Part shown: positions 1 to 64,000 of the stretch, piece after piece
Layout: every line of letters starts with the position of its first letter
Position numbering within the stretch: position 1 is the first letter of the stretch
Source of the DNA: Saksenaea vasiformis B4078
Lineage: Eukaryota; Mucoromycota; Mucoromycetes; Mucorales; Saksenaeaceae
Assembly: GCA_000697055.1 (NCBI GenBank)
Contig: JNDT01001359.1
Span: 1 to 64,000 of the forward strand
DNA: 64,000 bases
Direction of reading: 5' to 3'
Translations under genes and position numbers: made by a program
The notes under the pieces: generated by a model
The model's database searches: none
What the model was told of the DNA's origin: nothing
The model's input: only the letters and a program-made list of their open reading frames with translations

Positions 1-608
1 TCGATGCACATCCACGATCTTCAATCCTTTTTAGCCGGTGCACCTGATGGCCACAAATTCGATGTATCCCATCAGATCCATTCTTTAAAGTTTGGCCCTG
101 ACACAGACAATACCAACGACGTTGTGGCGTTGACGAATCCTCTGGGCGGCACAGTGAAGACGACAACAGAAAGTAAATGGCCGGGTGTCCGTTGTCATTT
201 TTGCTCATCAATCAATTAGCACGGACCATGTACCAGTACTTCCTCAAAATTGTATCCACTGAGCTGAAACCTCTGGTTGGATCATCCACGTTTACCAACC
301 AGTATTCTGTCACTCAAAATGAACGTGTCCTGAGTGAACAATCTACCGGCTTACCAGGTAAGAGAACAAAGGATATATAGCAAAGTATCTATAACCGATT
401 GATTTCATACCTAGGTGTCTTCTTCGTCATGGACATTTCGCCGATGTTGATTATCTACCGCGAAAGTCGGGCGTCTTTTACCAGCTTTATCACAGGTGTC
501 TTCGCCATTGTTGGAGGAATCTTTACTGTGGCAGGCTTAGTGGATCGAGTGATGTACCGCGCAGAAAGGTCACTCAGAAAGAAAATTGAGTTGGGCAAAG
601 CGTTATAG
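1..608 (+). CDS. ERGIC3/Erv46-like COPII cargo receptor, C-terminal part
   Basis: The 3' end of an ERGIC3/Erv46 family gene; the 5' part lies outside the window. These proteins cycle between ER and Golgi and help sort cargo into COPII vesicles. Three exons are visible: 1-172, 220-357 and 415-608, with GT-AG introns of 47 and 57 nt; the frame is continuous across both. The translation carries the family's conserved C-terminal blocks: MYQYFLKIVSTEL, NQYSVTQNER, LPGVFFVMDISPM, then a hydrophobic segment (FITGVFAIVGGIFTVAGL) that is the second membrane anchor, and a short basic tail ending KKIELGKAL. I rely on the order and spacing of these blocks for the family call. Assignment to Erv46 rather than Erv41 rests on the C-terminal block and is fairly secure. 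Confidence 0.88.
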
Positions 609-1611
609 TTTTATAATTACATGTTATGGCCTCTTTTTTTTTTCTGTTGATCCCAAACTCGCGTGTTGTCAATTATCGATCGAATACTCTCTATTCAGAT
701 TAACAAGTTGTGGATGACGTTGATGTTTCCATCGTCAAGAAAATACGAAAGCACATAAGAATCCCTTAAAACGAAACGTTCCGTCAACCCAACATGATGT
801 TCCCTCACTCATATTCAGCAGATGCACAACATGCAATAGTTTGTTTGATCATTATGTCAACAAAGAGATAGTTTCTTTTATTGCAAACGTTTTAGGAGCA
901 GGCATCCGAGTAAGTCAGATCATTTCCTTTGGCGATGCGATTATTTGGATCTTGCTCTCATTTTCTTTCTCTTGGCCTTGAGACGTCTCTGGCGCTTCTT
1001 TCTCCACTTATCTCTCACTAGATTAGAATTACATAAGCGATTGACCGATGGATGGATGTATGTATACACTTACTCTTTGATGGATATTAAGAGAACAGGA
1101 AAGATCTGATTTTCCGGCTGCTCGAACGAACTTTATAGTGAGATTCGGAGGTTCGGGTTCCGGAGCACTTTTTAAAGTTGACGTCAGCATCGCCCGGACA
1201 ACTGATGGGGCAAGAAGTTGTCTTCGGACAAAGCATTGGCGAAGTCACAGTTGCCCATCAGATACCTACCTTTCCCTGCGGGGACCTAACGGTGCACTAC
1301 ACAGAGGTAAAGCATACGCTGAAGCACGGGGAACCTCTAGCCCGGTGACGCATAGCTTTTTTAGAAATGACTATTTAGTTTAGAATTGGCGGAAATAGAC
1401 TCTCCGATACGTGAACGACGCGCCGAAAGGCAGCCCACGGCAACAAACCTAAGGGTACCGCTAAAGGTCGTCCGGAGAACTTGTTGCCTACCTGAGTATC
1501 GCGCCGTATTGTCTACGGTGATACATGCAGGTAGAGTATAGGGCTACAGGTCATCCACGTCGTAGGCGATACTTGTCAGATGTCAGTTATTTGTAGCCTG
1601 TCTTCCGCCCT
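609..1611. other. Intergenic, no gene recognised
   Basis: AT-rich sequence with only short, unconvincing ORFs; an 81-codon frame at 1138-1383 shows no family motif. No RNA gene or repeat was recognised here. Confidence 0.5.
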
Positions 1612-2173
1612 ATTTCACCGAGAATTTCGTCGGGCACTCCCCTCGGGCACTCCTCCTTAAATATTCTAGCTGTCATCTTTACTGATCAAGTGTATTGTAA
1701 CTCTGTCAGTTAGTTAAGAGCAGTGTACAGAGAAACCCTGTTTCTATCCATCTTTAACTCACAATAAACAAAAGTCTCAAAGGATTCCTACCTGTCTGTA
1801 TCATCGCACACTCATCAAATATCTCACTAGCAATCGCTGCAACGTCAATAGATAAACTAGGTGCAGGGAGGGTCAGGGTACATGGCTATGAGGGTACTTG
1901 ATATTGTGAGCGCCAGAGAGATATAAGCGTTTGAACTACTGGGAGCTCAAGAGAGCATAGAAGGAATTAGAAAACTGTAGCACCAATGATCCAAAGCTGT
2001 TGAAGAAGTATGACAATATCAGCTCTTGGTATACGTATTCAAAATGAGGATGTATTCATCTTCAATAGCCCGGTTTTAGGGCCTTCTAGTTGAATAAACA
2101 TTGTTGCAGCAGCAACTAAAATATTTGAGAAGGAGTGCCCGAGGGAAGTGCCCGACGAAATTCTCATTTCACC
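1612..2173. mobile_element. MITE-like TIR element with 8-bp target-site duplication
   Basis: The element proper is 1620-2165 (546 bp). It begins GAGAATTTCGTCGGGCACT and ends with the reverse complement of nearly the same sequence; the inverted repeats extend about 50 bp (1620-1669 and 2116-2165) with roughly five mismatches. Each arm holds two copies of GGGCACTYC. The 8 bp ATTTCACC occurs directly outside both ends (1612-1619 and 2166-2173), a perfect target-site duplication. The interior has no transposase ORF, so this is a non-autonomous element mobilised by a transposase encoded elsewhere. An 8-bp duplication is typical of hAT-like elements and some other superfamilies; the superfamily cannot be fixed from the sequence. 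A related element lies at 35420-35836. Confidence 0.88.
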
Positions 2174-2623
2174 TTGTAGTCCAGATGGATATCCAAACCG
2201 ATACAGTACGATGCCCCGGAAGACAATAAGCAAAAATACATGAAATCGTTCCATGACCATCGATTGCACGATTACAGTCAAGGGTTATGCAATATCTGTG
2301 GATGAGATTGCCGGAAGACTGCTGTACGTTGTAGATTCGCCTGTAGTCTATAGGGTAGTCCGTAGATGTACATCTGATTTAGATTTATTACCGTGTGCTA
2401 AATAGTCCGAAGACGTATAGTTGGATCTCATCACTTATGGATAATTGCCGAAAGTACCTCGAATCTGCTACACTTCTTTTCGGAAGAAACCGACTTTCAA
2501 ATCATCGCACAATGTTACAAGACTCATTCCTCATTGCAAACATAATAGTGATAGTGGTTGTTGTTGTACATAGAAAAAAAAACATTTAGGTTTTGGTGAT
2601 AGAAAAAATTTTGAGAGAAGGGT
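2174..2623. other. Intergenic, no gene recognised
   Basis: Downstream flank of the minus-strand Rrb1 gene and right flank of the TIR element. A small plus-strand frame at 2395-2589 has no recognisable motif. Confidence 0.5.
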
Positions 2624-4294
2624 CTATATAGAGATTGTCTTGAAAATGTTCATGCCAGTATTTGCTGTGCTAATAATGCATCCAGGTATTTGCTTGTGGA
2701 AGTGAAGTTCTTTGATGTCGTTTGCGCCTTGATGCACGAAAAGCAGTTGTGGTGGGACTTCTACTCCACCGGCTGTAAGGCGGCCTTCTTCTTCTGTATC
2801 GGGTTCAACAGAAAGATCCCACAGCGTCAATTGATCATCAGCTCCGGACACAGCCAAAACCGATTCCTCAGTAGGGTGCCATTCAATGGACGTAATAGGT
2901 GCATTGTGCCACTTGAATGTGGCAACAGGTACAGGTGCAGCACCACTCTTGAATGTTCGCAGATCCCACACGCTGAAAATACCATCGTCGTGACCACTTG
3001 CCAACAGATAACTGGCTTTGGTATTCCAGCTCATGACATTGACATCGGACTGACTAGCACGAATGCTGACTGCAGAACGCTTCTTGGTACGCGTATCCCA
3101 GATTTTGATCGTCTGATCAGAGGAGCAAGAGGCAAACACATTACGTTCCGTTGGTGACCATTGCAAATCTTCCACAGATGACTTGTGCTCTCGGAAAGGT
3201 ACAGAATCAGTATTGCAACCGTTTTGTGTAAGTGTGGTGTGATAGATGCGGCCTGCGTTATCACCAGACAGAAGTCTATGGGTTATTGTTAAATAAAGTG
3301 CCATCGCCTACCATATCTACGTTACCTGCCAGTATCCAGAGTTGACCAATCCAATGCGTAGCCTTCTTCTCCACTATGGTTATGGATCGTACCCCAAGGC
3401 TTTGCGACCTTTGGTAGGGTCACTCCTGGAGTGTCCAAGCTGCTCACATAAGGTGTAAGATCCCAGATGTGCACTTTGCCAGTCTCCGACCAGGTTGCAG
3501 CCATTTGCTTTTCATTCTGTTGGGGCATCACACGAATTCGGTTCACACAACCATTATGCGGGATCGAACGATGTTCTAATACGGGATCTTCATCCAACGC
3601 ATCCGGATCATCTTCATCATCGGAATCTGTAACCAACTGGGTCAGCTGTCCGTCTTCCCAAAGAAAATGCGTTCATACCATCTTGTTGTGTCTTGTGCAG
3701 ATTCGACATTTTCATTACCAAGACCTCATTATCACGCACACCAGGATGCGATGTGCCTGCAGCAACGTACGCTGTGGCAGGGAACTACAACCAAACAATT
3801 GTATAAGCATGCTGCTTTTGTCGCCTTGCAGATCATATTTACATTTTTTCGTTCATCGCCCAAATTGTCTCGCAGCACGTCAAAACTGAGAAACGGTAAC
3901 CGCACTTCCAAGTTATGAAGCATCACATATGTTGAGGGGTCAGCTTCCAAGACTTCGCCTTCCTCCAACGGCTGTCCCGGAAGGTATAACTTCAGATCTT
4001 CATTATCTTCTGCTTCTCCCTTCTCGTCCACGTCCATACCTATTACCGCAAAATATATCAGGACTTTTCTCGCTTCTCTATAACTGCTCAAATCTCACCG
4101 TCGGCGTCTTCGGCCTGATCTACTTCCTCCATGGCTTGCTCATCGCCAGACTCCTCTTCGATTTCGTCCTCCCATGCATCCTCAAACTCGCCCATAGCAT
4201 TCTGATCGTTCACATATCGTTGAGGACCATTTCCAAAAGCCGTGGTCTTGGTTTGCTCGCGCAATTCTTCTTGATCGGCCTGACGCTTGGACAT
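2624..4294 (-). CDS. rrb1: Rrb1/GRWD1-like glutamate-rich WD-repeat protein, ribosome assembly
   Basis: Nuclear WD40 chaperone-type protein; in yeast Rrb1 escorts ribosomal protein L3 and is needed for 60S assembly. Five exons: 4099-4294, 3843-4039, 3679-3784, 3326-3626 and 2624-3275, 483 codons without the stop. An acidic N-terminal region (GEFEDAWEDEIEEE) is followed by the family block LKLYLPGQPLEEGEVL, FLSFDVLRDNLGDER, a second acidic stretch DDSDDEDDPDALDEDPVL, SIPHNGCVNRIRVMPQ, and at least four WD repeats (EDLQWSPTERNVFASCSSDQ, TIKIWDTR, FSVWDLR, ITSIEWHP, LTLWDLS). The ATG at 4294 opens MSKRQADQEEL and follows an in-frame stop region, so this start is preferred. All junctions are canonical GT-AG. 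Confidence 0.93.
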
Positions 4295-4799
4295 GTTTGA
4301 ACAAAAGAAAAAAAAACGTTTCTTGGAACAGACGAAGCGCAGTCCTCTTTTGCCTGAAAAAAAAAAAGCCAAAATTGTCAGTTGTGACTTGCACTTTTGT
4401 GTCCAGAGGGCAGCAGTCAGTAAGGATATGGGCATATCAAAAGAACTTGTTTTTTCTTACTAAATAAAAAAGTATAGAAGCATCGTGAAAATTCCCCAAA
4501 ACACTTGTACATAGTACAATATGGTTAGGGATAATCACTCAGAGCAAAAATTTTGTGAGCCTAGAGGAGGCATATCACAGTCCACTGCTCCTGAGAAAGG
4601 TTGTGCATAGCGGTTCATCAAGTGGGTCTCAGATACAATGGCAGCTCATGTAATCGAGAATCTCGAACGATAAGAAGAAAAAAGTCGAGGACAAGCAGTA
4701 TGGAAGTGGGAATCACGCAGAGATTGGTAAGTCCTCTGCAAAGTCCATGCCAGCTGCATATTTAGCCCACCCAAAAGTTCATCCTTCTTCTGTTATCCG

Positions 4800-5445
4800 G
4801 TTCATTGCATAAGCTATTTTTTTCGGTGGACTTACTGTTTATTGAACAACTTTTTCCGCCACTCTAAATAAACTATGCGTCCATGAAGAACCAAGTTTGC
4901 GCTAAGGAAATAATTAAATATGCGGTCATTAGTTCACGAATTGGCGACAAAATAATACTGTACTTACATCAACTTTGGTCCCCAGATGGACGCATAATTT
5001 ATTGGAGCAGCATAAAAATTGTTCACGGTTAGTAAATGGAAGATGATTTGATTGCCTTTTTACTTACCCCGAAGGTAATCAGGCCAAAAAGCCTGGGCCA
5101 AGCCCGCACCTGAGTCCGGTGGGGCCAGCATGGGGTTGTTCCTGGTGACGAGGGCCAGCGTTAAGAGAGTACGCCGTGCAGAGGACTTGAAGCGATGCAA
5201 ACGTCTGGCAAAGCTCTGCTGTCGAAGTTGGATAAGGCAGCGTGCGATAATACTTGCTTACCTGGTGGTGAACAGGAAGCTACACCACAGCCAGGACGGT
5301 TCGGGACAGCGGTCATGCAGGCTATCAATAGACAAAAAATCACGAATAATTGTGTATGTATATAAATTGACCCTTACCGGGGATGTTAAAGAGAACAGAG
5401 CCAAACAAAAAAAGAAAGGAAATTCGTACGTTCGTTTAAGTATGG
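4800..5445 (-). repeat. Unknown intron-containing repeat family, copy 1
   Basis: Read on the minus strand, this stretch matches, block by block, the plus-strand sequence at about 34170-34765. Shared blocks in order: a pyrimidine-rich leader ending GGCTCTGTTC; ACATCCCCGGTA; a block around CTGTCCCGAACCGT then GGCTGTGGTG; an intron-like gap starting GTAAG and ending AG; CGCTTCAAGTCCTCTGC; TTACCTTCGGGGTAAG; CCATTTACTAACC; TTTTTATGCTG; GTTGATGTAAGTA; and a last block with GTTCAATAAACAGT. The segments between GTAAG and AG are much more diverged than the flanking blocks, as expected of introns. Possible exon peptides are short (for example LHRFKSSARRT against LYRFKSSAVRF) and I recognise no family. 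It may be a degenerate gene, a non-coding RNA gene or a retroposed unit. Confidence 0.6.
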
Positions 5446-5466
5446 TGGAACCTGCGCTTATCTTGA

Positions 5467-5637
5467 AACATTTTTACTGCTTTGCGGATGGAATACTGGG
5501 AATCCATCACTGAAGTACCTCAATGCAAAAAACGATTTTTTGTTTCAATGAGACATTTCCTTATCGTGAGACATTTTTACTGCTTTCCGACGGGATATCG
5601 GAAAGCGATCACTGAAGCACCTCAATGCAAAAACGAA
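5467..5637. repeat. Direct repeat, two ~69-bp units
   Basis: Two diverged copies, 5467-5535 and 5569-5637, offset by 102 bp. Both contain ACATTTTTACTGCTTT, then a GGAT/GGGAT block, ATCACTGAAG, then ACCTCAATGCAAAAA. They lie just upstream of repeat family copy 1 (minus strand) and upstream of the AIF gene. No coding role is evident. Confidence 0.7.
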
Positions 5638-5913
5638 GTTACTTACACGCGAACTATTCGTAGGATTGACGCAAAGTAAACTATTTCTCGCCGCAAAGAC
5701 GCATCAATTTCCAGCGCTAAATTTATTGAACTTGGACGTAAAAGGACATATAGCTGACCCAAACGTTGACTCCAAATCCAGTATTACCTAGAATCCCGCA
5801 CGTAGTACGTGGCCGATAGTGGTAGATTGCATTTTGCGTTTCTAATGGCAAATGCTGTCGGAGGGCAAAATATAAGTCACGAACTCTCTCAATTCTGACA
5901 AACAGCTTTCCCC

Positions 5914-8282
5914 ATGGCATTGAACCTTTTACGCGCATCCGCACGAACAGCTCGTCTTGCTCGTCCTGCTGCTTTGTCGACACGTGCAATACTTCCTGCC
6001 CATGCTCGTGCTTATAGCAGCACTGCTGGTCAAGCCAAATCCTCAAGCAACACTCCTTGGGCAATTGGTTCATTGTTGGTGTTTGGTCCTCTTCTTTTCC
6101 ACGTCACTTCCCCCCCTCCCAAGAAGAAACAACCCAAACCAGCGGTTGAAACAGTTGCTCCTGTTTCTGAGGCCGTCAAGGAGGAACCTAAAGTCCAAAA
6201 GCCTTATGTGCTTATCGGCGGTGGCACTGCCTCGTTTGCCGCTGCTCAAGCTATCAAGGAAAAGGACCCCAATGCTAACGTACGTTACAAACTCTAATTA
6301 TTCTTTATAGCTGATGATTATATGTATTTTTTTTTAGGTCATCATCATTGCGGAGGAGGAATACGCTCCTTACATGAGGTTAGATAATATCTTTCTTTTT
6401 GAACGCGTCTTTTTTTTTTTTTTTCATTGTGATGCTGATTGTTTCAAAAGACCTCCGTTGTCAAAGGAACTCTGGTTCTCTGAGGATCCCAATGTGGCAC
6501 AGAATCTTGTGTTCAAAGACGTAAGTAGCATTATCCATTCATTTATCGACAACATTATTCAATTTCTTTTCTCTTCTTACAGTGGCAAGGTACCGAGCGC
6601 AAGTAGGTTTAAAATCTGATTATAGATGAAATGCATTGACACCATGCCACAGCACTATCTACCAGGATGCTTCTGCGTACGAAGTGATCGACAATGCTTC
6701 TGGCTCGGATCTCAAGACGACAAAAACAAAGCTGCTTTTCAACCAGGTGACTGGTTTGAATGTGGACGATCACACTATAACGCTGAAGGATGGAAGCGTA
6801 ATCTACTACAATAAGGTACCCCAAATTCATCGATAGTTGCTAAAATAGGTTGGATTAAGCTGTTTGTGATAGGTTTTGATTGCTACGGGTGGCGCACCAA
6901 AGAAATTGCCTAACCAGCCTGAGCACGAGAAAGTGACCACCTACCGTACAGTCAAGGATTTCCAGAAGCTTGACGGAATTGTTAAGGATGGTGCCCGTAT
7001 TGCCGTCATTGGTGGTGGATTTTTGGGTTCTGAACTCGCCGTTGCATTGGCCCACAGAGGTAAGGCTCTGGAGAGCAGATGCTCGATGGATCTAATTTTG
7101 TTTGGACGCAGCCGAAAAAGAGAACGTCAAGGTTGTCCAAGTGTTCCCTGAAGGTGAGTTAGTTCACTTTTTTGTCAAAGCGTTCTCAACCGTTTGTTAG
7201 AGGGCAACATGGCCAATGTGTTCCCTAACTATCTGACCAAATGGACCACCAGCCGCGTTCGCCAATGTAAGTTCAGCTATAGCTGGCGATGTTTGTTTTC
7301 TAATGTGTTGTGTAGTGGGTGTGGATGTTAAGACGAACAAGAAGATCCAGGCCATTAAGCCTACTGAGGAGAACAAGGTAGTACTTGACCTTGACGATGG
7401 CGAACAGTTGACCGTTGACCATGTTGTTGTCGCCGTCGGTATTGAACCACGTGTGGACCTTGCTCGGGAAGCGGGATTGGAAATTGATGAAAAGCGAGCT
7501 GGTGTTGTCGTGAACGCTGAGCTTGAGGCTCGTAAGGACGTGTTCGCCGCTGGTGACATGGTGTCCTTCCATGATGTCCAGTTGGGCCGTCGCCGTATCG
7601 AGCATCATGACCAGTAAGTCTACTTTTCTGATATTCAATGATTGCTGAGCTTGTTTTGTGTCTAGTGCTGTTCTGAGCGGTCGCCATGCAGGTGAAAACA
7701 TGATTGGTGGTGCCAAGGCATACACGCACCAGTCGATGTTCTGGTAAGCAAGCTCTGTCGGTCAAGTAAGTCCTGATACAATGATGAATTATGTAGGTCT
7801 GATCTGGGTCCCGAGATTGGTTATGAAGCTGTTGGTCTAGTGGATTCTCAGCTGTCCACCGTCAGTGTGTGGGCTAAGGCCACTGCAAAGGATACGCCCG
7901 CTGCCAGCGCTGCTTCGGAGGCCGAAAGTCCTCGTGGCGCTCCTGGTGCTCAGCAAAACCCCACCGAGCCAGTGGTCCAGAAGAAGAGTCCATTTGAGAA
8001 CGAAAAGGTTTTGTGTGCCTGTCGATAAATAGCTATGTCACTCAACGAACAAACAACTTAGTTTGGCAAGGGCATTGTCTTCTATGTGCGTGAAAAGAAG
8101 ATTGTCGGATTGTTGCTCTTCAACGTTTTCGGCAAGGTCCAAGAAGCACGCGATATTATCAACGCTGGATATACGTCGGATAAGATCGATGGTCTGCTTA
8201 AACAGTAAGTGCAAAATGATAACAAAAAGGAAGATGACTTAGCAACAAATGCAGGTTCAATCTTCACGAGGACTCCCATTAA
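5914..8282 (+). CDS. Apoptosis-inducing factor (AIFM1-like), mitochondrial FAD oxidoreductase
   Basis: Flavoprotein of the mitochondrial intermembrane space; AIF acts as an NADH-dependent oxidoreductase that supports respiratory complex assembly and can release to the nucleus in cell death. Thirteen exons: 5914-6279, 6338-6378, 6451-6520, 6583-6602, 6653-6815, 6873-7059, 7112-7153, 7201-7266, 7316-7613, 7666-7743, 7797-8007, 8062-8204, 8255-8282; they sum exactly to 570 codons plus stop. The N terminus is a basic, Ser/Ala-rich presequence followed by a hydrophobic anchor ([16 protein letters not shown], about residues 50-65). The FAD fold starts at [24 protein letters not shown] and [10 protein letters not shown] are AIF signatures; the NAD site is [21 protein letters not shown] closes the FAD domain; the C-terminal AIF dimerisation-type domain ([20 protein letters not shown]) is intact. 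Confidence 0.95.
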
Positions 8283-8698
8283 TTTAGAGAAAGGGACTAG
8301 TAGTGTAAAGCAGTTCAGCAAATATAGACAAGAGACGATACATTTTTTTTTCGTTTGCTTCCTATTTTGTACAACAGTATACAATGTCTATTGGATGATG
8401 CATTGGCACCCAGTTATCAGCCTATCATTCCAAGTATTTCGCCAGTGAAAGTTTCGCGAACGGTTTGATCCCTGGGATTCCGGCTTGGCTTCGATGGTCA
8501 TTGGATGTTCGCATTCTGTCTTTAGATAGTACGGGTTATCTATCCGCGCGCACGGGTTCTCTTCTTCGTTTGTATTGTCTTGTGTTTGTAATACGTTAAT
8601 TGAGTCGTTGGCTGCACAATTGCTATCTGATTGAACAAGGAGGGGTGGGAGAAGGATGGTTTGTATAAGGGATTGACGTTTTCCAACAGCCCGGATTG
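8283..8698. other. Convergent intergenic region
   Basis: Lies between the ends of the AIF gene and the minus-strand phosphodiesterase gene. No ORF or motif stands out. Confidence 0.5.
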
Positions 8699-10993
8699 TC
8701 AGGTACCTGCTGAAAGTGAATCATCCTTTTCCAACGGTGCCATTTCACCGCTTACGCCGGAATCGTTTCTCATCGTTTCCCAATAGTTAATATTTTCCTT
8801 AATATAATCCACCGTAAATGACATTTCTAGTATAGTAGCAAGTTTAACCTTCTGTTTCGAGTAAAGTACGTAGGTCCATTTACCTTGCACGACATCACAC
8901 ACAGCCTCAAACAATTTCAAAGCAACATGTCGTTTGAAAGATAATTGAAAATCTTCAAGACGTAACTTTCCGCGTTCATTCATCGGCATCACGGACAAAC
9001 CGAGTTCCTTCTCAAGGTCGCCTTGTTGGAAGAATTCTTCCGCTAGATATTTTGCCCACCGTTTTGCTCCCAGGAAAGGTCGCGCCTTTAAGCCCATGTC
9101 AGTGACGCGCAGCGCAGCTGGATTTCAATCTTACACAGTTACTGATATCCGCACATTTGATCAGTGCACCACATAGAATCAACCGTTCTCGTTCGCACTG
9201 TTTTTCATCAGAGAAGTCCAGTCCTTGCGTCTGGATACGTATCGCCTGTTCTTTCACCTTCTGTACATATTCATCGTGCAGACTCATGTCCGTAGCTAAA
9301 ATACTACTGACTACGATGCTGCGGAACGCTGTTTGTTTGTTTGTTTTGTCTGTAAGTTCCTATATGAGACGGGGATAAACGTACATGCATATTCGGGATG
9401 ACTTCGGATATCTGTAAGGGAGCCGAAGCAGTGTTGCTGAAGAAGGTGATAAAATGCCATTGAATGGAAACTCTCCAGTACGGAACGGTCGTTGTATAAA
9501 ATGGCTAAGGGCGTTGCTGTGTTCACCTTTTTTTTTGTTTGGTTAAATGTGTAAGTCGCTAAAAAAATAAATGGGAGGTTATTCATACCATGAACATGTT
9601 ATTCACGCCCGGGTGTCCAACGTCGTGACCTATACTCGCTAACAATAATGCAAATACATCAAGTGGTCGTAATAGGCGGGAAATATGTCCTTGATGGCAT
9701 GATGTTATTTCCGAATCCATCCGTGTTGCGGCTCCAATTTGACATAGGAAATAATAAGTTGCTTGTAATACATCGACGGCGTGGCGAAAATTGTGGTATG
9801 GATTTTTACTGTGGTACGAGTTGTAAATGTCAAAGATAAAGTCGTACATATCATCTAAAAAAAGATAAGAAAACAGCCACGTGGCGTTTGGTGCGACCTG
9901 ATATCTTTTTCTTACCTGTTGGTACACGTAAATGTTCGAGGTCTGGATGGGAAAGGATGTGATTAAGCACCAAACAAGCGCAATGGATTAGTTCGTGGTC
10001 AGTTAAATCCAGGGGAAGAAAATCCCAACGACAAAACAAGGATTTTAGATACGTCTGGCGGGCACTGCAGAGGTCGTGTAAGCCACATGGCTATACAAGG
10101 AGAAACGAACCTAGAAAGGGATTTTGCAGACAGACACCGTCCACGGCCTGACTGAGGGGTATAATAGTCCACAATTGTTTTGGATAACCTAAGTAAGAAT
10201 TGAATTTCCATAAGAACCCGTTTACTCTCAGAGATAATTTGCTGCGAACCAGTTCTCCATCATAAAAACGCTTTTCAATCGGTCCTGGAACTGTGTCCAC
10301 ATATTACCGGAACTGGCGTGTTTTGATAAGGGTTTGGCATGACTTTGACCATGTTTCAGTTGATACCGGTGTACATTCTGAAGTACTGGTAAGAGGAACA
10401 TCCTTCGGTGACACAAACGTAAAAAAGTAAAAAGAGAAAAAGAAATAGTACCAAAAATAAAGTCTTGACGACGTTCTTCTGTAATGGCTTTAAAAGATAG
10501 TCTGCTGCACCGTACCGTAAGCATTCAATCATGAATTTGGGAGAATCACGCGAGGAACAGACTAAATTGAAGGTTCAGTCATGAAACATTCACTAATCCT
10601 GCGGTCGAGGGAAAAAGAAAGAAGGAAAAAAAAAAGGCAAGATAATACGAATAGAGCTTACCGACGGGAACAGTGTCTACCAATAATCCAGTCTGAAGTT
10701 TTTGTACAATTTTCTTCAGGAATTGGATTCCATCATCCGTAGGTTTACGACCTTCAATATCGATGAGTAATAAAGTTGACAAAACGTTATGAATCCGGCG
10801 TGTTTGTAGTTTCTCGATCGCGTCTTCGCCTATTCTCGCAGTCGTGACTATTACGATTTTAAATGACCTGGAGATGATAATGACGATCCTATAGATGTAT
10901 ACCGTGATTGAATACTGAATATAACAACGAAAGAGAACTATCTGATGAACCGTCCGTATTAACGATAAGAACAGAGCACTGATTTGGATCCAT
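8699..10993 (-). CDS. 3',5'-cyclic-nucleotide phosphodiesterase with N-terminal receiver-like domain
   Basis: Class I cyclic-nucleotide phosphodiesterase that would end cAMP signals. Ten exons: 10903-10993, 10662-10847, 10452-10561, 10378-10250 region (10250-10377), 10111-10188, 9916-10064, 9589-9854, 9385-9526, 9135-9328, 8699-9085; total 576 codons plus stop. The HD-type catalytic core is complete: HNFRHAVDV (proton donor and metal His), SIGHDVGHPGVNN (HD metal pair), and ALIKCADISN (late metal Asp), then NERGKLRLEDFQLSF near the end. Residues 1-130 look like a response-regulator fold (MDPNQCSVLIVNTDG, LLIDIEGR, GAADYLLKPL) but the phospho-acceptor pattern is degenerate, as in other fungal proteins of this kind. 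The start MDPNQC is chosen because it gives a clean phase through the first intron. Confidence 0.92.
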
Positions 10994-11285
10994 GAATAAA
11001 TATATGCAATCAACTTCTTTTAAGGCAATATAATTTCAACTCTGCAAAGGAGAATAAGAACATGTCATGGTTGTCATGCCATGCCTACCTTGTAAATCGG
11101 TCTAATCTTGACAATGCAAGTAATGTATGTTAACGGCAAAGTGATATATATAAAGACAGGGTGAAGGAGAAAAAAGTTACTTTTTAAGAAGAAAAAAAGA
11201 AGTGTGAGGAAAAAAGGGTTTCATTTGGTTTTGGCATCTTTTTTCTGGTTGGTCTAACGGGGCGGGCGAGCCACGCGACAAAGTG
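10994..11285. other. Upstream region of the phosphodiesterase gene
   Basis: Non-coding flank upstream of the phosphodiesterase start. No motif assigned. Confidence 0.4.
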
Positions 11286-11396
11286 AACACACGCACACAC
11301 ACACGCACACACATACCACACATATATTTACACACATAAATATAATATAGAAATTGGCACATAAACACAAACATACCCGCACACACACAGACATAC
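11286..11396. repeat. Interrupted (AC)n microsatellite
   Basis: Runs of ACACAC with interruptions (CACACGCACACACAC, then ATATTTACACACATAAAT, then ACACACACAG). Confidence 0.85.
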
Positions 11397-12258
11397 AAAG
11401 ATACTTACTACGTACCCAGTTATCTATCATGGATATTTATTTTTCTGACGATCCTTCTTATTGGCTCAGACTGATTTACAACTTGCTTAACAGCCCACTT
11501 TTTTTTTCTCGCCGCTCGAACATGACTAAGGGCTTTTTTCCTTGCTGTGTTGAATGTGGAGTGAACGGACTTTCCTTTAGGGGTCTGTGATTTCTTGTTA
11601 TTATGAACAATCCCAAAATCCCCTAAATTATCCTTGCCGATGGGTACACAATGAGACAAATTACGTCAACAAATCGAAATATTGTTCATAGATGCGTGAT
11701 ATCACAAAATAAATGCATTATCATTGACCTGGATGTAAATTGTATACTTTGACATTTATATTATGCATTGATATCTTGGAAACCTCCGTGAACATTTTCA
11801 TGTTTCTCCTGCATCAGGCGCAGTACCTGCCAATAGACATCGTAAACTTACACAGTGACACCTTGTTTGTAATGGTAGTGGTTGGTTTAATCCATGTGGC
11901 ACACGGTACAGTCACTATGCAACCTGAAGCAGAGTCAAATTTTGTGCCAATGCGTCTGGCCAATAACGTGATGATTTTTTGATAATTGCTCCATAAACAT
12001 GAATGCTCATGCTCAAAAATGTGTACAAACAGTGGCATTTACCCACAAATAGAACTGAACCAATGGTGTAGGATACTGATGGTCGTGGAACAACATGATG
12101 GGTATATTTTCTGGAACTCAGAAGCCAGAGTATACCTGTGATCTTATTGGCTGCGGACGTTTTTATCATACCCAGAAACCAATTATATAAACGCTGCTTC
12201 TAGGAGCAACATTAAGTTACCTTCTCTAGCTTTTTCTCTCTCTCTTTTTCTCTCAAAC
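11397..12258. other. Intergenic, one unassigned ORF
   Basis: A minus-strand frame of 79 codons at 11420-11659 encodes a basic peptide (core KKALSHVRAARKKKW) that I do not recognise. The 60 bases before 12259 contain a CT-rich tract and probably hold the allantoicase transcription start. Nothing else supported. Confidence 0.4.
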
Positions 12259-13591
12259 ATGACTGTTTACAAGCGTATCGGATTTGAGACTATCAATGAA
12301 TCCCCTTTAGGTCAATGCGTTGGTAATATTGATTGCCCTGTCGACAATCGCGTGTATTTATCACCAAGGTATCTAGATTTGGCGAGCTCTGCTCTTGGTA
12401 GCACGATCGTTGCTGTGACAGATGAGTTTTTTGCTCCAGCTACGAACATGATCAACCCTGCTCCTCCTATTCACTGCCCTGGTCGTTTTGTCGGTGAGGC
12501 CCGAGTCAGTTGTTTTGCGGCTTCAACTGACGTTCCTTCGCATAGATACCGGTGCTTGGATGGATGGGTGGGAGACAAAGCGTCATAACCCAAACTATGA
12601 TTGGTAAATTGGAACGTCGATAAGTACTTGACTGACACAGTTGCATACGATAAGGGCTATTATTAAATTAGGTTTTGCTGGTACGATACGAGGTTTTGAT
12701 ATCGATACGCATTATTTCACGGGTAACCAGGCACCTGCTGCCTCTGTCGAAGCGGCATTCGTGCCTGAAGGTGATGTCCAGGCAAAAGATGTGCAATGGA
12801 CTGAAATCCTTCCCAAGGTTGACTTGCCTCCCACTTGCCATAACGTATTTGTCCTGGAAAAAGAGACTGCCGTATACACCCATATCCGTCTAAACAACAT
12901 TCCTGACGGCGGCATCGCTCGCTTCCGTGTCTATGGCAATGTGAATCCGATTTGGCCCAAGAACAAGTCGTAAGTGATAGTCCGTCCTTGGTACATGGCT
13001 GATTTCAGGATGTTAGGACGTTGCTTGATCTTGCTTTTGTCGGTAATGGTGGACGTGCTGTAGAGGTTAGCAACCAGCATTACACGCCTGGAAGCAACCT
13101 TTTGCTGCCTGGCCGTGGACAAAATATGGGTGATGGATGGGAAACCAAACGCTCGCGTGTACCGAACCATATGGACCATGTGGTGGTCCGTCTCGGTGAT
13201 AAGGGCCATCTTCTCAAAGCTGAAGTGGATACGTCTCATTACAAAGGAAACTACCCTAACAAGATTATTCTCGAGGCCACATTCACGGAAAAAGAAATAC
13301 CCGATTCTTCCGCTGAGTGGGTCACATTGATAGAACCGACCAGCGTTGGTCCCCACGATCTATTTTATTTTGATCTCCCCCACACTGATAAAGCGTTTAC
13401 GCATGCCAAGATTACTATTGTTCCGGGTAAGTTTAGGAAAGGAGTTTGCGACGAGGTACTCAACTGACGATGACTACTTTTTAGATGGAGGTTTGAAGCG
13501 TCTACGATTGTATGGTATTCGAGAAGGTGGTAGTCTACCTGCCCTACCTATCCCCGTACCCACAAATACTATCAATGGCATTGTCCAGTAA
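12259..13591 (+). CDS. Allantoicase
   Basis: Hydrolyses allantoate to ureidoglycolate and urea in purine degradation, letting the fungus use purines as nitrogen source. Five exons: 12259-12493, 12546-12603, 12655-12969, 13017-13426, 13485-13591; 374 codons plus stop with all junctions canonical. The protein consists of two tandem allantoicase domains: each has the GxWMDGWETKR or GDGWETKRSR box (WMDGWETKRHNPNYDW near residue 83 and MGDGWETKRSRVPNHMDH near residue 225), and each domain ends in a conserved Arg-Arg-Tyr pattern (GIARFRVYGNV and GLKRLRLYGIREGG). The N terminus FETINESPLGQCVG and the segment DIDTHYFTGNQAPAAS are also characteristic. The next gene downstream is the Fanzor locus on the opposite strand, only 95 bp away. 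Confidence 0.95.
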
Positions 13592-13686
13592 ATACGATAA
13601 TCTTAAACTGCTAGTCAGAATAGATATACCCACTACATAGCTGGATTTTTCTTGTATACAACATGAGATTTTGCCGGAGCTTTATG

Positions 13687-16580
13687 CTACTTGCTGAAGG
13701 ACACCGCCATCTTGCTTTCAGTGGTATTCAATGGTTGCTGAAACGCTTTTGGCCGCTCATTTTGATTATATGCCATATGCTGGAATACTTGCCGAATGTT
13801 GATTGCGGCCATTGCATCTCTATTCCACACCGTGCTACACTTGTCGCATTCGAGAACAGCATGGATCTTTCCCCCTTCTTGTCCCTTTGCATCTGGTCGT
13901 TCCTCTTTGTTCGCTAGACTCCGATGTTGACATTTTGGACATATCTGAGACGTCAAGTACTCGTCAACCAAAATGACCTTCACGTATCCCTATAGATATG
14001 TTAGCATGCTTTATACGTTAATTTTGTCCAGTACCTTCTTTTGATAAGCCATATCTTTTAGTCTTTTTAAAATGCGCTTTGATGGGGCACTCATTTTTCC
14101 CTTCATGGTACCCGAGAACGATCCGTTCTCAAATGCTATAATCGTGGACTTCTTGTCGCTTTCCTTATCATTCGCGCAGAGAGGTCTCCATTTTTTCTTT
14201 TTAGGCGAATTTTGATGTATTTGATGCGAGTACTTTTGACTTCCACCTAGGAGGCATTTTGCGATCTGCGTGGTTCCTTTTTGCTTGTCAATGTACGATT
14301 TCAGCTTGAGTTTGTTGTATCTGATGTGGTGTTAAGTCCCCTGCAACGAAGTTTAACTATACCTGGCACCTTGATCATAGAAATTACAGATAGCTCGGTG
14401 GTGCTGAAGTCGATATTGGACAGAACGTATGTACGTCCCCAAGTCAGCAGTCTTTGCCGTTGGTATTCCGTCGATAATTTTCTTGGTCTCAGGACTCTTG
14501 TCCAAAAACTCCCGACGTTTCTGCGTCGCCCGATTGAAGCCACATATGTCATAGTATTCTTTCGTACTTATCGATCGGATATGATGCGCTTCTTCGCAAG
14601 AACCGTCAACAGCGACAAACACATCAGTCACCCCAGGATCGACTCCCCAGATGAGGGAATCACCAATGCGGTCCCGGAGATCAGCAGGCGTTAAAGGTGC
14701 CAGAGGCTTGGGCGTTTGGGTTTCTTAAAAAGAAACACCACATCCGTTCCGTCAGTTCTTATCGTATCCCTATCGGACAATGTAAATGAGAATTCAACAA
14801 ACCATAAATGTGGATACCAGAAAAGACATTTCTCCGTTTCCAAACTTTCCAGTGTTAGAAAGCCGATTTTTCGAGTATCAAAGGCGCGGAAATATTGCTC
14901 GTGAGCTAGTTCATTCGAAAGCACAGTGCTATTTGTTGTAATTCCTGCCTTGTTCAGCATGCGTGAAAACGACTGCTTGTCAAGCATGATGTGTCGCATT
15001 TGAAAAGAATATAGAGGAAGTAAAGTGAAGCGCCGAGCGCCCTTTGGATCTGTGCACTTCAATGGTCGGAATGTACCTTCATCGATACTTTTCGCCGTAG
15101 TTTGAACGAATTCCACCAGCTTTGGCCAGGTATCACCAAGAAGCTTTTGGTTAAAATGTTTTGATAGTTTCCGTGATGTTCTGGATCGAATGGCTAAACG
15201 AACAGCCGCATTCAAACTCGAGAGCAACTTCTTTGATAATTTGAGATTCTTTGTAATATATTAATTTCAATGGTTAGTTATTCTTCCTGCACTCAATACT
15301 TACCTCTTTCACGTTACGATAAACGAACGCATTCGACACATATTTTTGGGGCTCCTCTTCTTGAATAAACACTTTCTGTTCTATTCGCTGAAGCACCCGG
15401 AACAACCATGGTAGATAAAGGTGAGGATTGGCGTTCAAGCTTTCATCTGTGATGGGGCATGGACCAACGTCGAGCGATCCCATCAGCTCGTTCACATATG
15501 CTTCACAACTTGTGGTACGTTCAAGAGACTGTGGCCATCTGACTGTATTTGGGTCTTCCGAAGTGACTTTATCGTAAATGTACGATGCCATATGCTTTCG
15601 TTCAGCAACAGTAGTTTTGCCCATATATGCCGAGTCCTGGACGTCAGATAGACGAATGAGCAAATACTGGATGCTTTTGTTCTTGAAATTTGCCACGACA
15701 TGATTGCGAACAGCTTCTTCATATTGTTTCGCACCGTCTGAAATTAAGGTCATGTAGCCTTGCGAACGGAATATATGTGGGTCAAAAGCCGGGACCTGAG
15801 TTCGGAAAAGTTCGAATGCATCTTTGACATTCTGTGGCGCCCTTGATCCTTGGCCTGCAACCAGTGAAAATAAATCGTAAAAGAAATGGAGAGACAATGC
15901 TGGCACTTGCTGCTTTTGCGAAAGAAGATGTAATATGTAATAATTTGCAAAAAGCGACCCGCAGTAGGTAACGTCGCGCACATGCTTCACAGCTCCATCT
16001 AGCACCTTGACGAATTGGTCACTCTTACAGATGCTTTTCATTGATGTCTTGATGATAGATGTCCTTTTCAGTTCGGTGGTTTGCCTTCGTTTGGGTTTGT
16101 AATTTTCGCATGATTTGTTGGAAGACCTACTGTGGCCAGACTTTCCGCAACTGCTACAAACAATTGCTTCACCTTTGGCTATCTTAGCCTCTTGTTTAAG
16201 CCTGTGCTGCTCCGCTTTGGCTTCCCTCTTCGCGTTGCGCTTTGAAGTAGCTTTTTCAAATTTGATCTCAGCTTTTGTTTTATGAGACGACGATGATGCA
16301 TCTTACAACAGATGATTGAGGCTATGTTTGTGTATCTTTAACTGCTTTACCTTCTGATATTGTTGCAGTCGAAAATTTTACTTTTTCTTTCTTCGCTCTC
16401 GTGGTCTTTTCCTTGACAGCTTTCTGTCGCTTTCCTTTACGAGGACGCAGTGGTTTCTGAAAGTCACCATCACTGTTACTTGCTTTGTGAAGAGAGAGCT
16501 ATATCCGTTAAGTATTTTTTATATAAGATATTCGATATACTTCTTACATGTTTTGAACTTGATCTTGATCTTTTGCTCAT
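13687..16580 (-). CDS. Fanzor protein, copy 1 (eukaryotic TnpB-like RNA-guided nuclease), one frameshift
   Basis: Fanzors are eukaryotic relatives of transposon-encoded TnpB nucleases, several shown to cut DNA with a guide RNA. Reconstructed exons: 16548-16580, 16351-16498, 15304-16301, 14363-15248, 14035-14320, 13687-13989, about 883 residues. Features in order: basic Ser/Lys-rich N terminus; a zinc knuckle CSSCGKSGHSRSSNKSC near residue 105; a long helical recognition region; RuvC-I WGVDPGVTDVFVAV with Asp near 596; STKEYY; a coiled stretch ending FYDQGARYNKLKLKSYI; RuvC-II region IIAFENGSFSGTMKGK near 751; VDEYLTSQICPKC...CDKC zinc ribbon near 792-833; RuvC-III WNRDAMAAINI with Asp near 842. 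One lesion: the frame shifts by one base within the AAA at 14693-14695, between FLFKKPKRPS and LTPADL. The intron at 13990-14034 carries a TGCTAAC branch site. No TIRs were found. Confidence 0.88.
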
Positions 16581-17627
16581 GAGACAATAACCTGGGTGAA
16601 AGAGCTGTAATCTTTGTTGTCAGTGATCGATATCTAAAGGAAAGCAAAAAGGTGTCACACATCAGAAATGACGTTTACTGTCTTTCGCAAGCATACTTTT
16701 CAAAGAAGGAAAATTAAGGTTATAAAGAAGCTAGGAGGACATATAAGATCGACGATTTTAGACGTACTGTTGTTTGCTGGATATCTCTCCACGACTATGT
16801 GGTTAACTTGAAACACGCACACATTCTAGCCAGCAAAAGAAATCCAATTTGACGATTCGAGATTAAGACACCATCAATACCATAGAAGTCAATCGATCTT
16901 CAGATAGCGATCATTCGTTGTGTAAAGCAAAGGCCTTTTAAAAAAGAGCCAAGTAGTCAACAACAAATATAACACCTCAACTATTGATCGATGAACATGA
17001 GGATGAGGATGACCTCCCTACTTGTTGGATTACGCGGTCTTTTAAGATCATCGGATCACCATTAAGTCCATGATAATGAAAAGCAATGAATAGTGTGTAT
17101 ATGAATAATTCCAGTTGCAGTATTTGTTTTGCTTCGTAATACTAATTTTTCTACGGAAGGAGTTTTGGAAAAGAAATCAAAAGCGGATACCGTTAGGAAG
17201 AAGAAATGATACGATAAAGAAAAAATATCTATGTATCTGATGCTTCATTTTCTAATGTCACAGATAGGATATCCTCCCCTTTCCCTCTCTGTAGGAAAAG
17301 GAAGAGGGCAGTGGAAAGATGAAGAGCTTATTGGCAAGAAGCGATAGAGAAGCAGAGAATATGTATGAAATAGCCATTATGAGGACTGCCCTGAGGGAGG
17401 TCCTAGACCAACCCCAAGATGCACTACTGAGGCGAAAGCAAAGCACTTGACTAGCCAATTGGGAAAGGGTCCCAGGTTCCAATTTTTACGGGCTGTGACC
17501 TTCGCTTCATCCTGGGAAAATGATTGTAAAAAGAAAATGATGGAAAAGGAAGGACAAGGATGATGATGACCAACTTTATTTAGATGATAAAGATTTTGAC
17601 TTGTCCACGCGAATGGATGGTGGTAAA
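16581..17627. other. Upstream of Fanzor copy 1, no gene recognised
   Basis: No ORF with a recognisable motif. This could contain the left end of a Fanzor-carrying element, but I saw no inverted repeat pairing it with the 3' flank at 13592-13686. Confidence 0.4.
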
Positions 17628-19194
17628 TTGGAGGTACCCCCAAAAAAGGTAATACTGCCCGTATAAAACGCGAATTTCTGTGAGAATTTTGCACTACTTC
17701 TACTCTTCACTTCTTATTCGAGAATCTTCTTCATGTCTTTCCAACTGCTCCAAACTTTTCCTCATTATCCTGAAGAAAATGCCAAAGTAGTTGTGCAATT
17801 CCCACGAGATGAGGCTGGTGTCTACAATGTTGGAAAGCTCGACATTGGTTGGTGTCTGAAATGACAGAACGGGTATGCTATCCCAAATGGTCGGCAATTG
17901 ACAAAGACCTGTCTGGGCTCTGTCCGGTGTCTGAACACCATGTGTGAGCTGGAGCTGGTCGACCTCAGGTCGAAAGCGACCCAAAAGCTGATTGATGCCC
18001 AGTGTGAAAAGGGCTGCGGTGCTTGTGGATATCCTATGATCCATAACGCATGCAAAGCCAGGGTGCACTTCAGATTTGAAGATGATAAGTGCTACATGTA
18101 CCCTGGCACTGCAGCTGGCGAGGATTCGTACAGCCATGATTCATACGAGGCAAAGCACTTGAGCGCCGAAGCCTATTTTTTTACTACAGTAGACGCACGA
18201 TATTGCCAAATTTCAACGTCGCTCTGCTTCATTTGAATTTTTCTTCCAACTCGCTATAGACGAAGGTAGAAGCAATAAAAGATGTGACGGAAAGATATTT
18301 TATTTTGTTAGATGCTACATCGATATGCGTATCTTTTAACTTGGATAACGACATAAAAGGGGACAAGGCATAGCTGCATTGAAAGGGACAACCGCTGAAT
18401 CACTAAAAGCATTTTCAGTTCAATGCGTCCTTGTCGAAATGTAACGAGTAAGATGATGTAATGTATACATCGCTGGAATTTTCGAAGGAGCTTCGTAATT
18501 GTAGAAAAAAGATCGGCAATGACACTGCTTCAAGGATATCTTCTATTGAAGATGGAAACCTTTTTTGCAAGCTTTCATTTTCATGCTCATTGGTAACCAG
18601 AATCGAAACATTCATTAAATATCTGCACGAATATTTAATTCCACTAAATAGAGCAAAGTATAGCGATGGTACGATTCTTCTGGTACATAGATGTCACTAT
18701 GCCAGTTTGTTGAACTATAACTGATGATATCTCATCTTTAAACTGAAAAGAAGGCTTGGGACATGTTGTTCTTATAATTTATAAGTAGAGAGAGTCAAAC
18801 AAGAATTGGAATGAGGACAAAATAGCAAATTATACGTGCTGCTATACCCTTGATACATAATGCTGTATAAACCGACTAATCAGATGCTGGTTAAATATGC
18901 TTATAATTATCAGATAAAGCTATACATTAAAATGTACTGGAAGGAAGGTTATTGTAAATACTTGTTCCTTGACCGCCCTCAGCAGGTACCTCTAGCGGGT
19001 ACCTCTATCACTTTTAAGGTGTCAGTGATAAGAGTACTATCAGACTAACATACTTTCTTCCTATATGAAAACTCACAATTTCAAGAAAGTAATCTTTACT
19101 TACGTGGGAAATAGTGGGAAATAGTGACAATAAGCAAATATTCACCAGTTACTATGCTCTCATCACGACCTTCCTTTCATAGGGGTACCTCCAA
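17628..19194. mobile_element. Remnant DNA transposon with 13-bp terminal inverted repeats (tentative)
   Basis: TTGGAGGTACCCC at 17628-17640 is matched by its exact reverse complement GGGGTACCTCCAA at 19182-19194. Between them are a zinc-finger pseudogene starting 93 bp inside the left end (17733-18236), and two more GGTACCTCTA copies near 18984-19006. Outside the repeats I found no convincing target-site duplication, so the limits are provisional. GCM/WRKY-like zinc fingers are common in Mutator-like transposases, which makes that superfamily plausible. Its right end lies next to the truncated 3' end of Fanzor copy 2. Confidence 0.45.
17733..18236 (+). pseudogene. GCM/WRKY-like zinc-finger transposon protein, broken
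   Basis: An ATG at 17733 opens a frame MSFQLLQTFPHYPEENAK that runs to GWCLK, meets a TGA, and continues in the same frame as QNGYAIPNGRQLTKTCLGS. The downstream part has the Cys/His pattern of GCM1/WRKY-type fingers found in transposases: TCLGSVRCLNTMC, then CEKGCGACGYPMIHNAC, then MYPGT with the expected HNH replaced by an altered stretch ending KHLSAEAYF. A TATAAAA sits about 75 bp upstream of the ATG. The single in-frame stop and the abrupt end after LSAEAYF mark it as a decayed gene fragment. No DDE catalytic domain follows. Confidence 0.6.
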
Positions 19195-19267
19195 AATATC
19201 GGCTCATTGCTGGCCCTTCAACCTACTCTGTTGTCCCAGGAAGATGGCTTTTCTTCTTTCGCTTCAT

Positions 19268-21352
19268 TCATTCTTTTCGCTTCTTGCGATTCCGTTTCGT
19301 TTTATTTCTCTTTCTTCGATTGTATTTCTTGCCACCGTCGATAAGGATATTGACCATCTCCTGCGCAGTGCGCTGTCGCCCCTGGTAGCCACGAAACCGT
19401 GTTTGTCCTGTGTTTGGACTGTAGAATGATAGAAGTGTATTCAAATGGTGATGGATGTAAGCAACATGCCTATCATATTGTTCTTCCAGTTGCGTTTTCC
19501 CCGTTGGAATGTCTTGTTCAATCTCCTTGATGCGAGCGGCAGTCTTCGCGGCTTCCATTGCCTTTGGCGGCGAGATGAGCCTGTGTATGTATAGTATTCT
19601 GCAGTTGAACAGCGACGGACTTTGTGAGAAGTGTCACCGTCGCCGTACGACGCAGTAAAGACTTGAGACACGCCCAGATCGGCGGCGCAAGGAGTGAAGT
19701 GCTGCTGGGTCTCTTTGTAGGTAAAATCAGCCGGCGTAAGTTCCGTATCGTGGACAGTCAGTATTCTCTTCTTTCGTGCAAAGTGGAAGTCCCCTGAGGA
19801 GCCATCCGTCAATATATGATTCGTAAATATATTTTTATGAGAATCCTTAAGCTCTTGCAGACTACAAAAAGTATAAGTAATCCATAATAGTTCAGTAGCT
19901 GAGAAAACTACCTTTTGAATCCTAGTTTTGAAAAATCAAATATCTTGTAAAAAAGTTCAAGTTGCTCTTCATGGCTCGTTCCCGCACGCAGCGAAGTAAG
20001 ACTGCCTAGAGTCTTCGCATTGACTGTGATAAACCTCCAGTGGAAGGACACCATCGGTGTTAGCCCAAATAATCGAGGTAATTCTGTTGATGGTTCACTT
20101 TTTTTCGATTGCAAGTGCTTTTCATCATATAACTCCAAGATATGTCGTAATGCTGGGACATATATACCAGGAGCAGCGGAAATAGCCTCTTTCGAGGCGG
20201 GTCTAGGAACAACTTCTTCAAGTTCCTGGAAAATGGCTTCCGTGGCGGTCCTAATGTTATTTGGAACATCTTGCGATATGGACGGATGCCAACGAGCATC
20301 GCCACCAGCAATTCTTTCAAATATATATTCGCTTGCAATATCTTTTATCAATTTCTTGGGCGAATCCTAAAGATCATGCGTGAGTAAAATGGATGAAATT
20401 AACTGAATCCTACTGTAAGAGAAATTGCAATTGGAAAATTGCATAAAAAGTAACACGATTTTCGAAAGTTTCGACCATATGATTGCAATACGCAGTGCTT
20501 AAAGTGACACAGGCTGAAGAAAGTACATCGCTACAGGCAATTCGGGTTGTACTTCGATATATCTGGCCGGGGTACCGGTTGCAGAACGCTGTCCATTGTT
20601 CGAAGATATCGTCAGGCATCTTATCGTTCGTGCTTGTAACCGGCTTGTCCAAGACAAGCTGACATACCGAATACCAAAAATTTTGTGTATACAGGTACGC
20701 ACATACTTCATCGTAAACATGGCCTACAATGTAATAATTGACAAATAATTGGGCTCGCAGGACGACACTACGAGTCAGTTCGCATAAAAGTAAAACGCGT
20801 TCATGGACAGATTGCTGGAATTGTGGCCGGCCAACTTTCTCAAATACTAGTTTTCTGGTAAATCTCTCATAATGCTTTCCCAATTTCTCTTCCAGCGTTT
20901 CGTTCATTGTTCGCGAATGCTTCGGGCACGCTGCAGACCTGGAACTACGATGCTCCGTGGATCCACAGGAGAAACACGATGGTGATGGTAAATTCTCGTT
21001 AGCAGTGCTTTTTCGCTTCGAGATCCTTCCTCTTTTTTTCGCCTTCGAAGATTCTCCAGCTTCTTCTAAAGTCATTTTTCTTTTCTCACCAACTACAATA
21101 TGTTTATTAAGGACCGCATACGCTTTCGAATATCTGTTACCTCTCTTTCGGCCGTGGTTGATATTAAGCGGGCAGATCTTGTAACGTTTGTTGGGGTGTC
21201 CTTCCCCCCCCCACAGTCTTTACATACAACTAAAAATTCAATGAAGTAAAACTTGTTAATGTCCTTATCTCTTTAATGTAATGTCATTTACCTTGCCGTT
21301 CTTGCTCTCTCTGAGCTTGGATTTGCAATAGTTTTAAATGTTTTTTGAACAT
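19268..21352 (-). pseudogene. Fanzor protein, copy 2, frameshifted and 3'-truncated
   Basis: Second Fanzor locus, same strand as copy 1. Exon 1 (21292-21352) encodes MFKKHLKLLQIQAQREQERQ; exon 2 starts at 21229 with a zinc knuckle CKDC followed by a run of nine G on the coding strand (C at 21204-21212) and, in another frame, EGHPNKRYKICPLN, so the run is out of register. A later exon (to about 20410) has a second knuckle CFSCGSTEHRSSRSAACP and the helical region. Further exons give FDFSKLGFKSLQEL, TDGSSGDFHFARKKR, LTPAD, then RuvC-I CAADLGVSQV with its Asp and STAEYY. A one-base shift near 19585 separates this from LISPPKAMEAAKTAARI. The copy ends after FRGYQGRQ and ILIDGGKKY, so RuvC-II, zinc ribbon and RuvC-III are absent. 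It aligns with copy 1 throughout but is clearly diverged. Confidence 0.8.
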
Positions 21353-22608
21353 GACCAGAACGTTGGTGGATACGTTAACGGCACGATGTAGGAGCCAAAG
21401 GGAAATATCTGTAGCGTCACGGAGGGTGGGAAACATCATGAAAAATTAAAGTGAAAGAGCAAGTTCTGTCGTAGAACTCGAAAGAAGTGACAAACTGTTG
21501 TCAATCCAATGTGACGGCTTCATGGTTTTGAACGCGCAAGATGCGCGCATGTACTTAACATCCCAATATTATTCTGTGGTATGCGAATGACAAACCCTGT
21601 TGCATCGATAATACATATTTCATATAGTTGTCTTTTTTGTTTCTAATGCTAAAGGATGTCCATATGCGCGCCATCCAACAACTCTCTCGCCGTAGAGGCT
21701 TTCTTTTGAATAGCCGATATCCACCTTCATTTGCTGATATTAAGCATTCGCGCATCCAATTTCGTGCTTCTCGTTGGTGGCTATTTCCCGTAATTAGATC
21801 AACAAATCTATCTGTTATGGATTATGCCATCTCATACCGCTTTCACTCTCTTACAGCCACTTCTCTGCAGTTTGTTTGAGAACATGATGATTTTTCAATG
21901 TCAACGACATCTGATGAAAGCCTCCTATTTGCCGTGTTTTCTTCTCAATGAATCGGTATTCTTCTGTGCGCTATACGAAGTCTTCACCAGCATACCGAAA
22001 TGATATCATACTTTGTTTGCCTCACTTATCTATCCTCAGTTATCTGGGGAGAATCAAAGAAGACTTTAGAAAGGAATATGAGACGGGAGAATTCAGCGAG
22101 ACTAAGATTAAGTTTTTTATTATTCAAAGAATTTTCTTTTATATGTTTCTAAAATATGGTCAGGACATTGATAGTGAGACGCATTGTAAACCAGTAATGA
22201 CAAGAGTACGCGTCTTCATTCAACTGAGTCCAAATATACCAATGATGATGCGGTCATATAAGTGATCTACAATTGGTAGCGAAAATAGGCAATGGCGGCC
22301 CTGCACAATCGGTAACAAAAATGAGGAACTAAGGTTTGAATTACTGTAGGTCCGCAATGAAGGAGAAGAAAAAATCGTGTAACAATGAAATACGGCACAA
22401 AAGGATGTGCGATGGTTAACAATCTATTTTCTCATTCAGAAGAAACTCTTGTCTGAAGATTGTGACAGGGATTTTCTGTAAGCATTTAACGGTAATTCAT
22501 GTCTCTGCATCGAGCTCTCTTACAACTCTCGCTCTTCATTTTTACACCGTAAAAAGAAGCACATAGCATATCGGATCCAGGCTTGACAGTGTGATTATGT
22601 TACTTCGT
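21353..22608. other. Mobile-element flank, no gene recognised
   Basis: Plus-strand frames at 21628-21879 and 21948-22265 have no recognisable motif. Possibly older transposon debris. Confidence 0.4.
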
Positions 22609-23894
22609 TTACTGAATCATAAATTCGATCCGTAAGTCGATCATCTGCTCTGCTTTCACCTTGGACCGAAACTCTTTAACGGGATTTAGAAACGGCGAAT
22701 ATACGGTAAGTACAGACATTTATAGCCCCTACTCTCAATTAGGTTGCGAACAGATTCTGGAGGGTGTATTGGTGCGTTATCCATCACGATATAATGGCCT
22801 TTCATCCCATGTTTATCCAATACATCCATTATATTCGAGATATAAGAGAGATAATGTTCTGCTCGCGTACCAATTCCACCATCGACTCGTTTACCTTTTC
22901 GTTTAACTTCCTCCTTCCGGGTGTAGGGACCTCTGGCCTTTTGACCGATACATCTATCACTCCAGCCTCGGATATGGCACCTAATCTAGTTATGGTAATA
23001 CCCTTTGGCGGTACAGTACCTTTGTTGGTTTACCTTTCAGGGATCGGCCGAAGTTTCTCCGAGTATGCAGATGAAATCCAGCTTCGTCAACGAAAACGCA
23101 GTTTGGGGTGAAATCTAAATCTTACATCTCGCCCGCTCTTCAATTTTCTCCTTCCGCAAAGCTATAACTCGGTTAGAGTTCCTTGCTTCAAGGAAGGTTC
23201 TCCAATTTTTTCAATGTCAGACAGCATTTATCGACCAAATGTCTATGTAATGCCCATGTTGATATTGTTAAACCTCTGAATGCATCACAGAGATTCTCCT
23301 TTATGTCAGTCAGAACAGAAGAAGGGTTGCGTCCAATATACTCCAATATAAATTCAGAGTGAGCATCGGTTAGCTTACTGTAGCGTCGAACAGAAGGCTT
23401 CCTTCGAATACCTGGCAAACGTCTTTCTTCGTCATTGTTATATGGTCTAACATAATGTTGTGCAGTTTGAACGTTTATACCTGTGATCATAGCTGCCTCC
23501 TTTGCTGTCAGCCCTTGCTCAATTAACTAGATCAAATAACTTGCCTATTTACTGTAGAGTGTACCGTCCATACGTCTCTCTTGCTTTAGATTTAGTTATT
23601 TCTTTACCTTTTTACGCAAAGATCCAAGAATTATGCTAAGGCGTTCCCTATACCATCTTCATTTGCTGGATCTACCTTCATTAATGTACGCACAGATGCG
23701 GAAGTATTGTTTGGATATTCAGATGTCTTTTGCCACTTTCCACTAAATGCAGCATGTGAAAGAGTCATTTCTTCCTGGTATTCCAGCCGTTTCTCTCCGT
23801 TCCTCTCGACGTCGGGTAAAGTACCACCAGCATTTACATTCAATGAAACGTTCCCGCCTCCCATATAATAACCAAGATCATTCATCATTTTCAA
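22609..23894 (-). pseudogene. Tc1/mariner-IS630 family transposase, broken
   Basis: A DDE transposase remnant. The N-terminal part starts MKMMNDLGYYMGGGN at 23894. After stops and shifts comes the helix-turn-helix region LTAKEAAMITGINVQTAQ, then LTDAHSEFILEYIGRNPSS and ALHRHLVDKCCLTLKKLE, typical of this family. The catalytic part shows FVDEAGFHLHTRRNFGRS (first Asp), HYIVMDNAPIHPPES (second Asp) and, in a shifted frame, SPFLNPVKEF with the acidic third residue, then KAEQMIDLRIEFMIQ and a stop at 22609. Several stops and one-base shifts separate the blocks, so it is inactive. I found no flanking inverted repeats or TA duplication that I trust. Confidence 0.75.
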
Positions 23895-24647
23895 TGTGAA
23901 AGAGAAGTATTTGTAATAGCACGGCCTATGGCTAACATCGCTATTAACTTACGAAGATCGGATTCGTAGGTGTATAGGGGATGGGGGCGAGGAAGCGAGC
24001 TTTTAGGACGTTCGTCCGGAATGGTAAGTACCGTTTTTGTTTGGTAAAAACTTAGGGATCCTAGGTTTAGGATCCCGTCCTTTTATAAGAATACGTCTGT
24101 ATGCGGAGAGCAAATATATACAAATGGTATGGAGTACAATATCGTCGCTAACCAGGAGCCAATCCACACACAAGGTCATGGAGACCTATCTGTAGCACTG
24201 CTACACCTTCATTCTTGTTGTGAATTTTAATGATGATACTTCGCAGTTCCAATGCCTATCCCGCCATTAAACCCTGCTTCTTTTGCTGTCTCTCGTCATT
24301 GTTTACTATACTCAAGCACCTTTGCTGTTTGTCGTAGCGTATATATATTTACCGTATGAAGTCATCTTACAACTTCGATATCTGCAACGTAGAGGACATC
24401 AGCTAACGATGGTTAATAGTTATTACCGTATGTATGTATATAGGTAATGGGACATTTGTGAACCTTCCTCCGTCATCTTTGCATGATCGAACGAATGATG
24501 CGTCCTGAAGGGTGCCACAACGGCTGCTGTAAAATTCATTCCCAGACAACGCAAAATTACACGCAAAACACTCTTGAAAGAAAAAAATGTCTTATGCTTT
24601 GGACAGCCAAATTTCCACGCTTTGACTAAATACGTAAGTTGTTGTTC
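23895..24647. other. Intergenic with a short perfect hairpin
   Basis: No ORF of interest. GGGATCCTA at 24055-24063 and TAGGATCCC at 24068-24076 form a perfect 9-bp inverted repeat with a 4-base loop; GGACGTTCGTCC at 24007-24018 is another short palindrome. These may be remnants of the mobile-element end. Confidence 0.5.
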
Positions 24648-25871
24648 ATGGGCAGCGACAAACGAAAACCGGATGCCGGTTTTTCTGACGAAGACCGCGA
24701 GCATAAGAGACCCTCTCGGAAGAATTCTCCATCAACTTCTGAGGCAACGTTATGGGAATGCATTACACTCGATCATCTCAACATTAAAGCTTTATACCAG
24801 TACATCCGTTCAGGAGGGAATCTGAATATTACCAATCCCGAAGGTTATGGTGTACTTTATCTTGCAGCACGTAACCGGAGCGTTGAAGCATTACGAATAC
24901 TGTTGTTGCAACCTGGTCTCGATATCAATGAACGTCACGGACCGCATGGCGAACTAGCATTACATGCCGCAGCTAATGCTGGCCAATTTGATGCAGTTGA
25001 ACTGTTGATAGAACACGGTTCAAAGGTTGATGTGAGAGATGCCCTTGGTCATACACCACTAAGTAACAGCTTGTTTGGAAAATCGTATCAATCCGCAGAC
25101 CTTTTGATCAAATCAGGCGCATCATTGGATGGCGTGGATAGCCTTGGCAACACGCTTCTTCATCTAGCTGTAGCCAACAACGTTATAGAAGCCATCGAAG
25201 ACTTTGTGAAAAAAGGTGCCGATGTGAACAAAAAGAATGACCGTGGCCTATCGCCCCTTGCTTTAGCCATTAGTTTTGGTCATACCGAAGCAATGAACAG
25301 TTTACTGGAGCGGGGCGCAGATATCAATGGAGAGACACGATTTGCGACCTTATTGCATCACGCAGTAACCTGGAATCGACTCGAAGCTGTTCAGGCTCTT
25401 TTGCAGCGTGGTTGCAAAACAGATGTACTCAATGCCATGGAAGAGACACCGTTATATGTTGCTGTCCAGCAACGTAAGATTGACCTTCTCAAACTTTTGT
25501 TACAATATGGTGCGTCGCCAACCTTTGGAACAAAAGAAAACATCAACCTTCCGCTTTTGTATGCCGCTAATCATGGATACACTGAGATGTGTACACTATT
25601 ACTCACAGAAGATACCAACTCCTTTTCCATCCGCACAGCCGCGAAAATGAGCGAGCAGGCGGGCCATCATTCAACAGCAAGCTTCCTGACAAACAAACTC
25701 ACAGAGTCTACAGCTACTGCTACTACTACTACTGCTGCTGCTTCTATTACGACTCATACCGAAACAGAAAACACCGCTTCACCTTCTCGGTTACTGGAGC
25801 CAGATTTTAGTTCACTTATCAACACGTTCAGCGATGATGAAGATAATTCACCGGCACCTAAAATACAATAG
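24648..25871 (+). CDS. Ankyrin-repeat protein
   Basis: Single-exon protein of 407 residues starting MGSDKRKPDAGFSDEDREHKR, a charged segment resembling a nuclear-localisation stretch. About nine ankyrin repeats follow from residue ~45 to ~330, with clear consensus cores such as GELALHAAANAGQFDAVELL, GHTPLSNSLFGKS, GNTLLHLAVANNVIEAIEDF, GLSPLALAISFGHTEAMNSL and ETPLYVAVQQRKIDLLKLLL. The C terminus is low complexity (a run of Thr and Ala encoded by ACT/GCT repeats) and acidic. Ankyrin repeats are protein-binding scaffolds; no catalytic or targeting domain is visible, so the partner and process are unknown. The gene ends 77 bp from the convergent eL43 gene. Confidence 0.9.
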   Translation: MGSDKRKPDAGFSDEDREHKRPSRKNSPSTSEATLWECITLDHLNIKALYQYIRSGGNLNITNPEGYGVLYLAARNRSVEALRILLLQPGLDINERHGPHGELALHAAANAGQFDAVELLIEHGSKVDVRDALGHTPLSNSLFGKSYQSADLLIKSGASLDGVDSLGNTLLHLAVANNVIEAIEDFVKKGADVNKKNDRGLSPLALAISFGHTEAMNSLLERGADINGETRFATLLHHAVTWNRLEAVQALLQRGCKTDVLNAMEETPLYVAVQQRKIDLLKLLLQYGASPTFGTKENINLPLLYAANHGYTEMCTLLLTEDTNSFSIRTAAKMSEQAGHHSTASFLTNKLTESTATATTTTAAASITTHTETENTASPSRLLEPDFSSLINTFSDDEDNSPAPKIQ

Positions 25872-25948
25872 AACCCCAATAAACAGAAAACAAAGAAAAC
25901 TTTTTTTTGACATTATTTTATTGCTCGTCCAAGAAAAAAACAAGGTGC

Positions 25949-26456
25949 TTAGATCTCGGCCATCTCACGGAGACGACGGACAGTCGAGCGGACAGTGGCA
26001 GCAGCGGTAGTCCTAAAGAACGCGAGAACCATGAGACATGCTTTCCTTTTTCTTTTTTCCTAATGTCGAACTTACGAGACGGTGTAAGCACCACCGGCCA
26101 TGATCTTCTTGCAGCCCTTGCACTTCCAGATACCGACGGCGGTACGCTTAACAGCGTCCTACAGATTCAAAGTTAAATTCGATCATGCTAACATGAATGT
26201 ATTCTTACCTTGCCGCAGAAAGTACAGGTGTACTTGGCGTGCTGGGTGATTTCCATCTTCTTCACCTGCTTTCTGAGGGAAGCACCATATCTGGTACCGT
26301 ATTTACCGGTGATTCCGACTTTCTTAGTGCGCTTGGCCTAGTATCATTGAAGAAAGGAAAAAAGTTCGAGCAATAGGTAATCCAAAGCAGAAAGGATAGA
26401 TGGAGAGTGTAAGTTCATCGATGGATCTGTAACGCGAAGTAATCAATCCTCACCAT
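25949..26456 (-). CDS. RPL43: 60S ribosomal protein eL43 (L37Ae)
   Basis: Zinc-ribbon protein of the large cytosolic ribosomal subunit. Exons: ATG alone at 26454-26456, then 26209-26337, 26076-26158 and 25949-26012; 92 codons plus stop. The sequence reads [19 protein letters not shown], with the zinc ribbon CTFCGK...CKGC and the C terminus [13 protein letters not shown], all diagnostic. The first intron (26338-26453) begins directly after the start codon, an arrangement also seen in ribosomal protein genes of yeasts. The divergent kelch-BTB gene starts 260 bp away, so the two share a promoter region. Confidence 0.96.
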
Positions 26457-26715
26457 TTGAAAATTATGGGGAAAAGAGGAGGATCCGTCGATGGCAGGGA
26501 ACCACTCCAGGAGTGTAGCTCACCGTCCCCCGGACTGAGGACGGTCCGGGCTGGTTATGTTGTGAGTATCTGAGGTTGAAAAAGTAGAACTCCTTTGGGA
26601 GGAGTTCAAGCCGCAGCGACCGCATTGAGTAGGACGTGGAAAACGAAAGAAGTTTACCTTTTTGTTTAAAAGAAACACAGAGAGACTTAACCCTTCAAAG
26701 TAGAAAACTTTGTAT
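26457..26715. promoter_or_regulatory. Shared promoter region between RPL43 and the kelch-BTB gene
   Basis: 259 bp separate two divergent start codons. No TATA box is obvious; the sequence includes GGGAACCACTCCAGGAGTG and a palindrome-like GTCCCCCGGACTGAGGAC. Assignment as a bidirectional promoter is inferred from gene orientation alone. Confidence 0.45.
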
Positions 26716-28413
26716 ATGAGTTCCCCACCCCATACACCCAAGTCATCAGTGAGTCTTAATTGTGAGGTGCCACCGAATCCACTTGGGAACGGCTTTGCGC
26801 ATGCAAGCCGAGCGGCAGGTGAACAGTTGGCATGCCTTGTGGGCGCCTCGTTCACATCCGTAGGTGAGGATGTCTACGTGTTTGGAGGATTTGATCAGTA
26901 CAGTGACGAAGTGTTCAATACTCTTTACAAGTTGACATGTGACGATGACAATCAGTACCGTTGGACAAAGATCCCAACCAAAGCTCGTGTTCCAGCAAAA
27001 CGACACGGTCATTCAGCAACGTTATGGCAAAAAAACAAACTTATTGTTTTTGGAGGAAATGGTGAGGAGGAGGATCGCTATTATGGCGATATTGCTATTC
27101 TGTACTTGGATACCATGACGTGGTGGCATCCAGAAATTAGCGGAGGGCCGGAAGGGCGTATTAAACACTCTGCAACGATCTATGACGATAAGCTCTATAT
27201 TGCTGGCGGCTTGGAGCATGACAAGTATGCAGAAACCTTACTCGTGCTGGACCTCCTCACGTGGACATGGCAGGCCCCTGTACCCTTTGTGCGGCGATTT
27301 CAGCATATCACCTTTATGTATAACAAACGACTCTATTTATTTGGGGGATTTCATGAAGATATGAGCAGATCTAGTCATCTATCGTTTATCGATGTCGAAC
27401 GGCACACAGTAACCCATCTGGAGATCGACTCGCCATCCGCACCGCCTATGACTGGCCAATTGTTCTCTCAGATATGTGGAGATCAGCTGGTGGTAGTTGT
27501 CACGCAACCTTTTTCACAGACGAGTACTCCTACTGGGCTTTGGCATTTGGATCTAGCTTCCATGCAGTGGCAGCATCACGATATCTTGATGCCGAACGAG
27601 AATTGTCAGTGGCACTACTTCTCGATGGGCGAACATGATACATCCTTTTATTTATTTGGTGCAGTAGAGCAAGAACCAGACGAATACTATGCCATGGTAC
27701 TACATGTTGATCTTAAAGAGTATGGTATTGTGCCCGTGCCACCTCCCCAGTTGGGCACGGATTTGGTCGTATTACTACATCAATCGCAGACAGGTCAGCA
27801 CAGCGCTGACTTTGCTATCCGATCGAGCATTGATCCAGACGCGGGTGAACTACGAGTACATCGCCTTGTATTGCTTGCACGCTGGCCGCATTTTGCAAAT
27901 GTGATGAATTCTGGGATGGCCGAGTCTACGACAAACGTACTGACATTACCAGAATCATTTGATGCTCTGAAAGCTTTTGTATGGTTTCTTTACACGGATA
28001 CATTGGACGATACGCTCTCTCCCTTGTTGATCGCAGACCTATTAGTAATGGCAGATCTGTATTTATTACCGAGGTTATTGGCCTTGTGTGTACGCAAGCT
28101 CCATAGCTACATGGATGTCGAGAGCGTAAGTAAAATCTATCGCAGTGCCTATCAAGCAGGCCAAAATGGGCTCCGACAAACTGCACTTCATTTCATGTTT
28201 CAGCGCTTTGGCGCGGTCTCACGGACAGCAAGCTTTCGTGAGCTACCACAAGAAATCCTCTTCCAGTTACTGGACGAGATTCCTATTCACGCCGCCCTCA
28301 TGATCTTACCCGACAGCGACGAGAGAGAATGTATCAAAGCCGATGGCGATGATAATGATGGTGATGGCACGTTAGTCAACAACGACGATGACCAAAACGC
28401 GATGGAAATATAG
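26716..28413 (+). CDS. Kelch-repeat protein with C-terminal BTB/POZ domain
   Basis: Single-exon protein of 565 residues. Kelch repeats cover roughly residues 35-350, seen as repeated motifs: VYVFGGFDQYSDEVFNTLYKL, RHGHSATLWQKNKLIVFGGN, RIKHSATIYDDKLYIAGGL, QHITFMYNKRLYLFGGFHED and FYLFGAVEQEPDEYY. A BTB fold follows near residues 375-460 (ELRVHRLVLLARWPHFANVM, TNVLTLPESFDALKAFVWFL, LLIADLLVMADLYLLPRLL) and a helical tail resembling BACK (VSKIYRSAYQAGQNGLRQTA). The C terminus is acidic. BTB-kelch proteins commonly act as Cullin-3 adaptors, but those usually place BTB first; here kelch precedes BTB, as in some fungal and plant proteins. Function otherwise unknown. Confidence 0.9.
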   Translation: MSSPPHTPKSSVSLNCEVPPNPLGNGFAHASRAAGEQLACLVGASFTSVGEDVYVFGGFDQYSDEVFNTLYKLTCDDDNQYRWTKIPTKARVPAKRHGHSATLWQKNKLIVFGGNGEEEDRYYGDIAILYLDTMTWWHPEISGGPEGRIKHSATIYDDKLYIAGGLEHDKYAETLLVLDLLTWTWQAPVPFVRRFQHITFMYNKRLYLFGGFHEDMSRSSHLSFIDVERHTVTHLEIDSPSAPPMTGQLFSQICGDQLVVVVTQPFSQTSTPTGLWHLDLASMQWQHHDILMPNENCQWHYFSMGEHDTSFYLFGAVEQEPDEYYAMVLHVDLKEYGIVPVPPPQLGTDLVVLLHQSQTGQHSADFAIRSSIDPDAGELRVHRLVLLARWPHFANVMNSGMAESTTNVLTLPESFDALKAFVWFLYTDTLDDTLSPLLIADLLVMADLYLLPRLLALCVRKLHSYMDVESVSKIYRSAYQAGQNGLRQTALHFMFQRFGAVSRTASFRELPQEILFQLLDEIPIHAALMILPDSDERECIKADGDDNDGDGTLVNNDDDQNAMEI

Positions 28414-31000
28414 AGCTTGTTCGTGTTTAAAAAAAAAAGCAAATCAACCTTTGTATACAAGTACCATCACATCTGTGGTGAAATAGAAGTTATATACAGC
28501 TGGAACTTGTCAGTAGGGTACCGTAGAATTAGCATTTGTCGTCTATCAGGACCAGATACGATGCTAGTTTTACTGCACGCGAAATTGTCTAACACACTCC
28601 GTTTGTTTTCAGCAGTGTAATTAAAAAAGAGAAATATTAAAAAAATCACAATTCCTTCCCAGTATTTAGACATTCTCCTATGCACGCTGAAGCCTTTTTA
28701 TGGCCCATAATGATACAGAATATGTCTATACCCAAGAAAATTACGTTTTAGGCAGGCATATTCCGGTTACATGTAACTGACGATCGTAACACCAGGGGCA
28801 AAGGAGGATCAAATTTTTTTCTCAGTGACAGCGCAGTGAATGTGACTATCAAAGTGAACATGATTTCGCAGCGGAGTCTACCGCATCAAAATTGGTGTCG
28901 TACAGATACGAGAATGAACGTCGCATGTTCCGAAAATAAGTGTCTCCCCAATGACAAATCAAACGCCTCAAAAACACTGTTATTAGTTATAATTGTGGAA
29001 CGGAGAGAGGCTGATAGCGTCCTCGAGAAATGCCGGGAGACCGGTCGATCACTTTACTCAAAAAGGTGCATAAGAATGGTATTCTGGATTGCATTGATGG
29101 GAAACCGTCGGCCGTCTTGGAACTGGTGATGGGATAACTCAGGCATTGATGTCATAGATCAATGAAGTTTGTAATTGTCCGAGACTTTGTGACTTTGAAG
29201 GCTTTGTTCGATTTATCTTGTCACGGTGCTTGTAAGTGCTGATGGGAAAAAAAAAATGATGTCAGAAAAAGAAAAAGAAAAAAGAAAAGTAAGATGCACC
29301 CTTCTCTCTTATCATACTCTCCTGTTTCTGTCGTTTTGTACGGTGAATGGGTCGCAAAACGAGCGAATCGGTCTGATGATGATCGACCGACAATAAAGCC
29401 TTTGTTGACTGATAGCTGAGCAAGTCCAAGCTAAACAAGCGTCAACAGCAAATACAGACACAGAGATACTAGAGGGGTACTTTTTCTACACGCCAGTCCG
29501 CGATGAGCACCATAGCCAATTGGCTATCGGAAGCATACCCATCAGTACCATTGGTATTCTTCGATCACTTTAATGAATGTATAATATTTATTATTGTTGC
29601 TGTAGCCTCAAACTTGAATACATTAAGTCAGCCTCAGTTCAAAGACGCCACATCAGGCACAACGCATGGAGGCATTCGGTAACGCCAATGGACAACAGAA
29701 GGACGATAATTGCGTACGGGGACGCGCATCTTAGGTCTGGGTACAAAGGACACGCTCCTTTACCAACAAAAGTAATCTCCATATCGATGGATGTCGATAC
29801 CTGTTAACGTGCAAACACGATAGAGTCTCCGAAGGTAGTCGCGCAGAAAGCCCTTCCTTATATTGAGTATTCTTATAACGAGTATCTACTGTATCATCCT
29901 TACCGCTTCTTCTTTTTATTCTATAGCATTTATATTTAAAATCAACATCTTATTTTGCTTTGATCTCACATGGACTTTTCGTGCTTGGAGCTGGCTGGTG
30001 GTGTGATAAGTCAACGCTGGTCTTTATACATTGGATTTCTATCATGCTATTTGTAGAAGATGTCGCGTTATTTGATATAGAAAACATGACAGAGATAGTT
30101 AAACGTTTAAATCGGGATACAATACCCGAGCTAGAGCCCTCAGAACCGAAATTTAAATAAGACAGAACCAAAAATATCCATGCATTCAGATCAAGTGTCG
30201 CAAAGTTGGGAACTCTTGCAGTCTGGGCGTATTCTTCTAAATTATCCACCCTAAGTCTGCTCGGTCTCCTTGGTGTACTTTTCGTAATATATACTGCTCT
30301 ATTGGCAAATACACGTTAAATGATTCAACGTGTACATGACATTCCGCAAAAGTAGAATAAACTAAACCAACACAAATCAATGCGAGAGATATCTAAGTAA
30401 ATCAGGGCGATTTTTGTGATCTCACTAGCTGTTTCCATTTTTGCATTGTTAGGCCTTTCACTCAGTCGTCTTCATGGTGACGCGGACAAATATGAAATCA
30501 AGTGTTTGAATATTCATATTTTAGCAAAAAAGAAGTGTGAAGAGAATGAAAAGAATGATAATCCACGGAATTGTTTCAATTGATCAAGCGCAGTGGAACG
30601 GAAGAGCAGATTTTACTGTTTACGGAAAGTTCATGGTAGTCGGTCCATTGAATTATGCCTTCTGATGTAAGCAGATTGGTCCTTTAGAGTAAATTATGCA
30701 ATTCAACGGAGAGATACCTTACAGATCTAGAGGATCGAGGTGAATGTACGCCGATAAAACATGTCGTAGCTGTTCAGTGCCGGGTGTAACAAGCCCTTGT
30801 TGCGGGGAATGCGAGTCGCCTATTTTATTTTGCGGACCGGACAGCGCAGGGACGCGGGAGGTAAGAAACAAAATGATTGGGCAATTTCAGAGATTTTCGT
30901 TTCTCCGTGCGCCGCGGTCCGCGTTGCGAAACGCCAAAAGATGGGTGGTGTGGTGTAAATTGCTTCTTCCTCTTACTCTTTGTTGCAACATCCGTTCCCC
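28414..31000. other. 2.6-kb intergenic region, no gene recognised
   Basis: Only small frames without motifs (for example 99 codons on the minus strand at 29950-30249). No repeat or RNA gene was recognised. The right part presumably includes the promoter of the downstream ribosomal gene. Confidence 0.5.
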
Positions 31001-31720
31001 ATGGTGAGTCTATACATTTCATCTTTTGTATTTACATCGACGGCCAATGTGTCCATCAATCGATATGGATGAGAATGAATCGATTTTTTTCTGGGGCAGG
31101 GAAAAGTGGGATCGTTGCCTGATCATGTCAGCATGGGCGAATTACACAATTTGTGTCAACAATAGGATAAGGGGGGGGGGGGGGAGTAGAATAGCGAGCA
31201 CGATACCCACAACTGTTTCTTTTTTCTTTCGACTTTTTCCTTGGTTTCTGTGCATGGCGCAATGGTAACTAACGTGTCTTCCGAATGCTAGGCCATCGTT
31301 AAAGCTCACGAACTCCGCAACAAGAACAAGACCGAGCTTCTCAAGCTTCTTGACGAGCAGAAGCAGGAACTTGCTTCTCTCCGCGTCCAAAAGGTCGCTG
31401 GTGGTTCTTCCGCCAAGCTTCAGCAGATGTAAGTGAAATATTTGTTTTTATTTGGGAAGAACGGAGTCGCTAAATTTTATTTATTTAGTGGTGAGGCCCG
31501 CAAGAACGTCGCTCGTGTGTTGACTGTCATCAACCAGACCCAGCGTGAGCAACTCGCTCTCTTCTACCAGAAGAAGAAGTTCACCCCCTTGGATCTTCGC
31601 GTCAAGAAGACTCGTGCCATGCGCAGAGCTTTGACTCCCTATGAGCGTCGCCTGAAGACCGTCAAGCAGCAGAAGAAGTTGGCTTACTTCCCCCGCCGCA
31701 AGTACGCTGTCAAGGCCTAA
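31001..31720 (+). CDS. RPL35: 60S ribosomal protein uL29 (L35)
   Basis: Large-subunit ribosomal protein lying at the polypeptide exit tunnel. Exon 1 is proposed as the single ATG codon at 31001-31003, followed by a canonical GTGAGT donor; exon 2 is 31292-31428 and exon 3 31489-31720, giving 123 codons plus stop. The translation [76 protein letters not shown] and [10 protein letters not shown] is diagnostic. An ATG at 31262 is also followed by GT, but would need a 27-nt intron and is rejected. Intron 1 (31004-31291) is unusually long for this window and holds a run of 14 G at 31171-31184; its 3' end has a CTAAC branch site. Confidence 0.94.
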
Positions 31721-31942
31721 ACGTAACGAACGAACAAAAAAGAAAAATAAAACTTGTACTTGTTCCTTGTTGCTATAAGCAGTAGGGTTTAGTGGTGGTG
31801 GGATTATCCCTAAAAGAGAAGGAGCTGGGTACCTTTGTGTGTCGAAATGATATACATCTTCATTGTTTTGGTTCCGTTGAACGCAAGAGCACGTTTCTGA
31901 TGTGCCATTCACAATCAATTCAGCACCAAGGAAGTGTTAACT

Positions 31943-31976
31943 GTCTCTCTTCTCTTCTCTTCTCTTCTCTTCTCTT
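31943..31976. repeat. (CTCTT)n pentanucleotide tract
   Basis: Tandem TTCTC/CTCTT units directly upstream of the HMG-box gene start. Such pyrimidine tracts are common in fungal 5' leaders. Confidence 0.8.
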
Positions 31977-31988
31977 GTTTCTTCTTTC

Positions 31989-32970
31989 ATGCATTCTTCC
32001 GCTTCAACTTTGACTGAAAGTCATCTTCAAGACCTTGTGGCTTTGGCAGAATTATCTCGTGCTAATCGAAAGCGTCCTCCAAGAGTACGCAAGCGGAAAC
32101 GTGATCCCAACCATATCCCACGACCAGTCAACTGTTTCCTCGCTTACCGATTAGAAAAACATAAAGAAATTAGCATTCATTGCCCTGGAGCCAACCATCG
32201 TGATATATCCAAGCTTGTAGCCAAATGGTGGGGGGAAGCTTCGGAAGAAGAAAAGGACAAATATCGTGAAATCGCCCGAAAGGCCCAACAACGCCATGCA
32301 GTCATGTAAGGAACAATAATAAGAACGTGTCGTTCTGGCCCTGCGCAAACATCGTAATAGGTACCCAGGTTACAAATACAAGCCTAAGCGAACGCAGCGT
32401 TCTACCAAGAAAAAGACATCAAAAACAGAAACAAGCGAAAATACTGACAATCACGGATCGATATCTAACTCTAGTGAGCTGACAGTAACCGGCACGCTCC
32501 TGTGCGAACATCAGTCCGTACCCTTGCTGTCCATACCGATCCTGCCGTTTAATGTGGGTACGGGTGAAGAAGATAGTTCGAACGGTTATCGCACAAAGTT
32601 AACCACATGTCCGGTGGACCAAGATCTTCTTCAATTGATCGCACCTATTGACCCTACCTTTTCTTTGAACTATCCATACTCGGCAGACCACCATCCATCC
32701 TTCTCGCATATGGAATCGGTTCCTATGCAACTAGGTACGACGAACACCTTTGATCCGTGGTATTCGCCTGCTTCTCCTTCACTCATGACTCCTCTCTTGG
32801 AAACACTTGCTATCGACACATCGTCTTTTCTAACTACTGATCATCATGTTGCTACGGGTCCAGCTGCAGGCTCAGCTGCCGCACCATGGGTGGGGAGAGA
32901 ATGGTGTCCGTTCTACGATCAACCATTGATTCACCCACTTCAACAGACATTTCTCGGTTATGATCAGTAA
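31989..32970 (+). CDS. HMG-box (MATA_HMG-type) transcription factor
   Basis: Sequence-specific DNA-binding protein, 308 residues in two exons (31989-32305, 32361-32970). The HMG box spans about residues 38-115: HIPRPVNCFLAYRLEKHKEI, HRDISKLVAKWWGEASEEEK, YREIARKAQQRHAVMYPGYK, then a basic tail YKPKRTQRSTKKK. The NCFLAYR and YPGYKYKPKR motifs place it in the MATA_HMG group that includes fungal mating-type and related regulators. The remaining C-terminal half is Ser/Thr/Pro-rich without motifs. The neighbours are RPL35 and a gene-poor stretch, not the triose-phosphate-transporter and RNA-helicase genes that flank the mucoralean sex locus, so this is probably not SexM or SexP. Confidence 0.88.
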
Positions 32971-34165
32971 CTGCAACTAGCTCCCCTTTCTAGCTGAAAA
33001 ATTCTTTGTATCGCAAATATAATCACCATAACACGCTTCGAACTATTTGTTTTCCGTTCTATGTTTAACAATTAGTTCTCTTTGTTCAAAGATTGTCTCT
33101 ATTGTACGCATATTCTGTGATTTAACTACGGGCTCATTGTTAATACAAAGAAAGATTGGAGGATCGCTGTCTTTTATTTAAAGGCTAAACTTAACCCGAT
33201 CAGTACCGTTAAGACTACGGGGTTGCGTTACTAATCAGCACCATACTCTTGGCATTATCCAGCTGCATGTATTGAATGATCAAGCGATCATCTAACATCT
33301 CACCGTCGTGTCACACCGCTTGCCCCAATAACACGCTATTTCCTCATTTTATTACTTTACAAAATGTTTCCGCTGACACGAGAAAGTTCAATGGTCATAA
33401 TTACGAGCACTATCTTTTTTCACGAACTTAACATTCTCTAGATCATATAAATGCGGTTATAACATCCTTATGTAGGAGCGATTACGTGACCAGGAATATT
33501 CATAAACACATCACGCGTTCAAAAGAAAATAGATTAAAATGGGGAAACTGTAGTGCTCTCACGGATTCTAATTCCTTAGTCACAGAGGAAACAGCGACTA
33601 CGTGTGATGCTTAGAATTTGTTAGGTCGTGTTCTGACGGATCCATAGCAGGCTGCTAAGGGAAAGATTTTGATTGGATTAACAAGACTATCTTCTTCTCA
33701 GATTACAGCGAAAAGCCATTATTCAACGCAGTTTTCCTGTTAGCTGCGCCATGGAGAGGCGTATTCATGTATCATTACATCTAGTATTACCAGAGAGTGT
33801 ATGCCACGTTGCGATTCCTTCAGAAGATTTGCCACTTAACATGGAGTACATCACTGCATTCTATACTTAGGATGAGCTTTTTGCGCCGGTGAATCATCTT
33901 TCCTGGCTAGCTATGATACGATCTCGGGGCTCCTTTCTATCTTGGAAATATAGGATTTTGCATACAGATTTGCGTCATTTAAGTATTACTTTGCATCGAC
34001 ACCACCCCAATCCTACAGTGAGCAGTAGTATATGTTAGCACAGAGTCTCAGGTACCTTTAATTCTGGATTAAAGGTGTATTGCGCCGGTCCATTGTAATA
34101 GGTTCCCCAACGCACCAATCAGAACGCATAAAGTGACCATATTTAAAGGGTCTCATGAAAAACCT
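32971..34165. other. Gene-poor region
   Basis: No recognisable gene or RNA. Possible polyadenylation area for the HMG-box gene at the left edge. Confidence 0.5.
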
Positions 34166-34765
34166 TCCCTTTTTTTTCTTTGGCTCTGTTCATTTTACAT
34201 CCCCGGTATGTACTTTTAATAGGATACGCATCCAGGATCACTCATTGTCTTTTGATGGATTGTTTAGCTTGTATGACCTCTGTCCCGAACCGTCTCGGCT
34301 GTGGTGGCGTTTTTACCCACCACTTAGGTAAGTAAAATAAATGTCGTCGCACTCGGCATCACTCATGTTGTACAATAGATCGCTGGACGTTGTATCGCTT
34401 CAAGTCCTCTGCAGTGCGTTTCAACCGGCATCTGCCGTGTTTCTCCCCTCTCCCACCCATCACGGTGCGGGGTGCGGCCGTCAAGAGTCTCTTGGAATTA
34501 CCCTTCGGGGGTAAGTGAAATGACATCAAAGTATTATTCCATTTACTAACCATGAACAAATTTTTATGCTGTCTATATAAATTTCGTGTCCATCGAAGGG
34601 GCCGCGTTGATGTAAGTAGTGTATGAATTCGTTGGTAACTTACGTATTAACGAACGCATACTTGATTCCTTTTTAGCGTAAAAGTGGCTCCTCATGGGCG
34701 CAAAATTTATATAGATCAGCGTAAAAATGTGTTCAATAAGCAGTATAGTTAATTGCGAAGAATTT
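34166..34765 (+). repeat. Unknown intron-containing repeat family, copy 2
   Basis: Plus-strand counterpart of the minus-strand copy near 4800-5445. It opens with a T-rich leader and GGCTCTGTTC, continues through ACATCCCCGGTATGT, a block with CTGTCCCGAACCGT, an intron-like GTAAGTAAAA...CAATAG segment, CGCTTCAAGTCCTCTGC, TACCCTTCGGGGGTAAG, CCATTTACTAACCATGAAC, GTTGATGTAAGTAG, and a last block GGCTCCTCATGGGCGCA ending GTTCAATAAGCAGT. Each presumed exon block aligns to copy 1 and each GTAAG...AG gap differs in length and sequence. Conceptual peptides from the blocks (CMTSVPNRLGCGG, LYRFKSSAVRF, VDRKSGSSWAQ) resemble those of copy 1 (CMTAVPNRPGCG, LHRFKSSARRT, VDRKLGSSWTH), but a stop interrupts the last block here. 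No known family recognised. Confidence 0.6.
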
Positions 34766-35419
34766 GGAACTACAGTACTTAAAGTCGGAGTCTAGTCGAG
34801 TATTAGCTGATGGTAGCGAATTATTTGTTATCTTTGCGGTGTCATTTTTCCTCTGCTGTTTTTTCAGTGGAAAGGCACCAATATTGCTCCTTAAGAATTC
34901 CTTTCTAATAGCCACAAACGACTGAATTCCGAGTTCTTAGGAATCATGCGTTACGCAAGTACGTATACATCGAAGCTACTTTAAAGACTGCGCTATCAAG
35001 GTCACCGATTGCTGCCACTTTGGCAGAGGAGCTTGACGTAATCACTAAAACTTCGATCGTGGTATGGTATTACCACTGCTTATTGGAAGACGTTTTAGGA
35101 TACACTGGAACCAGTCTTGCGCTGAGAGAGAAACAAACATACATGCCGAGTATGTCGATTATGGCAGTTAAATATATTACTTGCATGAACTTCCGTACTC
35201 CCATGGACGTAAGCTCTACCGGGTCGGCATATAACTTATTTCATGGTTAACAAAATGAAATGATGCGGTTATGTCTTTCAAATGTCTACGCATTTACTAA
35301 GATACAATGTTAGCGGTCGATTCGTGTTGTCGTAAAGATTAGCTGTATTGAAAGCATTGCGTGTCATGCTTAGTCCTCTTCAATTCGTACCTGGACATAC
35401 CGATGTCATACGGTTAGAT
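34766..35419. other. Intergenic, no gene recognised
   Basis: A 76-codon plus-strand frame at 35020-35250 lacks motifs. Nothing else supported. Confidence 0.45.
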
Positions 35420-35836
35420 AATCTTCGCGGGAATTGCTACGGACACTCAGCGTCCACCTCTTAGGGACACTCATGTAATGTAATTCAGAGAACTATTAGA
35501 TAGATAGCTTAGAATTCTCTAATGAAATCTGGTCGTACGCAGATACCAAGAAGCGTTTGAGTTTCCGAGCATCGGCTATTTAGGCTTAGATAGATGAACT
35601 TTATGATACCTAGCTGTAAGCGCTCGATGGGGACTTAATTTATGGGCACTCAGCTCATAGGCGCTCATCTTATGGACGCTAGCTGCACAGATACCCACGA
35701 TTTGGTTTTTATTTGAGTACCGTCATGCTTGCATTAAAACATAGTAAGACATTTGCCCAGGAGCCGGTGAAAACACGTTGCATGAGTGTCCCTAAGAGGT
35801 AGATGCTGAGTGTCCGTAGCAATTCCCAACCTTCGC
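35420..35836. mobile_element. MITE-like TIR element with 9-bp target-site duplication
   Basis: The element proper is 35429-35827 (399 bp). Its inverted repeats are about 47 bp (35429-35475 and 35781-35827), starting GGGAATTGCTACGGACACTC, with two mismatches; each contains two GGACACTC/GGGACACTC motifs. The flanks are AATCTTCGC (35420-35428) and AACCTTCGC (35828-35836), a 9-bp duplication with one difference. No transposase is encoded. The ends share the pattern GRGAATT...CGGRCACTC, with the motif repeated further in, with the element at 1620-2165, so the two are probably related, although the duplication lengths differ by one. The interior has further GGGCACTC-like copies near 35643. Confidence 0.82.
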
Positions 35837-35965
35837 ATCTCTTCCATCCCTATATCTTCATGCACTGGGTAGTTTTGCCATACATTGGATTGATAAAGAA
35901 GACAAATAAATATGAAAAAAAGAAGTGAGGCTTCCCCTAAAGTACACATCATTTTCGACCTGAAA

Positions 35966-36210
35966 CATCTTGTTGTGTGATACGGAAGAACCCTATCTTG
36001 AACACGTCTTCTGCGTGAGACAAAAAAATCGTACCTGTCACACCTCATTTGCATGAAGTAAGAGAATCCCATCTCTGACACATATTTTGCATGGCATAAT
36101 GAAAGCCCGTTTCTGATACAAAGAGCGCTATCTCTAACACGATCGAATTCTACATTTAATTCGTCTTTCGCACGGGACAATGAAGCCCTGTCTCTCTGAC
36201 ACATTATTTG
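35966..36210 (-). repeat. 38-bp tandem repeat array A
   Basis: Diverged tandem units of 38 bp, clearest at 35984-36021, 36022-36059 and 36060-36097, then more degenerate to about 36210. In the minus-strand reading each unit has GTCTCAYGCARAAGA, GTGTCAGA and GATAGGRTTCTT. The same unit recurs in the opposite orientation at 39707-39850. A long minus-strand ORF (35734-36267) crosses the array but has no family motif and is probably fortuitous. Confidence 0.75.
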
Positions 36211-36442
36211 TTCAGGTAGCAAGAAGTTATCAGTGCTATGAATATAGCACGGAGGAGTACGAGGCACAAATCGTAGAATTGGATAAGTGGGAAAGAGATA
36301 TAGGTCAAAGCGCAGAGTTCATCTAGAAGTAACGTCAATGGTTGGCTCCGTGCGTGAACGATCGGTGGTACTATGTGACTGTTGTGCGAATGAATTGGTT
36401 TCTCCGGCGGCACTGCAAAAAGTTCCAACGCTTCTTGTTTCG

Positions 36443-38760
36443 ATGTCAGAGTACATAGGACTATGCCTCCGAGTAACACTAATAGAAGGCACCATTGCTG
36501 TGGGGACTTTGTTGGCGGTTGATCAAGGGACGAGTAGTTTGAGGCTAGGTTCTGGTAAGACGGCGGATGTTTTGTCATGAATCGACTGACGCGCATGGCA
36601 AGTTGAAATCCATCTCCCCGGCGGCCTAGTAACAGACACTACTGTGCTTGAGATTACTGGTCCGCAGGTAAAAGATATCGATGTATTAGGGAAGCCTGCA
36701 CCGCAGAAGCAAGTGTCTACTGAAACACCTGCAAGTGTCCAACCAGAACCTGCCAAGCCGAAGCATGTCCAGCCGCAGAAGTCCAAGAGTAAAACAAAAA
36801 AAGACAACAAACACCACAATCGAACGCCACGTACAGAATCCTCACCGCCGTCATCATCGCAAGCTTCGTTTGTTGATCCAGCAATTATCAGTGTAGGCAT
36901 TATCCACGCTTTTTCTGTTGCACAGAAGCAACTCACCACCACCTCTTGTAGATGGTTTCTCCAGAAAAGCCTGATCAGCGTCAAGCAAACAAGTAAGGAG
37001 CCTGTCTAGATGCTGAAGCACGAGTTAACCACATGGTAGAGCAAGCACGGAGAAAGCACCGACAAGTTTGGAAGCCTCGAGTAACACGACCCAACCACAG
37101 ACGACTGCATCACAGGCAACCGCCCCGTCTCCTCCGACATCGAAGCCACTCGCCAAGCTGCCAGTCTTTGGCAATCCTCACGCACAGAACAACAGACGCC
37201 TGCTGGAGACAGTCGTATTTTCTGACTATAAAGAATTTGTCAAATCGCGTGGAAAGAATGGCAAACGGGTAACGGAAACGGATAAGGTCCCTACTACAAA
37301 TGGCACAGAACGCGAAACACATGACCTAAAAGTAAAGTTGCAAGCCAGCTTTCTTCTTTTTTTCTAACCCATTGGCAAAAAAATGTAGCAGAGCAAAGGT
37401 TCAGCACGGACGGACAAAGAGGAAAGTTCAAATAAAAAGGCGTCCTCGCCTCCAACAAATCATCGACAGTCTGAGGAAAAGAGTGTTACGTCGCAAGGTT
37501 TGCCGCTGAAAAACAGTGAGCCCAACATCAAAGTGCCGCCTTCCTTGATACCCCCTAAAGCCCGTTCGCGCGGTAATCTTAACAACAAGGCTGCAAAATC
37601 ACCCACCGATGTTGTGGACGGAAGTATCAAAGTAGAAACAACAGAACCAACACCGATAACCCCTCCAGTGATAACCGTAAAAGAAGAAAGGAAAGTAGAT
37701 AATGTATTGGAGACAGATCAACCGATCATTAAGACAGTTGCTGGTGGTATCCGATGTCCTGTCGTCACGCCAGACCAAATGAAGCGCGTGGAAGAACTAT
37801 GTGGTAGGTGCCGATGGAGAAAAAAAAAAAGGAGAGAGAGATGACGGTTTATCTTACTGTTCTCTGTAGCTGCTGAAACTGGACCTAGTCAGAAAATGAT
37901 GATTGAAAACGCTGGCCATGGAGCAAGTATGATGGCTCTCAAAGCAATTGGTACGTAGGCATTACTGTTGGGTGCACCCGTATAAATAACGTTTCATCAT
38001 CCTTCAGGTGGTCACCGACGAATTCAACCTGACAACCACAATGCGGCTCCGCTGATTGTGATTTTGGCAGGAAATAATAGCGTGGGAAGCTATAGTCTTG
38101 CATCCGCTCGTCATCTTGCGAACCGTGCATGCCAAGTCGTCGTCTTTTTAAGTGTTGGAAAGAAAATGTTTGTAAGAGAAGATGTCGCAGAGCAAAAACG
38201 CTGTGCCGAGTTCGCAGGTGCTCGCTTTGTAGACACAATTGATGGTAAAGAAAAGGACGTTAACGCTCGACGATGGTTACTAAATTTTCTTGTATAGATC
38301 TTCCACAGCAGTACACAATGCCTGTGGATCTTATTATAGATGGCTTGATGGGTTGTCAGACGACACCAAGAGACCTGCGTGGGGATCACGAAGCACGTCA
38401 GCTTCTATGGGATGCCATGGACTGGGCTAACAATAACAAGGCACCCGTGCTGAGTCTTGATTTTCCCAGTGGCGTGAATGGTGTAGATGGTAAGTTTTCA
38501 CTGTGACGTACGCAAGAAAAATCAAACATTCTGTTACTTTAGGTCACCCTTTCCATGTCATGCACCATATCCGGCCCAAATGGACGCTGTGTTTCGGTGC
38601 ACCAAAACAAGGATGTACTTCTCGCGATGTTACGGGTGAACTCTTTCTGGCAGACATGGGTATTCCTGCTGTCAGTTGGCGGAGCATTGGTATTAGCAGA
38701 GACCAAATCCCTTGGGGTGCCGATTTTGTATTGGCTTTAGAGTACGACGAAACTGCGTGA
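36443..38760 (+). CDS. EDC3: Edc3-like enhancer of mRNA decapping
   Basis: Cytoplasmic P-body scaffold that stimulates Dcp2 decapping. Nine exons: 36443-36554, 36603-36892, 36952-36992, 37040-37331, 37389-37803, 37870-37950, 38008-38244, 38298-38489, 38543-38760; 625 codons plus stop. The N-terminal LSm domain reads MSEYIGLCLRVTLIEGTIAV, VEIHLPGGLVTDTTVLEI, GPQVKDIDVLG; then FVDPAIIS, the short motif seen after LSm in this family. A long low-complexity linker follows. The C-terminal YjeF_N Rossmann domain is complete: CPVVTPDQMKRVEEL, MMIENAGHGASMMAL, VILAGNNSVGSYSLASARHL, VDLIIDGLMGC, VLSLDFPSGVNG, KQGC, FLADMGIPAVSW. I could not find a clear FDF motif in the linker, which is noteworthy. Confidence 0.92.
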
Positions 38761-38906
38761 GCCTGCATTTACTTGAAAAGAAAAGAAGAAAAAAGAGGCA
38801 AAAAATAAAAAACAAAGCAAAGGGAAGAAGCGATCGCGGACAAAGCATCGTTTCAAGAGATAAAACTCATGTATATCGCTCTATCGTTTTATTGTGTATA
38901 GTGTTT

Positions 38907-39573
38907 CTAATCGGATCTAATCTTGACGTCTGAAAGATCAGCCTGCAGACCTGCGCTCAACGCACGAGGACTTGCGCGTTCAAACGACCTAAGCGTGAGA
39001 AAGTTCATTAGCTTTTGATTACAGTCATTGATAGATGTCCTTACTCGGGGTTTCGCATGCGGTAAATTGGTGCGCGTTGAGCCTCTTGGGTAACCAATCT
39101 AAAATGGCTGTTATACTCGCTGTTGCATATTTTCGAGTCATTACCTGTACTCTGCAATCTTTCCCGCTGCATCCAGGATTTCACCAGCTACACGGTCGTT
39201 TTCTTCGCTGGGAGTCATAGTGGCTTCAATCCACTTTGTGAAAGGGTGCTTTTGCTAACCCGGATAACCGAAAAAGTTAACCTCAACAAGTACTGTTTTC
39301 GAGCGACACACTTACTGTACCCGAGGCTGCGAGGTAGTCATCGACCTTAAACCAAACAGCGCCTGCGGCAACAACAAGGGCAGCATTACGCCAAACTTTG
39401 CCGAAAGCTTAAAATGTCGTCAGTCAACACGCTGCAAGGTACCAAAAAAGAAATGAGAATGCACACTCACTTTCTTCGGGGAAGTTGTGGGGCTTGGCTT
39501 CAGAAGCATAGCCGCGCTTGAGAGTGGGGGTGTTCGCCAGTCGGCGAGTAATAGTGCAAGCGAAACGGTTCAT
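38907..39573 (-). CDS. Probable mitochondrial complex I accessory subunit (17.8 kDa type)
   Basis: Small mitochondrial protein, 144 residues in five exons: 39471-39573, 39316-39407, 39145-39248, 39045-39098, 38907-38988, all GT-AG and closing in frame. It begins with an Arg-rich presequence MNRFACTITRRLANTPTLKR followed by GYASEAKP, then one transmembrane segment NAALVVAAGAVWF (about residues 40-55), then HPFTKWIEATMTPSEENDRV and a C-terminal region RMRNPESFERASPRALSAG. This layout (presequence, single membrane span, charged segment with a PE.F...SP..L.AG motif) resembles the fungal NADH:ubiquinone oxidoreductase 17.8 kDa accessory subunit. The gene itself is well supported by its five clean junctions; the name is a moderate inference. 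Confidence 0.7.
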
Positions 39574-39706
39574 CTCGTAATGATTGTAGAGGGTCAAGAA
39601 GCCAAGCCTCTGAGGTCGAGGGACAGAACTGATTTATGGATAAATATTTATCCATATGGATCAGGCGTTGTGTGTCGTACGCTTCGATGTTAAATCTGTG
39701 CTGATT

Positions 39707-39850
39707 GTCTCATGCAAAAGATGTGTAAGCGATTGTATTCTTTTATTTAATGCAAAGAGTGTGTGATAGTACGGATCTTTTGTCTCACGCAAAAGAAATA
39801 TTGAAGGCGAGATTCTTTTGTCTCGTACAGAAAAGATCATTCAGATAACG
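39707..39850 (+). repeat. 38-bp tandem repeat array B
   Basis: Units at 39707-39744 (38 bp), 39745-39781 (37 bp), 39782-39819 (38 bp) and a partial unit to 39850. Each starts GTCTCATGCAAAAG or a variant and ends GATTCTTTT or similar. The unit matches array A at 35966-36210 but points the other way. Confidence 0.78.
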
Positions 39851-40480
39851 GGAAGTGATGCGCACTTAAGAGATTTACTTTCATATATTGGTAACAATCA
39901 CTCTGCGCTTATCTACAGAATTAATGGCATGTCTTATGACCTGTCAAAAGGTCAGCAATTTGATGTATTCCTGGATATCTCTCAAAACGTATCTGAAACA
40001 GTTTTCTGTCGGAAGAATCAACGACTTAAAAAGATTTGTCTATTATTTATGGCAGAATTACTGATTTATCCGAGGTCCGTGGGTGGACAGACTAAGCAAA
40101 CTACGCGAATAAGCAAAACACTAAGTTCCCTCCGCTCCCATTTCCTTTATTTTTTTTATCACGATCTTCAATCAAGTGCAGTACAAAGAATGAACCATTA
40201 GAAGTCGTTATAACTTTCGACCAAATAAAGAGAAGAAGGTAACACAGATTCTTTCTTTGCTGTTTGAGAAGTGTAATCCAATAAGCTGGATAAAGCAAAC
40301 AACGTTATTTTGCGGGGGATCGAGGTGCACCAGAGGGTGTGCATATACGTAAATCGGCCCGGATCCAAGTCCGCTTGGGATTTCAGTACGTCATTCAGAC
40401 GTGACTCGCTCGGAGGGTTGCAAACAGCGAAACTCGATACTCCCTTCACTCGGCTTGGTTTTTTTTCTTACTCTTGCATC
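39851..40480. other. Intergenic / upstream of Hap3
   Basis: A plus-strand frame at 39818-40201 has no recognised motif. The pyrimidine tract at about 40460-40475 precedes the Hap3 start codon. Confidence 0.45.
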
Positions 40481-41234
40481 ATGTCTGGATCAGGAAACCA
40501 ATCCGGTGAAGAAGGCGATCTTGATCTTAAGGAACAAGACCGTTTCCTTCCTATTGCAAAGTAATAATACTATTTCTCATGAGGAACCAAGTTATAACTT
40601 CAGTTCTCTCTTGTAGTGTCGCACGTATCATGAAGAAAGCACTACCTGAAAACGCAAAAATTGCCAAGGAAGCTAAGGAGTGTGTCCAAGAATGCGTTTC
40701 CGAATTTATTTCATTTATCACTAGCGAATATCCTTTTTTTAATGATAGCGAAACGCAACAAGACGCGGAAAAGATCGCGTTATCCTTAACCCATTTTCTT
40801 TCTTTGATTCTTTACAGCGAGTGACCGTTGTCAGCAGGAAAAAAGGAAAACCATCAACGGAGAGGATATCTTGTGGGCAATGCAATCTCTTGGATTTGAA
40901 AATTACGCCGAGGCATTGAAAATCTATCTTTCTAAATATCGCGAGGTAAACGAATCGATCGTGACGAAAGGAGAGAAAGGCATAACGCGCAGAGATTGTG
41001 TAGACAACCAAAATTGAACGGGCATCTTCGTCTGGCAAGGAGAAAGAGGAAGAAGGAGCAGGTACGCATCAGCAGCTCTATGTGCCTCAACAACCCAATC
41101 CAGAGCACGCCACTGGTCAACCGCACTATTATAATGGTATGTCGACTGTGATTCTACGCGATGAAAAAAGTCAAGCTCATACAAACATAGTAGCAGCTAT
41201 TGCGCATCCCTTTTTGGATCAGAACAAGAGCTAG
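40481..41234 (+). CDS. HAP3: Hap3/NF-YB, histone-fold subunit of the CCAAT-binding complex
   Basis: Transcription factor subunit that pairs with Hap5 (NF-YC) and, with Hap2, binds CCAAT boxes. Exons: 40481-40560, 40617-40727, 40816-40945, 41004-41234; 183 codons plus stop. The conserved core is exact: [89 protein letters not shown]. The core across exons 2-3 is only restored when an AT-AC intron at 40728-40815 is removed; it has minor-spliceosome signals and is listed separately. The C terminus is Gln/Pro-rich and variable. Confidence 0.95.
40728..40815 (+). other. U12-type (minor spliceosome) AT-AC intron in Hap3
   Basis: The conserved Hap3 stretch ITSEASDRCQQ is split in a place with no GT-AG solution. 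The left edge is GA|ATATCCTTTT, matching the U12 donor consensus ATATCCTT, and the right edge is TTTAC|AGCG. Upstream of the right edge is TTATCCTTAAC, close to the U12 branch consensus TTCCTTAAC. Removing 40728-40815 (88 nt) joins GA + A as Glu and yields SEASDRC exactly. The branch-to-acceptor distance, about 27 nt, is longer than typical. Confidence 0.85.
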
Positions 41235-41376
41235 ACCACCTTATCTTCTCGCTCTCATTCATTTTCTCTTTTCTACGCCAATTCTCCTTATTTCCATCTG
41301 CGATGCGCTTTCTCCTCTTTCTCTCGTCTTCTTTTTAATTTTTTAAAGAAAAACAAAGGATGTCTCATAGATAACC

Positions 41377-42030
41377 CTAGTTCTTGATGCCATACTGAGC
41401 CTTGTATTCCCGCATGAGTTGAAGCTCCTTCTCATATGTTCCCTTTTCTTCCATGAACTCCATGATATGGTCCATTGTAATGATGGCGCGCACGGGCACA
41501 TTGTTCTTTGCTTCAACGGCCTGGATTGCGCTCTTACCGGAACCATCAGGAGCCACCTCAGCACGATCCACGGCCACCAGAACACCAGCCAATTGCGCCT
41601 TGTTGTTGTTGATAATACCAATGGACTCGTTGATAGCAGTACCAGCTGTAATCACATCGTCCACAACAACCACCTTTCCGTGCAGTGGTGTACCGACAAT
41701 ATCACCACCTTCACCATGATCCTTCTTTTCTTTGCGGTTGAACGCGAAGGGTGCCTCGAGTTGGTGCTCGGCTGTCAATGCCAGGGCAGTAGCGCACACA
41801 AGAGGAATGCCCTTGTAGGCAGGACCGAACAAAACATCGTAAGAGAATTGAGCATCGACAAGAGCAGCGGCATAGAATCGTCCAATAGCACCGAGCGTTT
41901 TACCACTGTTGAACAAACCAGCGTTGAAAAAGTAGGGAGATACACGTCCAGATTTGAGTGTGAACTGGCCAAACTTGAGCACATCGTTGGCAAGAGCAAA
42001 TTCAATAAATTCACGCTGGTAATCCTTCAT
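41377..42030 (-). CDS. URA5: Orotate phosphoribosyltransferase
   Basis: Converts orotate and PRPP to orotidine monophosphate in pyrimidine synthesis. Single exon of 217 codons starting MKDYQREFIEFALANDVLKF; the frame is open further upstream to 42207 but the shorter start matches the family length. Motifs: FTLKSGRVSPYFFNAG, the substrate loop DVLFGPAYKGIPL, FAFNRKEKKDHGEGG and the PRPP-binding VVVVDDVITAGTA. The C terminus LMREYKAQYGIKN is typical of fungal Ura5. Confidence 0.96.
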   Translation of the reverse strand: MKDYQREFIEFALANDVLKFGQFTLKSGRVSPYFFNAGLFNSGKTLGAIGRFYAAALVDAQFSYDVLFGPAYKGIPLVCATALALTAEHQLEAPFAFNRKEKKDHGEGGDIVGTPLHGKVVVVDDVITAGTAINESIGIINNNKAQLAGVLVAVDRAEVAPDGSGKSAIQAVEAKNNVPVRAIITMDHIMEFMEEKGTYEKELQLMREYKAQYGIKN

Positions 42031-42567
42031 GGTGTTGGTTGCTTCTTGGTTTCTATACCAAGAAGAAGAAAAAAATAGGTTCGGGTTGTTTTTTGTTTTT
42101 TTTGGTACCGCGTCGTTGTGACTTGCTGTCGTGGATTCGAAAGATTGACGCTTCATGCAACACGTGCATCCGCATCTACCAAGTCGAACCTTTCCCGCTA
42201 AAAACAAATGGCATCAGCGATCCTCGTGTGACAACCCCATGTCACCAGTGAAGTAACGGGTTGTGCAACCACACACCTGCTCGTGCAATGCAAATCAACG
42301 TCAAAATCCCATACGAAGAGAGCGCCAAGCAATAAAAACGAACCATGTGTCCTTCTAAATAGCGTTGCATTGGAGAATCCACTACAATGGACCAGCGCGA
42401 AAGATCACTGTTCCTCAGTGCAAGATCGATTTGGCGTTAACGCGAATGTACTGTTTAGATGTGAAGTACTGTAGATAAACGTAGATCCACTCATAGATAA
42501 AAACTTCGTGATGGTCAATAAAATAATGTTTATAAATATATAGTGTCTCACAATGCAAATCTATTTT

Positions 42568-43672
42568 CTAATCAGTCTTTTCTGCTTCTAGCTCGGTCAA
42601 ATAACGCTCGGCATCCAAGGCAGCCATGCACCCTGAACCAGCACTGGTGATGGCCTGACGATAGCGCTTGTCTTGCACGTCGCCTGCAGCAAAAATTCCA
42701 GGAACAGTGGTGCATGAAGAACCCGGTACCGTTTTGAGGTAGCCGTCCGCATCGAGCTCGATTTTGCTATCTCGTACAAGGCTTGTTGCTGGCTCGTGTC
42801 CAATGGCATAGAACAAACCGCTGGCATTCAGTTTATCGGGTACACCTTTTGTCTCGATGGCTACCGCTGTTAGGAGGTTTCCATCACCCAGTGCCTCCGT
42901 GAGAACGGTATTAAAATGTACAGTAATCTTGGGGTGCTTCAAAAGACGGGTAGCCATCACTTTGGAGGCTCTTAGTTTATCGCGGCGAACGAGTACATGC
43001 ACTTGGGAAGCATCTATGACAGAGAGAACGATGTAAGCATGAGATAAACAAGGGGTAGTCCAGCACGTACATTTTGTAAGATAGATGGCTTCCTCGGCTG
43101 CTGAGTCACCTCCACCTACCACCACGAGTGGTTTGTTTCGGAACAATGGCAGCGCTCCATCGCAAACAGCGCAGGCAGAAATGCCATTTTGCCAGTACTG
43201 CTCCTCACCAGGCACATGCATCCGCTTTGCGGAGGCACCAGTCGCAAGAATAACGGCATCGCATGTATCTGTAGGTGTAGGCTGATCTTCTGTTCCCTCA
43301 CGCCACAGCTTGAAAGGATTTGAAGTGCTGTCTAACTTGGTGATTGTAACGGTTTCAATATGTGTGCCAAAACGCTCGGACTGTGCGCGCAGTTTGTCCA
43401 TCAGATCACCACCTAGAATACCATCGGGAAATCCCGGGAAGTTCTCGACATCGGTTGTCGTTGTCAGTTGGCCACCAGGGGCAAATCCATTCGCCATCAT
43501 TCCCTCAAACATGGTAGGTGCCATGTTTGCACGGCCAAGATAGACAGCAGCCGTATGACCTTTATTACGTGGCGGTTTAAGTACAGACGTCGATGAGACG
43601 GAGGGAGTCTGCCTTACCTGCAGGGCCAGAGCCAATAATAACAATTTTGTGATGCTTGGGTTGTGGTGCCAT
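42568..43672 (-). CDS. TRR1: Thioredoxin reductase (low molecular weight type)
   Basis: NADPH-dependent FAD enzyme that reduces thioredoxin, part of cytosolic redox control. Exons 43618-43672, 43071-43559 and 42568-43013; 329 codons plus stop. The FAD site is [40 protein letters not shown] is the flavin-linked loop; the redox-active pair lies in ACAVCDG (CAVC); the NADPH site is [13 protein letters not shown] followed by [25 protein letters not shown] and [15 protein letters not shown] close the FAD domain. It is upstream of, and on the same strand as, the orotate phosphoribosyltransferase gene, but the two are separate transcripts by spacing. Confidence 0.96.
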
Positions 43673-44522
43673 GATAAATGCTTTTTTAGAATGCCGAAAT
43701 CGAGGAAAAGAAGAACGGCCTTTTATACAAGAGGGACGCAACCTTGGAACAGCCAATGAGCGAGCGATTTGGTAATGCTGTCTATTGACCAATCCGATAG
43801 CTGAATCTGATGAGTAAGCTAAGTAACAACACAATTGTTCGTTCCGCTCCAATGAGAATGCATCTACTGAGCTGTGATGCTTAATGCAGCTATTGCAAAT
43901 TTGGGAATGATTACGAGAAGGAACTAGAGTCGTCACTGCAAACAACAGCAAACGGAGGCGTAGTTTATCAATGAAGAGATGAATAATCTTGCCAGAGATT
44001 TATCCATGAAGAAGGGGGGTTGGAGGTGGAGAAGGGGCCAGCCACCTGGGTCCTGCAACACATCAAAGGCAATGATTTCAGCTAACGTTCATGGAGTCGT
44101 GCACAGACATATATTCAGAACAATCTCTTCATAATTGGGAAAAAAAAATGGTAAAACTAGAAAGGTTCGCGTTTGCGTTCTGGTCAAATACCACTGATGC
44201 CAGAACAATACGAAATATGAAGTTCCAGAATGCGCCAGGAAGTAGGTTTGGATCGGATAACTAATGAATTTGTTGATCGCTTAGATGGTAGTGCATCACA
44301 TTGACTGTGTATGCCAGATGTTCAGTCTCAACACAAGAGAGGTACGTGTATCTCTTTTTTGAACACCGTAAAAGGGAAACATCAGATATATCCTTACCAT
44401 GTTGTCTGGATTATTGCTCTTCAGTATGTCTGAATTCAAATTACTATTTGTCCAGAAACAATTAAAAAAATCGTCCCAGCCTTAGTGGAAAACCTGTACT
44501 GTTATTTTTTTTCTTTATCCTT
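43673..44522. other. Intergenic, upstream of TRR1
   Basis: Contains CCAAT motifs on both strands near 43751-43795 (AGCCAATGAG and GACCAATCC), plausible Hap-complex or general promoter sites for the thioredoxin reductase gene. No ORF supported. Confidence 0.45.
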
Positions 44523-45986
44523 TCATTGAGGACGATGTGATGAGGGAGGATGTGCTATTTCGGGTAACGGTTTTTGAGCCAGTTCTTGTAGTCTCTTCTT
44601 TGCCCTGGGGTCGTCGTTGGCCGCGGCACGTTTATACCATCGTACTGCTTTTTCTAAATTTCGTTCGACGCCGATACCCACTTCTGTGAAGTAGCCTATA
44701 GCGTACTGGGCTTTCGGTAGGTTCTTCTCTGCAGCGTTGAGTGCCCATAAATAAGCTTGTGTTTCGGACGGATCGAGTACTTTGGGTGAGCCGAGGAGAT
44801 ACCAGGTTGTCATGGCAAAACAGGCTTCGGGGTGGCCTTGACGGGCGGCCATGGAATAGAAATGAATAGATAGGACGGGGTCTTTGTCGCAGGTGAGACG
44901 TCCGTACTCGTAGCATTCTCCCAGCCGGAAGGCAGAGGGAGCATAGCCAAACTCTTCGGCAGCGCGTGTATACAGTTGGACACAATAAGCTGGATCTGCA
45001 AACACCACGTGGTTTGTCCCTCGTTCATGCAACAAGGCCAATTCATGAATGGCATGCGGATATTCTTTTGTCGCTGCCTGGGCAGCGCGTTTCAACCACT
45101 TGACACCGTTGCGTGCATCTTTGGACACGCCCAATTGACCGTAGACGGCAATCATACCTAACCGGTACATGGCACCGGGATGGTTCAATGTGGCGGATTT
45201 TCTATATTGATGAACATGGTTTGTTTTCTTAAACAAGGTATAAAAAATACTTCTTCTTTTTTCTTTTCCTTTCTTCTTTCTTTCTTAAATAAAGAGAAAT
45301 GAAAAGAGAAAAAGGGGAAGTTTCTCAGGGACTGGTTTTACCGATAGAACTGAATGGCCTTGGCGTTATCTTTGCGGGTCCCTAGTCCTTCTTCATAACA
45401 CATTGCTGCCCTGAGGAAAAAAAAAAGAAAGGGAAAGACAAAAAAAGAAAGGCCAATGAGAGATCCAGGAGGCAACACATTTTTTTTTGATTTACCTGTA
45501 GGCTGCATTGGCATGGTGATGTTTAGAAGCCTGGAAAAAGAAAACAAAGGCTTTGTCAAAGCGTGGTTGTTCGTTTCTACTCAGCAAGCCTGAGGCATAC
45601 AGGTTCCCTAAGTAGTACTGTGCACTGGCATGGCCACGGCTTGCAACTTGTTTTAGCAATTTTTCAGCTTCGTCTAGATAGCACCATCGGTTTGGATCGG
45701 CCGGCTTGAGTGATTTGGCCATTTCCACCAAAAACATAGCAAAGTTACACCGGATGGTTGGATCCTTTGATTTCCTTGCATTTTCTTTGTACATATCGAT
45801 CGTTTGACCATAGGATAAAAGCGACGCTTGTGAACCCGTCCGCAAGTGTGAATGGTTTAGTAAAAAACCTACATTACCAGCAGCAGCAGTCAACAGGTCA
45901 CTGCGTTTAGGAACCAGCCCTAATGGTTTTTCTTCCTTCTTGTTGGTGTGAACATCGGACGTGTCTAGCGCTGGATCTAATTTCAT
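44523..45986 (-). CDS. Sel1-repeat protein, Skt5/Chs4-like (chitin synthase regulator family)
   Basis: 412-residue protein in three exons: 45496-45986, 45342-45410 and 44523-45201. From about residue 105 it consists of tandem Sel1-like helical repeats: AEKLLKQVASRGHASAQYYL, GNLYASG, AAMCYEEGLGTRKDNAKAIQ, LNHPGAMYRLGMIAVYG, VKWLKRAAQAA, PHAIHELALLHERG, YAPSAFRLGECYEYG, PVLSIHFYSMAARQGHPEAC, AQYAIGYFTEVGIGVERNLE, AVRWYKRAAANDDPRAKKRL. This arrangement matches fungal Skt5/Chs4 proteins, which recruit or activate chitin synthase III. The N-terminal 100 residues lack a domain, and I see no C-terminal CaaX box, so the chitin-synthase role is inferred from family only. Confidence 0.85.
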
Positions 45987-46271
45987 GGTAAAAAACTTCC
46001 TTTTTATGCTTCTTTGCGTTTCTTTAGATTAATATGAACAAAAAGAAGACAAATAAAGATTTTGCCTCGCGAAAATCTTTACAATCCCTCCATAACCAAA
46101 AATGGTGCGGCTTTCATGCAGTCACTCATAAACCAAAACACTGATGAGTTCCCGCACTCTTTTCTTTCAATCTCCTTCACCCCGGAAAACCTCCTCATTA
46201 TCAAGGAGTAAGGAACACACCCAAGTCGTTCCACACACTACTACTACGCGTACTGACCCCAACATCTTGTC
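45987..46271. promoter_or_regulatory. Divergent promoter region, Sel1 protein and TMEM14
   Basis: 285 bp between divergent start codons. No specific element identified. Confidence 0.4.
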
Positions 46272-46752
46272 ATGTCAGTCATGACAGACCATTTAGGCTA
46301 TGCTTATGGCGCACTCATCTTGACAGGTGGTGCAGTAGGCTTCTTTAAAGGTAAAACAAGAAAAAAAAGCAAATAGCACTTTATAAAACACTCCATTATT
46401 ATTAGCTGGTAGTGTAGTTTCGTTGCTATCAGGACTGGTGTTTAGTGCAGCCGCCACTTATGGGGCTTACCTTACTTCGACCGACCCAAGAAACGTGACA
46501 TTATCCTTGGGTAAAAAGAAAACGAAGAAAAAGAAGAAATGTGCTTACTAAATAGATTGGTATAAATATATAGTGGTCAGTTCCATTTTGTTGATTGTCA
46601 TGGGTACGCGGTTTAGCCGGTCAGGAAAAATCATGCCAGCCGGTGTTGTGTCCCTACTAAGGTAAATAAAGGGTCGGATCCAAGGATAAACTGACATGTT
46701 ATTTTTTAGTTTGCTTATGGTGATTCGTTATAGTCTAAGACTGCTTCACTAA
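46272..46752 (+). CDS. TMEM14 family small membrane protein
   Basis: 104-residue protein in four exons: 46272-46350, 46406-46510, 46574-46661, 46710-46752. It is nearly all hydrophobic: YAYGALILTGGAVGFFKAG, VVSLLSGLVFSAAATYGAYL, VSSILLIVMGTRFSRSGKIM and PAGVVSLLSLLMVIRYSLRL. The Gly-rich first helix and the RFxxSGKIMPAG loop are TMEM14/UPF0136 signatures. Members sit in mitochondrial inner membrane or ER; TMEM14C in animals moves a haem precursor, but the fungal role is not known. A second in-frame ATG at 46281 could also be used. Confidence 0.9.
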
Positions 46753-46810
46753 ATGCAATAGGGAATAAAAAGAAAAAAAATATATAAAATAAAATAAATG
46801 CTTTTCTTTG

Positions 46811-46836
46811 CGTGTGTGTGTGTGTGTGTGTGTGTG
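46811..46836. repeat. (GT)n microsatellite
   Basis: Uninterrupted GT repeat of about 12 units in the 3' flank of the TMEM14 gene. Confidence 0.9.
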
Positions 46837-47008
46837 CATCAGGGGAGGGGGGTTAATTACAGAGAAACAAAAAAGTGATACAGAGCAAATTCCAACCAGG
46901 ACGGGAAAATAGCCATCCAACTTTTTTCTTATACCCTATGAAAGGGGAACCTCTTCCAAAAAAGACAGAGACAGAGAGACAGATAAGGTAACACGTGGCG
47001 TATCCATG

Positions 47009-48432
47009 TCAACCATCGGATCTCACACAGCCTTCCTGTGTATCAATGATAATTTTGTTGCCAGTGGGTGTAGCAATGTAGACCAAATGCATCTTATCTT
47101 CAGGAGACATGTCCAGCAAATGTCCAGGAGGTAAAAACATAAGAAATCCACGTATCAACCAGGGTTTTCCTCGAAACAGCATCGTGACACGCTCTAGTAC
47201 CTGTGGGGTATTGATTCTGCAACCATCATCAGAGGGCTGTCTTGTCATTTTGAAGAAGAAAGAAAAAAGCTTACTTTTCGGATCGGAAATCGTTCATTAT
47301 ACCAAGAAACTGGTGAAATGTATCTGGTTCGTTAGCATAATCGTGTTTTATTTGTTCCAGATAGCTGACAGCATCTTGAAGTCCTCTTGTTCCATTTTGT
47401 TTTTCTGCTGTTTGTTTGGATGGCGGTGAGGGGGTAAGGGATGTCGTTGTTGTCGTTGTCGTGGTTGCTGCTGTTGATGTTGTTGTGGTGTTGTTGTTGT
47501 CGTTGTTGTGTAATGAAGTTTGGGCTACAGTTTGATTCATGCTACGGAAATCCTTACCAAAAAGACCTTCGATGAGACGGAAGACCTACAGACTGGTTTG
47601 CGACTATTTTTTTAATAAACAATGTCGGATTTACCTCATCCACCTGTTTCTCCTCAACAGGCTTATCTGATGAAGATTTTCGTTCCTGTTCTCCTCTCAG
47701 TACCGTCCGTACCCACATTAATGCATACTGTGTTTTTTCTGCGCCTGATTTTCCACGAGATATTAGTTTGGCCCAACCAGTGGCTACCAATGCCCTGCCC
47801 AAGTCTTCATTTTGTGCGAATTTTGCCAGCAAGGCGCGTTTTGAGCATTCCGGTTTTCGCGTTTGCCATGATTTGGTATGATCCTGATCAAGTGCCATTT
47901 TCCTTCCTATGCGACGCGCATCTGCGGCAGGTGAACGTCCTAAATGATCGCCGGAATCCAGGGTGAATTTCATATAGATATCCTGTCGGTGGGAGAATTT
48001 GGAAGCCTGCATATAGTGTTCTACAGAGGCCCAAGCATGGTCATCGATATGGAGTAAGACCAATTGAGCAGGGTTCATATCGGCAAGGGGCGAACCGTGC
48101 TTGCTGGTACTGGTATTTCTCATATAATCGTTGGACAGCATCCGCCGCCAATGAGGGAAGTTTGCGCGAAGGTAGGAGTAACTATTATTGAGGATATCGT
48201 TTGTCGGACATGTTTCGCCTTTCAGCGATCCAGGTTGCTCCGGTTCGGCTTGAATATCAAGCAAAAAGGTGGTATCGTGTCTGTAATCTTGACCAAATGA
48301 TTGTTGTTTTACCGGATCGTTATAATCAGGTTCGGGGGAACTGGGTGGTGTCGCTGTATCTGGTTCATCATGGTCAACAATAAAATCGTTGGTTGATTGT
48401 TCGTTGCAAGTATTTACGTCCGTTCCTGCCAT
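47009..48432 (-). CDS. NADAR (YbiA-like) domain fused to a Sin3-type PAH domain
   Basis: 438-residue predicted protein in three exons: 47635-48432, 47275-47585, 47009-47216. Residues ~95-245 form a NADAR/YbiA-like fold: FPHWRRMLSNDY, DDHAWASVEHYMQASKF, HLGRSPAADARRIGRKMAL, CSKRALLAKFAQNEDLGRAL and VATGWAKLI; such domains act on ADP-ribose-like or riboflavin-pathway compounds. After one intron the frame continues as VFRLIEGLFGKDF, a Thr-rich spacer, and a paired amphipathic helix: LQDAVSYLEQIKHDYANEP, FHQFLGIMNDFR, INTPQVLERVTMLFRG, LIRGFLMFLPPGH, as in Sin3 co-repressors. The joining intron (47586-47634) is canonical and in phase, which supports one protein. Two adjacent genes are still possible, since an ATG precedes the Thr-rich spacer. 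Confidence 0.72.
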
Positions 48433-51103
48433 GACTTTAGCTCAAAAGCGCATGGAACGTCCCCCAGGTTTCTTTTTTTTTTTGTACGGCCTTGGAAATA
48501 GTCACAAATTTCGGCAAAGGGTTGCCTTGGTAGCCATCCAACAACGCATCATGATTTCAAGAAAAAATAAAATAAAAAGGTCTCTTTACACCCACATGGG
48601 ATAGTCTCGCATTGAATAAGATGAATTCAACATTTGATGAAGAAGTTCCGAGGTTTTACCATGCGAAAGGTCAAAGTGGGGCTGCGGGCAAGTGTTTGTA
48701 CCACGTAAAAGCCAATCATGTACAATCTAGTGTTACACACACCACACCAAGCCGAGTGAATGTTTAAGAAAAGTCTTGACGACGTGTTTATGGGTCAAAC
48801 GAAATGGAGGAATATGGCAAAAAGAAAAAAGAAATAATGGTCACGAATCCTATTCGTCAGTTTAATAAAGAGGATGGAGAGGTTTCTTTCCCAACATCCT
48901 GAATCATTACTAAAAGCGAAATTCGGGAAAAAAAAGTGAAGAAAACCCAGATGGAAATCGATCTGGAAAGAAAAATTTGAAAGACTCCGAGGATTTTGAT
49001 GATGCATAGCTTAAGGGGAGAAAAGATGGAAGCAGTCGACGAAAAAAAAAGCGCAGATGCTGACCCTCATCAGCGGGATATGAAATATAGTCAGCGACCC
49101 TTTCGACACAGAAAACGGTGTATGACGAAACCATCGACCAATGATCTACAAACTCTTGGAGTAGGAACTGCACAGAGCAGATGATCGGATTGGGGTGGAA
49201 ACCGGTGTACCACACACACCAACTTGAAACATTTCAGTAATATAAAGCAACTGCACTGTCATTTCTCTTATGCATTTAACCTGATCTATTTGTCATCCGT
49301 GTTACCTTTGCGACAGCATCGAGATTTTTCCCGGATGCAAAACAAAAAAAAAAGATGTGTTGAGGTACACCAGGCAAAAGGACTTAAATCTGGTGAAACG
49401 TCGGACGACGGAGACCATGTTGCCAAGAGAATGATTGCAAAGCATCGAGATGACATCTAGGATGATACAACAGAAAAGAAGTGACGTATGTTCTCAACAA
49501 AAGAAGAAAAAGAATTCAGATTTCACCATGAAATCTGAAACAGTACGCAAAGGGACGCATGTTTGAAATGATTTGCTTCACAGAGCACCTGTGTAACGTT
49601 GCTTGGATCCATTTGTTTCCCTCAAGCGATCATGTACGACGTGCTGAAAGAACACGCAATAGAAAAACGTGTGTTCTGAAAAGAGCGTCCTTCCCAGACG
49701 TAGATCAGGATATGGCCTTTGAAATCATTAGTCATCTGGCTGTCAGATCAATTGGATTTGCTGCCAACAGGAAGTGGCAACGTCATCATCGCTAGATCCT
49801 CTTTATCCGAAAAGCGCAGCATGACGGTAAGTGAAAAAGTTTTATTTAGAATGAGGAATTGGTATGACATGCGATGATGAAGTAGATAACAAGATGGGAT
49901 CCGTCGTACAAATTTATTGCCGGCCAAACGTCAAGTATGCGGGGAAAGGGAGATACAGTAAGGAATTTGCCAAGATCTTCATGGTATTGCACTTGATTAG
50001 TTAATTGATTTCTATTCTCATGTCAATTTAGTGTGTACAAAAGAGAGTTGATAAGAATAGATTGTAATTATAGCAATTCCAGGAATTGAATATTGCCACA
50101 GATGTAGAAAACATTCCATTTTGAAATAAGGTGCTACACATCTTACGTATGCACATAACGCACACACAGAAAAAAAAAGGGAACTGCGTGGCTCTGTGGG
50201 ACCATTTATAGGATGCGCTTTACATTTGATTTATCTATGCAATGGCATGTAGGCACACACACGCATGTACAGGTACAAAGAAAACGGAAACATAGCAACC
50301 AAGTGTAACAGAAAAAAGGGTTGTCCACTTCCCTTTTTGCGTGACATTACACGCAGGTGTGGCGAAGCCGTGAATCACAGCCACATCAGTGGCGGGCCGT
50401 AGGAGAGAAAGCCAAATGCAGCTCACGTAAAAACGATGAGATGGATGAATGATATTTCGGCAAAGAACATGAAAAATAGAATTGGAGAGTTAAATAGCCG
50501 CGTTAAACTACGCAACGTACTAGTTTATAACATAGCAACCCATTCTAGGAAGTCATTAGGGTCAAGGATTCATCTTAGTTGGAAAAAAGGTTTTATCTCG
50601 GGAAAAACGTGGCAAATTGTAAGTCATCAGTATCTGAAAGGGAATGGGTTAAATTACCGGCCCATTCCATTTGGATCGGAACTTACGGATAAAAAAAAAT
50701 CAACAAATGATTATTGGAAAAAGACAAACTGTAATACTTATAAAAAAAGAATACCGAGAAGAAAGAGTAACCATTGGCTTGGCATTTGTGGAAAAAGAGA
50801 GACATCTCCTCCGTCTGGCCATGACTCCGGTGGGGATTGTTAAGTTGAGGTATTTAGCCGTCCAGTGTAACGGGGGATCCCTTCTACCGGACCTATCGCT
50901 TTTTCCGGTAACAGACAGAGAGAGCAAAAAAAAAAAAAGAGAGGGCCCATTCTGATCTGGAAAAAAGTCATGACGCTATGGAAATAGTCACCTTCCCCGG
51001 GACCCTCATCAAACCTTCCCGAACTATAAAAAATATCGTTTCTTTCTCTTCCTCTTTTTTCTTCTCTTCTTTTAGATCTTTTTCCCCTTTTTCTATATTA
51101 ACA
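48433..51103. other. 2.7-kb intergenic region, no gene recognised
   Basis: Frames such as 50436-50843 (plus) have no motif. TATAAAAAA at about 51025 and the CT-rich leader after it probably form the promoter of the GATA-like gene. Confidence 0.5.
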
Positions 51104-52311
51104 ATGGACATTTCACCTGTATTAAATCATCCACCCGTCACTCCGCCTTATGAATGTCAGAAAACAACTACGACAGATCAATCTTCTTTTTTCAATCATC
51201 CTAGTTCTATTTTACGCCCGATTCATCGTAGTGCGTTTCATCGAGTGCACCCACCATCACCACCCGAATTAGTGCATGATAGTGAGGAAGAAGAAGAAGA
51301 TCTACTATCATCACCATCGTTGTCACCACATAGTTTGATGAAACAGCAGGGGTTAAATCACCGCTCGGCCCCTGATGACGAGATGATGGAACGTCCGTGC
51401 ATGCGAAGAAAATCAATGCCACTCAGATCTCCTTCTGTTGTTCATGATCCATTTCAATCTTCCGCTGTCGATAAAAGTATTGTATTTCAACTTGATTCAA
51501 ACTGTTTTCCTGTCTGTACCTCTCAAGTGATCTCGGGTGAATCATTACTATCTGCGCTGCGCAGAAGAGTGGCTGTGGCACGAAAACAAAAACGAACCAG
51601 ATTGTCGGCGTATCGACCGAGTAGAAAACCCACGCAAATCCAGATACCCAAGGCAAGACATCCAAAAATGGAAACTCGCTCCTATTTTTATGATCCCTTG
51701 ACCACTTCCACTATCACGAACACACCAACCGACCACCGACCCTGGATCGAGCCCTCCGAAAATCAATCTATCATGGATCAAAAAAAATCAACGAAACCAA
51801 CCGCCTCATCCGCTGGAAGACCATCTCGTGTCAAAGGACCCTGTCAGGCCTGTCAGGAGACTTCTGACGGATGCATGCGTAAAGCGTTCAACTGGCCGTT
51901 CCCATCTAGTTCAATTTTCAATGACAAGGGAAAACCCTTTGTTTACCTTTGTAACAAATGTGGTTTAAGGTATAGGAAAAACATAACGAAGCATCATTCT
52001 TCATTTTTATTTAACACATCTGTCTTTTTAGGTATAACAAAAGCGGAGGAAGTGTCTGTCGTCACTGTCGATGGGTCTTTTGTAAAGAAGAAAAACGAAA
52101 GGCAATGCAGCATATTGATCAGATGCGACGTTCTCGTCCCGATGGCCGGGTGGATCCAAATGAACTCATTGAAAACTTTGTGTGTACACCAAAGTACTGG
52201 ACATGCGGTCGACCTTGGAAAGTCGGTTGGGTCCTGAATGGTGAAGATGACTCTCTTGATGATGATGAAATGGATGATACAACTTACCGATCACCCTCAC
52301 CCTCACACTAA
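51104..52311 (+). CDS. GATA-like zinc-finger protein
   Basis: 381-residue protein in two exons (51104-51969, 52032-52311), probable DNA-binding regulator. The finger lies near residues 245-310: GPCQACQETSDGCMRKAFNW, then LCNKCGLRYNKSGGSVCRHC. The CxxC-x(~)-W-x-LCNxCGLRYNK pattern is GATA-type, but the first loop is longer than the usual 17-18 residues and is followed by an extra CxxC (CRHC), so it is an atypical member. The N-terminal half is Ser/Pro-rich and the C terminus acidic (EDDSLDDDEMDD). The start MDISPVLNHPP is chosen because it follows a pyrimidine-rich leader; an upstream in-frame ATG at 50978 would add a stretch encoded by that leader. Confidence 0.78.
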
Positions 52312-53060
52312 AAACATTCATTCGTTCGTTTGTTGATAATCATAACTTCCCTTCTCCTTCTCCTACTCCTCCTACTTTTCTCCTCCTTCTTTTCTTCTTC
52401 TTTTCTTCCCTTCAAAATGTACATATATCACCCATAGCTCCGTTCCCCTTTTTAAAGTAAAGAAGAGAAAAAAGAAAGCCTGTATTTCTGGAATGGTCCA
52501 TTCCCCTCGCGTTAAATGCATAGCATAAATCATTGCCTTGGCACACAACAGTAAATCTTGGCGGGAAAGGAATGGATAAACATTTTCCCGTGTGAATGCA
52601 GAAATGCTGGACTGACATCATGACACGTCAAAACCAGTTTGACCGAGACATAGCAAAAAAAAAAAGAAGAAAGAATTTGCAGTAGTGTGATATACTAATG
52701 GTTGGAGGAAAAGAGCTGCTCAACTGAGTAACAAAGGATAAGAGAGGATCGCGACCTAGACTGGAACCTTCATCCGAAGGTTCAACATCAGCAAGGAAAT
52801 AGGTCTGTTTTATTCAGACCAGGCCAGGTAAGTGAACAAGAAACAGTTGACGTAACCATTGTAACATAGCGCTTCCAAACCTCATTTTTGATTGATTCAT
52901 TCACTTGTGGCACGAAGACCAACATTTTTTTTTTAGATCCAACAACCTAAACTTAATACACGTGTAATCCAATAGGGTCACATGGGAAACAAAGAAGATG
53001 CGGGAACACTGAACCGGCATGGTTTTGTTATTTTGCAAGGAGCCTGCCCTTTTTATTTGT
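52312..53060. other. Convergent intergenic region
   Basis: A long CT-rich tract at 52345-52410 follows the GATA-like gene. No gene recognised. Confidence 0.5.
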
Positions 53061-54085
53061 TTATGCTTTTGTAATCTTGACCGTAGCAGGTCCATCAACA
53101 CCGCGCAAGATCACCTTTCTGTTCTTGCCTTCTTCAACAATTTCAAGTTGACCCTGGCCGGTTACATTGGCCTTGACACCGTTAGGATACATCTTGCCGG
53201 AGATCAACCAAGAGACTTCTCCTTGGCCATCTACTTGCACTGTATGTTCACGCTTGGCATGATCGAATGTTTCCGATTTGTAGATAGCAGTACATGTTTG
53301 TGTGGTGGGTGGGAATCCGTGCTCCTTTATATAATCAACCACCTTGCCAGCACAAAGAGGAACTTGAAGTTGAACGCTCTTAAGGAAAGACGCGGGGATA
53401 GATCCCGCAAGATCAACTTGCGTAATATAAGTCACTCCAACACCACCTTCTGTCTGGTAAATCTTCCATCCAGAGATCTTGAGGTCGCCACGGACACACT
53501 TGGCCACAGGAGGGATAGTGCTGTCCTCAACAGAAGACATCACAACGTAACAGACGTCATCGTTGATGTCACGAATGGAGCATGCCGCAAAGTCACGAGG
53601 GCTAGAGAAAGGAAGACAGAAAGCCGTAAGTCTTCACCTCCCAAAGAGCAATCTTTCTCATTTTTCTTTTTTACCTGACAGGCCATGGAGACTTGAGCTT
53701 GACCCAGAAAAGAGATTCGTAAACGGTGAAGAGTTCCTTGACCTCAGAAACATCGTACTTCTCGTCCCCTACGCAGAAGAGCACGACGGTTGGTTCTTCT
53801 GTTGCTCATTCCTTACTATCATCGACAACACTTACAGATCTTTCGGCAGCCAGGAAGAGTAGCCACTGAGGCGACATCCTTGACGGTGTATTCGGTGGTG
53901 TTGAAAACAATGTCACCACGTACGATAGGAATGGCAGCGCCAGGCACTTCCTTGCTGTAGAGTTTAACACCATCTTTCTCGGAAGAAAAGGTCCAGCCAT
54001 CCAACGAGGCGGAGAGTTCCTTGAACTGCTCCAAAGCTTGACGGTTGTGAGCAGCGTGGCGGTTGTTGGATTCAATCACGGGCAT
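53061..54085 (-). CDS. START-domain lipid-binding protein
   Basis: 294-residue protein in three exons: 53836-54085, 53675-53768, 53061-53601. Nearly the whole length is a START domain: LDGWTFSSEKDGVKLYSKEV, IPIVRGDIVF, VKDVASVATLPGCRKIWDEK, YESLFWVKLKSPWPVSPRDF, AACSIRDINDDVCYVVMSSV, RGDLKISGWKIYQTEGGVGV, TYITQVDLAGSIPASFLKSV. The START pocket carries a lipid between membranes. The last ~90 residues (VDGQGEVSWLISGKMYPNGV) look like an additional small beta domain. No membrane anchor or targeting signal is seen, so a cytosolic transfer protein is likely; the ligand is unknown. Confidence 0.85.
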
Positions 54086-55009
54086 GGTAGTTGTATGTAC
54101 AAAGAGATAAAGGTGTGAAAGGAAAGAAAATAGATTGGATTTTTATACAGCTTGTCAGTGTAACCTTGTGTTACAATGTGGAGAAAGCATAATGTGGTAC
54201 CACTGCATGTGAAAAATGAACAAGACGCGTTCGTTTTCATATGCTTCTTGCGGGGTTTCCCCTGGAAAATGTGGGTAAAATGCGAAGAAAAGAAAGAAGA
54301 AGAACCGCAGCGGAACAAACCATGAATAGGACATAAAGTAGACACTTGTTTGTTAGCAATTTCTCACAATAGCAACGCTTCCAAACCCCTCCTCCCTCCT
54401 TTTGGAATGGGACCTAGGTCCCCCGCCATATTTCATTAATCTATTCTTTCAAACTGTGATTTTTCCACGGACCATTCTTCCTTCTTTTTCCAAAGAAACA
54501 CTTGCCATCATCAAGACACCACGTGGAGAAGGACAAAAATAATCAAAGGCCAAGTCCAGATTAGTTGCCAAGCAAAACAGGATGTTATCTTCTTTGGGGA
54601 TCGAACAGTGGTCAAGGAAGAAAAAAAAAAGGTTGTCAAGGTAGATCCATACACAATGGTTGCCCCGCGCCCCCGTTCTCTCACACACTCGTTCCCTGAG
54701 CTCCGACATTATCACGGACCAAGCATGCCACGCCCTTATTTTATTTTATGGTTTACCCGGTTCAACAAAATGGGTCTCTGCGTGTACTATTCCGTTTATC
54801 CCGCCCGATCAAACATGTTCACTGTTCTTAGGGATCGATGCAAATCATCCTCAGTTGTATTTTTAGCTGCCACTAAAATAGCATGGAATTTATTTGGAAA
54901 GAAAAAGGAGAAGAATATTATTGGTGTCCAGCAACATCGTTATGTAAAAAGAACAGGATGGTGTGATGGGAAGAAAAAGAAGAAAATAAGGGTATACGTT
55001 GTTGTTTTT
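54086..55009. other. Intergenic, no gene recognised
   Basis: Upstream of the START gene and downstream of the TBC gene. A 135-codon plus-strand frame at 54608-55015 lacks motifs and is dominated by Lys-rich low complexity. Confidence 0.45.
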
Positions 55010-57808
55010 TTATAAAGCCAATTCGCGATGGGTCAGTTCTGTTGGTTCTTCATATAATTGGGGCTTGGACTCCACCTGAGCACCACCAAATGTACTCCAC
55101 AAACGAGCATACATACTGGAACGTTTTGTGTTATTGTTGGGCTGACTGCCTAACGAGGTGGCCGATGTAATGGACGAGGCAAAACTATCGGTTGATCCTC
55201 TTCGTTCGTCGCGTGATCGATGGGCCAACATCGACAAGGACGCAGTGGAACTGCGTTTCATATGCATCGACGAACGCTGTTGTTGCTGTGAAGCCTCGTG
55301 CTCTGCCAATTTTACTTTGGCCTCAGCCAGCAGCTTTTCCAATTCACGGCATCGCAATTCGCTCTCAACGTACTTGGTCTGATACTCATCACCTGTGGAA
55401 GAAGAGCCATAGTAATCCATCGAAGCGCATGCTCGGCCACCCAATTGCAATGTATGGCGTCGGCTCAAATCTTTCTTCGTAAAAGGTTGGCCTAACAAAC
55501 GTGCGCCAGCCGCAGAGAGTTGCACACCGCTTTGCTTGTCACCAAACAGCACCTGATGTGCGGCAAACACTTCTTCTGAGAAGGTACGTCGAGGCATCAG
55601 GTACTCGCGCTTCTCTTGTTCTAGTTCACGAATACGACGATCTTGTCGTTCAACGTCTTGGGCAAGCTCCATCTTCTCCATTTGTAGCTCAGCAGCGGTC
55701 TTCTTGCATGCCATGTTCCTCTCTACCACTTCCTCGTTCTCTTTTAGCAAGCGATCAATTTCCTGTAACAGTTGTTCCTTTTCGGCATCTCGTTGTTCAA
55801 GCTCAATTTGTAACGCCTCGTTCTTTTTCACCATTTCTTCTTGATCGGCACGAACAGCATGATATTGCTGTATCACCGTGTCGTACTGGCGCTGCATTGT
55901 CTCGTACTTTTCTTCCATTTCACGGTTAGCGAGTGTCAGTGAAGTCACCTCGGCTCTGAGATTCTGCAATGCGACATCATCCTCATCGATGTCATCCTCT
56001 GTATCTTCGCTCATTTCGTCTACGGAACCGTCGACGGTAGTGGCCACTGTCTCGTTTTCACTTTCATGTGTGCTCTTTGTCGCAACAGAAGAACGTGCTG
56101 AATGGATTTCTGTGACTGGCCCAGACGCTAAAGCACCTGCAACCAGGGCACCGAACTGACCACTCGTTCGTAGGGATTCCACAAACACGTCGAATTCGTT
56201 GCTGCCTGATGCTTTCACTTGTTTTTGTTCTTCCAGTTTCTTCTTGTATCTTTTCAGTCGGCGTTCAAGGAGAGCATTGCGCTTGCTAAGTTGGTCACGC
56301 TCCAGTTGCTCGTCGACATCGCGCATCTTGACCGCCGCCAGCTCATTGGATAGCTCCGCATGATCTTGTTGTAGTTGTGTCAGCGCAGCCATCAGTTCTT
56401 CAATTTGTTGATGGACAATGGGACGATCGTTGGAGAAAGAAAACCATGAATCACGTTTTGTCTTGCGTCCAAAACGCACAGCGAGCATTTGATGTGTACG
56501 TTCTTTTTCTTTTTCCTGTCCACGTTGGCGTGTTTCAGCAATATGTGCCAGTTTCTCTGGTATGCCACCCATGGCCATGGCATCACTAATCAATGCATCT
56601 GTATCGTACAAGAAGGTGGGAGAACGAAGTGTGGTCAACAGCTGCTCAAAGTCGTCTATAGCGAGCAGTCGCTCTTGATTTTTCTGCATCAAAGCCAGTG
56701 CCACGCGTGTCACTGTCGAAGGGACACCTTGAGCAAATGCCAGGTCGTAGATACGCATGACAGCGCGTTCTGGGAAATTATGTGCAAAAAGAGTCAAGTA
56801 CCACTGGGAGGCGTACATGGTGGGATAGATGGTATGATGGTTCAAATGGGCATCCAGTTCAGGGCAGTACTGGGAAAGTAAGATCTGGAACTGATGCAAC
56901 CTCAAATGAAGGCCTTCCATATTCAGTATAAATAATGTTCGCATGTCATACAGTTCCATCAGTCTAAGGTTTTTTTTGTCCGTTTTAGTTTGCTGCACGT
57001 GCACACGCATAAACTCTCACCTGACAAATACACAAAATGCTTGTTTTTCTGGCATCTGTCATAAAGATAGAGAAATCAGATCTGGCTATAACTCACAATC
57101 AATCGATCAAAAAACTTACCACATCCAACAGTGGACTGGCGAGCCATAATAGACCTTGACAGTAACCCACATGTGTATCATACACACTGTATGCTTTTAG
57201 TAACCTTCCCAGGGATTCGTCTTTGTTATAAAGCTTTATATCGCTATCAATAGCGCGTGCATAAGGAGAATCGTCTTCTTGAACAAGACGATCGTACATG
57301 GCTTCCAAGTGCGTATCGGAGGAGGCACGACTCATACTTTGCCAAAGGTCACCACGCACGTCTTTGGGAAGCCCATGTGTACGAAGTTCAGCTGTAAACA
57401 ATCGAGCATAACGAAGCGCATTGGTGGCGTAATCCTGCACAAGTCCCTGCCAAAGATCGCCTGTACGCGTTGGTTGATCACCAACTGATTTGGGATCGGC
57501 GTTCCAAACAGCGTTTTGCCGCTGGACGTACGTGATGAAATCGCTCTCGGAATCCTGATTTTTTTTAAAAAAAGAGATACATGAGTACCACATTTTTCTT
57601 CCTTCTTATTAATATTTTTTACCTGGGGAGATAGTTGTCTATTTGCTTCGTCCAACTGTTCCCATGTTGTTCGTTCGGTTGGTATGGGGTGAAGATGAAG
57701 GTTCAATAGGTCATTGGTGGGATCAGGTCGTTCAGATGGCGAATGGCTTGCCATGTCCACTGGTAGTGTTGTATCAGTAGGAACCTGGAGAGCGACTTCG
57801 GCTGCCAT
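55010..57808 (-). CDS. TBC-domain protein with C-terminal coiled coil (Gyp5/Evi5-like)
   Basis: 869-residue protein in four exons: 57623-57808, 57120-57554, 57021-57055, 55010-56963. The TBC (Rab-GAP) domain lies at about residues 95-310: LRTHGLPKDVRGDLWQSMSR, LLKAYSVYDTHVGYCQGLLW, MRTLFILNMEGLHLRLHQF, TMYASQWYLTLFAHNFP, AVMRIYDLAFAQG. The glutamine finger (YCQG) is present, but where active members have IxxDxxRTFP this one has IDSDIKLYNKDE, lacking the arginine finger. Residues 380-760 are long coiled coils (LTQLQQDHAELSNELAAVK, REMEEKYETMQRQYDTVIQQ). The layout resembles Gyp5/Evi5 proteins in exocytic Rab control; without the Arg it may be a weak GAP or a binding protein. Confidence 0.88.
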
Positions 57809-58558
57809 AGAGAGAAAAAGGAAACTTCAATGAAAGCCGAAAAAAGAAGAAGAAAAGGAGAAAAATGTCGTTTGAATCCAAGAAAACACTCGTTTAGAGG
57901 GAAAAAAAAAAAGGTTTCCGTGATACGTATGTGTTACACTACGGAAAGTAAAAAGTACTTTTTGACCGAAAACAAGAAAGACTAGAATGCAGGTTAAATA
58001 GTAAGTAAGTAGTAACAACACCATCATTCACATGCACCCCTTCAAGGGTGAACATACATCAACTGGACTTCTTTTTCTTTTTCTTTTTTCTTTTCCTTAT
58101 CTTCTTTACCTCCATGCTCCTTTAGCATCTTGAGGAAAAAGAAGGAGCGTGTTCAAAGGCGGAGATGAAGGCGGACTTGGTGTCGGTCATGCAAATCGCT
58201 AAGAGAAAAAGAAGCAAGGAAAAAAGAAAAAAAAAAGTGGGTTGCAGTTTTTTTAACGGGGTTGCTTTCACTGTCGTACTAAAACATGCCGTATAGTTTA
58301 TCAAAACACACACTTTTTTTTTATATACTAAGGGGAACCCTTTTTGTTTTTTACAGCTAACTATGGTAACGTTTGGGGACACGTAAGAAAAGAGATAGTG
58401 TATGTTGAGTTAGTGCATTGCACGTACAGGACATACATTTGTCCATTGAGAATTGAGCATAACCTATGCAAGATATTTTCAACTTCTTTAAAACGAATTG
58501 GCCTGCATTTATCTGTTTCTCATTATCGTCCATAGAAAGAAAAAAAGAAAAAGGTTAG
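57809..58558. other. Intergenic with an uncertain small ORF
   Basis: On the minus strand near 58190-58050, an ATG reads MTDTKSAFISAFEHAPSF and then stops; one base away, the next frame reads MLKEHGGKEDKEKKKEKEKE. A TATA-like run lies upstream at about 58315. It may be a small gene with an unrecognised junction, but I cannot close the frame, so no gene is called. Confidence 0.35.
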
Positions 58559-59649
58559 CTAAACTGTCTCGGATTTGGCGTAACGAGACGAATCGCGTGT
58601 CGCATTGCGTACAGGAATCTTTAATCCCTGTTTGGCAAATGCTTTTGACAGTTCCGTGGATTCTACAAATACCATGAGACCAGTACCTTTGTTTTCCTCA
58701 CTGTTGCCTACCTGTCATCCCAGGAAACTGGATGCAGAAAGGTGTGCATATTTCTTTAGTAAAAAAGTAGAATTTACTTCTTTTTTTTTCGTCTTTTTAC
58801 CTTCTTGGCGGAATAGACGGTAAATGGCTCGGAAAAGACTTGCGCCAGTACCTTTGATTGTGCTCCTTCTTGAAAGTCGTTGCTATGATACACGTTAGAA
58901 ACCTGAAAGAAATCAGAGGGAAAATTTTTACTTTGTCAATTTCATTAAACTGAACCGTAATGTGTAAACCCCTTCCGTTCGAATACTGAGATCGGGAAAA
59001 GCAAAGTACAATCCTTGTTCGCCGTCTGGATTCTTTAGTAGACTTGGTGAGCTCACCAAGGAACCCATCAAGACCCTGGTACACTTTGGTGGATTGGAAA
59101 TAATATTTCGCTCTTCTAACCGATCTGCCGACCATAGTGTAACATGTAGGATAAAGAACGGGATCTGAAGGGTTCTACAAACAAACAACCCCTCTTTATT
59201 CAGCCAGGGTGTCGCTATAGCGATCATGGCATTCCTTTTCTCTCTTACTGGATATCAATATAGGAATCTTGCTTGACGATGAGTTGAACGATAGGTGGTG
59301 GATCAATGGGTCGTCTATCTTTCTCGCCAAATCCACACATACGTGCATGCAGAGGTTGCTGACATACGATCAATTCATACGTCCTAAAACGAACGGTTCA
59401 TATATATAACAAAACGCTGCATTAAAATGAAAACCTGTTTTCGCGTTCGTCGTAGCCAATCGAACTGAGACCTTGTGGAGTTAAGGTTGGTGCGGATTGA
59501 AGTCGCATATCCGTCGGGTGAGGAACGATGGCGTCGGTTGCTGGAGGAGGTACCCGAGATGCATAGGGATTTACAGTTGTAGTTGTAGTATGAAACTGCG
59601 TTGATTCGTAATGAGGTGATGGTACCTCATGGTGAGCATTGGTCATCAT
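58559..59649 (-). CDS. Velvet-domain regulator (VosA/VelB-like)
   Basis: 264-residue velvet factor in six exons: 59435-59649, 59249-59383, 58932-59174, 58801-58882, 58712-58727 and 58559-58662; all junctions are canonical and the frame closes. Velvet proteins bind DNA through an NF-kB-like fold and control development and secondary metabolism. Motifs across the domain: TYELIVCQQPLHARMCGFGE, KDRRPIDPPPIVQLIV, FFILHVTLWSADRLEERN, TRVLMGSLVSSPSLLKN, GLYFAFPDLSIRTEGVYTLR, FSLMKL, and FTVYSAKKFPGMTESTELSK with AFAKQGLKIPVR. The N terminus is Thr/Pro-rich. The domain fills most of the protein, as in VosA or VelB rather than VeA. Confidence 0.93.
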
Positions 59650-59889
59650 AAAATGAGGAAATTTATTTCAGGAAGAGGTGAGAAAAAGTAGGTCTGATCG
59701 TCAACCGCATTTTCCCCCATCCCACAGCCTTTTTTTTCTGGCTCCGTTCCTATCTCGAATTGGTAGGTAACAAAAATGATCTCCCGGCAACAACGTATAT
59801 TATGGAAATGGCATCTTCTCTTTTTATACATTTTTTCCTATCTTACCAGAGAAATGACTAATAGGTTTGTAAAAAGGGAATATGAGTAG

Positions 59890-61429
59890 TTATAGGACCA
59901 AGTCTGCACTCCAATATTTCAACATGTGTGAACATAGTTCGCGTACATTTTCCGTTCGAGGTGATGCCCATAGTCCTAGCGATTCCGTTTGTCGTGCATA
60001 GAAAACACATTGTTCTCCGAAGAATCGACCGTACAAGCGCTTGTTAACAACCGTCTGAAAAAAAAAAAAAGTGAGATTTTCTTTGCAAAAAGGCAAGCGT
60101 TAACGTACATCCAAGGAAGACATCGTATTCCCTCCTTCATGCAATTGCACTGCAAAGTCGTCCGGTAGTACATGAAACGTGCTACCTGAAAGGTACCGCG
60201 TGAGTGCACAGGAGGCTCGGTTGTCTAGGAACCGCTCCGGACACCTATTTATACAATCATGAGTTAACGTGCGTAGGATTGCACTATTTCCAACTAACCA
60301 TGGCTGGACAGATTTACTTTCGATGAATATTGGTTCATACTGATAATCATAGGTCTTAACAGGAAGTAGGTCTGTTGCATTTTGCCATTCATCATAGTCA
60401 AGGGCTCCTTCGCTCCAGTCTTTGTGAGGATCCACAAGTTCCAAGTCACCATGACGTACGGATTCCATCACTTCGGCTTTCGTTTCCGGCACTGGCCCTT
60501 GTCCTCGCCGCTTAAACATGGGAAGTACCAGAACGTCACCGTTTAAAAGCAAAGATGGATAGGTAGCATTGTGCTGCTTAAATGTCCGCCGTAGATCAGT
60601 TGCAACTATGACGTTCGGTGGAAGCTCGCAGACAAACTCTGTACGAGCATACAGGCGAGCCATATTGCGTTGTGCATTGCGAGATAAAATGGAATAATCA
60701 TCTTGCGTATAGATCAGATGAACATCTACCTGCTGTGAAAGATTCATCTGCTGATAAGTCACATGAATATGTTCCTTGTCGTCTTCCGTGGAAATATGCA
60801 GCGTTGCCGAAATCGGTCCTACAGTCGTCCATTCAATACCTCATTTTCCCCTTTTCCTTTTCCTTCTCATTTTCCTTTCTTTTTCTTCACCTTGCCAATG
60901 CTCAATTATCTTTAATAATTCAGGCCATGTTTCTGGTGAGAGGTTGATTGTCAGGGAGAGATCTTGTGGATCGGGTGGTGGCATTGCTTGAAGCCAGTAG
61001 GGTTGGACGTGGCAGGGGGGGGCATATGGGATCTCGGAAAACATTTTTTACATTTTTAATCCATGCGGCATAGCACTTATCGCGGAACGGTTATTTTCTA
61101 AAAAGAAACAGTTACTATCCCCTTATTGCATTTTTCTTGTTTTACCAACCTCGATTGTATGTTCTTTGCGGAATTTCGGTGAACAGTGTACTTTGAATAC
61201 GAAAGAACCAACCCCATAAATGACTACCAGTAAAAATCGTGCAGAACAAGATATAACCAACAAGGATAACGCGAATCAATAATGAACGAGAGAACTTCTT
61301 CTGGGTATCAAAATTGGTTTCGGAGAAGGTATGTTTTGCGTTGCTGTGTGCCCATGGCCATGACAATGGCGAAGAATGTTTACGCCCATGGTCAATGGAG
61401 GCAGATGAGGATGGGATAAAGGGATCCAT
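59890..61429 (-). CDS. LARGE-like glycosyltransferase (GT49 family), type II membrane protein
   Basis: Golgi-type glycosyltransferase. An N-terminal exon from 61429 encodes a cytosolic tail and one membrane anchor (SLLIRVILVGYILFCTIF). The catalytic part reads HVQPYWLQAMPPPDPQDLSL, IIEHWQGPISATLHIST, VDVHLIYTQDD, YPSLLLNGDVLVLPMFKRRG, YEPIFIESKSVQPW, ERFLDNRASCALTRYLSGST, FHVLPDDFAVQLHE, then a last exon from about 60057 that starts TVVNKRLYGRF. These are GT49/LARGE motifs. The first catalytic exon meets the next by a GT-AG intron (HWQ|GPISA). I could not close the junction between the anchor exon and the catalytic exons: the frame passes a stop and an eight-G run near 61015-61022, so a one-base difference there or an undetected intron is likely. 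Confidence 0.78.
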
Positions 61430-61595
61430 ACAAAGGTGGCGTTGTTATCAAAGTGAAAAAAAAGGAGAGTGGCATCTTTTTGCAGGTTTCTATCTCTTTG
61501 GGCTATGTGCCAAAAAAAAAGTTGCATTCAAGGACGGACATTGAAATAGTTTCAGGAGGATCGTCATGGAAAATGAGACCCTTCTTCCTGTTCAT

Positions 61596-62894
61596 CTATT
61601 CATCATTTCTAATGACTGGGTACAAGTAACATAGGAAACCAACCCATTTCAGATCATAGCTTTGCTTATTTCTATGGAATATTTGATGAATCCATTCAGT
61701 AAACACCACAAAATAATACACGCCGAGACCTATGGTTTCCATTATGAGTAAATCATTTATCGTTCCCATCTGCGATCTATCTTACTCGTTCCAATATGCC
61801 ACCAGCCATGCAGCTAAACGAAGGAATAGATGTTTTTAGAAGAGCAAAAAAAAATGGAGAGGTCCTGTCTAAAAAAGGAAATATTACCTGGCTTATGGCG
61901 CCCAATGGTAAGCCGACGACTGATCTCCAGTAGCGTAGCGCTGAACAGAATTGATTATCGACGTTCCAGACCGCAAAAGCCAAGACAAATCCCAAAGCAG
62001 CAAGTCGCAGAAGTTTCAGTAATTTTGGTTTTTCTTTGGTTGTGTCTGGCAAAGTGATACCCAAGTAGCTCGATCGGAACACAACGATAAACACCAGAAT
62101 GGCATAGCAAACCTGATGGAACACCGGATTTTTGATCATCAGATAGGAATAGGTCACAAACGCCGAATAAGCTACTAACAGCAAGCTGAGCTGGAAGCTG
62201 TGTTGACTATCTGGATGCACCTGAAAGCTAAAAATGACATGACATATTTAGAAACCCAAGATCTACTGGGCTTTAAAAACATACATATGCCAAACCATTA
62301 CGGAAGCAACATAGATCACTAGAGACTTGGATAAACATCTAAAGTATAATAAGGAAGAAGTACGTACTTGGTAGTTCATCGAGTAGTTGCAACTCGTACT
62401 GCAATGTCATGTGGAAACACCATCTATAAAAGATTTAATATGAAAAAAAAAGATGTAAGTTTCCATGTTATCTTCTTTCTTTTCTATACAAACGTACGAG
62501 CCGAAGCCAACCAAAATGACACCGAGATACGCGATAATGAAGGAACTGTGGAATTTGTTTTTTACAGTGTTGTAGATGCCGAACAATGATAATAGAACTA
62601 AGGTCACATGGCGAAAAGTTAGAGTTTGGAGGAGATTAAAAGTCTATGTACCGAACGACAAGTTGGTGGTTGTGTTAAAGAACTCCGCTAAATAGGTAGA
62701 AAGAGCGTAGTTTTCCTTCAATTCACTAATGAGTTTTCGTTCGCATGAGGGAAGTTAGTTTCGTTCATTTTACCTCACACCAGTCAATTGTCGAGGTACT
62801 ATATGTAGTTTAGTTGAAGGAAAGAAAAAAAAGGTAAAAGTTGGTTTAAAAACTGAACGTACACTGGACCCCAGTAATAGTCCGTAGTTTCCAT
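61596..62894 (-). CDS. Alkaline ceramidase
   Basis: Membrane hydrolase of the ER/Golgi that splits ceramide into sphingoid base and fatty acid. The gene starts at 62894 (METTDYYWGPVTSTIDWCE); first exons are 62863-62894, 62774-62798 and 62652-62715, with further exons leading to the stop at 61596. Family signatures in order: TIDWCEENYALSTYLAEFFN with NTTTNLSF, then GVILVGFGSWCFHMTLQYEL and QLLDELP, HSFQLSLLLVAYSAFVTYSY, WNVDNQFCSALRYWRSVVGL, QLHGWWHIGTSLGVYYFVVF. The zinc and catalytic residues seen in ceramidases are present: His in WCFHM and the HGWWH pair. Seven hydrophobic segments are expected and most can be seen. The final exon after HIGT requires a GTAAGA...CCATAG intron, and gives the expected C terminus. 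Confidence 0.9.
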
Positions 62895-63235
62895 GTTTGA
62901 AACAAGGCACGGTCTTCAGGACAAAAGAGCGAGAACTAAGCCACAAAGAGCACGCGCCATTGGTTGCTGCACGATAAGGAAATTTTGCTATGAGTCATTG
63001 AGGAAGTTTATCTGTAACCAATCAAATAAGAGGATAATCAGGTAGCTATAAAAAGAGAAACTCCTTGGAACATCTTTTGTTTCTTTACTTTTTTTCTTTA
63101 CAAAAAGTTTTTTCTTTTGGAGTTCTGTTATTCCATACACCTTTTTTTAATTAATCCTACGCTTATTATTATTATTATTTTTTTATAACACTTCTTTACC
63201 TGCACTCTTCTATTTCTTTTAAAGTCACCTCCAAC

Positions 63236-63427
63236 ATGGCTTTCTCCGCTTAAGTGCCCTCCTCGTACAATCCGTACGATTTCAACAACAGAACATTTTA
63301 CACCCAATTTTTTTTATATACAACAACAAGTCAAGCCCATCATGGCGTACGACAAACTTTCAAAATGTCTAAAACTCACGAAGAAAACGTGCAAGTCTCG
63401 AAAACCAGATCCTCCCTGCTGAACTGA
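63236..63427 (+). promoter_or_regulatory. 5' leader with three upstream ORFs
   Basis: Before the main start at 63433 there are three short ORFs: 63236-63253 (MAFSA then stop), 63342-63422 (26 codons, MAYDKLSKCL...) and 63365-63427 (20 codons, MSKTHEENVQ...), the last two overlapping in different frames. The final stop is only 5 bases before the main ATG. This layout, with a tiny first uORF and inhibitory later ones, resembles the Gcn4/Cpc1 type of translational control, but is inferred from position alone. Confidence 0.6.
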
Positions 63428-63432
63428 AACAA

Positions 63433-64000
63433 ATGATGTCTTCTACCAAGCCAACCCTTGAATCCAAGAAAAAAGAAATGATGAATAATAACGTTGACTT
63501 CCAACAACTTTTCCAATCCCTGGCACCACAGCCTGACTCCGTATTTGACGAATGGTTGAATACGGAATTTAGCTCGAATGAGAGTGTCCATTCTAGCCCT
63601 GAGATCACCACGCCTCTGGATGTCTTTTTGGCCTCTCCACCATTTCCATCCAAGGATGAATTGCCGCTCTGTGCTGAAAAACTCTCCCATGGTTCTCGTG
63701 GTGCTGTCGATCTAGATGTTTCCGAAATCCTCCAGTCTCCTCTACCTGCTCCCTCCTCCATGGATCCTTTGGTGTTACCTACGCCTGAACAGCTTTTTGC
63801 CGAAATGACTCAGGTCTTCCCTGCTGCTTTGGCAGCGTTTGCCGCAGCAAATGCCAAGTCAACCACTACCACCACTACTACTCCTACTACTCCTGCTACT
63901 CCTTCTGTTCCCTCGCCGCAACAATCACCCGCGATCATGGTGCCTGCTGTGAAGAATAACACCAAGCCTCCTGTACCTGCCATGTCTCCTGTAACCAGTG
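63433..64000 (+). CDS. Possible Gcn4/Cpc1-like transcription activator, N-terminal part
   Basis: Open frame from ATG-ATG at 63433 to the window end, so the gene is cut. The N terminus is acidic with hydrophobic clusters typical of activation domains: FQQLFQSLAPQPDSVFDEWL, SSPEITTPLDVFLASPPF, DLDVSEILQSPLPAP, LPTPEQLFAEMTQVFPAAL. A Thr/Pro-rich stretch coded by ACC/ACT repeats follows. A DNA-binding domain is not in view, so the bZIP assignment depends on the activation-domain style and on the upstream ORFs. Alternative: any other acidic activator. The frame is not interrupted. Confidence 0.45.
   Translation, partial: MMSSTKPTLESKKKEMMNNNVDFQQLFQSLAPQPDSVFDEWLNTEFSSNESVHSSPEITTPLDVFLASPPFPSKDELPLCAEKLSHGSRGAVDLDVSEILQSPLPAPSSMDPLVLPTPEQLFAEMTQVFPAALAAFAAANAKSTTTTTTTPTTPATPSVPSPQQSPAIMVPAVKNNTKPPVPAMSPVTS

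Follow-up and report, generated by a model that had tools for sequence, protein, structure and literature searches.

Fanzors are eukaryotic relatives of CRISPR nucleases, and Helitrons are rolling-circle transposons. Carriage of Fanzor1 by a Helitron is already known from Chlamydomonas, where the carrier is a non-autonomous Helitron2 (PMC3627910, available text). The elements concerned, CRe-1, 2, and 3, resemble those described here in bearing an intron-containing Fanzor1 on a Helitron-type element; they have hairpins at both ends, insert after TTTT, and are more conserved at their 3′ ends than at their 5′ ends (PMC3627910, same portion). In contrast, the elements analysed here have Helitron1-like TC and CTAG ends, insert between A and T, and in one contig (C457) carry Rep-helicase frames beside the Fanzor. 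Fanzor1 elements are also described in other Mucoromycota, namely Mucor, Rhizopus, and Phycomyces (MCi, ROr, and PBl), and in one of them, MCi-2, the 3′ part is constant and the 5′ part variable; the available text of PMC3627910 describes this group as MuDr-like, Harbinger-associated, Crypton-like, or unclassified, and none of its members as Helitrons. Helitron transposases are named among the partners of Fanzor1 in the excerpted part of PMC10711439. A functional likeness exists with IS200/IS605, in which an HUH single-strand transposase (TnpA) and an RNA-guided RuvC nuclease (TnpB) share one element (PMC10711439, same excerpt). The present elements are not members of that group, as they have a Rep-helicase in place of Y1 TnpA, Fanzor1 in place of TnpB, introns, and a eukaryotic host. 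A 2023 Nature paper, citing Helitrons, suggested that Fanzor cutting might aid the self-copying of single-strand transposons (PMC10432273, in the portion available). No description of a Rep-helicase plus Fanzor arrangement was found in the titles and abstract openings of the listed papers on Helitrons with Fanzor, TnpB, or a zinc knuckle, or on Helitrons in Mucoromycota.

We analysed a 64,000-nucleotide stretch of the Saksenaea vasiformis genome (hereafter, the window), which carries a Fanzor gene on its minus strand, as originally predicted. The C-terminal exon matched Pfam PF07282 (5.4e-12), and the protein matched NCBIfam guided_TnpB at 9.8e-9, under that model's cut-off. In the Protein Data Bank, the single window protein retrieved SpuFz1 at the top (0.003) and GtFz1 next (0.12). 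A profile built from 11 outside homologues, excluding the window protein, placed the solved Fanzors SpuFz1 (2.5e-13) and GtFz1 (1.5e-9) ahead of L79 (5.2e-8) and TnpB (0.0021), with Cas12g listed between L79 and TnpB. These 11 homologues were listed from a protein search in which 8000 candidates were scored, and the eight that are named come from Apophysomyces, Rhizomucor, Helicostylum, Radiomyces, Mucor, and Thamnidium. The single-protein, homologue, and NCBIfam searches used an 882-residue version that included 16 intron residues. SpuFz1, the Fanzor1 of Spizellomyces punctatus (PDB 8gkh), has the same split RuvC domain as the window protein, with DPG, an NRD Asp, and a Glu that has moved to a position ahead of the zinc ribbon. 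Whereas SpuFz1 has 633 amino acids in a single open frame and is associated with inverted repeats and TA duplications (PMC3627910, in part), the window gene encodes 866 amino acids, including a zinc knuckle, and has six introns.

The gene model is given in Table 1. Its product of 866 residues includes the two placeholder residues (XX) at the frame change, and each intron is 42–55 nt long with GT-AG borders. The earlier length of ~883 residues had resulted from reading through an in-frame 48-nt intron. This intron is supported by the motif FW, which directly precedes D/N..R(T/S)DG in all four listed outside homologues that fit the pattern; in three relatives within the genome, 49 or 63 nt separate FW from the RTDG-type motif. 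Three of the window intron positions match introns of the C457 Fanzor. RuvC-I, RuvC-III, the zinc ribbon, and the zinc knuckle were all present in the translated frames, and the expectation of a single frame shift as the sole lesion agreed with our finding of one frame change and no stop codons. At the site of this change, the linkers of Fanzor families I–IV are longer and of one fixed length, and that of the degenerate copy in C491 is nearest in length. The predicted translation supports a Fanzor1-like, nearly complete protein with one frame change.

Table 1. Predicted features of the Fanzor1 locus, in window coordinates
Feature	Position	Strand	Basis or remark
Fanzor1 gene	13687..16580	minus	seven exons, six GT-AG introns; predicted from frames and splice sites
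Fanzor1 exons	16580-16548, 16498-16351, 16301-15304, 15248-14818, 14769-14363, 14320-14035, 13989-13687 (including stop codon)	minus	
In-frame 48-nt intron, earlier taken for coding	14770..14817	minus	
Frame change in the linker ahead of RuvC-I	14698..14711	minus	tblastn pieces C and D switch frame
5′ flank with persisting homology to C642; no left element end located beyond	16581..16670	minus	
N-terminal zinc knuckle CSSCGKSGHSRSSNKSC	16108..16158	minus	residue pattern alone
RuvC-I Asp codon (WGVDPG)	14638..14640	minus	Asp in 29/31 relatives
Glu codon of AFENGSF, non-catalytic	14128..14130	minus	Gly in 35/37 relatives
Catalytic Glu codon (DEYLTSQIC), corresponding to SpuFz1 E541	13960..13962	minus	alignment to 8gkh; Glu in 35/35 relatives
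RuvC-III Asp codon (WNRD), corresponding to SpuFz1 D606	13816..13818	minus	alignment to 8gkh; Asp in 30/34 relatives
Proposed right terminus of the element (..CATG), host TTG next at 13661	13662..13686	minus	matches C205 relic, CTTG then TTG

Helitron1 elements are described as having a 5′-TC, a hairpin ~10-12 nt before a terminal CTRR, and insertion between A and T (PMC3627910 and PMC5148889, available parts). Of four Fanzor families in this genome (I–IV), family IV matches this description at both ends, and the right ends of families I–III are Helitron-like. Each family has one right end, CTAG or CTTG, and in 26 of the 28 listed copies the next host base is T (TTA in 24); the patterns used for listing include the end motif, so independent evidence comes from the flanks only. 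The predicted right-end hairpin is strong in family IV, moderate in families II (12 nt from CTAG) and I (almost at the CTTG end), and weak in family III, which ends in CTAG. In family IV, the left end is sharply defined, reading TCTRGAAA in all nine rows with A before it in eight, and the right end has a 7-bp stem 13 nt from CTAG, with T following in six of seven rows. This family therefore combines 5′-TC, a 3′ hairpin, CTRR, and A|T insertion, with some rows sharing flanks; the 5′-TC is known from this family alone, the only one with a left end found. The 28 copies come from 30 loci, the other two (C527 and C329) falling outside the patterns and both reading CTAG|TTA. L076 and L077 read CTTG|TTA by eye, and no end was recognisable in L054 and L067. 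Four pairs with shared flanks (C10/C115, C26/C21, C6/C13, and C371/C624) probably represent one insertion each.

The right end proposed for the window element, CATG, departs from CTRR, as does the CTTG of family I. Its 61-bp alignment with the relic in contig C205 does not stop there but continues for 14 bp in T-rich DNA, and a search for a hairpin at this end gave no clear one; for both reasons, the exact end base at 13662 is a proposed position. The coding region of a convergent gene containing an allantoicase repeat (PF03561, 2.1e-30) stops 70 nt short of the proposed end. No convincing terminal inverted repeats were found in the flanks of the window gene among the 25 longest of 50 pairs. 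A MITE-like repeat of ~285 bp (16733-17017; ends GGAGG..CCTCC) lies just upstream of the Fanzor gene. It was considered as a left end and rejected, being taken for a separate MITE because its other copies have their own ends; about two dozen of these exist at 68-79% identity, and the flanks are CTA on both sides in the window and TTA in locus L045. Another repeat, of ~87 bp, at 17614-17700 is present in about a dozen further copies, which are 85-98% identical to it.

The original prediction correctly recognised a Fanzor gene, but it missed one intron and the carrier transposon. In contig C457, a single strand carries matches to Rep (PF14214, 1.7e-42) and PIF1 helicase (3.7e-70), followed by a family II Fanzor ending CTAG|TTA. 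The Rep-helicase is spread over four overlapping frames, and the Fanzor has a frame change in its RuvC-II exon. One strand of contig C205 carries a Rep match and then a helicase match (2.1e-126); directly after the latter come 86% and 85% identical copies of window positions 14485-14310 and 13708-13648, and this relic ends CTTG|TTG. Because the relic belongs to the window copy's own subfamily, it provides the link between the window copy and Helitrons. Matches to Rep together with PIF1 helicase within an element were found in C457 and C205. A genome-wide Rep search gave 23 matches on 18 contigs, three of them under the cut-off. Four of these contigs (C457, C205, C548, and C527, the last counted on a sub-cut-off Rep match) had a Fanzor or relic on the strand of the Rep match, at most 10 kb downstream of it, and the other 14 had no Fanzor nearby. 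The chance expectation for such co-occurrences, computed by hand from 150 Fanzors in 38.7 Mb, was ~0.35. A search of the window with the C457 frames revealed no Rep-helicase remnant at E < 0.1. The left end of the window copy was likewise not located, and its CATG comes without a clear hairpin.

We consider it likely that the window contains a decayed Fanzor1 copy of a Helitron-carried subfamily, and our preferred interpretation is that of a non-autonomous Helitron passenger in decay. According to the available text of PMC3627910, the transposons that bear Fanzor1 genes are of many classes, MuDr-like and unclassified ones in Mucor, Rhizopus, and Phycomyces among them, and the carrier might therefore be a DNA transposon of some other class, the joins to Rep-helicase being due to chance or nested insertions. 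The MITE adjoining the window copy and the absence of a nearby Fanzor from most Rep contigs would fit such a carrier. However, one right-end design with one-sided T flanks is common to all four families, family IV begins with 5′-TC after A, helicase and Fanzor relic abut in C205, and the four co-occurrences stand against about a third of one expected by chance, which together make another class of carrier quite improbable.

The reading of the window copy as decayed must also be set against the possibility that the strain itself carries an intact gene, perhaps retained by the host, in which case the frame change would be an assembly or base-calling slip. An 866-residue product with a single frame change and no stop codon would suit this, as would the substitution pattern relative to C642, a degenerate relative 71% identical to the window Fanzor: differences at codon positions 1, 2, and 3 were 76/384, 66/384, and 167/386, a third-position excess beyond that expected for chance reading frames. 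The corresponding values were 66/235, 54/234, and 87/235 for C491, a count that takes in the 48-nt intron, and 5/44, 2/44, and 6/45 for the short C205 relic. This pattern reflects shared history, not present selection, and the subfamily is single-copy, with close relatives (C642, C491, and C205) that are all degenerate; we therefore regard an intact gene as unlikely, and its expression, possible under that explanation, as conjecture. The retained catalytic residues, which would also accord with intactness, bear on a further proposal, that the Glu of AFENGSF is an active-site acid in a variant catalytic centre. AFEN does sit on the strand that bears the RuvC-II Glu in TnpB (PMC10711439, excerpt), and one other genome copy likewise has Glu there. 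In Fanzors, by contrast, the catalytic Glu precedes the CxxC of the zinc ribbon by six residues (PMC10711439, excerpt) and sits on a loop ahead of the TNB domain (PMC11423790, in part); the window protein has a Glu so placed (E-YLTSQI-CPKC) together with the DPG motif (WGVDPG). The catalytic residues of SpuFz1 are D383, E541, and D606 (PMC11423790, in part). In the 8gkh alignment, the DEY Glu and WNRD Asp of the window correspond to chain residues 935 and 1000, which a single offset of 394 converts to E541 and D606. Of 37 genome relatives, 35 have Gly in place of the AFEN Glu, one has Glu, and one has a gap, and six aligned relatives from other sources read AFG; the residue counts (here and in Table 1) used 59 of 80 loci, many overlapping, with the window's own loci excluded. 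A catalytic role for the AFENGSF Glu is therefore not supported, and a variant centre is very improbable.

A zinc knuckle was also found on the Rep-helicase side. In C457, an exon located 5′ of the Rep frames encodes MPSVRSSICPSCGGSDHRRSSSRLC, which resembles the window knuckle and is 54% identical over 24 residues to the knuckle of the Fanzor in the same element (1.1e-6). A genome search with this C457 knuckle gave 50 matches, nine strong and 41 weak. Five of the nine strong matches were on contigs with Rep matches, upstream in gene order (C457, C560, C134, C622, and C628); from this place and recurrence, we infer that the exon is part of the Rep-helicase gene. By hand count, 29 of the weak matches overlap Fanzor matches, two adjoin them, and ten do neither. 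No such knuckle was seen in the stretches of C648 and C432 examined. Among the 11 listed outside homologues of the window Fanzor, three have such a knuckle by the pattern used, that of Radiomyces being nearly identical to the window's. The knuckles of the two proteins may have arisen either by common descent or by convergence. In C513 (15717-15851; L048), an exon ~92% identical to the C457 knuckle exon is followed on its strand by a family I Fanzor, whose stop codon is ~5.5 kb downstream.

In six of seven copies of family II and seven of seven of family IV, the terminal CTAG supplies the TAG that stops the Fanzor frame. The distance between stop codon and end is 23 nt in family I (7/7) and 20 nt in family III (8/9, with the C329 row tallied under pattern II). 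In the window, the distance is 25 nt if the end is at 13662. With the stop codon at or near the transposon end, any guide RNA produced from the right end would overlap the coding sequence. A search for such an RNA matched no Rfam family. Sequence variation showed no consistent drop toward the right end: it was lower toward the end in family III, flat in I, mixed in II, and highest in the last 75 nt in IV.

Judging from its anatomy, the ancestral element would have moved by Rep-helicase rolling-circle transposition, entering A|T sites as single-stranded DNA. By analogy with TnpB, the Fanzor would be guided by an RNA running from the right end into the flank and would cut the vacant target or the sister chromatid. 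Repair would then copy the element back, as proposed for TnpB and in line with the suggestion in PMC10432273 (available portion). The window copy would have lost its left part or never been autonomous, and then taken its frame change; it probably yields no full protein now. From the analogy, we infer that nuclease and transposase cooperate. A broader idea is that the Helitron HUH Rep-helicase and the RNA-guided Fanzor form one functional unit, a eukaryotic counterpart of IS200/IS605, with a Fanzor frame that extends into the terminal hairpin, with a right-end guide RNA that overlaps the coding region and takes its guide from the flank, and with similar knuckles that may recognise the same element. 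We put this forward tentatively and as doubtful, since the integrity of C457 is only putative. These results bear on why transposons carry Fanzors: a genome with recent elements holding both kinds of gene would allow the suggestion in PMC10432273 to be tested, and the stop codon overlapping the element end points to a possible place for a guide RNA. By itself, the window copy is modest, a decayed family member whose supposed active-site variant is not one.

The genome contains several Fanzor families with near-identical copies. The C-terminal exon search gave at least 150 Fanzor matches (the best 150 of 310 candidates), all at E < 1e-5, some of them two pieces of one locus, and a search with the 330-aa exon gave 123. 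The C-termini closest to the window copy were 62% identical among the matches listed, and long DNA matches in its coding part came only from C642, C205, and C491 among the closest rows. Fanzor copies lie at contig ends in C159, C425, C296, C306, C55, C299, and C384, as if the assembly had perhaps been broken by near-identical recent copies. In C205 (L042), at ~1380-1430, two Fanzor elements, each from a different family, seem to be arranged tail to tail, with their right ends ~24 bp apart.
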